Below are positions 1 to 42,571 of a stretch of 42,571 nt of DNA, piece by piece. The notes below the pieces were generated by a model, which did no database searches, was not told the DNA's origin, and was given only the letters and a program-made list of their open reading frames with translations. The translations under genes were made by a program, and so were the position numbers. Where the stretch lies: positions 1 to 42,571 of the forward strand of contig CAADGE010000045.1 in the NCBI GenBank assembly GCA_900696465.1, written 5' to 3'. This DNA comes from an uncultured Planctomycetota bacterium. Lineage in GTDB: Bacteria > Planctomycetota > Phycisphaerae > UBA1845 > UTPLA1. Each line of letters begins with the position of its first letter. The stretch's first letter is position 1.

Positions 1-2
1 CA

Positions 3-152
3 CATGACGAAGGCGCCGCGTGGGAGGCCTTCTACGAGTGGGCGTACGAACAATGCTGGGGCGGCGACTGCGAGGAATCGACGGCGGAACAGTTCCGCCG
101 CATGATCGACAAGAAGCGCGAACTGGGACTGCCGCTGGAGCGAAGCTGGTGA
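3..152 (+). CDS. C-terminal end of an unknown protein (5' end outside window)
   Basis: A reading frame is open from the left edge of the window and ends at a TGA at 150-152, giving 49 residues beginning HDEGAAWEAF and ending LPLERSW. The piece is acidic and rich in Trp and Cys (it contains YEQCWGGDCEES), followed by a basic amphipathic stretch (FRRMIDKKRELG). Codon use is GC-rich like the neighbouring genes, which supports it being real. I do not recognise the family from this fragment. It converges on the lemA-like gene, 29 bases away. Confidence 0.5.
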   Translation, partial: HDEGAAWEAFYEWAYEQCWGGDCEESTAEQFRRMIDKKRELGLPLERSW

Positions 153-181
153 TTCCGTCGCATCGCCCAGGAGAGTTGACG

Positions 182-799
182 CTATGGGTTTGCGCCCCTG
201 GTTAAGATCCCTTGCACCTGCGGCGTGGCGCGGACGGCGTGGTCTTCGACTTCGAAGAAGTCTTCCTCGCGGCGGCTCATCAGGCGGGCCACGATCATCG
301 AGGGAAACTGTTGCACCAGGGTATTGTGCTCGCGGACGTTGGCGTTGTAGAAACGCCGCGCCGCCGCGATGCGGTCCTCCGTATTCACCAGCTCGCGCTG
401 GAGCTGCAGAAAGTTCTCGCTGGCCTTCAGGTCGGGGTACCGCTCGGCCAGGGCGAGCAGTTGATTGGTACAGTGGACCAACTCGTTTTCGTCGTCGGCC
501 TGGTCGCGGATGCGGCCGTGATTGGCGGCGGCGCGGTTACGCGCGGAGATGACGGCTTCGAAGGTGCTTCGCTCGTGCTGGGCGTAACCCTTGACGCTCT
601 CGACGAGATTGGGGATCAGGTCGTAGCGACGGCGAAGCACCACGTCCACATTCGACCAGCTCTCGTGGATGAGATTCTTCAGCCGGATGAAACGGTTAAG
701 CGTAACGACGAACCAGATGACCGGCACCAGCACGACCGCCGCAACAACGGCCGGCACGATCGGAAACCCATCGACCTGTACTTGTGCATGCAACTGCAT
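182..799 (-). CDS. lemA: LemA family protein
   Basis: The product is 205 aa if the ATG at 799 is used; a TTG at 817 in the same frame would add six residues. An N-terminal membrane helix (about residues 10-33) precedes the LemA helical bundle, recognised from NLIHESWSNVDVVLRRRYDLIPNL, YAQHERSTFEAV and FYNANVREHN. LemA proteins are about 180-200 aa inner-membrane proteins with one N-terminal helix; their molecular role is not settled. The gene lies 60 bases downstream of another membrane-protein gene on the same strand, which fits an operon. No clear Shine-Dalgarno was seen in front of either start, so the exact start is uncertain. The family call is secure. Confidence 0.88.
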   Translation of the reverse strand: MQLHAQVQVDGFPIVPAVVAAVVLVPVIWFVVTLNRFIRLKNLIHESWSNVDVVLRRRYDLIPNLVESVKGYAQHERSTFEAVISARNRAAANHGRIRDQADDENELVHCTNQLLALAERYPDLKASENFLQLQRELVNTEDRIAAARRFYNANVREHNTLVQQFPSMIVARLMSRREEDFFEVEDHAVRATPQVQGILTRGANP

Positions 800-859
800 C
801 GAAGCATCGTACACCAACGTCGACCGATGACAACGTCGCCATTTGCCGCGCAGGGCCGA

Positions 860-1582
860 TCAGCCAGTGATGCGACGGGCGGCGTCCGACGACTTTCCGA
901 CACCGAGGTCCTCGCGGACATACTCGGGAATGCGATCGACGAACCCCTCGATGGCGGACATCACCAGCGGCAGTTCACTCGGACGGTAACGGCTGGTGTT
1001 CCAGATCAGGATCACCGGCCCGGCGAGTTGCCAGTCATAGCGCGGCAGCGTGAGCAGATACTCGATCATCTGCGGATGCAGCAGATCGTACGCCAACTTG
1101 CGATCGCAACTGCTGACGTGGTAGCGGCGCGAGAACTCGTCGCTCTCGAAATTGATGTCATCGAATCCGACCGCCGCCGCGAGCTTGTCAAATATCCCCT
1201 CGGGGCGCATTCGCAACCGCGGCAGGGCTATCGGAACGGTCGCGATGACCACGCCCACGCGGTGCGTCTGCTGATTCTTCCCGCTGCCGGTCGTGTAACG
1301 AAAGTCGAACATCTCCCAGCGAATCCCGTTTCGCATGCCCTCAATGAGATTCGCCGATTTGCGACTATGGCCGCGATCCAGCGGGGTAAAAGCACGATAG
1401 CGATCGTGAATCCCGCCGGGGTGTGCCCGGAAAGAAAGCCCGAGGGAATCGGCAAGTTCATGAAGCTCCTTGCGGCGCTTCTCGGCGGCAAGGTAGCTGT
1501 AAATGGCGATCACAATGCCGACCGCCAGCGCCGCGAACACCAGAAAGGACTGAAAGAACTCCGGCATACCATCGGCAGTCAC
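860..1582 (-). CDS. Single-helix membrane protein of unknown function upstream of lemA
   Basis: 240 aa starting at GTG. The start is supported by AGGGGAG six bases upstream; an ATG five codons in lacks such a site. One N-terminal membrane helix (about residues 10-30) is followed by a short charged coiled segment (AAEKRRKELHELADSLGL) and a soluble domain of about 190 residues with no motif I can name. The arrangement (helix, short coil, mixed alpha/beta domain ending in a positively charged tail) resembles the uncharacterised proteins often found beside LemA. Together with the following lemA-like gene it forms a likely two-gene operon. Function unknown; the coding call is good because a long antisense frame over the same DNA has no recognisable content. 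Confidence 0.72.
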   Translation of the reverse strand: MTADGMPEFFQSFLVFAALAVGIVIAIYSYLAAEKRRKELHELADSLGLSFRAHPGGIHDRYRAFTPLDRGHSRKSANLIEGMRNGIRWEMFDFRYTTGSGKNQQTHRVGVVIATVPIALPRLRMRPEGIFDKLAAAVGFDDINFESDEFSRRYHVSSCDRKLAYDLLHPQMIEYLLTLPRYDWQLAGPVILIWNTSRYRPSELPLVMSAIEGFVDRIPEYVREDLGVGKSSDAARRITG

Positions 1583-1719
1583 GTGTCACTCCCCTGTCGC
1601 CCTCACTGAGGGGAAGGCATTCATCTGGCAAAGTCTGCCCAACTTAACGAGCACCGACCAGCGCGAACAACTTGCCCCGAAACCATTCGCGGAATCATAC
1701 CACGAACGCAGGGGATTTC

Positions 1720-1749
1720 TTGACAGTTGGTTCGTTCGCCTGATAAACT
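1720..1749 (+). promoter_or_regulatory. Candidate sigma-70 promoter for the lipoprotein gene at 1876
   Basis: TTGACA at 1720-1725 and TAAACT at 1744-1749 are separated by 18 bases. Transcription would start near 1756 and give a leader of about 120 bases before the ATG at 1876. The leader contains short GC-rich inverted repeats but no riboswitch I recognise. Confidence 0.45.
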
Positions 1750-1875
1750 CGCGTCTGTCTGAACGGCACAGAATCTCCGCGGGTCGCTCCGGTCGTCTCC
1801 GGCCGGAAACCGCGTGCCGCATTCGCGGCTGGGCAACCGAAGTCGTTGTGTACACCATCGTTGGGAGGGACCGAC

Positions 1876-2562
1876 ATGAATCCGATCGCTTACCGTCTCA
1901 CGTTCCAGGCCCGATCGTTCCTTTGCATCGCCCTGCTGTTGAGCATGCATGTCATGTCCGGCTGCGGCACGATGCCCAATGTCTTCGCCGGCGGATCTTA
2001 TGTGGTCGAACTCACAGCCGATCACCCGCTGACCAATGGTCTCAAAGGCACACCCTTATCCGGTGCGAAGTCCATCGAGATCAACCCTCTCACGCGCCAG
2101 TTCCGGCTCATCTACCCCGATGGCTCGCGGCACCTGAGCGGTACCTTTACCGAGAATGGCGGGCAGAAGACGATCAGCTCAATGAGCATCGGAGCAGGAA
2201 GCAACATCGTCACCCTCGATTTCAACAGCATCAACGAGATCACGCGCATCGCCAGCGGCGGCGGTCAGAGCTGGTATCGCCCCGGCTTCAACCCCAATGC
2301 GCCTTCGGCCCCCTCGGCGCCTTCCGCCCCTTCGGCACGGACGATCGAGAGCCAGATGCAAACCTACATGACCGCGAACGCCGATCTGCTCCAGGCCGCG
2401 GCGGAATACGACGCCCAACAGTCTGATGGTATCAAGGCAGGCGACCCGGCCGGTTTCGGTCCGTGGGCGATTGTGGCCGTCTTCGCATGGATCGCCGCCA
2501 CCACCGTTGGCGCGTTGATCTTTGTCTTCCAGGTGGCCGTCCTGCTTGGCCTAGTCATCTAA
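1876..2562 (+). CDS. Putative lipoprotein with PSA repeat and C-terminal membrane helix
   Basis: 228 aa from the ATG at 1876, chosen because GGGAGGG lies seven bases upstream; an in-frame start at 1846 would put ten residues before the signal peptide. The N terminus is a lipoprotein signal (hydrophobic residues about 14-28, then MSGC with Cys30 as the lipidation site). A beta-rich region of about 110 residues follows (SKSIEINPLTRQFRLIYPDG, LDFNSINEIT). Then come four tandem Pro-Ser-Ala units (residues 143-154) acting as a linker, and a hydrophobic C-terminal segment of about 30 residues that is probably a membrane helix. Lipid anchor plus C-terminal helix is unusual. No family recognised; no partner genes on this strand. 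Confidence 0.75.
   Translation: MNPIAYRLTFQARSFLCIALLLSMHVMSGCGTMPNVFAGGSYVVELTADHPLTNGLKGTPLSGAKSIEINPLTRQFRLIYPDGSRHLSGTFTENGGQKTISSMSIGAGSNIVTLDFNSINEITRIASGGGQSWYRPGFNPNAPSAPSAPSAPSARTIESQMQTYMTANADLLQAAAEYDAQQSDGIKAGDPAGFGPWAIVAVFAWIAATTVGALIFVFQVAVLLGLVI
2302..2337 (+). repeat. Four 9-bp tandem units encoding Pro-Ser-Ala
   Basis: Four consecutive in-frame 9-bp units (CCN-TCN-GCN) encode (PSA)4 in the lipoprotein linker. The units differ at third codon positions, so the repeat is not perfect at DNA level and probably not very slippage-prone. Confidence 0.8.
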
Positions 2563-2611
2563 CGGACTTGGCGATCGGTAATCCGCGAACGAACCTTTGT
2601 TCGATTCTTCA

Positions 2612-2645
2612 CAAGCCCGCTCGTTCCGATGGGACGGCGGGCTTG
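2612..2645 (+). terminator. Hairpin terminator after the lipoprotein gene
   Basis: A perfect 9-bp inverted repeat (CAAGCCCGC / GCGGGCTTG) with a 16-base loop lies 50 bases after the lipoprotein stop and is followed by TCTGTT. The T-run is weak, so termination efficiency is uncertain. Confidence 0.5.
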
Positions 2646-2952
2646 TCTGTTGCCGGGATCGCGACCCGGCACTTGACCGACGGCGGTTACCGCGTGTATG
2701 CTTATCATTTGACCAGTCTGAATTGTTGATGACAGGGCCGGTACGATGTCAACGCCTCAGGAAAGAATCGACCAGCGCGTGTGCGAAAGCCGCGCAGACA
2801 CCTGATATTTTACAGCGATCCCCCCTCACCCAACGGGTCGATCGGCCGGCGAGCGGCGATCGACCCAATTTTATGCGCGCCACGCCTGCTTACTTCGAAA
2901 AGAGTGGCCCCGCCGCCGTCTCATCGCGATCAATCAGTTCTTCAGTCCGAGA
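2646..2952. other. Gene-free stretch between convergent genes; possible small RNA
   Basis: I see no convincing protein gene here. Two features stand out on the plus strand: a promoter-like pair (TTGACC 2673-2678, 18-base spacer, TATGCT 2697-2702) and a strong hairpin followed by AATTTT at 2835-2872. Together they could delimit an RNA of roughly 160 bases. This is inference only. Confidence 0.25.
2835..2872 (+). terminator. Strong hairpin with T-run
   Basis: A perfect 10-bp inverted repeat (GGGTCGATCG 2835-2844 / CGATCGACCC 2857-2866) with a 12-base loop is followed by AATTTT. It has the form of a factor-independent terminator on the plus strand. In the minus direction it could also protect the end of the ATPase gene, though no T-run follows there. 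Confidence 0.55.
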
Positions 2953-4404
2953 TCACTCAAGCTGCACAGTTGCGCGGCTGCTCATGCTCGATTTTCCCAT
3001 GACGAGGTTTTGGCCGACGGTGTAGCAGTAGAGGCTCGCGGGTAGAAACTCGACACGTACGCCTTCTCGTTCGGTTGAACCGTGAAACGTACGAGTCGTG
3101 ACTCTAATTCCCCTCAAGCCGTTTCGCTTGCAGAACTCGGTCTGCGCCTTGAGTTCTTCCGGATGCTTGCCGGGCCGATCGCTCCATTTCACCTCGACGG
3201 CCCACTCGAGAGTCCTTCGGCCCAAGCTGACAATGTCGACTTCGCCGCCCTTCCACCGGGCATAATGCAACTTCTGTGGAGAATGAAACCACTGGGAAAA
3301 AATCGCGGTCTCAACCAGTGAGCCGAGTTGCTCATCATCTGCGGTAATCGGTTGAAAAAGTGCGCTTCGCATGGAGGGATTGGTCAGGTAGACCTTAAAA
3401 TAGTTCGCCCGCTGAAACCGTCGTCCGCTATGATCCACACGATGAACGACGCGAATGAGAAACGCCGCTTCCAGGTACTCGATGTATTTTTTGATGGTGT
3501 TCTTGACGACTCCGGAATTCTTGGAAAGTTCGGTCAAAGAAACCTCCTGTGCGGTGTTCAATGCCAGAGTCGTAAAGAGATAATTGAGCTCTTGGATATC
3601 CGAGATTCCGTAGAGACCCGGAAGGTCGCGCAGAAGGACTTTGTCAATGATGTCGCTCTTTATGAACCGCTGTGGGTCGGACTGGATCTCTTCTGAAAGA
3701 ACAATCTCGGGATAACCGCCGTAGTTGAGGTAATGGACAAAGCTCTCATTGAGCGCATTGATGTTCGGTGCTTTGAACGAAGGTAAGTCGAAACCCGACG
3801 AATTGGCGACGGATTCGATCAGCGCGTCTTTTCCAAGGAGCGTTAGATACTCGTGAAACGTGAGCGGCGGGAGCAGGAAGTCCGTGAAGCGACCGGCGCC
3901 GGACTCCGTACTCTTGAGCCGCAGGGCTGCCGCGGCCGATCCGGATGCGACAAACTTGACGCGAGGCATGTCGTCCACCAGCACCTTCAGGTGGCGTTCC
4001 CAATCTCGCAAGTACTGAATCTCATCAAAAAATACGAAGCAGGGCTCCTTTCTTACTTTCGTCTTCGTTTCGTTTACGAATAGGTCTACCAGTTCATCGA
4101 GGCGAAGTCCGTTGTAAATTGGGTGATCGACCGACACATAGCAGATCCGTCGGCCGGACACTCCCTGGTCGATGAGCCTCTGAATTGAATGGTGAATCAG
4201 GACCGTCTTTCCGACCCGGCGCGGGCCCAGGAGCACGACGGCTCGCCGAATCCCCTCTGCCTTCAATAAAGTCAAGAAGAGCCCGAGGTATTCACGGGGA
4301 CGTGCATAGTCTCGATACTGCTTGGCAATCTGGTGAGGAGGGGTCCACCACGGATTCTCCAAACGCATGCGCGCCGCAACTTGTTCCGCAGGAACCGTAC
4401 GCAT
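2953..4404 (-). CDS. AAA ATPase of the AAA_14/DUF4143 family
   Basis: 483 aa. The Walker A motif is GPRRVGKT (residues 60-67) and the Walker B motif FVFFDEIQYL (about 123-132), followed by a sensor-like VKFVASGSAAAAL. The C-terminal half has the DUF4143 pattern: a helix-turn-helix-like segment (SLTELSKNSGVVKNTIKKYIEYLEAA, written here in parts: LTELSKNSGV, NTIKKYIEYL), then EVDIVSLGRRTLEWAVEVKW, resembling a PD-(D/E)XK-type core. Such proteins are common, patchily distributed and of unclear role; they are often carried by mobile DNA. The gene and especially its 5' flank are more AT-rich than the neighbours, which suggests horizontal acquisition. It sits directly downstream of top6B, where top6A would normally be expected. 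Confidence 0.88.
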   Translation of the reverse strand: MRTVPAEQVAARMRLENPWWTPPHQIAKQYRDYARPREYLGLFLTLLKAEGIRRAVVLLGPRRVGKTVLIHHSIQRLIDQGVSGRRICYVSVDHPIYNGLRLDELVDLFVNETKTKVRKEPCFVFFDEIQYLRDWERHLKVLVDDMPRVKFVASGSAAAALRLKSTESGAGRFTDFLLPPLTFHEYLTLLGKDALIESVANSSGFDLPSFKAPNINALNESFVHYLNYGGYPEIVLSEEIQSDPQRFIKSDIIDKVLLRDLPGLYGISDIQELNYLFTTLALNTAQEVSLTELSKNSGVVKNTIKKYIEYLEAAFLIRVVHRVDHSGRRFQRANYFKVYLTNPSMRSALFQPITADDEQLGSLVETAIFSQWFHSPQKLHYARWKGGEVDIVSLGRRTLEWAVEVKWSDRPGKHPEELKAQTEFCKRNGLRGIRVTTRTFHGSTEREGVRVEFLPASLYCYTVGQNLVMGKSSMSSRATVQLE

Positions 4405-4433
4405 CTATCACCCACAACAAGTGAATCCACGAT

Positions 4434-4474
4434 ATTCTATCGATTGGCAAGCTAAGATCAATCGATTGATCTTA
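4434..4474 (-). promoter_or_regulatory. Promoter of the AAA ATPase gene overlapped by a perfect 22-bp palindrome
   Basis: On the minus strand, TTGATC (4461-4456), a 16-base spacer and TAGAAT (4439-4434) form a good sigma-70 promoter 30 bases before the ATG at 4404. The sequence 4453-4474 is a perfect palindrome with half-site TAAGATCAATC, and the -35 element lies inside it. This is the geometry of a repressor site; the regulator is unknown, possibly the gene product itself. Confidence 0.55.
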
Positions 4475-4543
4475 ATTGATAATCTTCCATAAAGCCATTA
4501 AATGCAAATACTTAAGAAATCGCAGTGGCAGAGTTTTATCGAG

Positions 4544-6559
4544 CTAAGCTTGCTTGTTGAACAAGGGTCCAGTAATCTCGCTTGATGGGGCGACGACGAT
4601 CGTATTCTCCCCGTACTCCGAGCCGGGCTGCTGAACCGCGGCCTTCTTCCGGCCCTTGCCCTCACTGCCTCCGATCAATTCGACCTGTTCATCGGCTCGG
4701 GCCGTGACGCGCTTCGCGATCGCCAGGAGTTGTTCGGTCAGTTCCTTCTTGTTCACACGCTTGATCTCGCCGCAGGCGTTGACCACCTCGCCGATGTAGC
4801 GCGTGAATGCGCTGCGTCGGTCGGACTCGTACTTGGCTTTCTTTCGGCGATTCAGATACGCCTGAAGCTTCCGCGCACAGTCCTGCACCGCCAGCTTGAT
4901 CTCCTTGCGGATTTCATCGTAGTCGGCGATGGCCTCCTTGCCTTCGCTGGTAAACGGCACCCAGACGCTCGCCATGTGAACGAAGATTGCCAGCGGGCCG
5001 AGCGGCAGACTGCCGCCGGGCTGCGAAAGCCCGTAGCGACGCCAGTCCACATCGAGCACGGACTTATAAATGCAGCAGGCCGAAAGTTGATAGAGCAGCG
5101 GCACACGATTGGCAAAACGCATCAATCGTGCAGGAGATGGGCCGCGCGACTCCTGTACGACCTTCCCGCGCCGTACGACCGATTCGCTTGTCGGCTTGGA
5201 CTCGTCGTCTTCCGCGTGCGGGTCCGGGCCCAATTCACCACCGTAGGCCAAACCGACCTCGATCTGAAACGGATTGCCACGATAGACCGCCGGCGGCCGC
5301 GTGCCCGCAGTGAAGAACTCGGCTTTTACGCCCTTGAGCAGACCTGCAAGAATCTGCTGCGGACCGATCGGTGAAAGACAGTCGGTCGATGGCGCGCGGA
5401 TCGGCGTCTCCTGCATGGCCTTGTAAAGCGTCTCCGCCTCGTGCGTACCGATGCGAGACGGCCGCGACCGTGGGCTGATCTTTGCCTTTTCGCAGATGGT
5501 GCTGGCGGCAGCGCTGCTGACGCGTGAAAACTCGCCGTGCAGAAACTGGGCCACCGTCGACTGACGCGCATCTTTGAGCATCTTGATCAGCACACCCAGT
5601 TCGATGCCGTACGGATGCGGCTTGATCTCCGTCGTTGGTTCCGGCGCGGTCTCCGTACCGCGCGGAAACTCGGTCAACTCGCCCGCGGGATCAACAAATT
5701 CAAAGCGTGCGTGCGGGTTCGCAATAGCCGTCTGTTCGAGGTACTCATCCACCGACGAGCGGCCCTTCTGATACGTGCCGACCAGCTCGATCTTCACTTC
5801 GGTACCGTGGGGCCAGTCCACATCAACCGTCTTGTCCTTGACAATCTGCGGCGCGTTTGTCTTTGTGTTGATCTGCAGCTCGTAGTAATGCGCTGCCGAG
5901 CGCGCCCCGGTGCGCGAAGTGATACGCACACTCTTTCCCGTGGTGAGCAGGCCGTACATGCCGGCGGCGGAAATACCGATGCCCTGCTGGCCGCGACTCA
6001 TTTTGAGCCGGTGAAACTTCGACCCGTAAAGCAGCTTGCCGAAGATATAGGGGATCTGCGTCTTGACGATGCCAGGGCCGTTGTCGCGAACCGTGACGAC
6101 GTAGCGCTCCGCATCCGTCTGCTCGATCTTCACGTGGATATCCGGCAGGATGCCCGCCTCTTCGCACGCGTCGAGCGAATTATCGACGGCTTCCTTCACC
6201 GTGGTGAGCAGGGCCTTGCGCTTGTTGTCGAAGCCGAGCAGGTGGCGATTCTTGGCGAAGAACTCCGAGACGGAAATTTCCCGCTGCGCCTTGGACATCG
6301 ACTCCGCCGTTGCGTAACCCTTCTTCGTGCGACGCTTAACCGGAGCTGGTGCTTCTGCAGCGCGTCGGGATGATGCGGATTTGCCGGCTCGGGCGGTTTG
6401 GCCTGTGGCTTCCGTGGATTTTCGATGCTTCATGGGCATGGCTGTCGGCGCCTCTTGCGGAGAATCAAGTGCAGGGCCGCGCTCGATCGGGAAGAGCAGT
6501 TGCGTCCGATCGTCCTGCCTGCGTCGCGGTCTGGAAAGGGTCGGTGTCGCTGTTGCCAT
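4544..6559 (-). CDS. top6B: DNA topoisomerase VI subunit B
   Basis: 671 aa from the ATG at 6559, which has GGGGAG about six bases upstream. An upstream in-frame ATG at 6664 would overlap the divergent lipoprotein gene and is less likely. The GHKL ATPase motifs are clear: N-box [15 protein letters not shown] (about residues 122-136), DNGPGI (159-164) and [14 protein letters not shown] (from 190). An H2TH region ([17 protein letters not shown]) and the transducer domain follow. The B subunit binds ATP and clamps duplex DNA while TopVI-A cleaves it; together they relax and decatenate DNA. The first roughly 85 residues form a basic, low-complexity extension before the usual family start ([16 protein letters not shown]). 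No top6A gene is in the window; the adjacent downstream gene is an AT-rich AAA ATPase. Confidence 0.95.
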
Positions 6560-6649
6560 CCCTGGCTCCCCGGTTTGTTCGTCTTCGCGTCCGCGTCCAT
6601 AATAGTCATCGGCCGTAACGCTACAAGGCCGGAAGGACAACCGTTTGAT

Positions 6650-7402
6650 ATGCCGCTCACTCACTCTCGCGTACGGCTCACGATCACGTTGCTCCTGTTG
6701 TTATCGCTGACCGGCTGTCCGGCGCTGGATGTTTGGCGACCGCCGGCACCGACGCCCGAGGAATACGCCCGTGGGCTGATCGTGCTCTACCCCGGCTCGT
6801 CCAACATGCACATCGAAATGCTCGCGTTTTACCTGGCGCTCAAGGAAGCGGGCATCGATCTGGCCATCGAAGTGCGGCCGTGGGGAGAGTTTCTCGAACA
6901 CGTATTCGACCCGATCGGAACGCAGCCGCTCTTCGCCCAGCGGGCAGAAGTCGAAGCGGCAAGAGTCGCTGAGTACGTCCGGGCACATCCCGGCAAGCCG
7001 GTGAACCTGATGACCTTCTCCGGCGGCGCCGTGTTTGCCGTACTCACGGCTGCGGCACTGCCGCAGGACGCGCCGGTCAATCGGGTCATCCTGCTCAGCC
7101 CGGGTATCTGGACCGGCACACCGCTCGCAGAGGCCCTCGACCGGACGACGCAGGGCCTGGTCAGTTACTACTCGCCGGGCGAGAACGGCGTTTACCTCGT
7201 TGCGCAATTCTTCGGCACGGCGGATGGGTACTTCAGTGAACCGGCCGCGGCCCTGGGCTTCAGCACGTCGGACCCGCGGCTGATACAGATTCCCTGGTCC
7301 GAGGACATGCGGGCCTTCGGCAACAACGGCGAACACCTCGATTACTTCTTCAACATTCCGTGGATCAAGGAATTCGTCGTACCATGGATCATAACCAGGT
7401 AA
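6650..7402 (+). CDS. Putative lipoprotein, alpha/beta-hydrolase-like
   Basis: 250 aa from the ATG at 6650. A longer frame runs upstream but only as the antisense of top6B. The signal peptide is short and ends LLLLSLTGC, so Cys near residue 20 is the likely lipidation site. The mature part reads like an alpha/beta hydrolase: a strand plus loop [17 protein letters not shown], a probable nucleophile elbow [13 protein letters not shown] (Ser in T-F-S-G-G, first Gly of GxSxG replaced by Thr), then VILLSPG, and a late His in [10 protein letters not shown] that could complete the triad. The substrate cannot be inferred. It is divergent from top6B and 40 bases upstream of the ribbon-protein pair, so it may lead that operon. 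Confidence 0.72.
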
Positions 7403-7442
7403 TCGGTCGCGTTCGCTCCTGCGATGCCGGGAGAGTGTGCAC

Positions 7443-7925
7443 ATGCCCTCTCACTCGAGCTCTGAGACAAACGAACATATTCCGTCTCCCGCTCACCGCG
7501 TCCTGTCGGCAAAGTCTCGCGTACTGGTTTCTCTACTCGTTGCCCTGGTGTTTCATGGGGTCTACGCCGGCTGGCACTGGCAGATCAAGTACCGCAGCGG
7601 ACCCGGCTTGATCTACATCTCTCCCGAGGGTGAAATCTGGAGAAGATCAGCAGCTCGTACCATTGCGACTGACTGGCTGCAAAGGTCGCTTCAAGTCAGG
7701 GCAGCGTCCATACCGGTACTGCGGCACGCTTGGCAGTCAAATCTGATCTTCACGATTCCGACATTGCTGCCCGCCTCGTTCATCGGCGTGCTGGTGTTCG
7801 CGATCCTCACGCGTCGGCGCGGGCCGCTTGATCTTCGCGATCCATACTGCCGATGCCGTCGATGCGGCTACATCCTCGCGGGGTTGGAACATCCTCGCTG
7901 TCCGGAATGCGGGGAGGTCATCTGA
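7443..7925 (+). CDS. Membrane protein with C-terminal Cys4 zinc ribbon (first of a pair)
   Basis: 160 aa. The ATG at 7443 has GGGAG nine bases upstream; a GTG at 7437 is too close to that site. Two membrane helices (about residues 27-44 and 100-122) flank a soluble loop of about 55 residues. The protein ends in CRRCGYILAGLEHPRCPECGEVI, a Cys4 ribbon placed after the second helix and so probably cytoplasmic. This tail occurs at the ends of many small planctomycete membrane proteins of unknown role. Its TGA overlaps the ATG of the next gene by one base, and the next product has the same layout, so the two are probably translated together and may form a complex. Confidence 0.75.
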   Translation: MPSHSSSETNEHIPSPAHRVLSAKSRVLVSLLVALVFHGVYAGWHWQIKYRSGPGLIYISPEGEIWRRSAARTIATDWLQRSLQVRAASIPVLRHAWQSNLIFTIPTLLPASFIGVLVFAILTRRRGPLDLRDPYCRCRRCGYILAGLEHPRCPECGEVI

Positions 7926-8311
7926 TGCACCGCACGTTGCCGATGTGGTTGCGGGTCTCCCTGGCACTGATCGCAACCCTGCTTCTCTTCTGGCCGCTTT
8001 CGGGCTTCTACTGGTGCAGCCATCTGCTCGACGAAGATACGCCGTCGCCGGATGGTAAGTGGCGACCGACCTACGTGAGCGCGCCAGCCACGCAACTGTC
8101 GCTCGAAACGTTGCAGCGAGGCGAAGTCATTCAGGATCCGGCTTCGTTGATGGAAACCACACTCTCCGTGCTCGTTGCGATCGCGCTGTACGCAATCCTC
8201 ACATCCGTCTTTGGGCCGCGCCAGGCGCAGCAGACCATCTGTCGGCGTTGCAGAAAGGTCCTGTACGGCCTGTCCGTCCCGCAATGTCCCGTCTGCGGCG
8301 AGCATATCTGA
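7925..8311 (+). CDS. Membrane protein with C-terminal Cys4 zinc ribbon (second of a pair)
   Basis: 128 aa from the ATG at 7925, which overlaps the previous stop (TGATG). Longer in-frame starts lie inside the previous gene. Helices at about residues 7-28 and 75-97 flank a loop of about 45 residues. The tail CRRCRKVLYGLSVPQCPVCGEHI is a divergent copy of the ribbon in the preceding protein (CxxC...CxxC, with Gly-Tyr replaced by Arg-Lys). The shared architecture suggests tandem duplication followed by divergence. The function of neither is known. Confidence 0.75.
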   Translation: MHRTLPMWLRVSLALIATLLLFWPLSGFYWCSHLLDEDTPSPDGKWRPTYVSAPATQLSLETLQRGEVIQDPASLMETTLSVLVAIALYAILTSVFGPRQAQQTICRRCRKVLYGLSVPQCPVCGEHI

Positions 8312-8431
8312 ATGTATCTCTCACGCCCGACGCTGCTTCTTCGTAATCCCAATGGGCCGATCAGTCGATATCGATGAAAGGACTCTGATCAGGTAGACCT
8401 GCGCATTCTGGGACGCAAGGGGTACCCGCCG

Positions 8432-9709
8432 ATGTTCGGAAAGCCAAAAGCGAAGCCCGCTCCGCTGGTCGGGGCCGCACACACCTATCAGCAGGGGCTG
8501 GCGGCCCTTGAGACGGGCCGATATTCCGAAGCCATCGAGAAACTTTCTGCCATCGCGGATGAGCGAAGTCTGCCCGGCACGCTGGCGCGGTTTTACCTCG
8601 GGCAGGCCTATCTGCAGCTCGGACTTCAGCAACTGGCCGTCCGAAATTACACCGAGGCGACCCGCTGCTTCACCGAGGCCCGGCGGATCAACCCGGACTC
8701 GGCCGGTCTCTCGCGCTACCTGGTAACCTGTCACGCGGCCGAGGGTCGCTACGACCAGGCCGCCGGAGAGATCGAGCGACAGCAGGCCGCCGGCGAGCCG
8801 GATCACCAGCTTCCCATCCGGCTGGCGCATGCCTATCTGCGGGACGGTCAGTTCGATCGGGCCGTGCAGACGCTGACCGATGCCATCCATGCGGCACCCA
8901 GGCGGTCCGACCTGCGGCTGCAACTTGGACTGATGCTGGCCTCCGCGGACCGATACGATGAAGCCATCAATTCTCTGTCGGTCGCCGCGAAGCTGTCCCC
9001 TTTCGACGCCGTGATTCATCGACATCTCGGACTGGCCTTCGGCGCGCAGCAGCGCATGTCGGACGCGGTCCGCCACCTGCGAACCGCGCAGCGGCTGGAC
9101 CCGCAAGATGCTTACACCGCACAACTGTTGACGATGGCCTTGCAGGCGACCGGCGAATCCGCGACTTCGGACACGATCCGTCTTCGCGCGGCGCGATCGG
9201 ACGCAGACTCGGAGGCGATCGAGCAGCTCGGGCAGGTCATCGTGGCCGATCCCGATTTCGTCGAGGCGTTCCTCAGTCTGCCGGAGTCGGAGGTCGACGC
9301 CGAAGTGTTTGGCCTGCTCGCCGGAACGCTGGAGCGGGCACTGGCGCACCATCCGGACTACGCCGATCTGCATTATCACTGCTCGCGCGTGTATCAACGG
9401 CTGGGGCGAACGGACGCGGCCATCCGCGCCGCGGGCCGCGCCGTGAACATCAATCCGCGCTACGTTCAGGCCCTCATTCTGCTGGGGCGGCTCTATTCAC
9501 AGACCGATCGCGAGGCCGATGCCATCGACCGGCTGCAGGAGGCAATCGCGAGCGGGGGCGACTATCCCGATGTGCATTACCTGCTGGGCGAACTATATCG
9601 GCGGCGCGGGGATCGCGCGGCGGCGAAGACCGCCTATCGCCGCGCGCTGGAGCTGAATTCGAACTTTGAACGCGCCCGAGCGGCGCTGGAGACGATCGAG
9701 GTCGGCTAA
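8432..9709 (+). CDS. Tetratricopeptide repeat protein
   Basis: 425 aa. AAGGGG lies about ten bases before the ATG. There is no signal peptide. Nearly the whole length is TPR-like helical hairpins (for example YQQGLAALETGRYSEAIEKL, LAHAYLRDGQFDRAVQTLTD, LHYHCSRVYQRLGRTDAAIR, LLGELYRRRGDRAAAKTAYR). A less regular segment around residues 245-290 separates two repeat blocks. Such proteins act as scaffolds; no catalytic domain is present. The gene is 11 bases upstream of a second TPR gene, so the two are probably co-transcribed and their products may act together. Confidence 0.85.
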   Translation: MFGKPKAKPAPLVGAAHTYQQGLAALETGRYSEAIEKLSAIADERSLPGTLARFYLGQAYLQLGLQQLAVRNYTEATRCFTEARRINPDSAGLSRYLVTCHAAEGRYDQAAGEIERQQAAGEPDHQLPIRLAHAYLRDGQFDRAVQTLTDAIHAAPRRSDLRLQLGLMLASADRYDEAINSLSVAAKLSPFDAVIHRHLGLAFGAQQRMSDAVRHLRTAQRLDPQDAYTAQLLTMALQATGESATSDTIRLRAARSDADSEAIEQLGQVIVADPDFVEAFLSLPESEVDAEVFGLLAGTLERALAHHPDYADLHYHCSRVYQRLGRTDAAIRAAGRAVNINPRYVQALILLGRLYSQTDREADAIDRLQEAIASGGDYPDVHYLLGELYRRRGDRAAAKTAYRRALELNSNFERARAALETIEVG

Positions 9710-9720
9710 GGGGGGTTGTG

Positions 9721-11427
9721 ATGTCATTCCTGCTCGAGGCGCTGGGACGCGGATTGATCGCGCACCTCTCGGGGGCGTTCGAACGCATTCTCGGCACCGA
9801 TACCAATGAGAATCTCGCCGAGCTGGAAAAGCTCGCCGAACTCGATCCCGAGAATCTGCCGGTGCGCGTCCGTCTCGGCGGGCGATTCCTCCGCGCTGAC
9901 AATCCGACGAAAGCCCGCGCGATCTTTGAGGACGTGCTGCGCCGGCGGCCGGATGACTTCGCGGCGCGGATCGGCCTGGCCTGCTGCTACGACGCGATGG
10001 GAAAGATCGAAGATGCGCTCGAACAGTTCCGCGTCTGCCAGAAGGCCGATCCGCTCAGCCCGGCGATCCTCTTCAGTCTCGGGTACTGTCACGAGCGCGC
10101 CGGACGCGAGACGCAGGCGGTGGAATATTATCGCGAGGCACTGACGCAGTGCCCGACGCTGCGCAATTCCCACGAGCGGTTGGCCGCGATCTTCCTCCGG
10201 CAGAATCGGCTCGATCAGGCGATCGAGCATTACACCGCGTTGTGCGAGCTCGATCCGCATCATGTCGATCTGCAACTGACGCTGGCGAATCTGCACCTGC
10301 GCCGCGGCAACAACGCGGCGGCCATCTCCCGCTATGAACAGGCCCTGGCCCTGGAGCCGGACAACTGGGCCGTGCACAACGACATCGTGTCGGCCTACGA
10401 GGAAGCAGGTCTGATCCGCGAGGCCATCGAGTATCTGCACAAGATGCTCGACGAGCAGCCGGAATTCGCGGATACCCGCCTGCGGCTGGGCGATCTCTAT
10501 GCCCGCGTGGGCAACGACGAGGCCGCCACAGCCAACTACCGTCGGGCGGCGGAGATGTCCCCGGACTATCTCGAGGCCAACGTCAAGCTCGGCACGCAGC
10601 ACCTTCGGGCCGGTCGCTACGACCAGGCGGCGCAGTGGTTCTCCACCGCGCTGGAGATCAACGACCGCCTGCTGTCGGCCTACATCGGCATCGGCGTCGC
10701 CCAGCATGCCTCGGGGCAAACGGCCGATGCGCTGGCGTCCTTTGAGATGGCACGAAACATCGAGCCGAACAGCACGCTGCTCTTCTCCGAGGTGGCGCGG
10801 ATGCATCTGAAGGCGGCGGCAAGTCAGCAGAGCAATCGTTATCTGATCGGCCGCACATCGACGAATGATAGTCCAACGGGTACTGCCGCTGTGCCGCAGA
10901 CGCAGGACATCCTTTCGCAGCAGATCGACCGGCTGCGAGAGGCCGTCCGCCGAAATCCGAACCATGCCGACCTGCACTACCGGCTCGGTCTGCTGCTTCG
11001 CAATCGCGGTCAGATCGAAGATGCCGCCGCCGCCTTCCAGCAGGCGGTGCGGATCAACCCGACCTACATGAAGGCGCTCATCAAGCTCGGGCTGGCCCTG
11101 GGTGAACTCGATCGCACGGAGGAAGCCATCGAGGTGCTGTGCCAGGCCACGAATATCCAACCCGACTATCTCGACCTCCATTACCAGCTCGGTCTGCTCT
11201 TCGTGCAGCGCCACCAGTTCGAGATGGCAGTCGAGCATTTTGAGCGTGCCGTCGCCGGGCATCCGACCAATGTGGCCTTTCAGGGTAATCTGGCGCTGGC
11301 GCTGCAAAACATGGGCATGGTCGATCGGGCGCAGGCGACCTGGAAGATCGTCCGCGAACTGGACCCCGATTCGGTCTATGGGGAGCAGGCGCGGGCAGCA
11401 CTGTCCGGAGCGAGCGAGCAGAGCTGA
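9721..11427 (+). CDS. Tetratricopeptide repeat protein
   Basis: 569 aa from the ATG at 9721 (a GTG directly before it is also in frame); AAGGGGGG lies about five bases upstream. After about 40 N-terminal residues the protein is almost entirely TPRs, with typical units such as GLACCYDAMGKIEDALEQFR, LANLHLRRGNNAAAISRYEQ, LGDLYARVGNDEAATANYRR and LGLLLRNRGQIEDAAAAFQQ. A short non-repeat linker (about residues 370-400, SSRTSTNDSPTGTA-like) splits the array. No enzymatic domain or signal peptide is seen. It is the second gene of a two-TPR-gene operon. Confidence 0.87.
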   Translation: MSFLLEALGRGLIAHLSGAFERILGTDTNENLAELEKLAELDPENLPVRVRLGGRFLRADNPTKARAIFEDVLRRRPDDFAARIGLACCYDAMGKIEDALEQFRVCQKADPLSPAILFSLGYCHERAGRETQAVEYYREALTQCPTLRNSHERLAAIFLRQNRLDQAIEHYTALCELDPHHVDLQLTLANLHLRRGNNAAAISRYEQALALEPDNWAVHNDIVSAYEEAGLIREAIEYLHKMLDEQPEFADTRLRLGDLYARVGNDEAATANYRRAAEMSPDYLEANVKLGTQHLRAGRYDQAAQWFSTALEINDRLLSAYIGIGVAQHASGQTADALASFEMARNIEPNSTLLFSEVARMHLKAAASQQSNRYLIGRTSTNDSPTGTAAVPQTQDILSQQIDRLREAVRRNPNHADLHYRLGLLLRNRGQIEDAAAAFQQAVRINPTYMKALIKLGLALGELDRTEEAIEVLCQATNIQPDYLDLHYQLGLLFVQRHQFEMAVEHFERAVAGHPTNVAFQGNLALALQNMGMVDRAQATWKIVRELDPDSVYGEQARAALSGASEQS

Positions 11428-11495
11428 TCAACCGCCGGCATTCGCCATGGCGAGTGCGGGAAAAGCACGGCTCACCCGAATCGGTCTTTTGGCTG

Positions 11496-11501
11496 TACAA
11501 T
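11496..11501 (+). promoter_or_regulatory. -10 element eight bases before the pseudouridine synthase ATG
   Basis: TACAAT ends eight bases before the ATG at 11510, with no Shine-Dalgarno in between. A transcript from it would start at or next to the ATG, so the mRNA may be leaderless. No good -35 is visible. Confidence 0.35.
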
Positions 11502-11509
11502 TCTATTCC

Positions 11510-12355
11510 ATGTCTACGACTGTCCGGATACAGCGGCTGCTGGCTTCCGCGGGATACGGTTCGCGCCGGGCCTGCGAGGAACTGGTCATTCAAGGTCGCG
11601 TGACGGTCAATGGGAAGATCGTGCGCGAACTTCCGCTGCTGGTTGATCCGCAGCGCGACCGGGTCAAGGTCGATGGCAGCTCCGTGCATGGTGAGCCACT
11701 GGTCTATTACCTGCTCAACAAACCCAGGGGCGTCTATTGCACGAACAACGACCCCGCGGGGCGCAAGCGGGCGGTTGATCTGCTTGTCGGCGTGAAGGAG
11801 CGGGTGTTTCCCGTCGGGCGGCTGGATGCCGATTCGACCGGCCTGCTGATTCTGACGAACGACGGGGCGCTGGCACAGAAGCTGACTCACCCGCGGCACG
11901 GCGCGCCGAAGACCTACCGCGTGGAAGTGGCGGGCATGCCGACGGACGGGGCGCTGCAGAAACTTCGAACGGGCGTGTGGCTTTCGGAAGGCAAGACGGC
12001 GCCAGCACAGATCAGCATCATCCATCGACAACGGACGAAGGCGGTGCTTGAGATCACGCTGCGCGAGGGGCGCAATCGGGAGATTCGCCGCATGCTGGCC
12101 AAGCTGGGGCACAACGTGCGGCGACTGACGCGGATTCGCATGGGCAAGCTGTCGATCAGCAGGGTGCCGCTGGGCGGGTATCGTCGCTTGACGCCGGCGG
12201 AGGTGAAGTATCTGCATCATCTGACGCAAGGCGCGGAGGATTCGGCTCTTTTTTCTTCACGCGGGCGCAGGAGCAGCGTTCGGCAAGGGCCGCCGCCGCG
12301 GTCACGAGCGCGTCGGGCACCTGAAAAATCGCGGCGCGCTCCTGAAAAAAGTTGA
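11510..12355 (+). CDS. rRNA pseudouridine synthase, RsuA/RluB/E/F family
   Basis: 281 aa. An S4 RNA-binding domain (RIQRLLASAGYGSRRACEELVIQ, read as RIQRLLASAGYGSRR and CEELVIQGRVTVNG) is followed by the catalytic domain with LLNKPRGVYCT and the active-site motif GRLDADSTGLLILTNDG; Asp106 is the expected nucleophile. REGRNREIRRMLAKLGHNV is the family signature near the C terminus. The enzyme isomerises one uridine in 23S or 16S rRNA; the member (RluB or another) cannot be fixed here. An upstream ATG at 11447 is possible, but the family begins at RIQ. The last roughly 35 residues are a basic tail with two copies of R-A-P-E-K-S. Confidence 0.9.
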   Translation: MSTTVRIQRLLASAGYGSRRACEELVIQGRVTVNGKIVRELPLLVDPQRDRVKVDGSSVHGEPLVYYLLNKPRGVYCTNNDPAGRKRAVDLLVGVKERVFPVGRLDADSTGLLILTNDGALAQKLTHPRHGAPKTYRVEVAGMPTDGALQKLRTGVWLSEGKTAPAQISIIHRQRTKAVLEITLREGRNREIRRMLAKLGHNVRRLTRIRMGKLSISRVPLGGYRRLTPAEVKYLHHLTQGAEDSALFSSRGRRSSVRQGPPPRSRARRAPEKSRRAPEKS

Positions 12356-12512
12356 AAAATCCGGAAAAAGTCAGAGCCGGTTGTCCGTTGTCGGGCGATT
12401 GGGAATCGTGGGTGCGCAGTTGGTCGCATACGGAACAGGTCTTGATCGGTGTGCGCGCCGAAGCGTGAAGACCTGGGGCCTGGGATTTGAGTCCTGGTGC
12501 GATTGTGATCGT

Positions 12513-13520
12513 TCAGCCCTCGGCGCCGGTGAGCTTGGCGCTTGTGCTGGTACTGGGAACGGGCTGGAGGATTGCGCCGGTCAGGTCGCGGACGCTCTTC
12601 ATGCCGTGGTGCGAGAGGTAGGCCGACAGACCTTCGATGATCTTCAGAGGCGTGGTCGGGTCGATGTAGAGGGTCGTGCCAACTGACACGGCACTGGCAC
12701 CGGCGAGGAGGAACTCGACGGCGTCCTGCCAGTTGCGAATGCCGCCGATGCCGATGATGGGGATTCCGGCTTCACGGGCCACTTCGCGATAGACCTTGTG
12801 AACCAGATGAACGGCCATCGGGCGGATGGCGGGGCCGGAGAGGCCGCCGCTGGCGTTGGCGAGGACGGGCCGGCGTTTTTCGATGTCGATGACCATGCCG
12901 AGGAAGGTGTTGACCATCGAGAGTGCATCTGCGCCGGCGTCGATGGCGGCTCGGGCCATCAGTGACACATCGGTGACATTCGGCGAGAGCTTGACGATCA
13001 ATACCCCGCGCTGGACCACCGGCCGCACGGCCTGAACGAGTTCGCGGAGCAGCGCGGCGTCGGTGCCGAACATGAGGCCGTCGGCGACGTTGGGGCAGGA
13101 GACGTTCAGCTCGATGCCGGCGATCTCCGGGGCGGCATCAACTCGGCGGCAGACGGTGACGTAATCGTCGACGCTGTGTCCGGCGACGTTGACGAAGACG
13201 TGCGTACCGAGCGTGGCGATCTCGGGGATTTTCTTCTCCATGAATTCGTCGAGGCCGACATTGGCTAGGCCGATGGCGTTGAGCATTCCGCCGGGGGTTT
13301 CGACGATGCGCTGCGGCTCGTTGCCCGTGCGGGGCTTTACAGTGACACTCTTGGTGACGAAGCCGCCGAGCTTTGAGAGGTCCATGTAGGGGGCGTACTC
13401 GCGGCCATAGCCGCAGGTGCCGGATGCGGTGAGGACGGGATTTTTGAGCGTGAGATTGCCGAGCCGGACGGACAGATCGTGCCCTGTTTCGGCGGTATGC
13501 TGGGATGGCGGAATGCTCAC
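12513..13520 (-). CDS. pyrD: Dihydroorotate dehydrogenase, class 1 (PyrD)
   Basis: 335 aa from a GTG at 13520, which has GGAG seven bases upstream. The frame extends much further upstream, but only antisense to the methyltransferase gene. Oxidises dihydroorotate to orotate in pyrimidine synthesis, with FMN bound in a TIM barrel. Visible motifs: NPVLTASGTCGYG, the FMN region TKSVTVKPRTGN, and IELNVSCPNV with Cys142, the catalytic base that marks class 1; then IIGIGGIRNWQDAVEFLLAGA for phosphate binding. The GNEPQRI/NAIGLANVG pattern fits class 1B, which needs a PyrK partner; pyrK is not in the window. The C-terminal extension of about 20 residues is Ser/Thr-rich. Confidence 0.92.
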   Translation of the reverse strand: MSIPPSQHTAETGHDLSVRLGNLTLKNPVLTASGTCGYGREYAPYMDLSKLGGFVTKSVTVKPRTGNEPQRIVETPGGMLNAIGLANVGLDEFMEKKIPEIATLGTHVFVNVAGHSVDDYVTVCRRVDAAPEIAGIELNVSCPNVADGLMFGTDAALLRELVQAVRPVVQRGVLIVKLSPNVTDVSLMARAAIDAGADALSMVNTFLGMVIDIEKRRPVLANASGGLSGPAIRPMAVHLVHKVYREVAREAGIPIIGIGGIRNWQDAVEFLLAGASAVSVGTTLYIDPTTPLKIIEGLSAYLSHHGMKSVRDLTGAILQPVPSTSTSAKLTGAEG

Positions 13521-13664
13521 GCTTGAACTCCACGGCCATCGGGCGGACGCGTCGGTGCGGACGGCGCCTTCGACGACGGTTGTCGGCGCATCGACTCCCC
13601 GGACATGCCGGGTTCGGCTATGATCCACGCTGGACGCGGGGTCGTCCAGCAAAGGACAGCAAGC

Positions 13665-14468
13665 ATGTCGCAGCGAACGATGGAAGCTCATTATCAGCCG
13701 AACTGGCGCCTGACCCAGGCGCACGGTCTGTCGGGCTACAACTGCGGCTATGCGGAATCTCCGGGCTGCGGCACGTTTGACGCGCACCAGCGCTCGCTCG
13801 TCTGGCGGCTGATCGGGGATACGCCAATTGCCGGAGACACGATCCTGCTGGATATCGGTTGCGGCATTGGCGGGCCTGCCGGGTGGATCATGGAGCGGTA
13901 CGGACCGCGGCAGGTGATCGGGGTGGAGTTTCTGTCGTCGAGTGTCCATGCGGCACGTGAGCGGGCGAGCACGATGGTCCGTGCCCCGCGCTTTATTCAG
14001 GGCGATGCACAGAATCTGCCGCTGGCGGATGGCTCGATCGATGTGATCTTCAATCTGGAGTCGGCGCTTCATTATCCTGACAAGCGGGCGTTCATCCGTG
14101 AATGTCACCGGGTGCTCAAGCCGGGCGGCGTCCTGTGCCTGGGCGATATCACGACGCCGCACAAGCGGTTGTTCGCGCTGGCGGCGCTGCTCAATCGCGT
14201 ACCGACGCAGTTCAATTCGAACGTGCGGCTGTGGACGACGCGCGACTACGAATCGGCCTTCGCATCGCAGGGGCTGGCGATGGACTGGCACGAGTGCGCG
14301 TCGAAGCGGGTGTCGGACTCGCTGGCGGACGGGCTCAGCGAGATTCGATCGCGCGGCTGGGCGGCGTCGGCCGGGTTTCGTGCGCGGTGTGTTTACCTTG
14401 CCTTTCTGGAGAAGCTGCTCCGTGCGGGCCGGTTGAATTACGATCTGTTTCGGCTGCGCCGGATGTAG
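13665..14468 (+). CDS. SAM-dependent methyltransferase, class I
   Basis: 267 aa from the ATG at 13665, chosen because AAAGGA lies eight bases upstream. Motif I is LLDIGCGIGG (residues 61-70), followed by the acidic end of strand 2 (VIGVEFL), QGDAQNLPLADGSIDVI and the post-motif RVLKPGGVLCLGD. This is the Methyltransf_11-type fold used on small molecules, quinones or lipids. The N-terminal 40 residues (YNCGYAESPGCGTFDAHQ) lie before the core and may shape the acceptor site. The substrate is unknown. The gene is divergent from pyrD. Confidence 0.85.
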   Translation: MSQRTMEAHYQPNWRLTQAHGLSGYNCGYAESPGCGTFDAHQRSLVWRLIGDTPIAGDTILLDIGCGIGGPAGWIMERYGPRQVIGVEFLSSSVHAARERASTMVRAPRFIQGDAQNLPLADGSIDVIFNLESALHYPDKRAFIRECHRVLKPGGVLCLGDITTPHKRLFALAALLNRVPTQFNSNVRLWTTRDYESAFASQGLAMDWHECASKRVSDSLADGLSEIRSRGWAASAGFRARCVYLAFLEKLLRAGRLNYDLFRLRRM

Positions 14469-14664
14469 CATTCTGCTCGCACAAGTCCTCCGGCATGGGC
14501 GGCAGGGCTCATCTCACAAAAAAGTAGATTGAAAACGCTTGGAACTTCTGACTTTTAGCCGGAGCGGCCGGGCGCGTGATGCGGACGGCCTCTCGATCAT
14601 ATACTTGCTCCGTGTGCGCGCGGAGGGGAGGAGACCTGGGTCCTGGGGCTTGGGGTACCGCGGA

Positions 14665-16089
14665 TCAAAGAAGTGTTCCGCGGAGGATGAGCACGGCCGT
14701 GGTGAAGTAGATCACGATGCCGGTGACGTCGACGAGGGTGGCCACGAAGGGCGTGGAAGAGACCGCAGGGTCGAAGCCGAGGCGCTTCAGCATGATCGGG
14801 AGCATCGAACCGGCAACGGTGCCGAAGAGCACGACACCGACGAGACCGGTGCCGACGACGAAACCGATCAGGACCGCGTACTGCTGAATCAGCGGATCGC
14901 CTTTGGCGCCATAGTGCGCAAAGAGAAACGCGACGATAAACGCGGTCACGCCGAGAATCGAGCCGAACATAATGCCGGAGGCGAGTTCACGTCGGAGGAC
15001 ACGCCACCAGTCGCTGAGGGTGAGTTCGCCGATGGCGATGGCGCGGATGACGAGGGAGGCGGCCTGCGATCCGGAATTGCCCCCGCTGCTGATGATGAGC
15101 GGGATAAAGAGAGCCAGGACGACGACGGCCTCGAGCGTGGCCTCGAAGCGGTGCATCGCCGTGATGGTGAGCATCTCGCCGCAGAAGAGCAGAAAAAGCC
15201 AGGGCACGCGCTTGCGGACCATTGTCAGCGCGGTCACGTCGAGGTAGGGCTCGTTAAGCACCTGGACGGCGGCCATCTTGTGGACGTCTTCCGTTTCTTC
15301 CTGTTCCGCGACGTCGAGCACGTCGTCCACCGTGACGATACCGACGAGGACGTTGCTCGAATCCACGACGGGCAGCGCCGTGCGGTCGTACTTCTTGAAG
15401 GCGCGGACGGCTTCTTCCTGGTCGTCGTGTGCCCGAAGGCAGACGTAGTGGCCGTCCATCAGATCGGCGACGGTGCCGTTCGGGTCGGCGAGGACGAGGT
15501 CGCGCAATCGGAAGTCGTCGATGAGATGGCCGCGTTCGTCAGTGACGAAGATGATGTTGAGGGTTTCCTTGTCTTTGCCGACCTGGCGCAGGTGTGAGAA
15601 GACGTGGGAGACGCTCCAGTCCTTGCGGACGGCGACATAATCGGGCGTCATGCGACGACCGATGGACTCCTCGGGGTAGCCGAGCAGCTTGACAGCGATG
15701 CGGCGCTCATCCGGCGAGAGGAGACTGATGAGGCGTTGCGCGGCCTCGCCGGGCATTTCTTCGAGGAGGGCGGTGCGGTCGTCGGGGTCCATCTCGTTGA
15801 GAACGGCGGCGACCTGTTCCTGACCCATGGCGCGGAGGACGGGCTCCTGCAACTCGACGGGGAGATACTCGAAGACGTCGGTGGCCTTGTCGCGGGGGAG
15901 GATTCGGAAGATGACGGCGACCTGGTCGGGCGGGAGGTCTGAAAAGAGGTCGGCGACTTCCGCGGCGGGCAGATCGACGAGGGCCTCACGCAGCGCGGTG
16001 AAGTTCCGCGATTCGATCAGCTCTTCAATCTCCGGTTGGAGCAGTTCGCCCAGCATGGCAGCGAGGACGTCCTTCCTGCCGGACAGCAT
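14665..16089 (-). CDS. mgtE: Magnesium transporter MgtE
   Basis: 474 aa from the ATG at 16089; an ATG at 16056 is an alternative, and neither has a strong ribosome site. The N domain of superhelical repeats (LPAAEVADLFSDLPPDQVAVIFRIL) is followed by two CBS domains (from about residue 130: MTPDYVAVRKDWSV, then ALPVVDSSNVLVGIVTVDDVLDVA). Five membrane helices form the pore, with the conserved RVPWLFLLF, SGGNSGSQAASLVIRAIAIGEL and a final VDVTGIVIYF. MgtE is a Mg2+-gated Mg2+ channel in the inner membrane. It is the third gene after a HEAT-repeat and a small membrane-protein gene on the same strand (139-base gap). Confidence 0.93.
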   Translation of the reverse strand: MLSGRKDVLAAMLGELLQPEIEELIESRNFTALREALVDLPAAEVADLFSDLPPDQVAVIFRILPRDKATDVFEYLPVELQEPVLRAMGQEQVAAVLNEMDPDDRTALLEEMPGEAAQRLISLLSPDERRIAVKLLGYPEESIGRRMTPDYVAVRKDWSVSHVFSHLRQVGKDKETLNIIFVTDERGHLIDDFRLRDLVLADPNGTVADLMDGHYVCLRAHDDQEEAVRAFKKYDRTALPVVDSSNVLVGIVTVDDVLDVAEQEETEDVHKMAAVQVLNEPYLDVTALTMVRKRVPWLFLLFCGEMLTITAMHRFEATLEAVVVLALFIPLIISSGGNSGSQAASLVIRAIAIGELTLSDWWRVLRRELASGIMFGSILGVTAFIVAFLFAHYGAKGDPLIQQYAVLIGFVVGTGLVGVVLFGTVAGSMLPIMLKRLGFDPAVSSTPFVATLVDVTGIVIYFTTAVLILRGTLL

Positions 16090-16228
16090 CGCCGGCGAGA
16101 ACCATGCATCCGGGTTCGGCGCGGCTGCCGAACTTGGGGGCGGATTGTATCCGGCCTTCGTGAATTGGCGAGATGTAAAGCTCGCGTCACGGCATCGACG
16201 CGGCGCGCAGACCGCATGACTCGTGGAT

Positions 16229-16690
16229 TCAGGCGTGGACCTGTGCGCCGGTATCGAAGGCCGCTGCGGCGAGAGATTCGATTCGCGATCGGACACGCTG
16301 TCGGAGCGTGCGGGACTTGAGTCGATCGGCCGCAGTGCCGGCCTGGGTTTCGAGCAGCTCGGGCGAGAGGAGCATGGCCGTCGGGTGCGGCAGCTTCGCA
16401 CGCCAGACAAACCAGATCAGCAGGATGCGATCGGCAAGACCAATGCCGAGCTTGCGCATGGCCTTCTCGAACAGCCAGAGCGGGTGGACGGGCGGGCCGG
16501 AGCGAAGGCGCTCTTCCTTGCGTCGGGCCAGGAGCATCATCACGAGCAGGATCGAGGCGACGCAGACGACAAACCAGAGGAAGACGCGGAAGTCGGCGCC
16601 CATGGCGTTGTGGGTGCTGAATCCCTGCCGCAGTCCTTCGAGGCGCTGCCGGATGGGATCATCCGCGAGAAGGAAGGTCCATGTGTTCAT
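16229..16690 (-). CDS. Small membrane protein of unknown function
   Basis: 153 aa. The ATG overlaps the stop of the upstream HEAT-repeat gene by four bases (ATGA), a sign of translational coupling. One strong membrane helix (about residues 37-55, VFLWFVVCVASILLVMMLLA) and a second, weaker hydrophobic stretch (about 85-100, ILLIWFVW) are followed by a basic C-terminal tail. No family recognised. Its tight link to the HEAT-repeat gene suggests a shared role, perhaps as membrane anchor. Confidence 0.65.
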   Translation of the reverse strand: MNTWTFLLADDPIRQRLEGLRQGFSTHNAMGADFRVFLWFVVCVASILLVMMLLARRKEERLRSGPPVHPLWLFEKAMRKLGIGLADRILLIWFVWRAKLPHPTAMLLSPELLETQAGTAADRLKSRTLRQRVRSRIESLAAAAFDTGAQVHA

Positions 16691-18636
16691 CGTGCTTCCT
16701 CCGTTCCAGCCGCGACCGGGCTGACTTTTTCCGCGGCGCTCTTGAACTTGTGGAGCCGTCGGAGGACCTGCTGCGCGGAGCGCATGATCCGTGGATCGGG
16801 GTCGGAGATGGCCATGTCCTTCACGTATGGGAGGAGCGTGGTCAGTCGGAGCTGGTCGACGATCGAGAGCGCGTTGCAGCGATGTTCGAGGCGACTGTCG
16901 GCGAGCATGGCCATCAAGGCACCGGCGGCCTTGTTCACGTGCCTGCGGAGGAGCAGGCGAACGGCTGCGGCACGGACGGCGGCGTCTTCATCGTCCAGGA
17001 GCGGCACCACGAGATCGACGTTCACGGCGTTGCCGAGCCGGCCGAGTGCATCGATCGCGGCGGCCTGAACGGATGCTGCATCCTGCACGATGGCACGTTC
17101 AAGAATGCGCCGGCTGGTGAGATCGCCGATCTGGCCGAGTGCGCGGATCGCCGCGACGCGGACTTCGATGATTCGGTCGTTACAGAGGTTGAATATCTCG
17201 CGGTTGAACTGCGAGGCCAACCGCAGGGTCATGACGAGCTGGAGCGCACGGACGCGCTGGACCGGACTCGGATCGACCAGTCGTGAACGCAGCATCATGG
17301 AGAAGCCGGGTACAAACTGCACGGCAAGCCGACCTGCGGCGTGGGCCTGCGGCACGTCGATGCGTTCGAAATTCTGCCAGATATCTTCAAAGTCCTCCGA
17401 GAGACCCGCGGCGTCGAGCAGGCGCGACCATTCGAGCGGCCGGCCGTCTACGGTGCGATGACGGAGCCGCCGGTTGCCGCGGGATCGGAACTGGACTTCG
17501 CGTTCCGCCATTTCGCGCACGGCCGTGACTTCGTGATCCAGGGCTTGCTGCAGGGCGAGCGTGCTTGCCGGGGTGTCGATGCGCGTGAGTGCCCAGGCGG
17601 CGGCACGGTTGGCGCCGGGGGCGTCGATCATGAGGAAATTCGTGAGGATGGCAACCTTCTGATCGACGGGAATGCCGAGGGCGAGAATCCATGCGGGGGC
17701 CATCTCGGCGATTTCCGGCGGGAGGGTGAAGGCGGGCTCGAAGCCGTCGCCGAGCCATTCCAGGGATCGAATGACGCCGAGGTGTTTCTGAATTCGGGGG
17801 TCGCGGGCGATCCAGGCGCTGCGGATGAACTCCGCGAAGAACTCGCTGTCCCGGCTGGTGGCGAGCTTGGTGGCCACGCGCTTGCGGAATTCCGGATAGG
17901 CCAGAGAGACGTAGACGAAGGGGGCGTGATGCGGAAGGAGGCGTTCACCGATGACCTCGAACATGGCGTGCGAAATCTTGCCACGGAGCAGTGCTCCGCC
18001 CTGGAAGAGGGCATCCTCCAGTTCCTCGGCGAAGAGAACAGCGGCCTCGACGATCTCGGTGCGATGGTGACTCTCGAAGCTGGAGACGGCATCGCGCAGG
18101 GCGTCGAGGAGGAAGCGGCGTTCCTCGTTGACCATGCGCATCGTGGCGACAACGGTCGCTGCGAGGCCGCCATCTGCCTGTGACGCATCCTGAAGGATGG
18201 CTGTCGTCTGGGCCATGTTGGCCAGATGCTGCTCGGCCATGTCACGGAGGGTCAGCGCAGCATCACCGCGGATGCGAGAGGCACCGTCGTGAATGGCGAT
18301 GCCGGCGAGATACGCGAGCCGGGGGTTGGAGCACTTTCGAATGATCTGCAGGGAGTTGATACGGGTCTGGGTTTCCGGGCTGCGGATGGTGTTGCGTAGA
18401 ATCGGGAAGAGGTGCGAATTGCCGGCAATGATCCGCGCCTTGGCGGTGTCGTTTACCTGATGAAAGAGCACGGGGAGCAGGAGCAGACCCTCTGTCCGGT
18501 TTCGTCGGAGGATGGTTTCGACGAGTTCGATCTGCAGGTAGGGATCAACGAACGGGATTGCCGCACCGATCGCCAGATCGACGGCAGGATCGTCCGCCTG
18601 TTGCAGGTATTCCAGTATTTTCGGCCGAGCGAACAT
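16687..18636 (-). CDS. HEAT-repeat protein
   Basis: 649 aa from the ATG at 18636, supported by AGAGGA about seven bases upstream; the frame continues to 18714 without a better start. There is no signal peptide or catalytic motif. Alpha-helical pairs fill the length. The C-terminal 200 residues are clear HEAT/PBS-lyase-type repeats (VRVAAIRALGQIGDLTSRRIL, VQAAAIDALGRLGNAVNVDL, AAVRAAAVRLLLRRHVNKAA, RIMRSAQQVLRRLHKF). The N-terminal segment begins FARPKILEYLQQADDPAVDLAIG. Probable scaffold or regulator; the operon with a small membrane protein and mgtE is suggestive but does not define a function. Confidence 0.82.
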   Translation of the reverse strand: MFARPKILEYLQQADDPAVDLAIGAAIPFVDPYLQIELVETILRRNRTEGLLLLPVLFHQVNDTAKARIIAGNSHLFPILRNTIRSPETQTRINSLQIIRKCSNPRLAYLAGIAIHDGASRIRGDAALTLRDMAEQHLANMAQTTAILQDASQADGGLAATVVATMRMVNEERRFLLDALRDAVSSFESHHRTEIVEAAVLFAEELEDALFQGGALLRGKISHAMFEVIGERLLPHHAPFVYVSLAYPEFRKRVATKLATSRDSEFFAEFIRSAWIARDPRIQKHLGVIRSLEWLGDGFEPAFTLPPEIAEMAPAWILALGIPVDQKVAILTNFLMIDAPGANRAAAWALTRIDTPASTLALQQALDHEVTAVREMAEREVQFRSRGNRRLRHRTVDGRPLEWSRLLDAAGLSEDFEDIWQNFERIDVPQAHAAGRLAVQFVPGFSMMLRSRLVDPSPVQRVRALQLVMTLRLASQFNREIFNLCNDRIIEVRVAAIRALGQIGDLTSRRILERAIVQDAASVQAAAIDALGRLGNAVNVDLVVPLLDDEDAAVRAAAVRLLLRRHVNKAAGALMAMLADSRLEHRCNALSIVDQLRLTTLLPYVKDMAISDPDPRIMRSAQQVLRRLHKFKSAAEKVSPVAAGTEEAR

Positions 18637-18828
18637 GCCCAGTCCTCTTCGGCGGTTCCGGCTGAACGGCCCTCGTGATGTCGTACGCCGCGCGCAGGAG
18701 CCCCTTTCCTGCATCGGTCCGATCTTGCAGTCGCGTGAAACCCGAGGCGCTGCCCTGTCAGGTAAAGCGTACGATCGGTCGGGCTATCGGACGCGGGCCG
18801 GAGAGAGCCGATAACCTTTGGCGAATTT

Positions 18829-19530
18829 TCAGAAGAGCTTGAGGATGGCGAACCCGCCGACGAGCAAAACGACGAAGGCGAGACAGAGCAGGTTGAAATA
18901 GCGATCTATGAAGCGCTGAACCGGCGGGCCGAAGATGTACAGCAGTGCGGCTACGAGGAAGAAGCGCATGCCGCGTCCGACGGCGGATACAAGGGCGAAG
19001 CCGAGGACGTTCATCTGGAAGGCGCCGGAGGCGATGGTGAAGACCTTGTAGGGAATCGGTGAGAAGGCGGCGGCGAAGACGATCCAGAAGTCGTACTCGA
19101 GATACCACTGGGTGACGCGTTCGTAATAGGCCTCGGCCTTGTAGAAGGCGATGATCTTCTGCCCGACGGTGTCCATGACGGTCATTCCGATGAGATAGCC
19201 GCCAAGTCCGCCGAGAACGCTGGCGATGGTGCAGTTCAGCGCGAAGCGCCACCATTTCGTTCGAGCGCCGAGAACCAGGGCGATGAGCAGCACGTCCGGA
19301 GGAATCGGGAAAAAGCTCGACTCGGCAAATGCGAGAAAGAAGAGAGCCGGTGCGCCGTAAGGCGTATTTGCCCAGTGCAGCACCCAGTCGTAGAGGCGGC
19401 GGTGGAAGTGCCAGCGACCTGGTGCAGCTGCCGCCTGCGTCACTCCATCGACGGCGTGGTCCATGCCTGGACCGTCGGCGTGATTCGTGTCTGACAGTGA
19501 CTCGGTTGATTCACCGGCGCTTCGTCGCAT
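18829..19530 (-). CDS. DedA/YqaA (VTT-domain) membrane protein
   Basis: 233 aa; GGAG lies about six bases before the ATG at 19530. After about 50 soluble residues, the VTT (SNARE-associated) fold appears: LFFLAFAESSFFPIPPDVLL, the glycine-rich ASVLGGLGGYLIGM, FSPIPYKVFTIASGAFQM and GRGMRFF. The acidic-plus-FxPxPxD pattern and the late P-x-P-x-K motif fit the YqaA branch of the DedA superfamily. Family members include undecaprenyl-phosphate flippases, but the substrate here is not known. The 192-base gap to the HEAT-repeat gene downstream contains an imperfect hairpin at 18782-18816 without a T-run. Confidence 0.85.
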   Translation of the reverse strand: MRRSAGESTESLSDTNHADGPGMDHAVDGVTQAAAAPGRWHFHRRLYDWVLHWANTPYGAPALFFLAFAESSFFPIPPDVLLIALVLGARTKWWRFALNCTIASVLGGLGGYLIGMTVMDTVGQKIIAFYKAEAYYERVTQWYLEYDFWIVFAAAFSPIPYKVFTIASGAFQMNVLGFALVSAVGRGMRFFLVAALLYIFGPPVQRFIDRYFNLLCLAFVVLLVGGFAILKLF

Positions 19531-19625
19531 GCCTGGCTCCGATCCGACTTCGAGGGCGGTATGCTACGGGGTGGAAGGTCTGCGGGCAAAGCAAGCGGTC
19601 AGCATCCATTCCGGGCGAGAGTTAG

Positions 19626-20180
19626 TCACTGCTGAAGGGCCTGGAGCTGGCGGTACTCGCGCTCGATCCATGCTTCTGCGCGGGGAAGGGTGGGCAACTG
19701 CGCGAGCATGGCCACGACGAGCACGCCGACCGCGGCGATGTTGAGCAGCTCAACCCCGGCCAGGCAGACGACGAGATTCATGAGGGCCGCGCCTTCGTAG
19801 AGCGCGGCCATGACGATTTTCTGAGTGAAGTACCCTTCAAACAAGCGATCCGGGGAGATCGATCGAGACAGATCTATCTGCCGGCCACGCCCGGCGGCAG
19901 CCGCCACACTGCCGGAACCATCGCCCGAAGCTGCTACGAGCTGCCGGCGACGTGATGAGAGGTTGACCTCGCCGATGAATTTTGCGACGGGGATGGCAGC
20001 TACGGCCAGCGCAAGCGCGACGTACTGGAACATCCACGGCAGGGCCGGCATCGTGTCCGGCGAGGCAATCAGGGGGATGACTGCCGCGAACGAAAGCACG
20101 CCTCCGACGAGCGAGACGATGATGAGCTGCAGTGTTCGGATTCGGGGTACGAGTGGTTGGCGTTGTTCGTGGGTGAGCAT
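19626..20180 (-). CDS. Membrane protein of unknown function
   Basis: 184 aa with AGGA about nine bases before the ATG. There are four predicted membrane helices: two N-terminal (about residues 18-40 and 47-67) and two C-terminal (about 120-140 and 142-162). They flank a loop of about 50 residues rich in Gly/Ser/Ala (SGDGSGSVAAAAGRGR). The end is soluble and acidic/aromatic (EAWIEREYRQLQALQQ). No family recognised. It is on the same strand as the yjbQ-like gene upstream (110 bases) and the DedA gene downstream (95 bases). Confidence 0.65.
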   Translation of the reverse strand: MLTHEQRQPLVPRIRTLQLIIVSLVGGVLSFAAVIPLIASPDTMPALPWMFQYVALALAVAAIPVAKFIGEVNLSSRRRQLVAASGDGSGSVAAAAGRGRQIDLSRSISPDRLFEGYFTQKIVMAALYEGAALMNLVVCLAGVELLNIAAVGVLVVAMLAQLPTLPRAEAWIEREYRQLQALQQ

Positions 20181-20290
20181 GGTAAACCGTCCTGATCGAA
20201 GTTCGCGTCAGATTTATATCGGTAAAGTGAGGCAAGAGGATTGCAGGCGGACGTGGTGCTGCTCTGAGAAGCGGCCTGGGGGGGGCGTCG

Positions 20291-20713
20291 TCAGTCGCCG
20301 AGGAGTTGCACCACGATCTCTCGTTCCCGTGGTCGGGTGTCGAAATCGATGAGCACGATCTGCTGCCACTGGCCCAGGGTCGGTCGGCCGCCGACGATCG
20401 GCACGGTGAGACTCGGGCCGAGCAGGGACGCGCGGATGTGGGAATGACCGTTGTCATCGTTCCAGGTATTTTCGTGTTCGTAGTAGTCGTCTTCGGGTGC
20501 GATCTTCTCAAAGAAGGCCTTGAGGTCGTGTTGCGCGAGGCCGGGCTCGTATTCGGTGGTGGTCAGACCGGCCGTCGAGCCGACGACAAAGAGCACGGCG
20601 ATGCCGTCGGAAAGCGCTGCCTGCCGGAGGATGTCGATGAGCTCCGTTGTGAGGTCGATCACCTGGCTGTTGCCGCGGGTCTGAACCGAGATTCGATGTG
20701 TCTGTACGGACAT
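20291..20713 (-). CDS. yjbQ: YjbQ/UPF0047 family protein
   Basis: 140 aa, the usual family length. The signature is complete: FVVGSTAGLTTTEYEPGL, then HENTWNDDNGHSHIRASLLG and GPSLTVPIVGGRPTLGQWQQ, ending FDTRPREREIVVQ. UPF0047 proteins form compact trimers with conserved His/Asp/Glu at the subunit interface; a weak thiamine-phosphate synthase activity is reported for the E. coli member and the true role is unsettled. The gene is divergent from the rluD-like gene, with a -10 only seven bases before its ATG. Confidence 0.92.
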   Translation of the reverse strand: MSVQTHRISVQTRGNSQVIDLTTELIDILRQAALSDGIAVLFVVGSTAGLTTTEYEPGLAQHDLKAFFEKIAPEDDYYEHENTWNDDNGHSHIRASLLGPSLTVPIVGGRPTLGQWQQIVLIDFDTRPREREIVVQLLGD

Positions 20714-20720
20714 ATTCCCT

Positions 20721-20749
20721 ATTATCTGTCAACGGGGCGACAGCGTCCA
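20721..20749 (-). promoter_or_regulatory. Promoter for the yjbQ-like gene, possibly leaderless
   Basis: On the minus strand TGGACG (20749-20744), a 17-base spacer and GATAAT (20726-20721) are followed by seven bases and the ATG at 20713. Transcription would start at or within a base or two of the start codon. Confidence 0.4.
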
Positions 20750-20799
20750 CGCCACGGGCCGCGACGAAAGCAGCACGACGCCTTAGAATGAAAGACTCT

Positions 20800-21990
20800 A
20801 TGACACGTAAACATGCCTCATCACCGCGCCCATCGACACCGGACGATGTTCCAGACGCCGACCTCGCGGAGGTCTTCGGGCTGGAGGAACGCGCCGAAGC
20901 GGCACCAGACCGGCCGCCGGCCGCCGTGGCGGACGAGGACGATCCGCTTGTTCGGATCGAGTCGACGGAAGACGACGAGGCGCCGCGCCGGGCGGTGATC
21001 AGTATCCGCCGCAAGCTGCCGGGCAGACGGCTGGACAAGTATCTGATGGCCCGGTTTCCGCGCGTGTCACGGACGACGCTGCAGCGGCTGATCAAGCAGG
21101 GCGACATTACGGTCAACGGGCGCCCGACGAAAAAAAGCTACGAGATGGAGGGCGGCGACGTGATCGAGATCACGTTTCCGCCGCCGCCGGTCTATGACGT
21201 GGCGCCGGAGCCGATCCCGCTGGACATCGTCTATGAGGACGATTATCTGCTGGCACTCAACAAGCCGGCGGGGATCATCGTGCATCCGGCGACGCGCACA
21301 CAGGGCGGCACAATTGCCAACGGGCTGGCGCATTATTGCAAGCAACTGGCGAAGACGGACGATCCGTTTCGCCCGGGCATCGTGCATCGCCTCGACAAGA
21401 ACACGACCGGCATCATGATCGTGGCCAAGACGGAGGAGGCCCACTGGCGATTGTCGCAGCAGTTCGAGGAACGGACGACGGAGAAGGTGTACCTGGCAAT
21501 CGTGCATGGTGCGCCGGACTTTGATGAAGACATCATCGACGTGCCGATCGGTCAGCATCCGACGGTGCACGATCGTTACGTGGCGACGGGCTTTGCGGAG
21601 CGGCTGGGCGGGAAGTTTGAGAAGAAGCTTTCGAAGTCGGCCGTGACGCGCTACAAGGTGCTGCGCCGCATCCGGGGGTACAGTCTGGTGGAGCTGTATC
21701 CCAAGACGGGCCGCACGCACCAGCTTCGCATCCACATGTCGCACATCCGCCATCCCATCGTGGGCGATCCCTTTTACGGCGGCCGGCACGTCTCGCGACA
21801 CCAGGTGAGCGGACGGCCGGAAGACGGCCACGTGCCCTATTTCACGCGGCAGCTCCTGCACGCAAGCCGATTGACGGTGATTCATCCGATCCTGCAGAAG
21901 TCGTTGACGGTGCGCGCACCGCTGGCGGCGGACATGCAGGAGTTTCTGAAACTGGTGGGGATGGACGAGAGTGAGATTGGAATACTGTAA
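20800..21990 (+). CDS. Pseudouridine synthase, RluA/RluD family
   Basis: 396 aa from the ATG at 20800; an in-frame ATG at 20788 overlaps a -10-like TAGAAT (20784-20789). The first roughly 75 residues are acidic and low in complexity. The S4 domain (LDKYLMARFPRVSRTTLQRL, then GDITVNGRPTKKSYEM) precedes the catalytic domain with VYEDDYLLALNKPAGIIVHP and RPGIVHRLDKNTTGIMIVAK; Asp199 in HRLDK is the nucleophile. PKTGRTHQLRIHMSHIRHPI completes the signature. RluD-type enzymes modify 23S rRNA helix 69; that target is probable, not certain. This is the second pseudouridine synthase in the window, from a different family. Confidence 0.9.
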   Translation: MTRKHASSPRPSTPDDVPDADLAEVFGLEERAEAAPDRPPAAVADEDDPLVRIESTEDDEAPRRAVISIRRKLPGRRLDKYLMARFPRVSRTTLQRLIKQGDITVNGRPTKKSYEMEGGDVIEITFPPPPVYDVAPEPIPLDIVYEDDYLLALNKPAGIIVHPATRTQGGTIANGLAHYCKQLAKTDDPFRPGIVHRLDKNTTGIMIVAKTEEAHWRLSQQFEERTTEKVYLAIVHGAPDFDEDIIDVPIGQHPTVHDRYVATGFAERLGGKFEKKLSKSAVTRYKVLRRIRGYSLVELYPKTGRTHQLRIHMSHIRHPIVGDPFYGGRHVSRHQVSGRPEDGHVPYFTRQLLHASRLTVIHPILQKSLTVRAPLAADMQEFLKLVGMDESEIGIL

Positions 21991-22093
21991 CGGGACGACC
22001 ATCACCGGTGGGTCGAGCTGATTTCTGGATGCACCGGGACGGCACATGGGCACGCATAGCTTGTCCGTGCCATCCTGTTGTTTTGTGATCTGT

Positions 22094-22936
22094 CTAGAGA
22101 ATCGGTTGCGGCGTGCCGAAGGCGATGACTTCGTTCATGCTGCCGCTGCGGAAGCCGCGGAGATCGAGGGCGACGTATTGATAGCCGATCCGTCGAAAGG
22201 CGGCGTCGATCTCGCGACGAATCTCTGATGACGCCAGGCGTTCGATCTCGCCAGGCGGGACTTCGATCCGCGCGAGCTTGTCATGATGGCGCACGCGGCA
22301 TTCGCGGAAGCCCAGTTCGTGCAGCAGGGTCTCGGCCTGTTCGATCATGCGCAATTTCTCCGGTGTGATCTGTTCGCCGTACTGCACTCGGCTGGACAGG
22401 CACGGCGCGGCCGGCTTGTCATGCGTCGGCAGGCCCATCTGCGCGGAAAGCAGGCGAATCTCCCGCTTGGTCAGACCGGCTTCGGCCGCCGGTGCGCGGA
22501 CGTGGTGCTCTTTCGCGGCCGACAGGCCGGGCCGGTAGTCGCCGAGGTCATCGGCGTTCGTCCCGTTGACGATGACGTGCAGGCCACGCTCTGTGAGGAT
22601 CGGAGCGATGCGCGTGTAGAGTTCGGTCTTGCAGTAGTAACAGCGATTCGCCGGATTGGCGAGGTAGTTCGGGTCCTCAAACTCGCCGGTATCGAGGACC
22701 AGATGCTCGGCTCCGATAAGGCCAGCCAGATGCACGGCGTCTTCGAATTCGCCCGATGCGATGCTCGCACTGCGGCCGGTGACGGCCAGGACGTTTTCGC
22801 GACCGAGGGTGTCGACTGCGACCTTGAGCACGAAGGTGGAATCGACCCCCCCACTGAATGCGACGGCCACTCGCTCCATGGCGCGGAGCGATTCACGCAT
22901 TCGTTGCAGCTTCTGACCTTCGACGGACTCGTTCAT
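22094..22936 (-). CDS. larE: LarE-like ATP-dependent sulfur transferase (PP-loop)
   Basis: 280 aa from the ATG at 22936, with GGGG nine bases upstream; an ATG at 22945 is also possible. The PP-loop SGGVDS (residues 28-33) binds ATP. LarE adenylates the pyridinium dicarboxylate precursor and delivers sulfur to build the nickel-pincer cofactor of lactate racemase. Three cysteines stand out: C99 and C102 in NRCYYCK and C179 in KPAAPCLSSR, the pattern of the Fe-S-type LarE rather than the single-Cys sacrificial type. No larB, larC or larA gene is in the window, so the end use is unknown. Converges on rluD-like, divergent from polX. Confidence 0.85.
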   Translation of the reverse strand: MNESVEGQKLQRMRESLRAMERVAVAFSGGVDSTFVLKVAVDTLGRENVLAVTGRSASIASGEFEDAVHLAGLIGAEHLVLDTGEFEDPNYLANPANRCYYCKTELYTRIAPILTERGLHVIVNGTNADDLGDYRPGLSAAKEHHVRAPAAEAGLTKREIRLLSAQMGLPTHDKPAAPCLSSRVQYGEQITPEKLRMIEQAETLLHELGFRECRVRHHDKLARIEVPPGEIERLASSEIRREIDAAFRRIGYQYVALDLRGFRSGSMNEVIAFGTPQPIL

Positions 22937-23079
22937 CCGAAGCATCCCCGACCACGTGCGACGACCCAATTCACAGTGGAGTATATCCGCAGAGGCGGTC
23001 GGCGGCGAATCCCGGCCGTGCAACTTCCTACTCGCGTCTGGCGCGCGGTCGGTATCTTCCCAATGGGGCATGCGCTTTC

Positions 23080-23085
23080 TACACT
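23080..23085 (+). promoter_or_regulatory. -10 element six bases before the polX ATG
   Basis: TACACT is followed by six bases and the ATG at 23092, with no Shine-Dalgarno between. This geometry predicts a leaderless transcript. The -35 region is not recognisable. Confidence 0.4.
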
Positions 23086-23091
23086 GTAGTC

Positions 23092-24825
23092 ATGCCCAAT
23101 GAGACACTTGAAGCCCTGTTCAACGAGATCGCCGATCTGCTCGAGATCAAGGGGGAGGATGCGTTTCGGGTCAATTCGTATCGCCGGGTGGCGCGCACGA
23201 TCAAGAACCTGACGGAAGACATCGCCGAGGTCGCGGCGCGCGGGGCGCTGTCCGACCTTCAGGGCGTGGGCAAGTCCACCGCAGCTAAGATCGAGCAGTA
23301 CATCAAGACGGGCAAGATTGATCTGCATGAAGAACTGCGGGCATCGATTCCCAAGGGGCTGCCGGAGCTGCTCAACATCCCCGGCATGGGGCCGAAGAAG
23401 GTGGCGCTGGCCTGGAAAGAGCTGGGCGTTGAAGACGTGGCTGGCCTCAAGAAGGTCATCGCCTCCGGCGAGTTCGCCGCTCTCAAGGGCATGGGTGAGA
23501 AGAGCGTTCAGCAGATCGCGCAGGGGCTGGCCTTCGCGGAGAAATCGGGCGAGCGGACGCCGCTCGGGTTGGCCTGGCCACTTGCTGAGGAACTTGCGGC
23601 GGCGATGCGGGCGGTGAAGTCGGTCCGGCGCGTCGAAATCGGCGGCAGCTTGCGGCGCGGCTGCGAGACGATCGGCGATCTCGACCTGCTGTGTGAGTCG
23701 GATGATGGTCCGGCCGTGATCCAGGCCTTCACGAAGCTGCCGCAGGTGCGTCGCGTGCTGTCGGAGGGCGACACGAAGGGTTCGATTGTGGTCGAGCGCC
23801 GGGACGGCGTGGAGATGCAGGCCGACTGCCGCGTTGTACCGAAGGCGTCGTTCGGGGCGGCGCTGCAATATTTTACGGGCAGTAAGGAGCACAACGTGCG
23901 GCTGCGCGGGCTGGCGGTGAAGAAGAAGTGGACGCTCAACGAGTGGGGACTCTTTGAGGGGGACCGACTGCTGGCGGGTACGGACGAGGCAGGAATCTAC
24001 AAAAAGCTCGGGCTGCCGATGATGCCGCCGGAGGTGCGCGAGGATCGTGGCGAGTTCGACGCGGACGCCGAGGCGTTTGCCGAGTTGATTACGCTCGAAG
24101 ACATCCGTGGCGATCTGCACATGCACACGCACGCGAGCGACGGCACCACCGACGCCCACACGATGGCCGAAGCGGCTCGGGACCTGGGTTACGAATACAT
24201 CGCCATCACCGATCATTCGCGTTCGAGCGCGCAGGCCAACGGGTTGTCGCTGGACCGCATGTGGCGGCAGATCGAGCACCTGCGCAAGCTCAACGATAAG
24301 CACGATACGGTCGCGATCCTCGTGGGTTGCGAGTGCGACATCCTTGCGGACGGCAAGCTGGATTATCCCGATACGATTCTGGCGGCGTGCGACATCGTCG
24401 TGGCCAGCGTTCATCAGGCGATGCGACAGGAGAAGTCCAAGATTACCCGGCGCGTGATGAAGGCGATGGAGAATCCGTTCGTGACGATTCTCGGGCACCC
24501 GACGGGTCGCCTGCTGAACCGTCGTGCGCCGATGGACCTCGACCTTGCGGCGATCATCGAGCATGCGGCGCGGACGCACACGGTTCTGGAACTCAACGCA
24601 TCATGGCAGCGACTGGACCTCTGCGACCGGTATGTTCGGATGGCACGGGACGCCGGCGTGATGCTGTCGATCGATACGGACGCGCACTCGACGGCCCAGT
24701 TGACCCAGATGCGCTACGGCATCACGACGGCGCGACGCGGCTGGCTGCGCGCCAAGGACGTGCTCAACACCATGCCGCTGGCCGCGATGCGTCGCTGGAT
24801 CGCCAGGAAGCGCAAGCACGCGTAA
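23092..24825 (+). CDS. polX: DNA polymerase/3'-5' exonuclease PolX
   Basis: 577 aa, the normal length for bacterial PolX. The frame is open upstream, but only antisense to larE. N-terminal helix-hairpin-helix units (LSDLQGVGKSTAAKIEQYI, LLNIPGMGPKKVALAW) precede the family X palm with GGSLRRGCETIGDLDLL (Asp196 and Asp198) and the third carboxylate in MQADCRVV. The C-terminal PHP domain has GDLHMHTHASDGTT (His343, His345), AITDHS and SIDTDAHS, which bind metals for the exonuclease. The enzyme fills short gaps in base-excision repair in the cytoplasm. All catalytic motifs look intact. Confidence 0.95.
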   Translation: MPNETLEALFNEIADLLEIKGEDAFRVNSYRRVARTIKNLTEDIAEVAARGALSDLQGVGKSTAAKIEQYIKTGKIDLHEELRASIPKGLPELLNIPGMGPKKVALAWKELGVEDVAGLKKVIASGEFAALKGMGEKSVQQIAQGLAFAEKSGERTPLGLAWPLAEELAAAMRAVKSVRRVEIGGSLRRGCETIGDLDLLCESDDGPAVIQAFTKLPQVRRVLSEGDTKGSIVVERRDGVEMQADCRVVPKASFGAALQYFTGSKEHNVRLRGLAVKKKWTLNEWGLFEGDRLLAGTDEAGIYKKLGLPMMPPEVREDRGEFDADAEAFAELITLEDIRGDLHMHTHASDGTTDAHTMAEAARDLGYEYIAITDHSRSSAQANGLSLDRMWRQIEHLRKLNDKHDTVAILVGCECDILADGKLDYPDTILAACDIVVASVHQAMRQEKSKITRRVMKAMENPFVTILGHPTGRLLNRRAPMDLDLAAIIEHAARTHTVLELNASWQRLDLCDRYVRMARDAGVMLSIDTDAHSTAQLTQMRYGITTARRGWLRAKDVLNTMPLAAMRRWIARKRKHA

Positions 24826-24851
24826 GCAACATCCAAGACGGGGGAAGGGTT

Positions 24852-25805
24852 TCAACGATCGGACGGGTGCAGGCCGAAAAGGGCGCGGAGCAGCGCTCGG
24901 ACATCGCGCTCGAGCAGGGCGCCGACGGCGCCCATTGCGGCGTACTCGATGGGCAGTGCACGAACAACGGGCCGCAGAATGACGTAGCTGCCGCTGTCCC
25001 GGGCAGCGTTCAGGGTCTGTGCATCGGGCCCGGCGAAGAGGTAGGCGGCCGTCGCAACGATAGCCACGGCTGCCAGCAGCCAGACGCGCGAGTGCATTTC
25101 AAAAAGCCAGTTGGCGAGCATGGAGCCGATGAGAAATCCGGTGCCAATTGCGAAATAGACCTGCCCCTTGAGGATGGGGTTCTCGGCCCCGCCCATGGCG
25201 TAGGAAATCACCGCCCAGGCGACGAGTGACACGACGGCGACACCACCGAGACCGTGCCGGACATCCGGTGCGCGATCAACCGGGACGGCGGGCATCGCGA
25301 CGCCGGTATCGAACCAGCTCTCGACCCATCGGCCGACGACGAAGCCGACGGCGATCAGGGCCAGCCAGAGCCAGGTTTCAGCGATGAGGGCGGCGGTCGG
25401 AAACGGCGAGACGGCCGCTGTCGGCGTGCCGATGCCGAGTCGATACAGCACGAGCTTGTCGATCTGAGTGCCGCGCAGCCCGAGCGCCGCCAGGCCGACG
25501 GCGATGGCCAGGGCACCACGATCGGAGGAGCGTGCGCCACAGACGGCCACGGCCAGACCGCCGGCGACGACGGCCAGGCCCAGCAGTTCGGCCATGGCGA
25601 TCACGCCCTGATCGACGTTGAGCAGTGAGATCGGCGCGAAAGGGTCGTTGGAGCGCGCGGCCCAGTAGCCGACGTACCAGAAGATGAGAACGGAGACGCT
25701 CATGCCGGCCAGGAAGCGGAGCTTGCGCACCATCGCATGGCCCTCGCGGTAGTTTGCGAGGTCGGGTTCGGTGTTCGGTGACAGGGTGGCTTGCATCATA
25801 CGCAT
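24852..25805 (-). CDS. Polytopic membrane protein of unknown function
   Basis: 317 aa with about eight predicted membrane helices, the first at about residues 30-48 (LAGMSVSVLIFWYVGYWAA). Starts at 25805, 25799 and 25796 are all in frame and none has a strong ribosome site. Charged residues are sparse within helices; the soluble C terminus ends DVRALLRALFGLHPSDR. The family is not recognised. It follows dapA by 44 bases on the same strand and is probably the last gene of a pdxJ-dapA operon, but its sequence gives no hint of a metabolic role. Confidence 0.65.
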   Translation of the reverse strand: MRMMQATLSPNTEPDLANYREGHAMVRKLRFLAGMSVSVLIFWYVGYWAARSNDPFAPISLLNVDQGVIAMAELLGLAVVAGGLAVAVCGARSSDRGALAIAVGLAALGLRGTQIDKLVLYRLGIGTPTAAVSPFPTAALIAETWLWLALIAVGFVVGRWVESWFDTGVAMPAVPVDRAPDVRHGLGGVAVVSLVAWAVISYAMGGAENPILKGQVYFAIGTGFLIGSMLANWLFEMHSRVWLLAAVAIVATAAYLFAGPDAQTLNAARDSGSYVILRPVVRALPIEYAAMGAVGALLERDVRALLRALFGLHPSDR

Positions 25806-25849
25806 TCGTCTTGATTCTTGGGTCGGTCAATCTGCCGGGGCAATCACAT

Positions 25850-26743
25850 CTAACCGCGGCCGGTCATGGTCGCGGGGGCCGACAACGGTTTGAGGAGCGC
25901 CTGAAGACGCTCCTTCTTCGCGGGCTCCATGCTACACATCGGCAAACGGAACTCTTCAGCCATCATGCCGCGCATCGCAAGGGCTGTCTTGATCGGTATC
26001 GGGTTTGTATCGAGCTTGAGCAGGTCGCGACAGATGGGAAAGAGCTGGTGATGAAATCGCTGGGCGGTCTGCCAGTCGCCCTGGAGGGCGGCACGGACGA
26101 GGCCGGACATCTCTCGCGGCAGCAGATTTCCGACAACGCTGACGACGCCGACGGCACCGATGCTCATGAGCGGCAGGGTGAGGGAATCGTCACCGCTGAG
26201 AATGGCAATATCGCTGACGGAGGCCAGTTCGCTGGCGCCGTCAACCGAACCAGTGGCGTGCTTGACGGCGACGATGTTGCGATGATCGGCATGCAGCCGG
26301 GCGATCGTATCGACGGAGATTTCCACGCCGGTGCGGCCGGGGATGTTGTACAGCAGGATGGGCAGCGGCACGGACTGGGCGATGAAGGCGAAGTGCTCGT
26401 AGAGGCCGCGCTGGCTCGGGCGGTTGTAGTACGGCGAGACGAGCATCAGCCCGTTGGCGCCGGCCCTGGCCGCAGATTGCGAGAGCGCAAGCGTTTTCTC
26501 GGTGCAGTTCGTGCCGGTGCCGGCGATGACGGGTACGCGGCCGGCTGCCCGCTTTACAACGGCGGCGACGACGGCGGTGTGCTCGTCGGATGAGAGCGTG
26601 GGTGACTCGCCGGTGGTCCCGCAGGGGACGAGACCGCTTACGCCACCGTCGATCACAAAGTCGACGAGTTCGTCCAGCGCGGGGTGGTCAATCGCGCCGT
26701 CACGAAACGGCGTCACGAGTGCAACGAAGCATCCTTTGAACAT
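25850..26743 (-). CDS. dapA: 4-hydroxy-tetrahydrodipicolinate synthase (DapA)
   Basis: 297 aa, full length. AAAAGG lies six to seven bases before the ATG. Condenses pyruvate with aspartate semialdehyde, the first committed step to diaminopimelate and lysine. The TIM-barrel signatures are present: LVPCGTTGESPTLS (Thr43/Thr44), YYNRPSQRGLYEHF, the catalytic Tyr132 in LLYNIPGRTG and the Schiff-base Lys161 in VAVKHATG. The spacing matches the E. coli enzyme closely. It lies 57 bases after pdxJ and shares its strand, suggesting co-transcription of PLP synthesis with diaminopimelate synthesis. Confidence 0.93.
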   Translation of the reverse strand: MFKGCFVALVTPFRDGAIDHPALDELVDFVIDGGVSGLVPCGTTGESPTLSSDEHTAVVAAVVKRAAGRVPVIAGTGTNCTEKTLALSQSAARAGANGLMLVSPYYNRPSQRGLYEHFAFIAQSVPLPILLYNIPGRTGVEISVDTIARLHADHRNIVAVKHATGSVDGASELASVSDIAILSGDDSLTLPLMSIGAVGVVSVVGNLLPREMSGLVRAALQGDWQTAQRFHHQLFPICRDLLKLDTNPIPIKTALAMRGMMAEEFRLPMCSMEPAKKERLQALLKPLSAPATMTGRG

Positions 26744-26800
26744 TGCGTGCCTTTTCTCACAACGCGCGGCCCGGTCAGGCCACGACGGTACCGGGAACGA

Positions 26801-27529
26801 TCAGCGCATCACGGCGCGCTCGAGCAACTGACGCATCTCGCGAACGGCCTTGCGCAGGCCGACGAAGACCGCCCGGGCGATGATGCTATGGCCGATGTTG
26901 AATTCCGAAAAGCCCGGAATGGCAGCGACCGGCGACACATTGCGATAGGTCAGCCCGTGGCCTCCGTGGACTTCCAGCGCGCACCGGATGCCCTGCTGGA
27001 CGGAATCGGCCAGGGTCCGGAGGGCGATTTCACGATCCGCCGGCGTCTTTGCGTGGGCGTAGGCGCCGGTCCAGAGTTCGATGGCATCGAAGCCCAGCGC
27101 GGCGCTTTTTTCGATCTGCGCGGGGACCGGTTCGATGAAGGCGCTGACGATGATGCCCGCGTCCTTGAGCCGCCTCACCGCTTCGCCGACGCGATCGGCC
27201 ATTCGAACGACATCGAGGCCGCCTTCGGTGGTGATCTCCTCGCGTTTCTCAGGCACGAGGGTGCACTGAGTCGGTCGCGTGCGTACGGCGATGTCGACAA
27301 TCTCCATTGCGGCGGCCATCTCCATGTTGAGCTTGCAGGCGACGACCTCTTTGAGCAGGGGTACGTCGCGGTCGATGATGTGCCGCCGATCCTCGCGCAG
27401 ATGGAAGGTGATGCAGTGCGCGCCGCCAAGCTGGGCCTCGGCCGCCGCCCAGACCGGGTCCGGTTCGTCGGTTCGTCGCGCCTGGCGGACGGTGGCGACG
27501 TGGTCGATGTTGACGCCGAGGGTGGGCAT
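26801..27529 (-). CDS. pdxJ: Pyridoxine 5'-phosphate synthase (PdxJ)
   Basis: 242 aa from the ATG at 27529, the usual family start ([19 protein letters not shown]); the frame reaches 27601 but those residues are not conserved. PdxJ condenses 1-deoxyxylulose 5-phosphate with 3-amino-2-oxopropyl phosphate, the last step of DXP-dependent vitamin B6 synthesis. Motifs seen: [51 protein letters not shown] and [16 protein letters not shown]-like [13 protein letters not shown]. First gene of a pdxJ-dapA-membrane-protein operon read from a promoter shared back to back with the M20 gene. Confidence 0.94.
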
Positions 27530-27544
27530 GCTTGCGGCTCCGCA

Positions 27545-27574
27545 TTCGCAATCGATTGCGACGGGTGTATTATA
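27545..27574. promoter_or_regulatory. Back-to-back promoter of pdxJ and the M20 gene, with a 16-bp palindrome
   Basis: Plus strand: TTCGCA (27545-27550), 17 bases, TATTAT (27568-27573). Minus strand: TATAAT (27574-27569), 40 bases before the pdxJ ATG, with a poor -35. The two -10 elements are the same bases read in opposite directions. A perfect 16-bp palindrome (half-site TCGCAATC, 27546-27561) overlaps the plus-strand -35 and lies just downstream of the minus-strand start. Confidence 0.5.
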
Positions 27575-27615
27575 TCGACGACCGCAGCAACGAGACAGCA
27601 TCGGAGCGCAACGCC

Positions 27616-28983
27616 ATGAAGCACGGAAACCGGCATGTTCTTACGGCCATGTCCGCTCTTGTCCTCCTCATCTTCGGCTCGCGGTCAGCGGCCGGCGAAC
27701 GCTCGGCCGGTATGAGCTTCGCGCGGACGATGATCGCCGTGGATGCCGTGGTGGATGCTTCGCTGGATGACTGGCACGCCTTCTACAAGGTCTGCCACGA
27801 GAACCCGGAACTGTCGCTGCAGGAGAAGGAGTCCGCCGAGCGGCTGGCCCGGCATTTTCGCAAGCTCGGCATTGATACCACTGAAAACGTCGGCGGCCAC
27901 GGCGTGGTCGGCGTCCTGAAGAACGGTAAAGGGCCGACCGTGCTGATCCGCGGCGACATGGATGCCCTGCCGATCGTCGAGGAGACGGGGCTGCCCTTCG
28001 CCAGCAGGAAGACGGCGAAGCTGCCGGATGGTCACACGGTCGGAATAATGCACGCCTGCGGCCACGACATGCACCAGACCGTGCTCGCGGCGACGGCGCA
28101 GACACTGGCGGCGACGAAATCGGACTGGAAGGGAACGATCGTCTTCGTCGCACAGCCGGCGGAGGAGATCGGCGTCGGCGCACGAGCGATGATCGAGGAC
28201 GGCTTATTCACACGCTTTCCGAAACCGGACTACTGCATCGCGCTTCACGTCAGCCATGAGCAGCCATCGGGCGCGGTGGGCTGGACGAGTGGCTGGGTCT
28301 ATGCGAACGTCGACTCGGTCGACATCACGGTGCACGGCGTTGGCGGGCACGGTGCCTATCCGCATGGGACGGTGGACCCGGTCGTCGCCGCAGCGCAGAT
28401 CATCACCGCGCTGCAGACGATCGTGAGCCGCCGCCTGAATCCGCTCGATCGGGCGGTGGTCACCGTCGGCTCGGTTCATGCCGGCAGCAAGCACAACATC
28501 ATCCCTGAGACGGCGACCCTGCAATTGACTGTCCGCTCTTTCACCGATGAGGTGCGCAAGGAGGTGCTCGACTCGATCCGTCGCATCGCCATCCACACCG
28601 CCCGCGCGATGGGCTGCCCGAAGGACCCGGAGGTCGTCGTGCGCTCCGATGAATTCACCCCGGCGAGCTACAACGACCCGGAGCTTACGGCGACGGCCGC
28701 TGAGGTGTTTCGCCAGTTGCTGGGCGAGAAGCAAGTGGCGGAGCGTCCGCCAAGCATGGGCGGCGAGGATTTTGGTCGCTTTGCAAAGGCGGCGGGCGTG
28801 CCGGGCTTCATGTTTCAACTTGGCGTTGTCGAGCCGAAGCGATACGCCGCATCGCAGCAGGAGGGCGGTGAGCCGAACCCGACGGTTCATTCGTCGAAGT
28901 TTCAGACGGACGCGATTCCCACCATCCGCACCGGCGTGCGCTGCATGACGGCGCTGGCACTCACGCTTCTGAACGGAGATTGA
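27616..28983 (+). CDS. Secreted M20-family amidohydrolase
   Basis: 455 aa from the ATG at 27616 (GGAG nine bases upstream). A signal peptide ([20 protein letters not shown]) ends near SRSAAGE, so the enzyme is exported. The dizinc M20 site is intact: GDMDALPI (Asp114, Asp116), HACGHDMH (His146, Cys148, His150) and QPAEEIG (catalytic Glu pair). The dimerisation domain has [10 protein letters not shown] and the C terminus SMGGEDF. The HACGHD signature and QPAEE place it with the IAA-amino-acid hydrolase / N-acyl-amino-acid amidohydrolase group (M20D). Substrate not determinable; a periplasmic place fits scavenging of acylated amino acids or peptides. Confidence 0.9.
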
Positions 28984-29029
28984 GGAAGATACAGCGTCGA
29001 CGCGCGACGTGCATCCGCGCGACCGCGGA

Positions 29030-29422
29030 TCACGACGGTGATACGGTCGACAGTGAAGCGGCAAAGAGCATCGCCAGCAGGACCGAGAGAATCCCGATTA
29101 ACATCGTGACGCCGTAGATGGTGCGGTGGCTTTCGAGAAGCCGAATCCGTCGGCCGCGCAGGCGGGAGAGCTTTCCGGTGACGAAGCCGCAGATCCATGT
29201 CCAGTGCAGAATCAGGTGGATGCCGACGGCGACGGTCAAGGCGAGCATCAGGAAGAACTGGATGCGCGACTAGGTGTCGTAATTCATGCCCCAGATGGTC
29301 CAGCCGTCGGCCTCGCTCGGCGCAGGAAAGAGGGCCCGCAAGAGGATCGAGGTCCACAAAAGGGCAAGCAACAACAACAGCAGGAGGCAGTCAACGAGGA
29401 AGTTGATGCTCGCGCGCGACAC
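29030..29422 (-). pseudogene. DUF4405-like membrane protein interrupted by an in-frame amber codon
   Basis: A GTG at 29422 with an ideal AAGGAG seven bases upstream starts a frame of 131 codons. It begins SRASINFLVDCLLLLLLLAL and ends at a TGA at 29030-29032, but codon 51 is TAG (29272-29270). The two halves join into one DUF4405-like protein: helix 1, ADGWTIWGMNYDT, the stop, SRIQFFLMLALTVAVGIHLILHWTW with its heme-ligand-like His pair, then a last helix. Replacing the stop with one residue restores the family pattern; Trp (TGG) would need one base change. Last gene of the cbb3 operon, overlapping the preceding stop by 32 bases. Either a recent pseudogene, a sequencing error or readthrough. 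Confidence 0.65.
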
Positions 29423-30113
29423 TGAGCGGCTCCTTGTGCTCGCAGCAGGCCGCCGTACGGGTCGGCCATCCACGGTAGATCGTCAGACCGCCCAACACAA
29501 CGACAAAGACGGCAGCGCCACGAAGGATACGTTGTCGCACAATCGGAGGCAAAAGCCGCGCGCTGAGGCCGATGAAGAGCATCGCCGGGAGCGTGCCGAG
29601 ACCGAAGAAGACCATGACGGCGGCACCGTGTGGCGCGCCGCCGCCGGAGAGGGCGAGCGCGAGAAAGGCATAGACCAGTCCGCACGGAAGATAGCCATTG
29701 GCCATTCCTGCGAAGAAGTAGCCCGTCCATCCGCGGGCATTCATGAAGTATCCAAAGAGCGGTGCAATCAGGCCGGCGCCGAGGGAGGACCAGCGGGCGG
29801 GCAACCTCAGGATGCCGAAGGTGGTCAGGCCGATGCCGATCATCAGCAGCCCTGCAAGCAGTGCGAAGCCCTGTTGAAGGGTGATGGGCCCGATCCGGAT
29901 GCCGGCGGACTGCACGCCCAGCGTGCCGGCCACCGCGCCGAGGAAGGCGTATGTGAAGATCCGTCCGGCGTGATAAACCATCTGCCGGGCGAAGAGTGGC
30001 CAGAATGGTACTCGGGCCGCCCCCAGCGCGCCGGCAAAGCCGCCGCACATTCCGATGCAATGGGCGCTGGAGAGCAAGCCGCCCGCGGTGATGGCGAAGA
30101 GTTCCGCAGTCAT
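29391..30113 (-). CDS. SafE/DsbD_2-like membrane protein of cytochrome oxidase assembly
   Basis: 240 aa with six to seven membrane helices. The N-terminal SSAHCIGMCGGFAGAL and the mid-protein NGYLPCGLVYAFLALAL are the paired Cys/Gly motifs of the DsbD_2 / sulfite-exporter-TauE/SafE-like family. Members in oxidase operons are thought to help copper delivery or assembly of cbb3 oxidases; sulfite export is an annotation name, not evidence. The ATG overlaps the stop of the upstream copper ATPase by four bases. The C-terminal tail has an extra CC pair (RTAACCEHKE). Confidence 0.85.
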   Translation of the reverse strand: MTAELFAITAGGLLSSAHCIGMCGGFAGALGAARVPFWPLFARQMVYHAGRIFTYAFLGAVAGTLGVQSAGIRIGPITLQQGFALLAGLLMIGIGLTTFGILRLPARWSSLGAGLIAPLFGYFMNARGWTGYFFAGMANGYLPCGLVYAFLALALSGGGAPHGAAVMVFFGLGTLPAMLFIGLSARLLPPIVRQRILRGAAVFVVVLGGLTIYRGWPTRTAACCEHKEPLSVAREHQLPR

Positions 30114-32260
30114 GCCGCCGCCTCCCTCACGACTTGCACCACAGGTACATGCTGAGTCGGGCGAGCCGCAGCATGCGATCGAGGTCGTTCTGTCGCGAGG
30201 CGCAGTGAGTTGGCGACAACGAACAGACTGCTGCAGACCATGGCCCCGGCGGCAAAGAGCGGATTGAGCCGGCCGGTCGCGGCCAGCATCATGCCGACGC
30301 TGTTGTAGGCGAAGCCCCAGAGCAGATTGAGCTGAATGGTTCGCACGGTGCGCCGACCAAGCCGCAGCAGCCAGGGGATGGCGGCCAGCTCGTCACCCGC
30401 GAGGCATACCGCGGCGCTGTCGCGCGTGACATCGGCTCCGCAGCCCATGGCAATGCCGACATCCGCCGCCGCCATTGCCGGCGCGTCATTGAGGCCGTCA
30501 CCGATAACGGCGACGCTGCGGCCGCGATTGCGAAGCTCGACGACATGTCGAACCTTTTCCTCCGGCAGCAAGGCGGCATGCACCGGAACCTTGAGCCGCT
30601 GCGCCAACCGGCGACCTCGCGCTTCGTGATCTCCGGTGAGGACGCACAATTCGATTTTCATCCGACGCAAGTCAGACATTGCAGTCACGGCATCGTCACG
30701 AAGCGATTCGTCGAATGCGAAAAGACCGCGGACCCGATCCTGCCAGCCGATCAGCATGATCGGCCCGGCACTTTCGAGGAGGCGATCGACGTGCTTCTGC
30801 AATGTGTCGGGCATCCGCAGCCCACGATCGGCCATCAGCGCGGCGCTGCCCAGGACGATCTCCACGCCGTCCATATCCGCAAGCACACCTCGACCGGGAA
30901 TGGTGCGGGATTCGCAGATCGGAGCATCGGACGGCGAAGTTTCGTCGAGGTAATCCAGTACCGCCAGGCACAATACGTGTGTGGAGTCGCCCGCGACGGC
31001 GGCCGCACGGCGCCGTACGACGGATTCATCTTCGCCCTCTGCCAGGATGAACTCCGCCACGCGGGCATCCGGGGAGGTGAGCGTGCCGGTCTTGTCGAAG
31101 CAGATGGTCTGCACGTCCGACAGGCGCTCCAGCGTCTCGGCGTCACGGATGATGATACGGCGCGATGCTGCAGCGCCGAGGGCGACCCAGATCGCAGCGG
31201 GCGTGGAGATGCCCAAGGCGCAGGGACAGGCGATGAGCAGTACGGCGAGCGGCGAGAGGATGGCCGCACTCCATCCATCGCGATGGTAACCGAGAACTGC
31301 GGCGACGATGGCAACAACGATCGTGACCGGGAGGGAGACGGCGGCGATGCGATCAGCGAGTCGATGGTACCGACCGCGCGAGCGCCGTGCGGCATCGAGC
31401 AGGGCCGTCAATCGAGCGAGTGTGCTGGCGGCGGCATCCGAGGTGACCTCGATGTGCAGCGTGCCGTCCAAATTCAACGTGCCGGTGTGCACCTGATCGC
31501 CGGGACCCTTTTCGATCGGTGTGCTTTCCCCGGTCACAAGCTGTTCATCGACGGCGGCGCGACCGGAGAGGATACGGCCGTCGGCTGCAATGCGCTGGCC
31601 GGCGAGAATGCGGAGCCGATCACCGATGCGCACCTCGGCCGGTGCGATCTCGATGTTGCAACCATCGCGTTCGACGGCGATGCGATCAGGCAGGAGTCGT
31701 TGAAGCGCGGCGATGGCATCGGAGGCCCTGAGGCGGCCGCGTGCTTCGAGCCATCGGCCCAGCGTGACGAAGACGAGGATCGCACAGGCGGTTTCGTAGT
31801 ATGTTTCACCACGGCCGGTCAGCGTAGCAAGGTAGGAATAGAGAAACGCAGCAGCAACACCGAGGATGATGAGTGCATCGGTCGATGCGACGCGCCGGCG
31901 CGTCTGATCGATTGCGTGGGCGAAGATAGGGAAACCGAGCAGCAGAAAGACTGGCGCGGCGAACAGCAGCGAGAGGTACTGCATGAGACCCCCGAGTTGC
32001 GAGGAAATCTCCGTGGCGGCGACGCCCTGACCGGCTGCGATCTGCTGGCGATAGCCGAACATGCTGAACATCATCAGGGACATGGTGAGGAAGATGGCGA
32101 CGCCGAGCCGGGCGAAAAGCCAGCTTAACTGTCCGGTATCGCCGCGGGCCTGTGTGATTTCGGCGGCGAAGCGGCAGCCGTAACAGCAGTAGGCCGGTAC
32201 GTCGCCCTCACCGGGCACGCGGCTCGGCGGGACGGGAAGTTGGCAAAAGGCACAGGTCAT
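30110..32260 (-). CDS. ccoI: Copper-type P-type ATPase of the CcoI/FixI group
   Basis: 716 aa. It has a Cys-rich N terminus (Cys3, Cys6, Cys25, Cys26, Cys29; CAFC and CCYGC) typical of CcoI-type ATPases. The usual HMA domain is reduced or missing, since the first membrane helix begins near residue 50. Catalytic motifs: TGES (243-246), the metal-binding CPC (345-347), DKTGT with Asp389 as the phosphorylated residue, and GDGLNDAPAM. The ATPase exports Cu(I) to load the heme-copper site of cbb3 oxidase. It lies 60 bases after the small-subunit gene and overlaps the next gene by four bases. The C-terminal 30 residues are basic and low in complexity. Confidence 0.93.
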   Translation of the reverse strand: MTCAFCQLPVPPSRVPGEGDVPAYCCYGCRFAAEITQARGDTGQLSWLFARLGVAIFLTMSLMMFSMFGYRQQIAAGQGVAATEISSQLGGLMQYLSLLFAAPVFLLLGFPIFAHAIDQTRRRVASTDALIILGVAAAFLYSYLATLTGRGETYYETACAILVFVTLGRWLEARGRLRASDAIAALQRLLPDRIAVERDGCNIEIAPAEVRIGDRLRILAGQRIAADGRILSGRAAVDEQLVTGESTPIEKGPGDQVHTGTLNLDGTLHIEVTSDAAASTLARLTALLDAARRSRGRYHRLADRIAAVSLPVTIVVAIVAAVLGYHRDGWSAAILSPLAVLLIACPCALGISTPAAIWVALGAAASRRIIIRDAETLERLSDVQTICFDKTGTLTSPDARVAEFILAEGEDESVVRRRAAAVAGDSTHVLCLAVLDYLDETSPSDAPICESRTIPGRGVLADMDGVEIVLGSAALMADRGLRMPDTLQKHVDRLLESAGPIMLIGWQDRVRGLFAFDESLRDDAVTAMSDLRRMKIELCVLTGDHEARGRRLAQRLKVPVHAALLPEEKVRHVVELRNRGRSVAVIGDGLNDAPAMAAADVGIAMGCGADVTRDSAAVCLAGDELAAIPWLLRLGRRTVRTIQLNLLWGFAYNSVGMMLAATGRLNPLFAAGAMVCSSLFVVANSLRLATERPRSHAAARPTQHVPVVQVVREAAA

Positions 32261-32320
32261 GACAGGTGGCTCGGAGTGCAGCCGCGGGAATCAGGCACTT
32301 CACGGCCGATACGCAGGATG

Positions 32321-32485
32321 TCAGAAATAGTTCCTGGCCATCGGAACCGCATACTTGACGAGGTACCAGATCATGCCGATCCAAAAGCAGACCCACATGG
32401 CGCGCACGTACCAGGGAATGCGGTGCGTTGTGTAGGTGTGGTACTGGCGCTCTTCCTGGGCGGTCGATTCGCGCGGGTCGTTCAT
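32321..32485 (-). CDS. 54-aa single-helix protein resembling the CcoP N-terminal segment
   Basis: A short gene of 54 aa: a polar start (MNDPRESTAQEERQYHTYTT), then HRIPWYVRAMWVCFWIGMIW and YLVKYAVPMARNYF. The ATG overlaps the previous stop by four bases (ATGA), as elsewhere in this operon, which strongly supports translation. The pattern Tyr-x5-IPWYVR followed by a Trp-rich helix resembles the N-terminal membrane segment of CcoP (NPLPRWW-type). The operon has no ordinary CcoP, only a separate diheme lipoprotein, so this may be the membrane half of a split CcoP. A CcoQ-like role is the alternative. Confidence 0.7.
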   Translation of the reverse strand: MNDPRESTAQEERQYHTYTTHRIPWYVRAMWVCFWIGMIWYLVKYAVPMARNYF

Positions 32486-32799
32486 GGAGTGTGGTCCTTT
32501 CCTTCCGACTCGGCTCGGTCGAGTTCTTCTTCGCGCTCCAGCATGTCATACTTGGGCTGTTCGATGTTGCGAAACATCCCGTGGCAGATCGCCCAGCCGA
32601 GCAGGCAGACCATGCCTGCGGTGACGATCAGGTAGTTGACGACGGGTACCACGACGAACCCGGCAGTCTGATCCTTCTGAACAGCCAGGATGAAGAGGGT
32701 CAGCTTCTCGATGAAGCCGTACGTCGCCGGTGCGAGGATGGCGAAGGCGAAGACGACCAGGAAGATTCGCTTGCCGCGAGATTCGGGAAGGACTCTCAC
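32482..32799 (-). CDS. Small two-helix membrane protein in the cbb3 operon
   Basis: 105 aa. ATG overlaps the ccoO stop by four bases and its stop overlaps the next ATG by four. Helices at about residues 11-38 (IFLVVFAFAILAPATYGFIE) and 46-72 (FVVVPVVNYLIVTAGMVCLL) are followed by a soluble acidic tail (EREEELDRAESEGKDHTP). No family recognised. Its position between ccoO and the 54-aa protein argues that it is a structural or assembly subunit of the oxidase. Confidence 0.75.
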   Translation of the reverse strand: MRVLPESRGKRIFLVVFAFAILAPATYGFIEKLTLFILAVQKDQTAGFVVVPVVNYLIVTAGMVCLLGWAICHGMFRNIEQPKYDMLEREEELDRAESEGKDHTP

Positions 32800-33455
32800 G
32801 ATGCCCCCTCCTTCGGCGCCGGCGCAGCGACATCCGGACCCTCACCGTGAAAGTACGGATACTCCTCGAGCCAGCTACCGAGCCACTGGATGTAGGTAAT
32901 GATGGCCATGCCTTTCTTGTTCGGATAGCCCTCGGCATCGAAGAACCAGCGGTACGACGGCATGACGGACGCGGGCGCGACAGATGTGGGCTTCCAGAAA
33001 TGGGCGACGTGCCAGTCGTTACTCCGACGTGCGGCTTCGCGGATCAAGTCAGGCCCGACACGGCGAGTGCCGAAGAGCACAGGACGCTGCAGTACGTTCT
33101 GATACTCCAGTGCGTGGGAGACCGGCCCCCAGCGAAGGTCTTCGTTTGAGACGGGCCGGACGAACTGCGAGTGGCAATGCCAGCAGGCCTCGGCCACGTA
33201 GGCGCGATGACCGATTCGCAGGGCCTCTGAGAAGGATTCGTAGGACACTTCGCCGAAATGCTTCTTGAACTGTTCCGGGTAACGCTCTGCGAGATCGACG
33301 AACTCGTGGGTGATTCCCCGGACCGCCAGCTCGTTCAAGTCGAGTTCCTTTTCGCCCGCATAAATCGTCCAGGGCAGGACGGCCATCACGAGGAAGGAGA
33401 GGCCAAAGAAGCCGAGCCCGGCGACAAAAAAGATGCCCGATTTTGATTCAAACAT
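32796..33455 (-). CDS. ccoO: cbb3-type cytochrome c oxidase monoheme subunit (CcoO)
   Basis: 219 aa. One N-terminal membrane helix (about residues 8-30) anchors a periplasmic cytochrome c domain. The heme c motif is CWHCH (91-95) in EACWHCHSQFVRPV, and the distal ligand is Met165 in ASVMPSYRWFF; both contexts match CcoO. RRVGPDLIREAARRSNDWHVAHFWKP is the family linker. CcoO passes electrons to the heme-copper subunit CcoN. The segment between the helix and the heme (about residues 33-90) holds ELDLNELAVRG and a charged helix. It begins 21 bases after ccoN. Confidence 0.93.
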   Translation of the reverse strand: MFESKSGIFFVAGLGFFGLSFLVMAVLPWTIYAGEKELDLNELAVRGITHEFVDLAERYPEQFKKHFGEVSYESFSEALRIGHRAYVAEACWHCHSQFVRPVSNEDLRWGPVSHALEYQNVLQRPVLFGTRRVGPDLIREAARRSNDWHVAHFWKPTSVAPASVMPSYRWFFDAEGYPNKKGMAIITYIQWLGSWLEEYPYFHGEGPDVAAPAPKEGAS

Positions 33456-33476
33456 TCGTCACGACCTCCCGGCGTA

Positions 33477-34919
33477 TTAGGCGATGGCCGGCTGCTGCGG
33501 CATGACCGGCGTCGGCGGCGCCTCCGTCGATACGGGCGGCCGCCATCGCCAGGTCATGTATACGTTGTAGAAGAAAAGAAACTGCCCGACCATGATCATG
33601 ATGCCGCTGAAGGTTCGCACGAGCCAAAAGGGCATCGAGGCGACGAGGGAATCATCCCAGTGGGCCAGGTCGCGCCACATGAAGCCCTGCACCAGACCGG
33701 CGACAAGCAGATCGAAGAACATGATGAGCGTACCGAGGGCGGTGAGCCAGAAGTGCCAGCTGTTGAGCACGGGACTGTACCACGCGGCGTTGAGCACGCG
33801 CGGTATCAGGTAGACCATCGAACCGAGCAGCCAGAAGCCGAAGACACCAAACATGACCAGATGGGCATGGCCGACGACCCAGTCGGTGAAGTGGATGATC
33901 TTCTGGAAGGTGAGCGTGGTCTGAAAAGCGCATTGCAGGCAGGTGGTGAAGTAGAAGACCATGCCGGTGTAGAACCAGCGAATGGGCATGGAAGTTCGCA
34001 GTGCGTCTCCGCGGCCGACGATGGTCATGAAGAAGTTGATGATGACGGTAGTGACGACCAGCTCGATGGCGATCGTGGTGACGACGGCGCCATGCTGGAG
34101 AAAGAGCGGAATCGGGCTGTAGAGGAAATGATGTATTCCAGTGAGAGGATAGAAGAAGGCCAGCCCCCAGAAGCCGACGAGCGACAGGCCGTGGCTCCAG
34201 ACGGGCTTTCGTAGGATGATCGGCACGAAGTAGTACATCAGCCCCCAGCCAAGGGGCGTCACGAAGAGGCCGACGAGATCATGGATGAAAAGGCCGCCGA
34301 TCGCGCCGGCCGCGGCGCCGCCGACGAAGTACTGCGGAAGAAAGTTGCCCATCGCGTAGACGAGGATGGTCCAGATGAACGCGGCAATGAAGTACCAGAG
34401 GGCAACGTAGAGCGGCCCCTGTGTGCGAGCGATGGGCACCAGAAAATTGATCGCAACCAGAATCAGCCCGACCAGCGCGAGCGGGTCGATCCACGTCGGC
34501 GTCTCTCCCCACTCGAGCGCCTGGGCCTGTCCGAGCAGCAGGCCGCCGGCGGTCGAAACAACAATGACCTGCCAGGCCCAGAAGATGAACCAGGAAAGGC
34601 CGCGATGCAGGACGGGTCGCAGGGTCATGCGCGGCACGGCCCAATGCAGGGCACCGAGAAACGCGTTAGCGATGAAGCCGTAGGCGACGCCGTTGGTGTG
34701 GACCATGCGCCAGCGGCCGGGAGAGAATAGCTCGATGCCCTCAAAGGGGTAACGCTGAAGAAACTGAAGCGAAAAGAGAAAACCTGCGAGGATCGCCAGG
34801 CCGAGGTAAAAGAGCGAGGCGACCAAGTAGCTGAAGACGATGCGACGATCGACCAGCTCGCCGGCGACGGAGGTCTCAAGCGATCGCGGGATGGCGCCGG
34901 AGGCCGCAAGGGTGGTCAT
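33477..34919 (-). CDS. ccoN: cbb3-type cytochrome c oxidase catalytic subunit (CcoN)
   Basis: 480 aa with twelve predicted helices. All redox ligands can be placed: His74 (low-spin heme b, in MVHTNGVAYG), His213, His263 and His264 (CuB), His351 (heme b3) and His353 (heme b) in VVGHAHLVMFG. Tyr257 lies six residues before the His263/264 pair, the place of the cross-linked tyrosine of cbb3 enzymes. This separates it from NorB nitric oxide reductases. CcoN reduces O2 to water and pumps protons with high oxygen affinity. The 77-base gap upstream is the largest inside this part of the operon and may hold its own ribosome site. Confidence 0.94.
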   Translation of the reverse strand: MTTLAASGAIPRSLETSVAGELVDRRIVFSYLVASLFYLGLAILAGFLFSLQFLQRYPFEGIELFSPGRWRMVHTNGVAYGFIANAFLGALHWAVPRMTLRPVLHRGLSWFIFWAWQVIVVSTAGGLLLGQAQALEWGETPTWIDPLALVGLILVAINFLVPIARTQGPLYVALWYFIAAFIWTILVYAMGNFLPQYFVGGAAAGAIGGLFIHDLVGLFVTPLGWGLMYYFVPIILRKPVWSHGLSLVGFWGLAFFYPLTGIHHFLYSPIPLFLQHGAVVTTIAIELVVTTVIINFFMTIVGRGDALRTSMPIRWFYTGMVFYFTTCLQCAFQTTLTFQKIIHFTDWVVGHAHLVMFGVFGFWLLGSMVYLIPRVLNAAWYSPVLNSWHFWLTALGTLIMFFDLLVAGLVQGFMWRDLAHWDDSLVASMPFWLVRTFSGIMIMVGQFLFFYNVYMTWRWRPPVSTEAPPTPVMPQQPAIA

Positions 34920-34996
34920 TACCGTGTTACTCCATCTTCATCAGGTAGCGACCGATGCACGAAGCTTTCGCGTCGTGCGCTCGATCGCATGATTGT

Positions 34997-36028
34997 CTAA
35001 AAGTCAAAATCCACCGCAGGGGATTCTTCGGCCTTCTCAGGTTCCGCCGGAGGCGGCGCGCCGTGGAGGTAGATCGGCCGAGGCCGATCGCGCACCGCGA
35101 CCTGGTCCTTCGACAGCAGCGCGGGGCGCTGGGCGATCAGACTCTGAACGTAATACGCCATGGCCCAAAGGTCTTCCTGTGATACGACGGGCGGATCGCC
35201 GGGCTGCTTGCCGGGAATGGAAATGGAATCGACCCAGGTGGGCATGGCTGTGCCGGTGATGCCGGCGGCAATGCTGCGATAGAGGTCTTCGACCTTCATG
35301 CCGGCGCGGACGAAATCGCGCCGGAAATCGGGCGGATAGACCATCTCACCTTCTTCGTTGGGCTTGCCTTCGGATTCGTACAGGTCGGGGCGAAACTCAT
35401 CGCGGCGCGTGTTGCCCAGGGCGACGAGGTACTCGTTGATCTTTTCCTCGTGGACATAGGCCGGATGACACGACCAGCAGATGGCAAATCCGTGATAGAC
35501 CTTCTCGCCGCGGGCAATGGCTTCGGCGCGGGTCTCGAAGGGCATATAAGGATTCGCAACGACGGGGATCGACGCCTCCGGCTCGCGCTCCGCCCATTTC
35601 GGAGAGAAGGTCTTGATATAGGCAACGAGGGCGTTAAGCGTCTGATCAGGCAGCAGACCGAAGGACGGCATCGCGCTGCCCTTGAGACCGTCGCGGAGGG
35701 TGCGCTTAAGGTCGTCATCTGTCGGCAACTGGCCGGAGCGCGTGGAACTGAACTTGTAGAGGGCGGAGGCGAAATTGCGCGGCTTTGGATTGAGAAAGAT
35801 CGCGGCCTCGCCGTTGCCGTCGCCCTTTTCACCGTGACACCCGACGCAGTAGCGCAGATAAGCCACGCGGCCTTCATCCACAAGCGATTGGCCCAGCTTG
35901 ACCTGGAAGCCGAACTCGGCAGGCCGAGAGGTGTCGGCATCGGGCCGTTCCGACTGGCACGCAGGAGCGGCCATCATCGCGGCGATGATGCAGGTGACGA
36001 ACCCGATGGGAAGTATGCGACGCAACAT
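34997..36028 (-). CDS. Diheme cytochrome c lipoprotein
   Basis: 343 aa from the ATG at 36028, five bases after the upstream stop. The signal sequence ends MMAAPAC, with Cys24 as a probable lipidation site. Two class I cytochrome c domains follow: CVGCH (61-65) with a Met in GLKGSAMPSFG, and CWSCH (184-188) with GITGTAMPTWVD. The layout matches the two heme domains of CcoP, but the N-terminal CcoP helix is replaced by a lipid anchor. The likely role is electron entry to CcoO/CcoN from the periplasmic side. A Pro/Glu-rich tail (HGAPPPAEPEKAEESPAVDF) ends the protein. Confidence 0.9.
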   Translation of the reverse strand: MLRRILPIGFVTCIIAAMMAAPACQSERPDADTSRPAEFGFQVKLGQSLVDEGRVAYLRYCVGCHGEKGDGNGEAAIFLNPKPRNFASALYKFSSTRSGQLPTDDDLKRTLRDGLKGSAMPSFGLLPDQTLNALVAYIKTFSPKWAEREPEASIPVVANPYMPFETRAEAIARGEKVYHGFAICWSCHPAYVHEEKINEYLVALGNTRRDEFRPDLYESEGKPNEEGEMVYPPDFRRDFVRAGMKVEDLYRSIAAGITGTAMPTWVDSISIPGKQPGDPPVVSQEDLWAMAYYVQSLIAQRPALLSKDQVAVRDRPRPIYLHGAPPPAEPEKAEESPAVDFDF

Positions 36029-36033
36029 GCTTC

Positions 36034-36663
36034 TTAGCGGATCCTCCCCTGCTCGAGTGGTTGCCTGGGAACAAACCTCCCCCACTGCTCGACGGCGAGC
36101 ATGGTCCAGCCGAAGACCAGATGCGTCGCTACGGCGACGTACAGCGGCACCTGCTCTACGATCCAGTTGCCGCCGATCAGGAGCGGCTGCAGCCACGACA
36201 GGATACCGTAGAAATTCACCAGCCAGACTCCCAGACCGAGCACGGTGGCGACTGCGAAGCGCTTCATGCCCGTCGCCTGACCGAACCAGCGGGTCAGGAT
36301 CATATGGAAAGGAATGCCGCCGATCATTCCGGTGCCAAGGTAGAGGCAGCAGCCGGCGGCGAGAATGAAGCCGTTGTCCGTGAATTCAAGCTGGAGGGCG
36401 CGCTCGCCGAGCGGAAAGGTGAGATAGACGCGGATAAGTTCGAGCGGATGCCGGCCGACCATGGCGGCCCCGACGATGTTGAAGAGCAGACTCGCCGAGG
36501 CGGCGACGAGACCGAGCACCATGCCCGCGAGCAGATGATACGTGGTGTAGTAGCCCTGCGGCTGCCAGGCATTCGGAGCGGAAGGTGCAGCGAGCTGCGC
36601 CTCAAGCGACGCGACCTTGTTCTTCAAAGTGGAGAGTTCCGCCTCAAGCGCGTCGCGATCCAT
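36034..36663 (-). CDS. Four-helix membrane protein heading the cbb3 operon
   Basis: 209 aa from the ATG at 36663 (GGA eight bases upstream). A short N-terminal coiled coil (MDRDALEAELSTLKNKVASL, continuing EAQL) is followed by a Pro/Gln linker and four helices at about residues 42-64, 96-117, 132-155 and 170-195. Conserved-looking polar positions inside helices (YHLLAGMVLG, HMILTRWFG, ATHLVFGW) could be heme or metal ligands, but this is speculation. I do not recognise the family. First gene of the oxidase operon and only five bases before the diheme cytochrome gene, so it is probably an extra oxidase subunit or assembly factor. Confidence 0.78.
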   Translation of the reverse strand: MDRDALEAELSTLKNKVASLEAQLAAPSAPNAWQPQGYYTTYHLLAGMVLGLVAASASLLFNIVGAAMVGRHPLELIRVYLTFPLGERALQLEFTDNGFILAAGCCLYLGTGMIGGIPFHMILTRWFGQATGMKRFAVATVLGLGVWLVNFYGILSWLQPLLIGGNWIVEQVPLYVAVATHLVFGWTMLAVEQWGRFVPRQPLEQGRIR

Positions 36664-36772
36664 CGTCTGTTCCGTCAGGCGATGCCGGCGAAGTGGAGCG
36701 AAACTCCTCACCGGCCGTGATCAAAGACCCGTTCGATTTCGCGCAGCGAGCGCTGCGCGTTGTTCAATTCGC

Positions 36773-36800
36773 ATTTAACGAAGTGTGTCCGTAATGTCAA
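36773..36800 (-). promoter_or_regulatory. Likely promoter of the cbb3 operon
   Basis: On the minus strand a perfect TTGACA (36800-36795), a 16-base spacer and TTAAAT (36778-36773) predict transcription from about 36766. That leaves a leader of about 100 bases before the ATG at 36663. The leader holds a strong 8-bp hairpin at 36741-36758 (GCGCAGCG / CGCTGCGC). I looked for an FNR/ANR box (TTGAT-N4-ATCAA) and found none. Confidence 0.5.
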
Positions 36801-37167
36801 CCTTTTTTTGGGAGATTGCACAAGCTGGCACGCGCCGCGCGACCGAACAGCAGGTGCATCCTGATCGATTGCATCTTGGAAACTGCAAACATCGGCCGCA
36901 GGCGGCTGCGCAAAGTCGCCTGAGCAGCCGCGAGCAAGCCAGTCGCGCGAAAAAATCCAGCCGCTGATCCTTCGTGCCATAGCCGTCGTAGTAGCGGGGC
37001 AGGTCCACGATCTGTCGGCATTGAATGCAGTGGCAGCGCGTACATCGCCAGAGATCAAACGTCTCACGGAAAAATCGGCGGATGTTGCACCGCACTTCGA
37101 AGAAACGATCTCGCGCCGCGTCGAAACCGGTGCCGCAGACATTGCACTCACTTCACTCACCGATCAT
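36775..37167 (-). pseudogene. Remnant of a SAM-dependent methyltransferase (N-terminal part)
   Basis: Read on the minus strand from an ATG at 37167 the frame gives MIGE, a TGA at codon 5, then SECNVCGTGFDAARDRFFEV and onward to a TAA at 36777. The Cys pairs (CNVC, CTRCHC), followed by LPRYYDGYGTKDQRLDFF and ARLACSRLLRRL, resemble the N-terminal ribbon and lead-in of a class I methyltransferase group. Motif I (the glycine-rich SAM loop) never appears in any frame; the sequence degenerates into Cys/Arg-rich residues. The gene has therefore probably lost both its start and its catalytic domain. An intact short Cys-rich protein is an alternative but lacks a start codon after the TGA. Confidence 0.45.
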
Positions 37168-37204
37168 CTAACGGTCCGTCCGCGTTCCGCGTTGCCGGGG
37201 CGCT

Positions 37205-38380
37205 TCATTGGTACGACGTGCCCCGCCATACGATTCGTCTCCCGCTCATCAGTTCCCGCGCCGCACGGATGCAGATACCGATCATCATGGCCGAGCCCAG
37301 CGGGTGCAGCAGTGCCAGCCGCCGGCAAAGACCTGCCTGCCGGTAGACCACGACGGCCAGCGCTGTGGAAAGCAGCAGGTGCACAAGACTCGTCGCCAGC
37401 CAGATATCCGCATGCGGCACGGCCACGCCGAAATGCGCAGCCAGCCCCAGCCCCGCGAGGATGCCGATCGGCAGAAGCGATACGAAGTTCAGCCCATTGA
37501 TGGTGATAAGAAAGCGCGGCAGGGTCTTGAGTCCGCCGATGAGCGTTCGTGAGATGCCGCGGACGGTGCGCTGAAGGGTGCCGTAGAGCCGCAGGGTGAA
37601 AAGCTCAGGCGTGAGCACATAGGCGATGCGATGGCCAGCACGCTTGGCGATCCGCATGATGGCGCTGTCTTCGTCGTACGCACGGATGACGGCGCCGTGA
37701 CCGCCGATCTGCGCGTAGCGTTCGCGCCGCACAACGAGAAACCCGCTGCCGATGGCGTTGTCCCACTTCGGATCGGCGATCTTCCGCGGGTCGTACCAGG
37801 CATAGGTCACTGCGCCGAGCAGCGGCACCAGCAGCCGCTCCCAGAATTGCGTCAGTTCCGGCCGGCCCATAATCGCCAGCCAGTCCAGCCGCTGCGTACG
37901 CACATGCTGCACGAGCGTACGCAGGCAATCGGACCGCAGTTCGAAGTCGCTGTCTACGAACGCGACCCACTCACCGGTCAGTTCGCGCATGGCAATAGAG
38001 AGCGCGTGAGGCTTGCCGTAGCAGCCCTCGGGAAGCTCGGCGATGTCGATCCGCCGGACTTCGGGGTGCCGCGCGCGGATCGCATCGACGACGGCAGCTG
38101 TGCCATCCGTCGAACGATCATTGACCACCAGGATGCGCTTGTTCGGATAGTCCTGCGCGAGGATCGACTCGAGGCAGGCAGCGATGTGTGCCTCTTCGTC
38201 CTTGACCGGGATGACGACATCGAGCAGCGGCCAGTCGGTAGTCGAAGCGTCGTCCGCGGGTGCAGGCAACTGGCCATGACCCCGGAGCATCCGCATCGAT
38301 TGCAGGAGTGACCAGCCGAGCATGGCAACGCCGATAAGGTAGCCGACAAGCAGGCATCCGATCACCAGTGACATGCTCAT
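37205..38380 (-). CDS. Glycosyltransferase family 2 membrane protein
   Basis: 391 aa from the ATG at 38380; an ATG two codons later is possible. An N-terminal helix (about residues 4-25) precedes the GT-A domain: PLLDVVIPVKDEE (51-63), VVNDRSTDGT (86-94) and the metal-binding VDSDFE (Asp143, Asp145). Then GSGFLVVRRERY and the acidic YDEDSAIMRIAKRAG, in the position of the catalytic base. Three helices close the protein (about 280-370). The arrangement is that of processive or lipid-linked GT2 enzymes similar to the HpnI/CrtQ-like group. Acceptor unknown; no polysaccharide genes are nearby. No Shine-Dalgarno is evident. Confidence 0.85.
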   Translation of the reverse strand: MSMSLVIGCLLVGYLIGVAMLGWSLLQSMRMLRGHGQLPAPADDASTTDWPLLDVVIPVKDEEAHIAACLESILAQDYPNKRILVVNDRSTDGTAAVVDAIRARHPEVRRIDIAELPEGCYGKPHALSIAMRELTGEWVAFVDSDFELRSDCLRTLVQHVRTQRLDWLAIMGRPELTQFWERLLVPLLGAVTYAWYDPRKIADPKWDNAIGSGFLVVRRERYAQIGGHGAVIRAYDEDSAIMRIAKRAGHRIAYVLTPELFTLRLYGTLQRTVRGISRTLIGGLKTLPRFLITINGLNFVSLLPIGILAGLGLAAHFGVAVPHADIWLATSLVHLLLSTALAVVVYRQAGLCRRLALLHPLGSAMMIGICIRAARELMSGRRIVWRGTSYQ

Positions 38381-38609
38381 GAGGGAACGTGGGACAGGGG
38401 AGTTATGAAAATCGATGCGAAGCCAGGGACGGAATCGCTTCCTGAAAGCAGACGACCAATTGAAGCTATCGACCAGGCGCGGCGCTGTCAACGAAGAGAC
38501 ACGACGTGGCGAAATGGCCCACGGAGACGAGCCAGTCTCAAGACATGGGCCGTTCCGGCAGAGCGGTTGGAGTGCGTCGTCCGTCGTGTGAGAGCTGGTG
38601 ACTGCGGGT

Positions 38610-38637
38610 TTGACAAGGGCTGTCGATCGGTTCTAAT
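38610..38637 (+). promoter_or_regulatory. Promoter of tRNA-Pro
   Basis: TTGACA (38610-38615), a 16-base spacer and TCTAAT (38632-38637) place the start of transcription near 38644, about 22 bases before the tRNA. Confidence 0.6.
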
Positions 38638-38645
38638 TAAGTGTT

Positions 38646-38664
38646 CGGTCGGCTTAACCGACCG
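38646..38664 (+). repeat. Perfect hairpin directly before the tRNA
   Basis: A 7-bp perfect inverted repeat (CGGTCGG / CCGACCG) with loop CTTAA ends two bases before the first tRNA base. It would form the very 5' end of the precursor, just ahead of the RNase P cleavage site. Confidence 0.6.
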
Positions 38665-38665
38665 C

Positions 38666-38741
38666 CGGGGCGTAGCTCAGCCTGGTCTAGAGCGTCTGCA
38701 TGGGGTGCAGAAGGTCGCTAGTTCGAATCTAGTCGCCCCGA
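38666..38741 (+). tRNA. tRNA-Pro (anticodon GGG)
   Basis: 76 bases. The acceptor stem CGGGGCG/CGCCCCG pairs perfectly, with discriminator A. The D-stem is GCTC/GAGC, the anticodon stem TCTGC/GCAGA with loop ATGGGGT (anticodon GGG, read after T33), and the T-arm is GCTAG-TTCGAAT-CTAGT. CCA is not encoded. The gene borders the minus-strand ars cassette and could be the attachment site of that element, though no second copy of its 3' end is in the window. Confidence 0.95.
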
Positions 38742-38766
38742 ATAAAACTTGCTAAACAGCCACTTC

Positions 38767-38783
38767 ACGAGCGTCGCGCTCGT
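38767..38783 (+). terminator. Hairpin after tRNA-Pro
   Basis: A 7-bp stem (ACGAGCG / CGCTCGT) with a TCG loop lies 25 bases after the tRNA and is followed by TTCGTGTT. It is the likely tRNA terminator; the T-run is imperfect. The remaining bases to 38898 show no gene. Confidence 0.45.
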
Positions 38784-38898
38784 TTCGTGTTATCAAATAG
38801 GGAGTTGCAGAGACCTCACTGTTTCGACAATTCGATCGAGATTCGCTGATTTTGAGGGGGGTGCAACTGGACTTTTGGACCAGGGTCGAATATCGAAC

Positions 38899-39576
38899 CT
38901 ATGCCACGAGGAGATACACTCCTACCAGCAGAATCAACACGCCCGCAACCCATCGCAACACGCTGGCGCTGCGCGTCCAACCGCGTGAATCCGCCAGCCG
39001 CTGGACCATTCCAATCGAGGTTCCCCCAACCAGCACAAGTCCGCAATGGCCCAGACTGTACGCAATCAGCAGGATCGCTCCAAAGGCCGCACCCTTGAGC
39101 GGCATGATTGAGAGCAACGCGAGCAAGACCGGACCGGCGCACGGCAACGATACAAGGCCGAAGAGCAGTCCCAACAACAGCGCGCCGATGAAGCCCTTCT
39201 GCTTCGGTTGCATTCCGGCCGGTGCCGGGATGTGGAATCGCAGCAAGCCCACCAGATGCAAACCCATGAGCAGACACACGCCGGCGGCGACATACGTCCA
39301 CCAATTTGCCTTCAACACCGAACTGGCCGCCCACGTCGCGAGGAACAGCACCGCGAACATAATGGTCAGACCAATGCTGAACGTCAGTGAGAGCAGGAAC
39401 GATCGCCCCACGCTGCGATTTTCCTGTCCCGCGACGTATCCGACCATCAGCGGCACCATCGCAAGCACACAGGGATTCGCGGCGGTTAGGAGTCCACCGG
39501 CAAACGCGGCCGCGGGAGCCAGCCAGAGGTTGTTCTGCATGGTGATCGCGAGATTTTCGGATAGCTGTTCGAGCAT
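38899..39576 (-). CDS. ccdA: CcdA-family thiol/disulfide electron carrier
   Basis: 225 aa with six predicted helices. The paired redox cysteines are in AANPCVLAMVPLM (Cys36) and LVSLPCAGPVLLALL (Cys146), the CcdA/DsbD-beta pattern. Such proteins move electrons from cytoplasmic thioredoxin to an extracytoplasmic thiol protein. The ATG overlaps the stop of the membrane-anchored thioredoxin gene by one base (TAATG), so that protein is the obvious partner. Last gene of the arsR-arsP-trx-trx-ccdA cassette. A cytochrome c maturation role is less likely because no other ccm/res genes are here. Confidence 0.9.
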   Translation of the reverse strand: MLEQLSENLAITMQNNLWLAPAAAFAGGLLTAANPCVLAMVPLMVGYVAGQENRSVGRSFLLSLTFSIGLTIMFAVLFLATWAASSVLKANWWTYVAAGVCLLMGLHLVGLLRFHIPAPAGMQPKQKGFIGALLLGLLFGLVSLPCAGPVLLALLSIMPLKGAAFGAILLIAYSLGHCGLVLVGGTSIGMVQRLADSRGWTRSASVLRWVAGVLILLVGVYLLVA

Positions 39577-40004
39577 TACACGGCTCCCAGCTCCTTCAAC
39601 TTGGTGATGATCTCATCCTTCGCCAGGAAACCTTCATGTCGCCAGACCTCCTTGCCTTCGCGGTCGAAGAAGACTTGTGTCGGAATCACGCGAAACTCGT
39701 AAGGCTTGCCGGCCTCTGGGTTTTTCCAAACGTCGATGAACTCGACGACGGCCTTGCCGGCGTATTCAGTTTTCAGGTCCGCGAGAATCGGCGCCATTTT
39801 CTTGCAGGGGATGCACTTGTCCGCGCCGAGGTCGACCATGCGCGGCAGCGCCGGCGCTGATGTAACTGGTGGCGATTCCAACGTTATTCCGCGCGGCTTC
39901 TCCGCCTCCGCAGGTTCACGAGACCCACGCAGCGTGGCCACAACAATGACCAAGGCGACCACACCTCCCGTCACCAGCAAACTCGTCAGCAGATTACGAT
40001 TCAT
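39576..40004 (-). CDS. Membrane-anchored extracytoplasmic thioredoxin
   Basis: 142 aa. An N-terminal helix (about residues 6-25, LTSLLVTGGVVALVIVVATL) acts as an uncleaved anchor, then a Pro-rich linker and a thioredoxin fold with active site CIPCKK (Cys64, Cys67), the cis-Pro loop VIPTQVFFD and GFLAKDEII. The domain is predicted to lie outside the cytoplasmic membrane, where CcdA (next gene, overlapping) would keep it reduced. The atypical Ile-Pro dipeptide suggests a reductive role. It follows the small thioredoxin gene by 15 bases. Confidence 0.88.
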   Translation of the reverse strand: MNRNLLTSLLVTGGVVALVIVVATLRGSREPAEAEKPRGITLESPPVTSAPALPRMVDLGADKCIPCKKMAPILADLKTEYAGKAVVEFIDVWKNPEAGKPYEFRVIPTQVFFDREGKEVWRHEGFLAKDEIITKLKELGAV

Positions 40005-40019
40005 CGGTGCTCCTCCCGG

Positions 40020-40268
40020 TCATCGCTGCGCCATGACGTTAGTGAGCAGCTGCGCGATCTCAGCTTCCGGCAAGACCTTGCCTGCGGCGACCACTTTGCC
40101 GTCGATGGCCAGCGCCGGCGTAAACATCACGCCGCGTTTCATGAATTCGTTGATGTCTTTGATGTGCTCAATCTCGTAGTTGAGGCCGAGCTTCTCGGCG
40201 GCCGATCTGGCAGCCGCTTCGAGCATGTTGCACTTCGCACAACCCGTTCCCAGAATTTCGATTTTCAT
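40020..40268 (-). CDS. Small cytoplasmic thioredoxin-like protein (Thioredoxin_3, MTH895 type)
   Basis: 82 aa. The redox site is CAKC (Cys10, Cys13) in ILGTGCAKCNMLE, very near the N terminus, and the cis-Pro lies in VMFTPALAIDGKVV; this is the redox-active-disulfide-protein-2 family. It lacks a signal peptide, so is cytoplasmic. In many bacteria and archaea such genes sit next to ArsP/DUF318 permeases, as here (nine bases after arsP). It may hand metal(loid) or electrons to the permease or to CcdA; which is not known. Confidence 0.9.
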   Translation of the reverse strand: MKIEILGTGCAKCNMLEAAARSAAEKLGLNYEIEHIKDINEFMKRGVMFTPALAIDGKVVAAGKVLPEAEIAQLLTNVMAQR

Positions 40269-40277
40269 GATGCGCTC

Positions 40278-41585
40278 CTATCTGAAATGGCCGAAGAGCA
40301 TTCCCGTGATCGTCGCCATGACGACAATCAGCAGACTGAATGCGGCGGTTTTCTTCACGCCCATGACCTTGATGAGCACCAGCATGTTCGGCAGTGACAG
40401 CGCCGGGCCTGCGAGCAGCAGTGCAAGTGCCGGCCCCTTGGCCATGCCGTGCTCCATCAGCGCCTGCGTGATGGGAACTTCCGTCAGCGTCGCGAAATAG
40501 AAGAGCGCTCCAACCAGCGACGCCACGAAATTGGCCCGCAGGCTATTGTCACCGACCAGTTGACCGATTTGCCTGTCGGGCAGGAGCGCGGAGATGAAGC
40601 CGACCACGAAGACGCCGCCGAACAGCAAGGGGATGAGCAGCTTGGTGAAGTCCCAGGTGTTGTGCATCCACGTGCCGAATTCTTCGCGGTCCACCCATTG
40701 CCAACTCATCACGACGACCGCCAGACCCATCAAGCCCGCGATGTACCAGCGGAGGTGATACACATCCATGACCCAGCTGTGGGCCTCCTGAATGGCGACA
40801 ATTTCGTTCTTGGGAAGCGTCAAGCGCTCGCCGGCGCGAATGGCGCCAACCGACTCCTGGACCTGAATCATGACCTCATCGTGCATCTCCTGAAGCACGA
40901 CGCCGCGGATCGCTGTGCCGTTGGTCCGCTTGATGATCGCATCGCCGGGGTTGAACCAGTCAGAGAAGACGAGGAAGGCGATCATGCATCCCAGCAACAT
41001 TGCGTTTTGCCACAGCCTGCGGCGCGGTGCGGGCGGATCGGGCATCAGCATCGCCGCTTCCGCCTTCACTCGCTCCTCACGACGGTAAAGCCCGGCCATA
41101 CCGAGGCCGACAAGCGACGCAAAGCCAATCGCACCCAAGGCGCGCCATAGACCGATGTCAAAGCCAAGCACACGAGCCGTGAGAAAGATCGCCAGAATGT
41201 TGATCGCCGGCCCGGAGTAAAGAAACGCGGAGGCGGGGCCGAGCCCCGCGCCGAGCTTGTAGATGCCGGCGAACATCGGCAACACGCTGCACGAGCAGAC
41301 GGCCAGCACCGTGCCGGCCACCGAGGCCACCGCGTAGGCCGCAAGCTTATTGGATTTCGGACCGAGATAACGCATCACGGACGCCTGCGATAAGAACGTC
41401 ATGATGCCGCCGGCGATGAACAGTGCCGGGAGCACGCACGCCAAGACGTGGTTTCGCGCGTACCACTGCAGCAGCTTGAACGCTTCCAGAATGGCGGCGC
41501 TTATCTTGGGATTGGCCAGCGGCAGGAAATACGCGACCAGAAACACGGTCACGAACGCGGCAAGAATCTTGAGTTGCTTTGTCAT
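40278..41585 (-). CDS. arsP: ArsP/DUF318-family permease with an inserted beta-rich loop
   Basis: 435 aa; AGAGG lies six bases before the ATG. Eight or more helices in two halves, with the family motif AVCSCSVLPMFAGIYKLGAG (Cys97, Cys99) and the second-half TEVPITQALMEHGM and GPALSLPNM. ArsP exports trivalent organoarsenicals; other DUF318 members have unknown cargo. Between the halves, residues about 215-265 form a soluble segment (NGTAIRGVVLQEMHDEVMI, then RAGERLTLPKNEIVAI) resembling a small SH3/Lsm-like barrel, which I do not expect in ordinary ArsP. An ArsR-type operator-like sequence lies 53 bases upstream. Followed directly by two thioredoxins and CcdA. Confidence 0.85.
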   Translation of the reverse strand: MTKQLKILAAFVTVFLVAYFLPLANPKISAAILEAFKLLQWYARNHVLACVLPALFIAGGIMTFLSQASVMRYLGPKSNKLAAYAVASVAGTVLAVCSCSVLPMFAGIYKLGAGLGPASAFLYSGPAINILAIFLTARVLGFDIGLWRALGAIGFASLVGLGMAGLYRREERVKAEAAMLMPDPPAPRRRLWQNAMLLGCMIAFLVFSDWFNPGDAIIKRTNGTAIRGVVLQEMHDEVMIQVQESVGAIRAGERLTLPKNEIVAIQEAHSWVMDVYHLRWYIAGLMGLAVVVMSWQWVDREEFGTWMHNTWDFTKLLIPLLFGGVFVVGFISALLPDRQIGQLVGDNSLRANFVASLVGALFYFATLTEVPITQALMEHGMAKGPALALLLAGPALSLPNMLVLIKVMGVKKTAAFSLLIVVMATITGMLFGHFR

Positions 41586-41637
41586 TGCGGCCTCTCAACA
41601 TTCTTCAGGAATCCATCCGCAATATCTATGCCATCAT

Positions 41638-41652
41638 GGCCATATAGCCATG
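41638..41652 (-). promoter_or_regulatory. Candidate ArsR operator upstream of arsP
   Basis: The minus-strand sequence CATGGCTATATGGCC matches 13 of 15 bases of the sequence over the arsR promoter (42011-42025). Both hold ATGGC-N3-ATGGC. A third ATGGC follows here. The match between the two control regions of the cassette suggests a shared ArsR site. Confidence 0.5.
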
Positions 41653-41683
41653 AATATGCCGAAAAAAAGAGCGATCCTCTCGA

Positions 41684-42013
41684 TCATCGCAGCACTGCTT
41701 GCTGGGCCTTGAGATTCTCGCTCAGCACTGTTTCCAGGCATTTCCAGAATCCGCTCAGGCAACAGACTTTGACACGGTAATACGCCATGACGCCTTCCTT
41801 GCGGTCCTCTATCAAGCCGGCCTGCTTGAGAACGGCAAGGTGTTTGGAAACCGTCGATTGATCCGCCCCAACGAGCTCCGTGAGGTCGCACACGCAGATC
41901 TCGCGGTCTTCCAGTGCCTCAAGGATCATGAGCCGGCTCGGGTGGGCCAACGCCTTGGCGATCCGGGCACGGGCTTCGTAACGCTGACGAGAATGTCGGG
42001 GCTTGATGTTCAT
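41684..42013 (-). CDS. arsR: ArsR-family metal(loid)-responsive repressor
   Basis: 109 aa from the ATG at 42013. The upstream frame stays open into the ParB-like remnant, but a TATAAT promoter directly before this ATG favours a separate gene. The winged-helix core is ALAHPSRLMILEALEDREIC, then DQSTVSKHLAVLKQAGLIED. Candidate metalloid ligands are Cys40 and Cys42 (EICVCDL, the classic ArsR site, with Thr instead of the third Cys) and a C-terminal set, Cys84, Cys85 and Cys92 (VCCLSGFWKC). It should repress itself and the arsP-trx-trx-ccdA genes 98 bases downstream until a thiophilic metal(loid) binds. Confidence 0.9.
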   Translation of the reverse strand: MNIKPRHSRQRYEARARIAKALAHPSRLMILEALEDREICVCDLTELVGADQSTVSKHLAVLKQAGLIEDRKEGVMAYYRVKVCCLSGFWKCLETVLSENLKAQQAVLR

Positions 42014-42053
42014 GGCTCTATGGCAATTATACCATGCACTGATGTTTAGGCAA
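42011..42053 (-). promoter_or_regulatory. arsR promoter with overlapping operator
   Basis: On the minus strand TTGCCT (42053-42048), a 16-base spacer and TATAAT (42031-42026) stand 12 bases before the ATG at 42013, giving a leader of only about six bases. The operator-like CATGGCTCTATGGCA (plus strand, 42011-42025) fills the gap from -10 to the start codon, ideal for autorepression. Confidence 0.6.
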
Positions 42054-42076
42054 ATCGAGGCCCTTGGTTTTCGATG

Positions 42077-42544
42077 GTCGCCGGGCTGGGTGACCGCCGC
42101 ATCCGGCGGCTCGGGCACGTCGTCGGGGTCAGTCAGCCCCTGCTTCACGCCGGGATCGAGCATGACGGCCAGTTCGTCGACGTCGAATCCCAGCAGCGAC
42201 CAGTCGATGCCGGCATCCTTCAGCTCGGCCAGCTCGATCGGCAGCAGTTCCAGATTCCATTCCGCCAGCTCGGCCGTTTTGTTGTCAGCGATGCGGTACG
42301 CGCGAATCTGCTCCGGCGTCAGGTCTGTGGCGACGTGGACCGGCACCTCGGTCAGCCCGAGCTTCTGCGCTGCGCGGTAGCGGGTATGCCCGCAAACGAT
42401 GACGCCGTCGGCGTCGACCACGATCGGCTGGCGGAACCCGAACTGCCGAATCGACTCGGCGACGGCGTCCACCGCCGCATCATTGATGCGAGGGTTCTTC
42501 TCATACGGTTTAACCGCGGCCAGCGGCCGCAACTCGATTATCAT
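42077..42544 (-). pseudogene. Truncated ParB-domain/DNA-methyltransferase gene (phage type)
   Basis: 156 residues from the ATG at 42544 (GGAGGT six bases upstream). The ParB/sulfiredoxin-like N domain of phage-type DNA methyltransferases is clear: YEKNPRINDAAVDAVAESIR, QPIVVDADGVIVCGHTRYRA, VHVATDLTPEQIRAYRIADN and LDPGVKQGLTDPDDVPEPPD. In full-length relatives the motif TQPGD runs straight into WxLGxHRLLCGDS and a methylase domain of about 200 residues. Here TQPGD is followed by HRKPRASICLN, and the frame then runs by chance into arsR. The methylase half is lost at the junction near 42076/42077, which marks the edge of the ars cassette. Confidence 0.7.
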
Positions 42545-42570
42545 CTCGTGACCTCCGTGTCATCTTTGGA
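42541..42570 (-). CDS. End of an upstream gene (partial, runs off the window)
   Basis: A minus-strand frame open from the right edge ends SKDDTEVTR and a TGA that overlaps the ParB-like ATG by four bases (ATGA). The overlap suggests that the two were co-translated. Ten codons are too few to identify it. Confidence 0.3.
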   Translation of the reverse strand, partial: SKDDTEVTR

Positions 42571-42571
42571 C

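Follow-up and report, generated by a model that had tools for sequence, protein, structure and literature searches.

A foreign ATPase gene has probably entered the 3' end of top6B as a single-gene cassette in an uncultured planctomycete

We analysed a 42,571-nucleotide stretch of DNA from an uncultured Planctomycetota bacterium, hereafter the window. Two features together probably explain the surroundings of its gene for topoisomerase VI subunit B (top6B): an old distribution of topoisomerase VI over two loci, and a foreign, tail-carrying single-gene cassette in top6B. Most likely the insert is a mobile single-gene cassette that brings along a form of the target gene's tail. Judging from one sister genome, 1.66 kb of foreign DNA, with a gene for a PDC-S01-type AAA ATPase as its only gene, entered top6B, displaced its native tail to the far side of the ATPase gene and provided a new one. 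The features are listed in Table 1.

Table 1. Features of the window and flanking repeats at loci of related ATPases
Feature	Positions	Strand	Remarks
top6B, DNA topoisomerase VI subunit B	4544-6664	-	706 aa; Pfam, NCBIfam and PDB matches
Inserted cassette	2932-4591	-	1660 bp, 52.3% GC; new top6B tail, AT-rich spacer and ATPase gene; break points by comparison with G001
New top6B tail from insert	4544-4591	-	15 residues and stop; comparison with G001
AT-rich spacer, presumed ATPase promoter region	4405-4543	-	139 bp, 36.0% GC; composition
Perfect dyad, TAAGATCA-N6-TGATCTTA	4453-4474	.	half-sites identical to those before the Acinetobacter plasmid ATPase
AAA_14 and DUF4143 ATPase with C-terminal E-x-D ... 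E-x-K motif	2953-4404	-	483 aa; Pfam; PADLOC PDC-S01
Displaced native top6B tail	2890-2931	-	DRDETAAGPLFSK and stop; starts at the codon after TIVV in G001
Inverted repeat behind native tail	2835-2866	-	within the stretch aligned to G001
Locus L120, top6A			flanking DNA repeat 159 bp, 96%
Locus L122, glyS			flanking DNA repeat 103 bp, 90%
Locus L174, permease			flanking DNA repeat 265 bp, 88%
Locus L091, intergenic, outside any gene tail			flanking DNA repeat 34 bp, 97%

Topoisomerase VI is encoded at two loci

Both topoisomerase VI subunits are encoded in the genome, by one gene each. The top6B product matches Topo-VIb_trans (E 3.7e-55) and HATPase_c in Pfam and the topoisomerase VI B equivalog model in NCBIfam (683 bits), the GHKL ATPase and transducer domains of subunit B. 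It is co-linear with PDB 2q2e_B (E 3.3e-155), including the stretch between the two domains, which is presumably the H2TH domain. The alignment to solved subunits begins at residue 119, and the true start is uncertain. The original prediction had described an orphan top6B followed by a DUF4143-type ATPase gene with an AT-rich promoter region. The gene order and the AT-rich spacer are real. The word orphan does not apply: a search of the genome, which is 96.8% complete, found a single top6B and, on another contig, a single top6A (G000:C27:258429). The top6A is intact by alignment to solved topoisomerase VI A subunits. Its LYY, VEK and DND align to 2zbk_A and correspond to the tyrosine motif and the Toprim acidic residues. 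Key motifs are retained in both subunits, as judged against solved structures, and the enzyme is ordinary and probably active. The two products would form the usual A2B2 enzyme.

Allen and Maxwell 2024 (PMC11302465) list five families with topoisomerase VI and without topoisomerase IV. A single type IIA A-subunit gene was found in the genome studied here, and topoisomerase VI may act as a decatenase beside a single gyrase. We take the five listed families to be Planctomycetota.

The separation of top6A and top6B is old and is common to all family members examined. In all 17 family genomes (the genome under study and 16 relatives) the genes are apart, in 14 on different contigs and in 3 on a shared contig at a distance of over 600 kb. 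In the phylum sample the two genes are usually adjacent, with at most 6 kb separating them in 65 of the 78 genomes with both subunits, and this is what favors the idea that the ATPase gene was inserted between an adjacent pair and separated it. That idea is extremely improbable. The genes are already apart in the 16 relatives, whose top6B loci yielded no such ATPase; 13 of these loci have at least 7.6 kb visible behind top6B and three end after 2, 168 and 602 bases. In addition, what follows the ATPase gene is not top6A but the native tail of top6B.

It is also very improbable that Top6B uses another cleavage partner, or that the ATPase is a functional partner of topoisomerase VI. Proximity and a distantly related ATPase gene adjoining top6A in another genome (G050) point in this direction, and nothing else does. 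A canonical top6A is present, related ATPase genes adjoin glyS, lysS and a permease gene, and no ATPase match at E 0.001 was found in the two same-genus genomes, which have topoisomerase VI. Of the original interpretation, the A subunit encoded elsewhere and the foreign origin of the ATPase hold, whereas insertion between the pair and another cleavage partner do not. For topoisomerase VI the lesson is one of caution, as the logic of adjacent genes is inapplicable in this family and an altered end of a protein can be the scar that an insertion leaves.

The insert in the 3' end of top6B

Comparison with one sister genome (G001) demonstrates, at the level of aligned sequence, that the cassette entered top6B. 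The break point in this comparison follows the TIVV codons and precedes those for DRDE. The alignment of the right flank with G001 begins exactly after TIVV and scores 98.5; the highest of 1000 shuffles scored 54.0. The native end of top6B, its last 13 codons and stop, is now located beyond the ATPase gene, and the replacement tail again contains GPLF. The same comparison was modest with G010 (4 of 1000 shuffles as high) and not significant with G002, G003 and G009 (55, 227 and 422 of 1000 equally high). Automated flank tests at the DNA and protein level did not flag the window, whose two tails have little in common apart from GPLF; the evidence for insertion comes from the G001 comparison.

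Of the open reading frames wholly within the insert, the longest after the ATPase gene encodes 122 residues and overlaps it. The integrase gene of an integrase-driven island or ICE is absent from the insert. No inverted repeats of at least 12 that pair the insert ends and no target duplication at the break points were found, which argues against an IS or DNA transposon. The inverted repeat behind the native tail was considered as a native terminator and rejected, since it folds no better than shuffles (z -0.13). The AT-rich spacer contains one weak promoter-like match, not above chance. The original prediction had missed that the ATPase gene lies within the 3' end of top6B, with the original tail surviving behind it.

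The ATPase gene and its origin

The ATPase gene is the next gene downstream of top6B on the same strand. Its product matches AAA_14 (1.3e-29) and DUF4143 (7.1e-23) in Pfam, with no homing endonuclease domain among the hits, and seven PADLOC PDC-S01 models (best 5.8e-56). In an alignment of 10 sequences, the window protein included, E421, D423, E436 and K438 (L122 numbering) are invariant, and the C-terminus contains the D/E ... E-x-K active-site pattern of the PD-(D/E)XK type. No PDB sequence matched at E 0.001, and a single-sequence model of the fold had a low pLDDT of 35.4.

Judging from its composition and its matches, the gene is foreign. The same-genus genomes have no match at E 0.001, and on plasmids the strongest matches, at 51-55%, come from Acinetobacter. 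The AT-rich region unlike its neighbors, noted originally, was borne out by a composition scan: GC content is 36.0% in the spacer and 54.1% in the ATPase gene, compared to 62.2% in the window. Of 765 windows of 1452 bp placed outside the gene, none falls below 57.8%.

Two Acinetobacter plasmids of ~13 kb carry the closest plasmid relatives, and an integrase-domain gene is also present on one of them. The half-sites of the dyad in the window's spacer recur unchanged in the spacer of a relative on an Acinetobacter plasmid. In IMG/VR the dyad occurs in 34 stretches; the DNA examined from these contains no such ATPase, and the dyad alone is therefore no marker. For the ATPase itself, 18 IMG/VR stretches matched a pattern, none encoding a relative. 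A phage search with the window ATPase gave 16 records, all distant, and a plasmid search with the L120 ATPase gave 10, all weak.

ATPase relatives at the ends of other genes

At a minority of loci, flank comparisons establish that ATPase relatives sit at the 3' ends of genes whose tail recurs on the opposite side, with no other gene between the copies. Such copies are found beside glyS in this same genome (G000:C33), top6A in G050 and a permease gene in G352. Flanking DNA repeats were detected at 4 of 40 ATPase loci (60-272 bits; Table 1) and in none of 200 mismatched-flank controls (best 30.2 bits). In L120 and L122 only the ATPase gene fits between the repeats. Among 210 open reading frames of 300-800 residues in the window and long related loci, which were chosen because they contain ATPases, two have flanking repeats of at least 40 bits, and both are ATPases.

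Tail copies are absent at most loci, 36 of 40 at the DNA level and 32 of 40 rows, the window included, at the protein level. None was found behind L092, L093 and L096, though the ATPase gene directly follows a gene there. Weak, decayed tails are seen at the protein level in L088, L089 (glyS) and L173, and several protein-level cases are barely above controls (23.9-25.8 versus 23.1 bits). A cruder protein-level score was dropped, as its control maximum was 77 and a low-complexity match in L171 reached 81; by this score L091 (77), L088 (58) and L089 (48) are not above controls. At L178, a chromosomal relative, no repeats above the control maximum were found. Fragmented metagenome-assembled genomes could conceal or create repeats.

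The repeats could also stem from a long target-site duplication, in which insertion at a widely staggered break duplicated 34-265 bp of the target and the two versions have since diverged. The near-identity of the copies in G050 (96%) and G032 (97%) is consistent with this. In the window and at glyS, however, the displaced tail has kept its open reading frame, yet the functional tail differs strongly. Uniform drift would not yield such a mosaic. The window also comes close to being a recent insertion with clearly different tails, contrary to this reading, and we consider a duplication quite unlikely.

A plausible though tentative alternative is that the ATPase gene is passive cargo, a defense gene, and that a tail fragment on circular DNA recombined with the target by a single crossover or with an integrase acting in trans. 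PDC-S01 is listed as a candidate defense family, and the glyS copies, 90% identical over 103 bp, then abruptly become dissimilar at their ends, as expected from a crossover between two versions. The Acinetobacter plasmids, one with its integrase-domain gene, agree with this, as does L178, where a phage-integrase open reading frame ends 344 bases ahead of the codons for NPWW in the ATPase gene. However, no integrase gene lies between the repeats of L120, L122 and L174, and a shared core is absent from the top6B break point, a case that homology by itself thus does not explain. The cassette reading, in which the ATPase-nuclease would be either the mover or the cargo, predicts that the displaced glyS tail in G000:C33 (IDKGRVAEYLQERL) is the native one.

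Discussion

We infer that the loci with tail copies, top6B among them, are single-gene integrative cassettes that bear a version of their target's 3' end, so that the host gene would stay functional. It is possible, but unlikely, that PDC-S01 ATPase-nucleases are self-propagating cut-and-rescue elements of one gene, instead of or besides anti-phage genes. The enzyme would then recognize or cut a conserved gene at its 3' end. The cassette, whose copy of this end is spelled differently, would both rescue the host gene and protect it from being cut again.

Compared to the usual bacterial topoisomerase VI, a type IIB enzyme, the one described here has both subunits with the expected domains and motifs. 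It differs in that the genes are apart throughout the sampled family and the top6B tail has been replaced by a cassette.

PDC-S01 is described as an ATPase joined to a PD-(D/E)XK-type region, and the window protein, which matches seven of its models, has the corresponding C-terminal sequence motif. Passages of the same source place it fourth in abundance among prokaryotic defense families, count 29,494 copies in Bacteria and 9,986 in Archaea, and state that validation is pending for most candidates of its class (PMC12988326). The 3'-end insertion with a tail copy seen here is not mentioned in those passages. No report of tail duplication by DUF4143 or PDC-S01 genes was found among the papers listed in the literature searched, a set with preprints and most subscription papers outside it. 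If PDC-S01 moves between genomes as a cassette and captures the ends of housekeeping genes, this would offer a direct, testable handle on its role and a reason for its spread.

Two other kinds of element resemble the proposed cassette. Homing endonuclease genes are single-gene units with a nuclease that keep the host gene functional. The window insert is likewise a single-gene unit with a nuclease-like motif and a host gene that would stay functional; its ATPase differs in lacking a homing endonuclease domain among its Pfam hits. The e14 and phage 21 elements in icd are integrative elements that use the 3' ends of protein-coding genes. As in that type, the host gene regains its end from the element-borne version, and its native end has been displaced to beyond the insert. 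In contrast to it, a single gene of ~1.5 kb, with no integrase, lies between the copies here, and the targets differ among ATPase relatives, top6B in one case and a permease gene in another for proteins that are 58% identical.

Insertion of an ATPase gene into the 3' end of top6B

As the original prediction stated, the gene after top6B encodes an AT-rich DUF4143-type ATPase. GC content is 54.1% in the ATPase gene and 36.0% in the 139-bp spacer ahead of it, compared to 62.2% for the window. None of 765 equal-length segments without overlap with the ATPase gene is under 57.8%.

Features of the top6B locus
Feature	Position	Strand	Description
top6B	4544-6664	-	Standard topoisomerase VI B subunit; domain, profile and solved-structure matches
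ATPase gene	2953-4404	-	AAA_14/DUF4143; next gene on the minus strand after top6B
Insert	2932-4591	-	1660 bp, 52.3% GC; break points from comparison with G001
Dyad TAAGATCA-N6-TGATCTTA	4453-4474		Spacer before the ATPase gene; pattern match

In the same-genus relative G001, the C-terminal end of Top6B is TIVV-EREESDAGPLFAK. Past the ATPase stop codon, the minus strand of the window reads DRDETAAGPLFSK, then a stop. This flank matches G001 from exactly the base after TIVV, through the tail and beyond the stop, which defines the insert. The alignment score is 98.5, versus a maximum of 54.0 among 1000 shuffles. Against G010, another relative, the score is reached by 4 of 1000 shuffles. The same flank has no significant match in G002, G003 and G009 (55, 227 and 422 of 1000 shuffles reach the score). 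No target bases are duplicated at the break points. GPLF is found near the C-terminal end in 13 of the 16 family Top6B proteins with a complete tail, including our own, so the new tail that the insert gives to the window's Top6B retains a common feature of the family.

Across families, Top6B C-termini often have T-[ITV]-[VIL]-[VIL] followed by an LF tail, as seen at 4544-4609 in the window and at top6B loci. The tail is GPLF in the host family and QLELF in one other locus (L083); we take the latter to resemble a sliding-clamp binding motif.

The window ATPase is foreign. It has no match at E 0.001 in either same-genus genome, and four other family members contain only weak matches, elsewhere in the genome. 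No ATPase of its kind was found at 16 family top6B loci, with at least 7.6 kb visible behind the gene in 13 and contigs ending after 2, 168 and 602 bases in three. Behind top6B, G001 has DUF3137 then lemA, and G010 an orf1846-like gene. Among plasmid sequences, its nearest relatives are carried by two Acinetobacter plasmids (50.8% identity at 96% coverage and 54.7% at 80%). By sequence, a single-gene cassette of foreign origin, carrying the ATPase neighbor, has replaced the end of top6B. The proposed insertion is borne out in its foreign nature and its absence from the sister loci searched, but the gene is inside the top6B tail, not between two subunit genes.

Topoisomerase VI is split but complete

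The top6B gene is not an orphan. The host genome (4.14 Mb, 48 contigs, 96.8% complete) contains a single match each for top6A and top6B. As one proposed alternative had it, the A subunit is encoded elsewhere, at C27:258429 on another contig, within a 383-aa ORF. Most of the protein can be aligned with the solved subunits 2zbk and 2q2e, listed as Saccharolobus and Methanosarcina (PMC11302465), and the LYY, VEK and DND motifs are kept in this alignment. With one gene for each subunit and the A motifs in place, the holoenzyme is encoded at two places. The apparent puzzle is therefore ordinary.

Adjacency of the two genes is nevertheless the common state, as expected. The phylum sample comprises 148 genomes, with both subunits in 78 and B alone in two more; the genes are within 6 kb in 65 of the 78. 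The order sample comprises 61 genomes (our own, 16 more of its family and 44 more of the order). Of these, 59 have top6B and 57 have top6A, with one top6A match scoring under the curated cut-off. Among the order's other families, the genes lie within 6 kb of each other in 3/3 (f2), 1/1 (f3), 1/13 (f4), 9/10 with both genes (f5), 1/1 (f6) and 5/12 (f8). Separation is seen throughout the 17 genomes of the host family, which argues against insertion between an adjacent pair. In 14, the genes are on different contigs, which in fragmented assemblies is no proof of distance; in the remaining three, a single contig carries both with over 600 kb between them, which does prove it. From these counts, separation probably arose several times.

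Related ATPases at other gene ends

Similar cassette-like arrangements are apparent at several other genes. In G050 (L120:4716-7920), top6A is followed by an ATPase gene whose product is distantly related (27% identity over 384 residues), and a second top6A end of 159 bp, 96% identical, is located behind it. Both copies are without about 16 codons found in two sister proteins, and their junctions differ slightly. The host genome contains a second, PDC-S01-like ATPase after glyS (NCBIfam glycine--tRNA ligase; contig C33, L122:4052-7240), behind which 103 bp of the glyS end is repeated at 90%. The two ends then diverge, to MDKSRVVDFLNDKLS before the ATPase and IDKGRVAEYLQERL behind it. In G352, the end of an amino-acid permease gene adjoins a reverse-oriented ATPase gene whose product is 58% identical to that of the window; the permease end recurs as a 265-bp copy (88% identical). 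Weak, decayed tail copies are visible at the protein level for glyS in G027 and G058 (same genus) and, in G421, for a gene whose end reads RGNELVVVKSLKEMKK. The 34-bp repeat in G032 (97% identical) lies outside any gene tail.

We assembled 44 ATPase loci including the window; four with too short a flank were dropped, leaving 40 rows, among them a plasmid (L157) and two pieces of a single gene (L173, L186). DNA repeats of at least 60 bits are found in 4/40 loci and 0/200 mismatched flanks (best 30.2 bits). At the protein level, the highest score among 120 mismatched controls is 23.1 bits, a value exceeded by 8/40 rows (7 loci). The permease, glyS and top6A loci score 121 (L174), 81.6 (L122) and 73.6 (L120) bits, respectively. 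L088 (25.8), L173/L186 (25.0), L091 (24.6) and L089 (23.9) are barely over the controls, and by a cruder protein-level score L091, L088 and L089 did not stand out from the controls of that score. We also compared the flanks of 210 ORFs (300-800 aa) from the window and the long related loci. Repeats of at least 40 bits surround two of them; both are ATPases, in the top6A and glyS loci, which were fetched because they hold ATPases. None of the automated flank tests flags the window locus, whose two tails are too dissimilar for them. No tail copy is seen at most ATPase loci, including those directly behind lysS, urocanase and gltD; behind pyrB (L161), the flank is only 171 bases.

Related ATPases (L091, L093) are found immediately behind lysS in G053 and some 800 bases past it in G032, possibly an older insertion. 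In two distant families (L092, L173), an ATPase adjoins a gene ending RGNEL[MV]VV; the L092 gene, the one tested, is without Pfam or NCBIfam matches. In L178, a phage-integrase ORF lies just upstream and ends 344 bases before the ATPase NPWW codons. The scanned upstream ORF in L183 is itself an AAA_14/DUF4143 protein.

Possible mechanism and the spacer dyad

We propose that the cassette would carry its own version of the target gene end, which replaces the native one. The displaced tail in the window and the putatively displaced one in glyS both remain open reading frames, suggesting that the two insertions are recent, although the tails now in use differ clearly from them. A long target duplication alone, with the copies drifting apart later, fits this combination less well than a cassette-borne end. 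A Campbell-type crossover inside a common tail is consistent with glyS and perhaps with top6A, but the top6B break point has no shared core.

The dyad is the sole match in the window allowing up to 3 mismatches (0.04 expected). It starts 118 bases before the ATPase NPWW codons; identical half-sites start 127 bases before those of the Acinetobacter plasmid ATPase, and a two-mismatch dyad 121 bases before those in L172 (G289). The other two relatives of the clade (L174, L175) have at best a dyad with five mismatches. The dyad links the spacer to the ATPase, and may be an operator or a recombination site.

The ATPase protein

GKT (P-loop), DE (Walker B) and an E-x-D ... E-x-K pattern are invariant in ten aligned ATPases. 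The window ATPase has no sequence match in the PDB, and its structure model from the single sequence is too poor to use. It matches seven PADLOC models of the candidate defence family PDC-S01 (best 5.8e-56), described as combining an ATPase and a PD-(D/E)XK member in one protein and ranked fourth in abundance among defence families, with validation pending for most such candidates (PMC12988326).

Topoisomerase VI and type IIA topoisomerases

Genomes of the phylum tend to have either topoisomerase VI or a second type IIA A-subunit gene, rather than both. A single type IIA A-subunit match is found in 68/78 genomes with both topoisomerase VI subunits and at least two in 10/78, compared to two or more in 41/68 genomes without topoisomerase VI. 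The Fisher p, uncorrected for descent, is 1.5e-9 over genomes (the two B-only genomes left out) and 0.007 over family majorities. In six of the ten genomes, the additional copy is short and divergent. Of the other four, G172 carries a short copy together with a longer one that lacks a GyrA box, G154 a longer copy with no box at the usual position, and G145 a fragment; G123 has two copies that contain a GyrA box. Seven loci (L142-L147, L149) encode short divergent DNA_topoisoIV-domain proteins of 637-716 aa, in which no GyrA box was found; their genomes also contain a gyrase-like GyrA and topoisomerase VI. In the host order, 59/61 genomes have exactly one type IIA A-subunit match; the exceptions are G048, with an additional match of 23 residues, and G057 (55% complete), with none. 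These counts extend the account of Allen and Maxwell 2024 (PMC11302465), which reports no topoisomerase IV in the topoisomerase VI-bearing bacteria that it covers outside Pseudomonadota and Terrabacteria.
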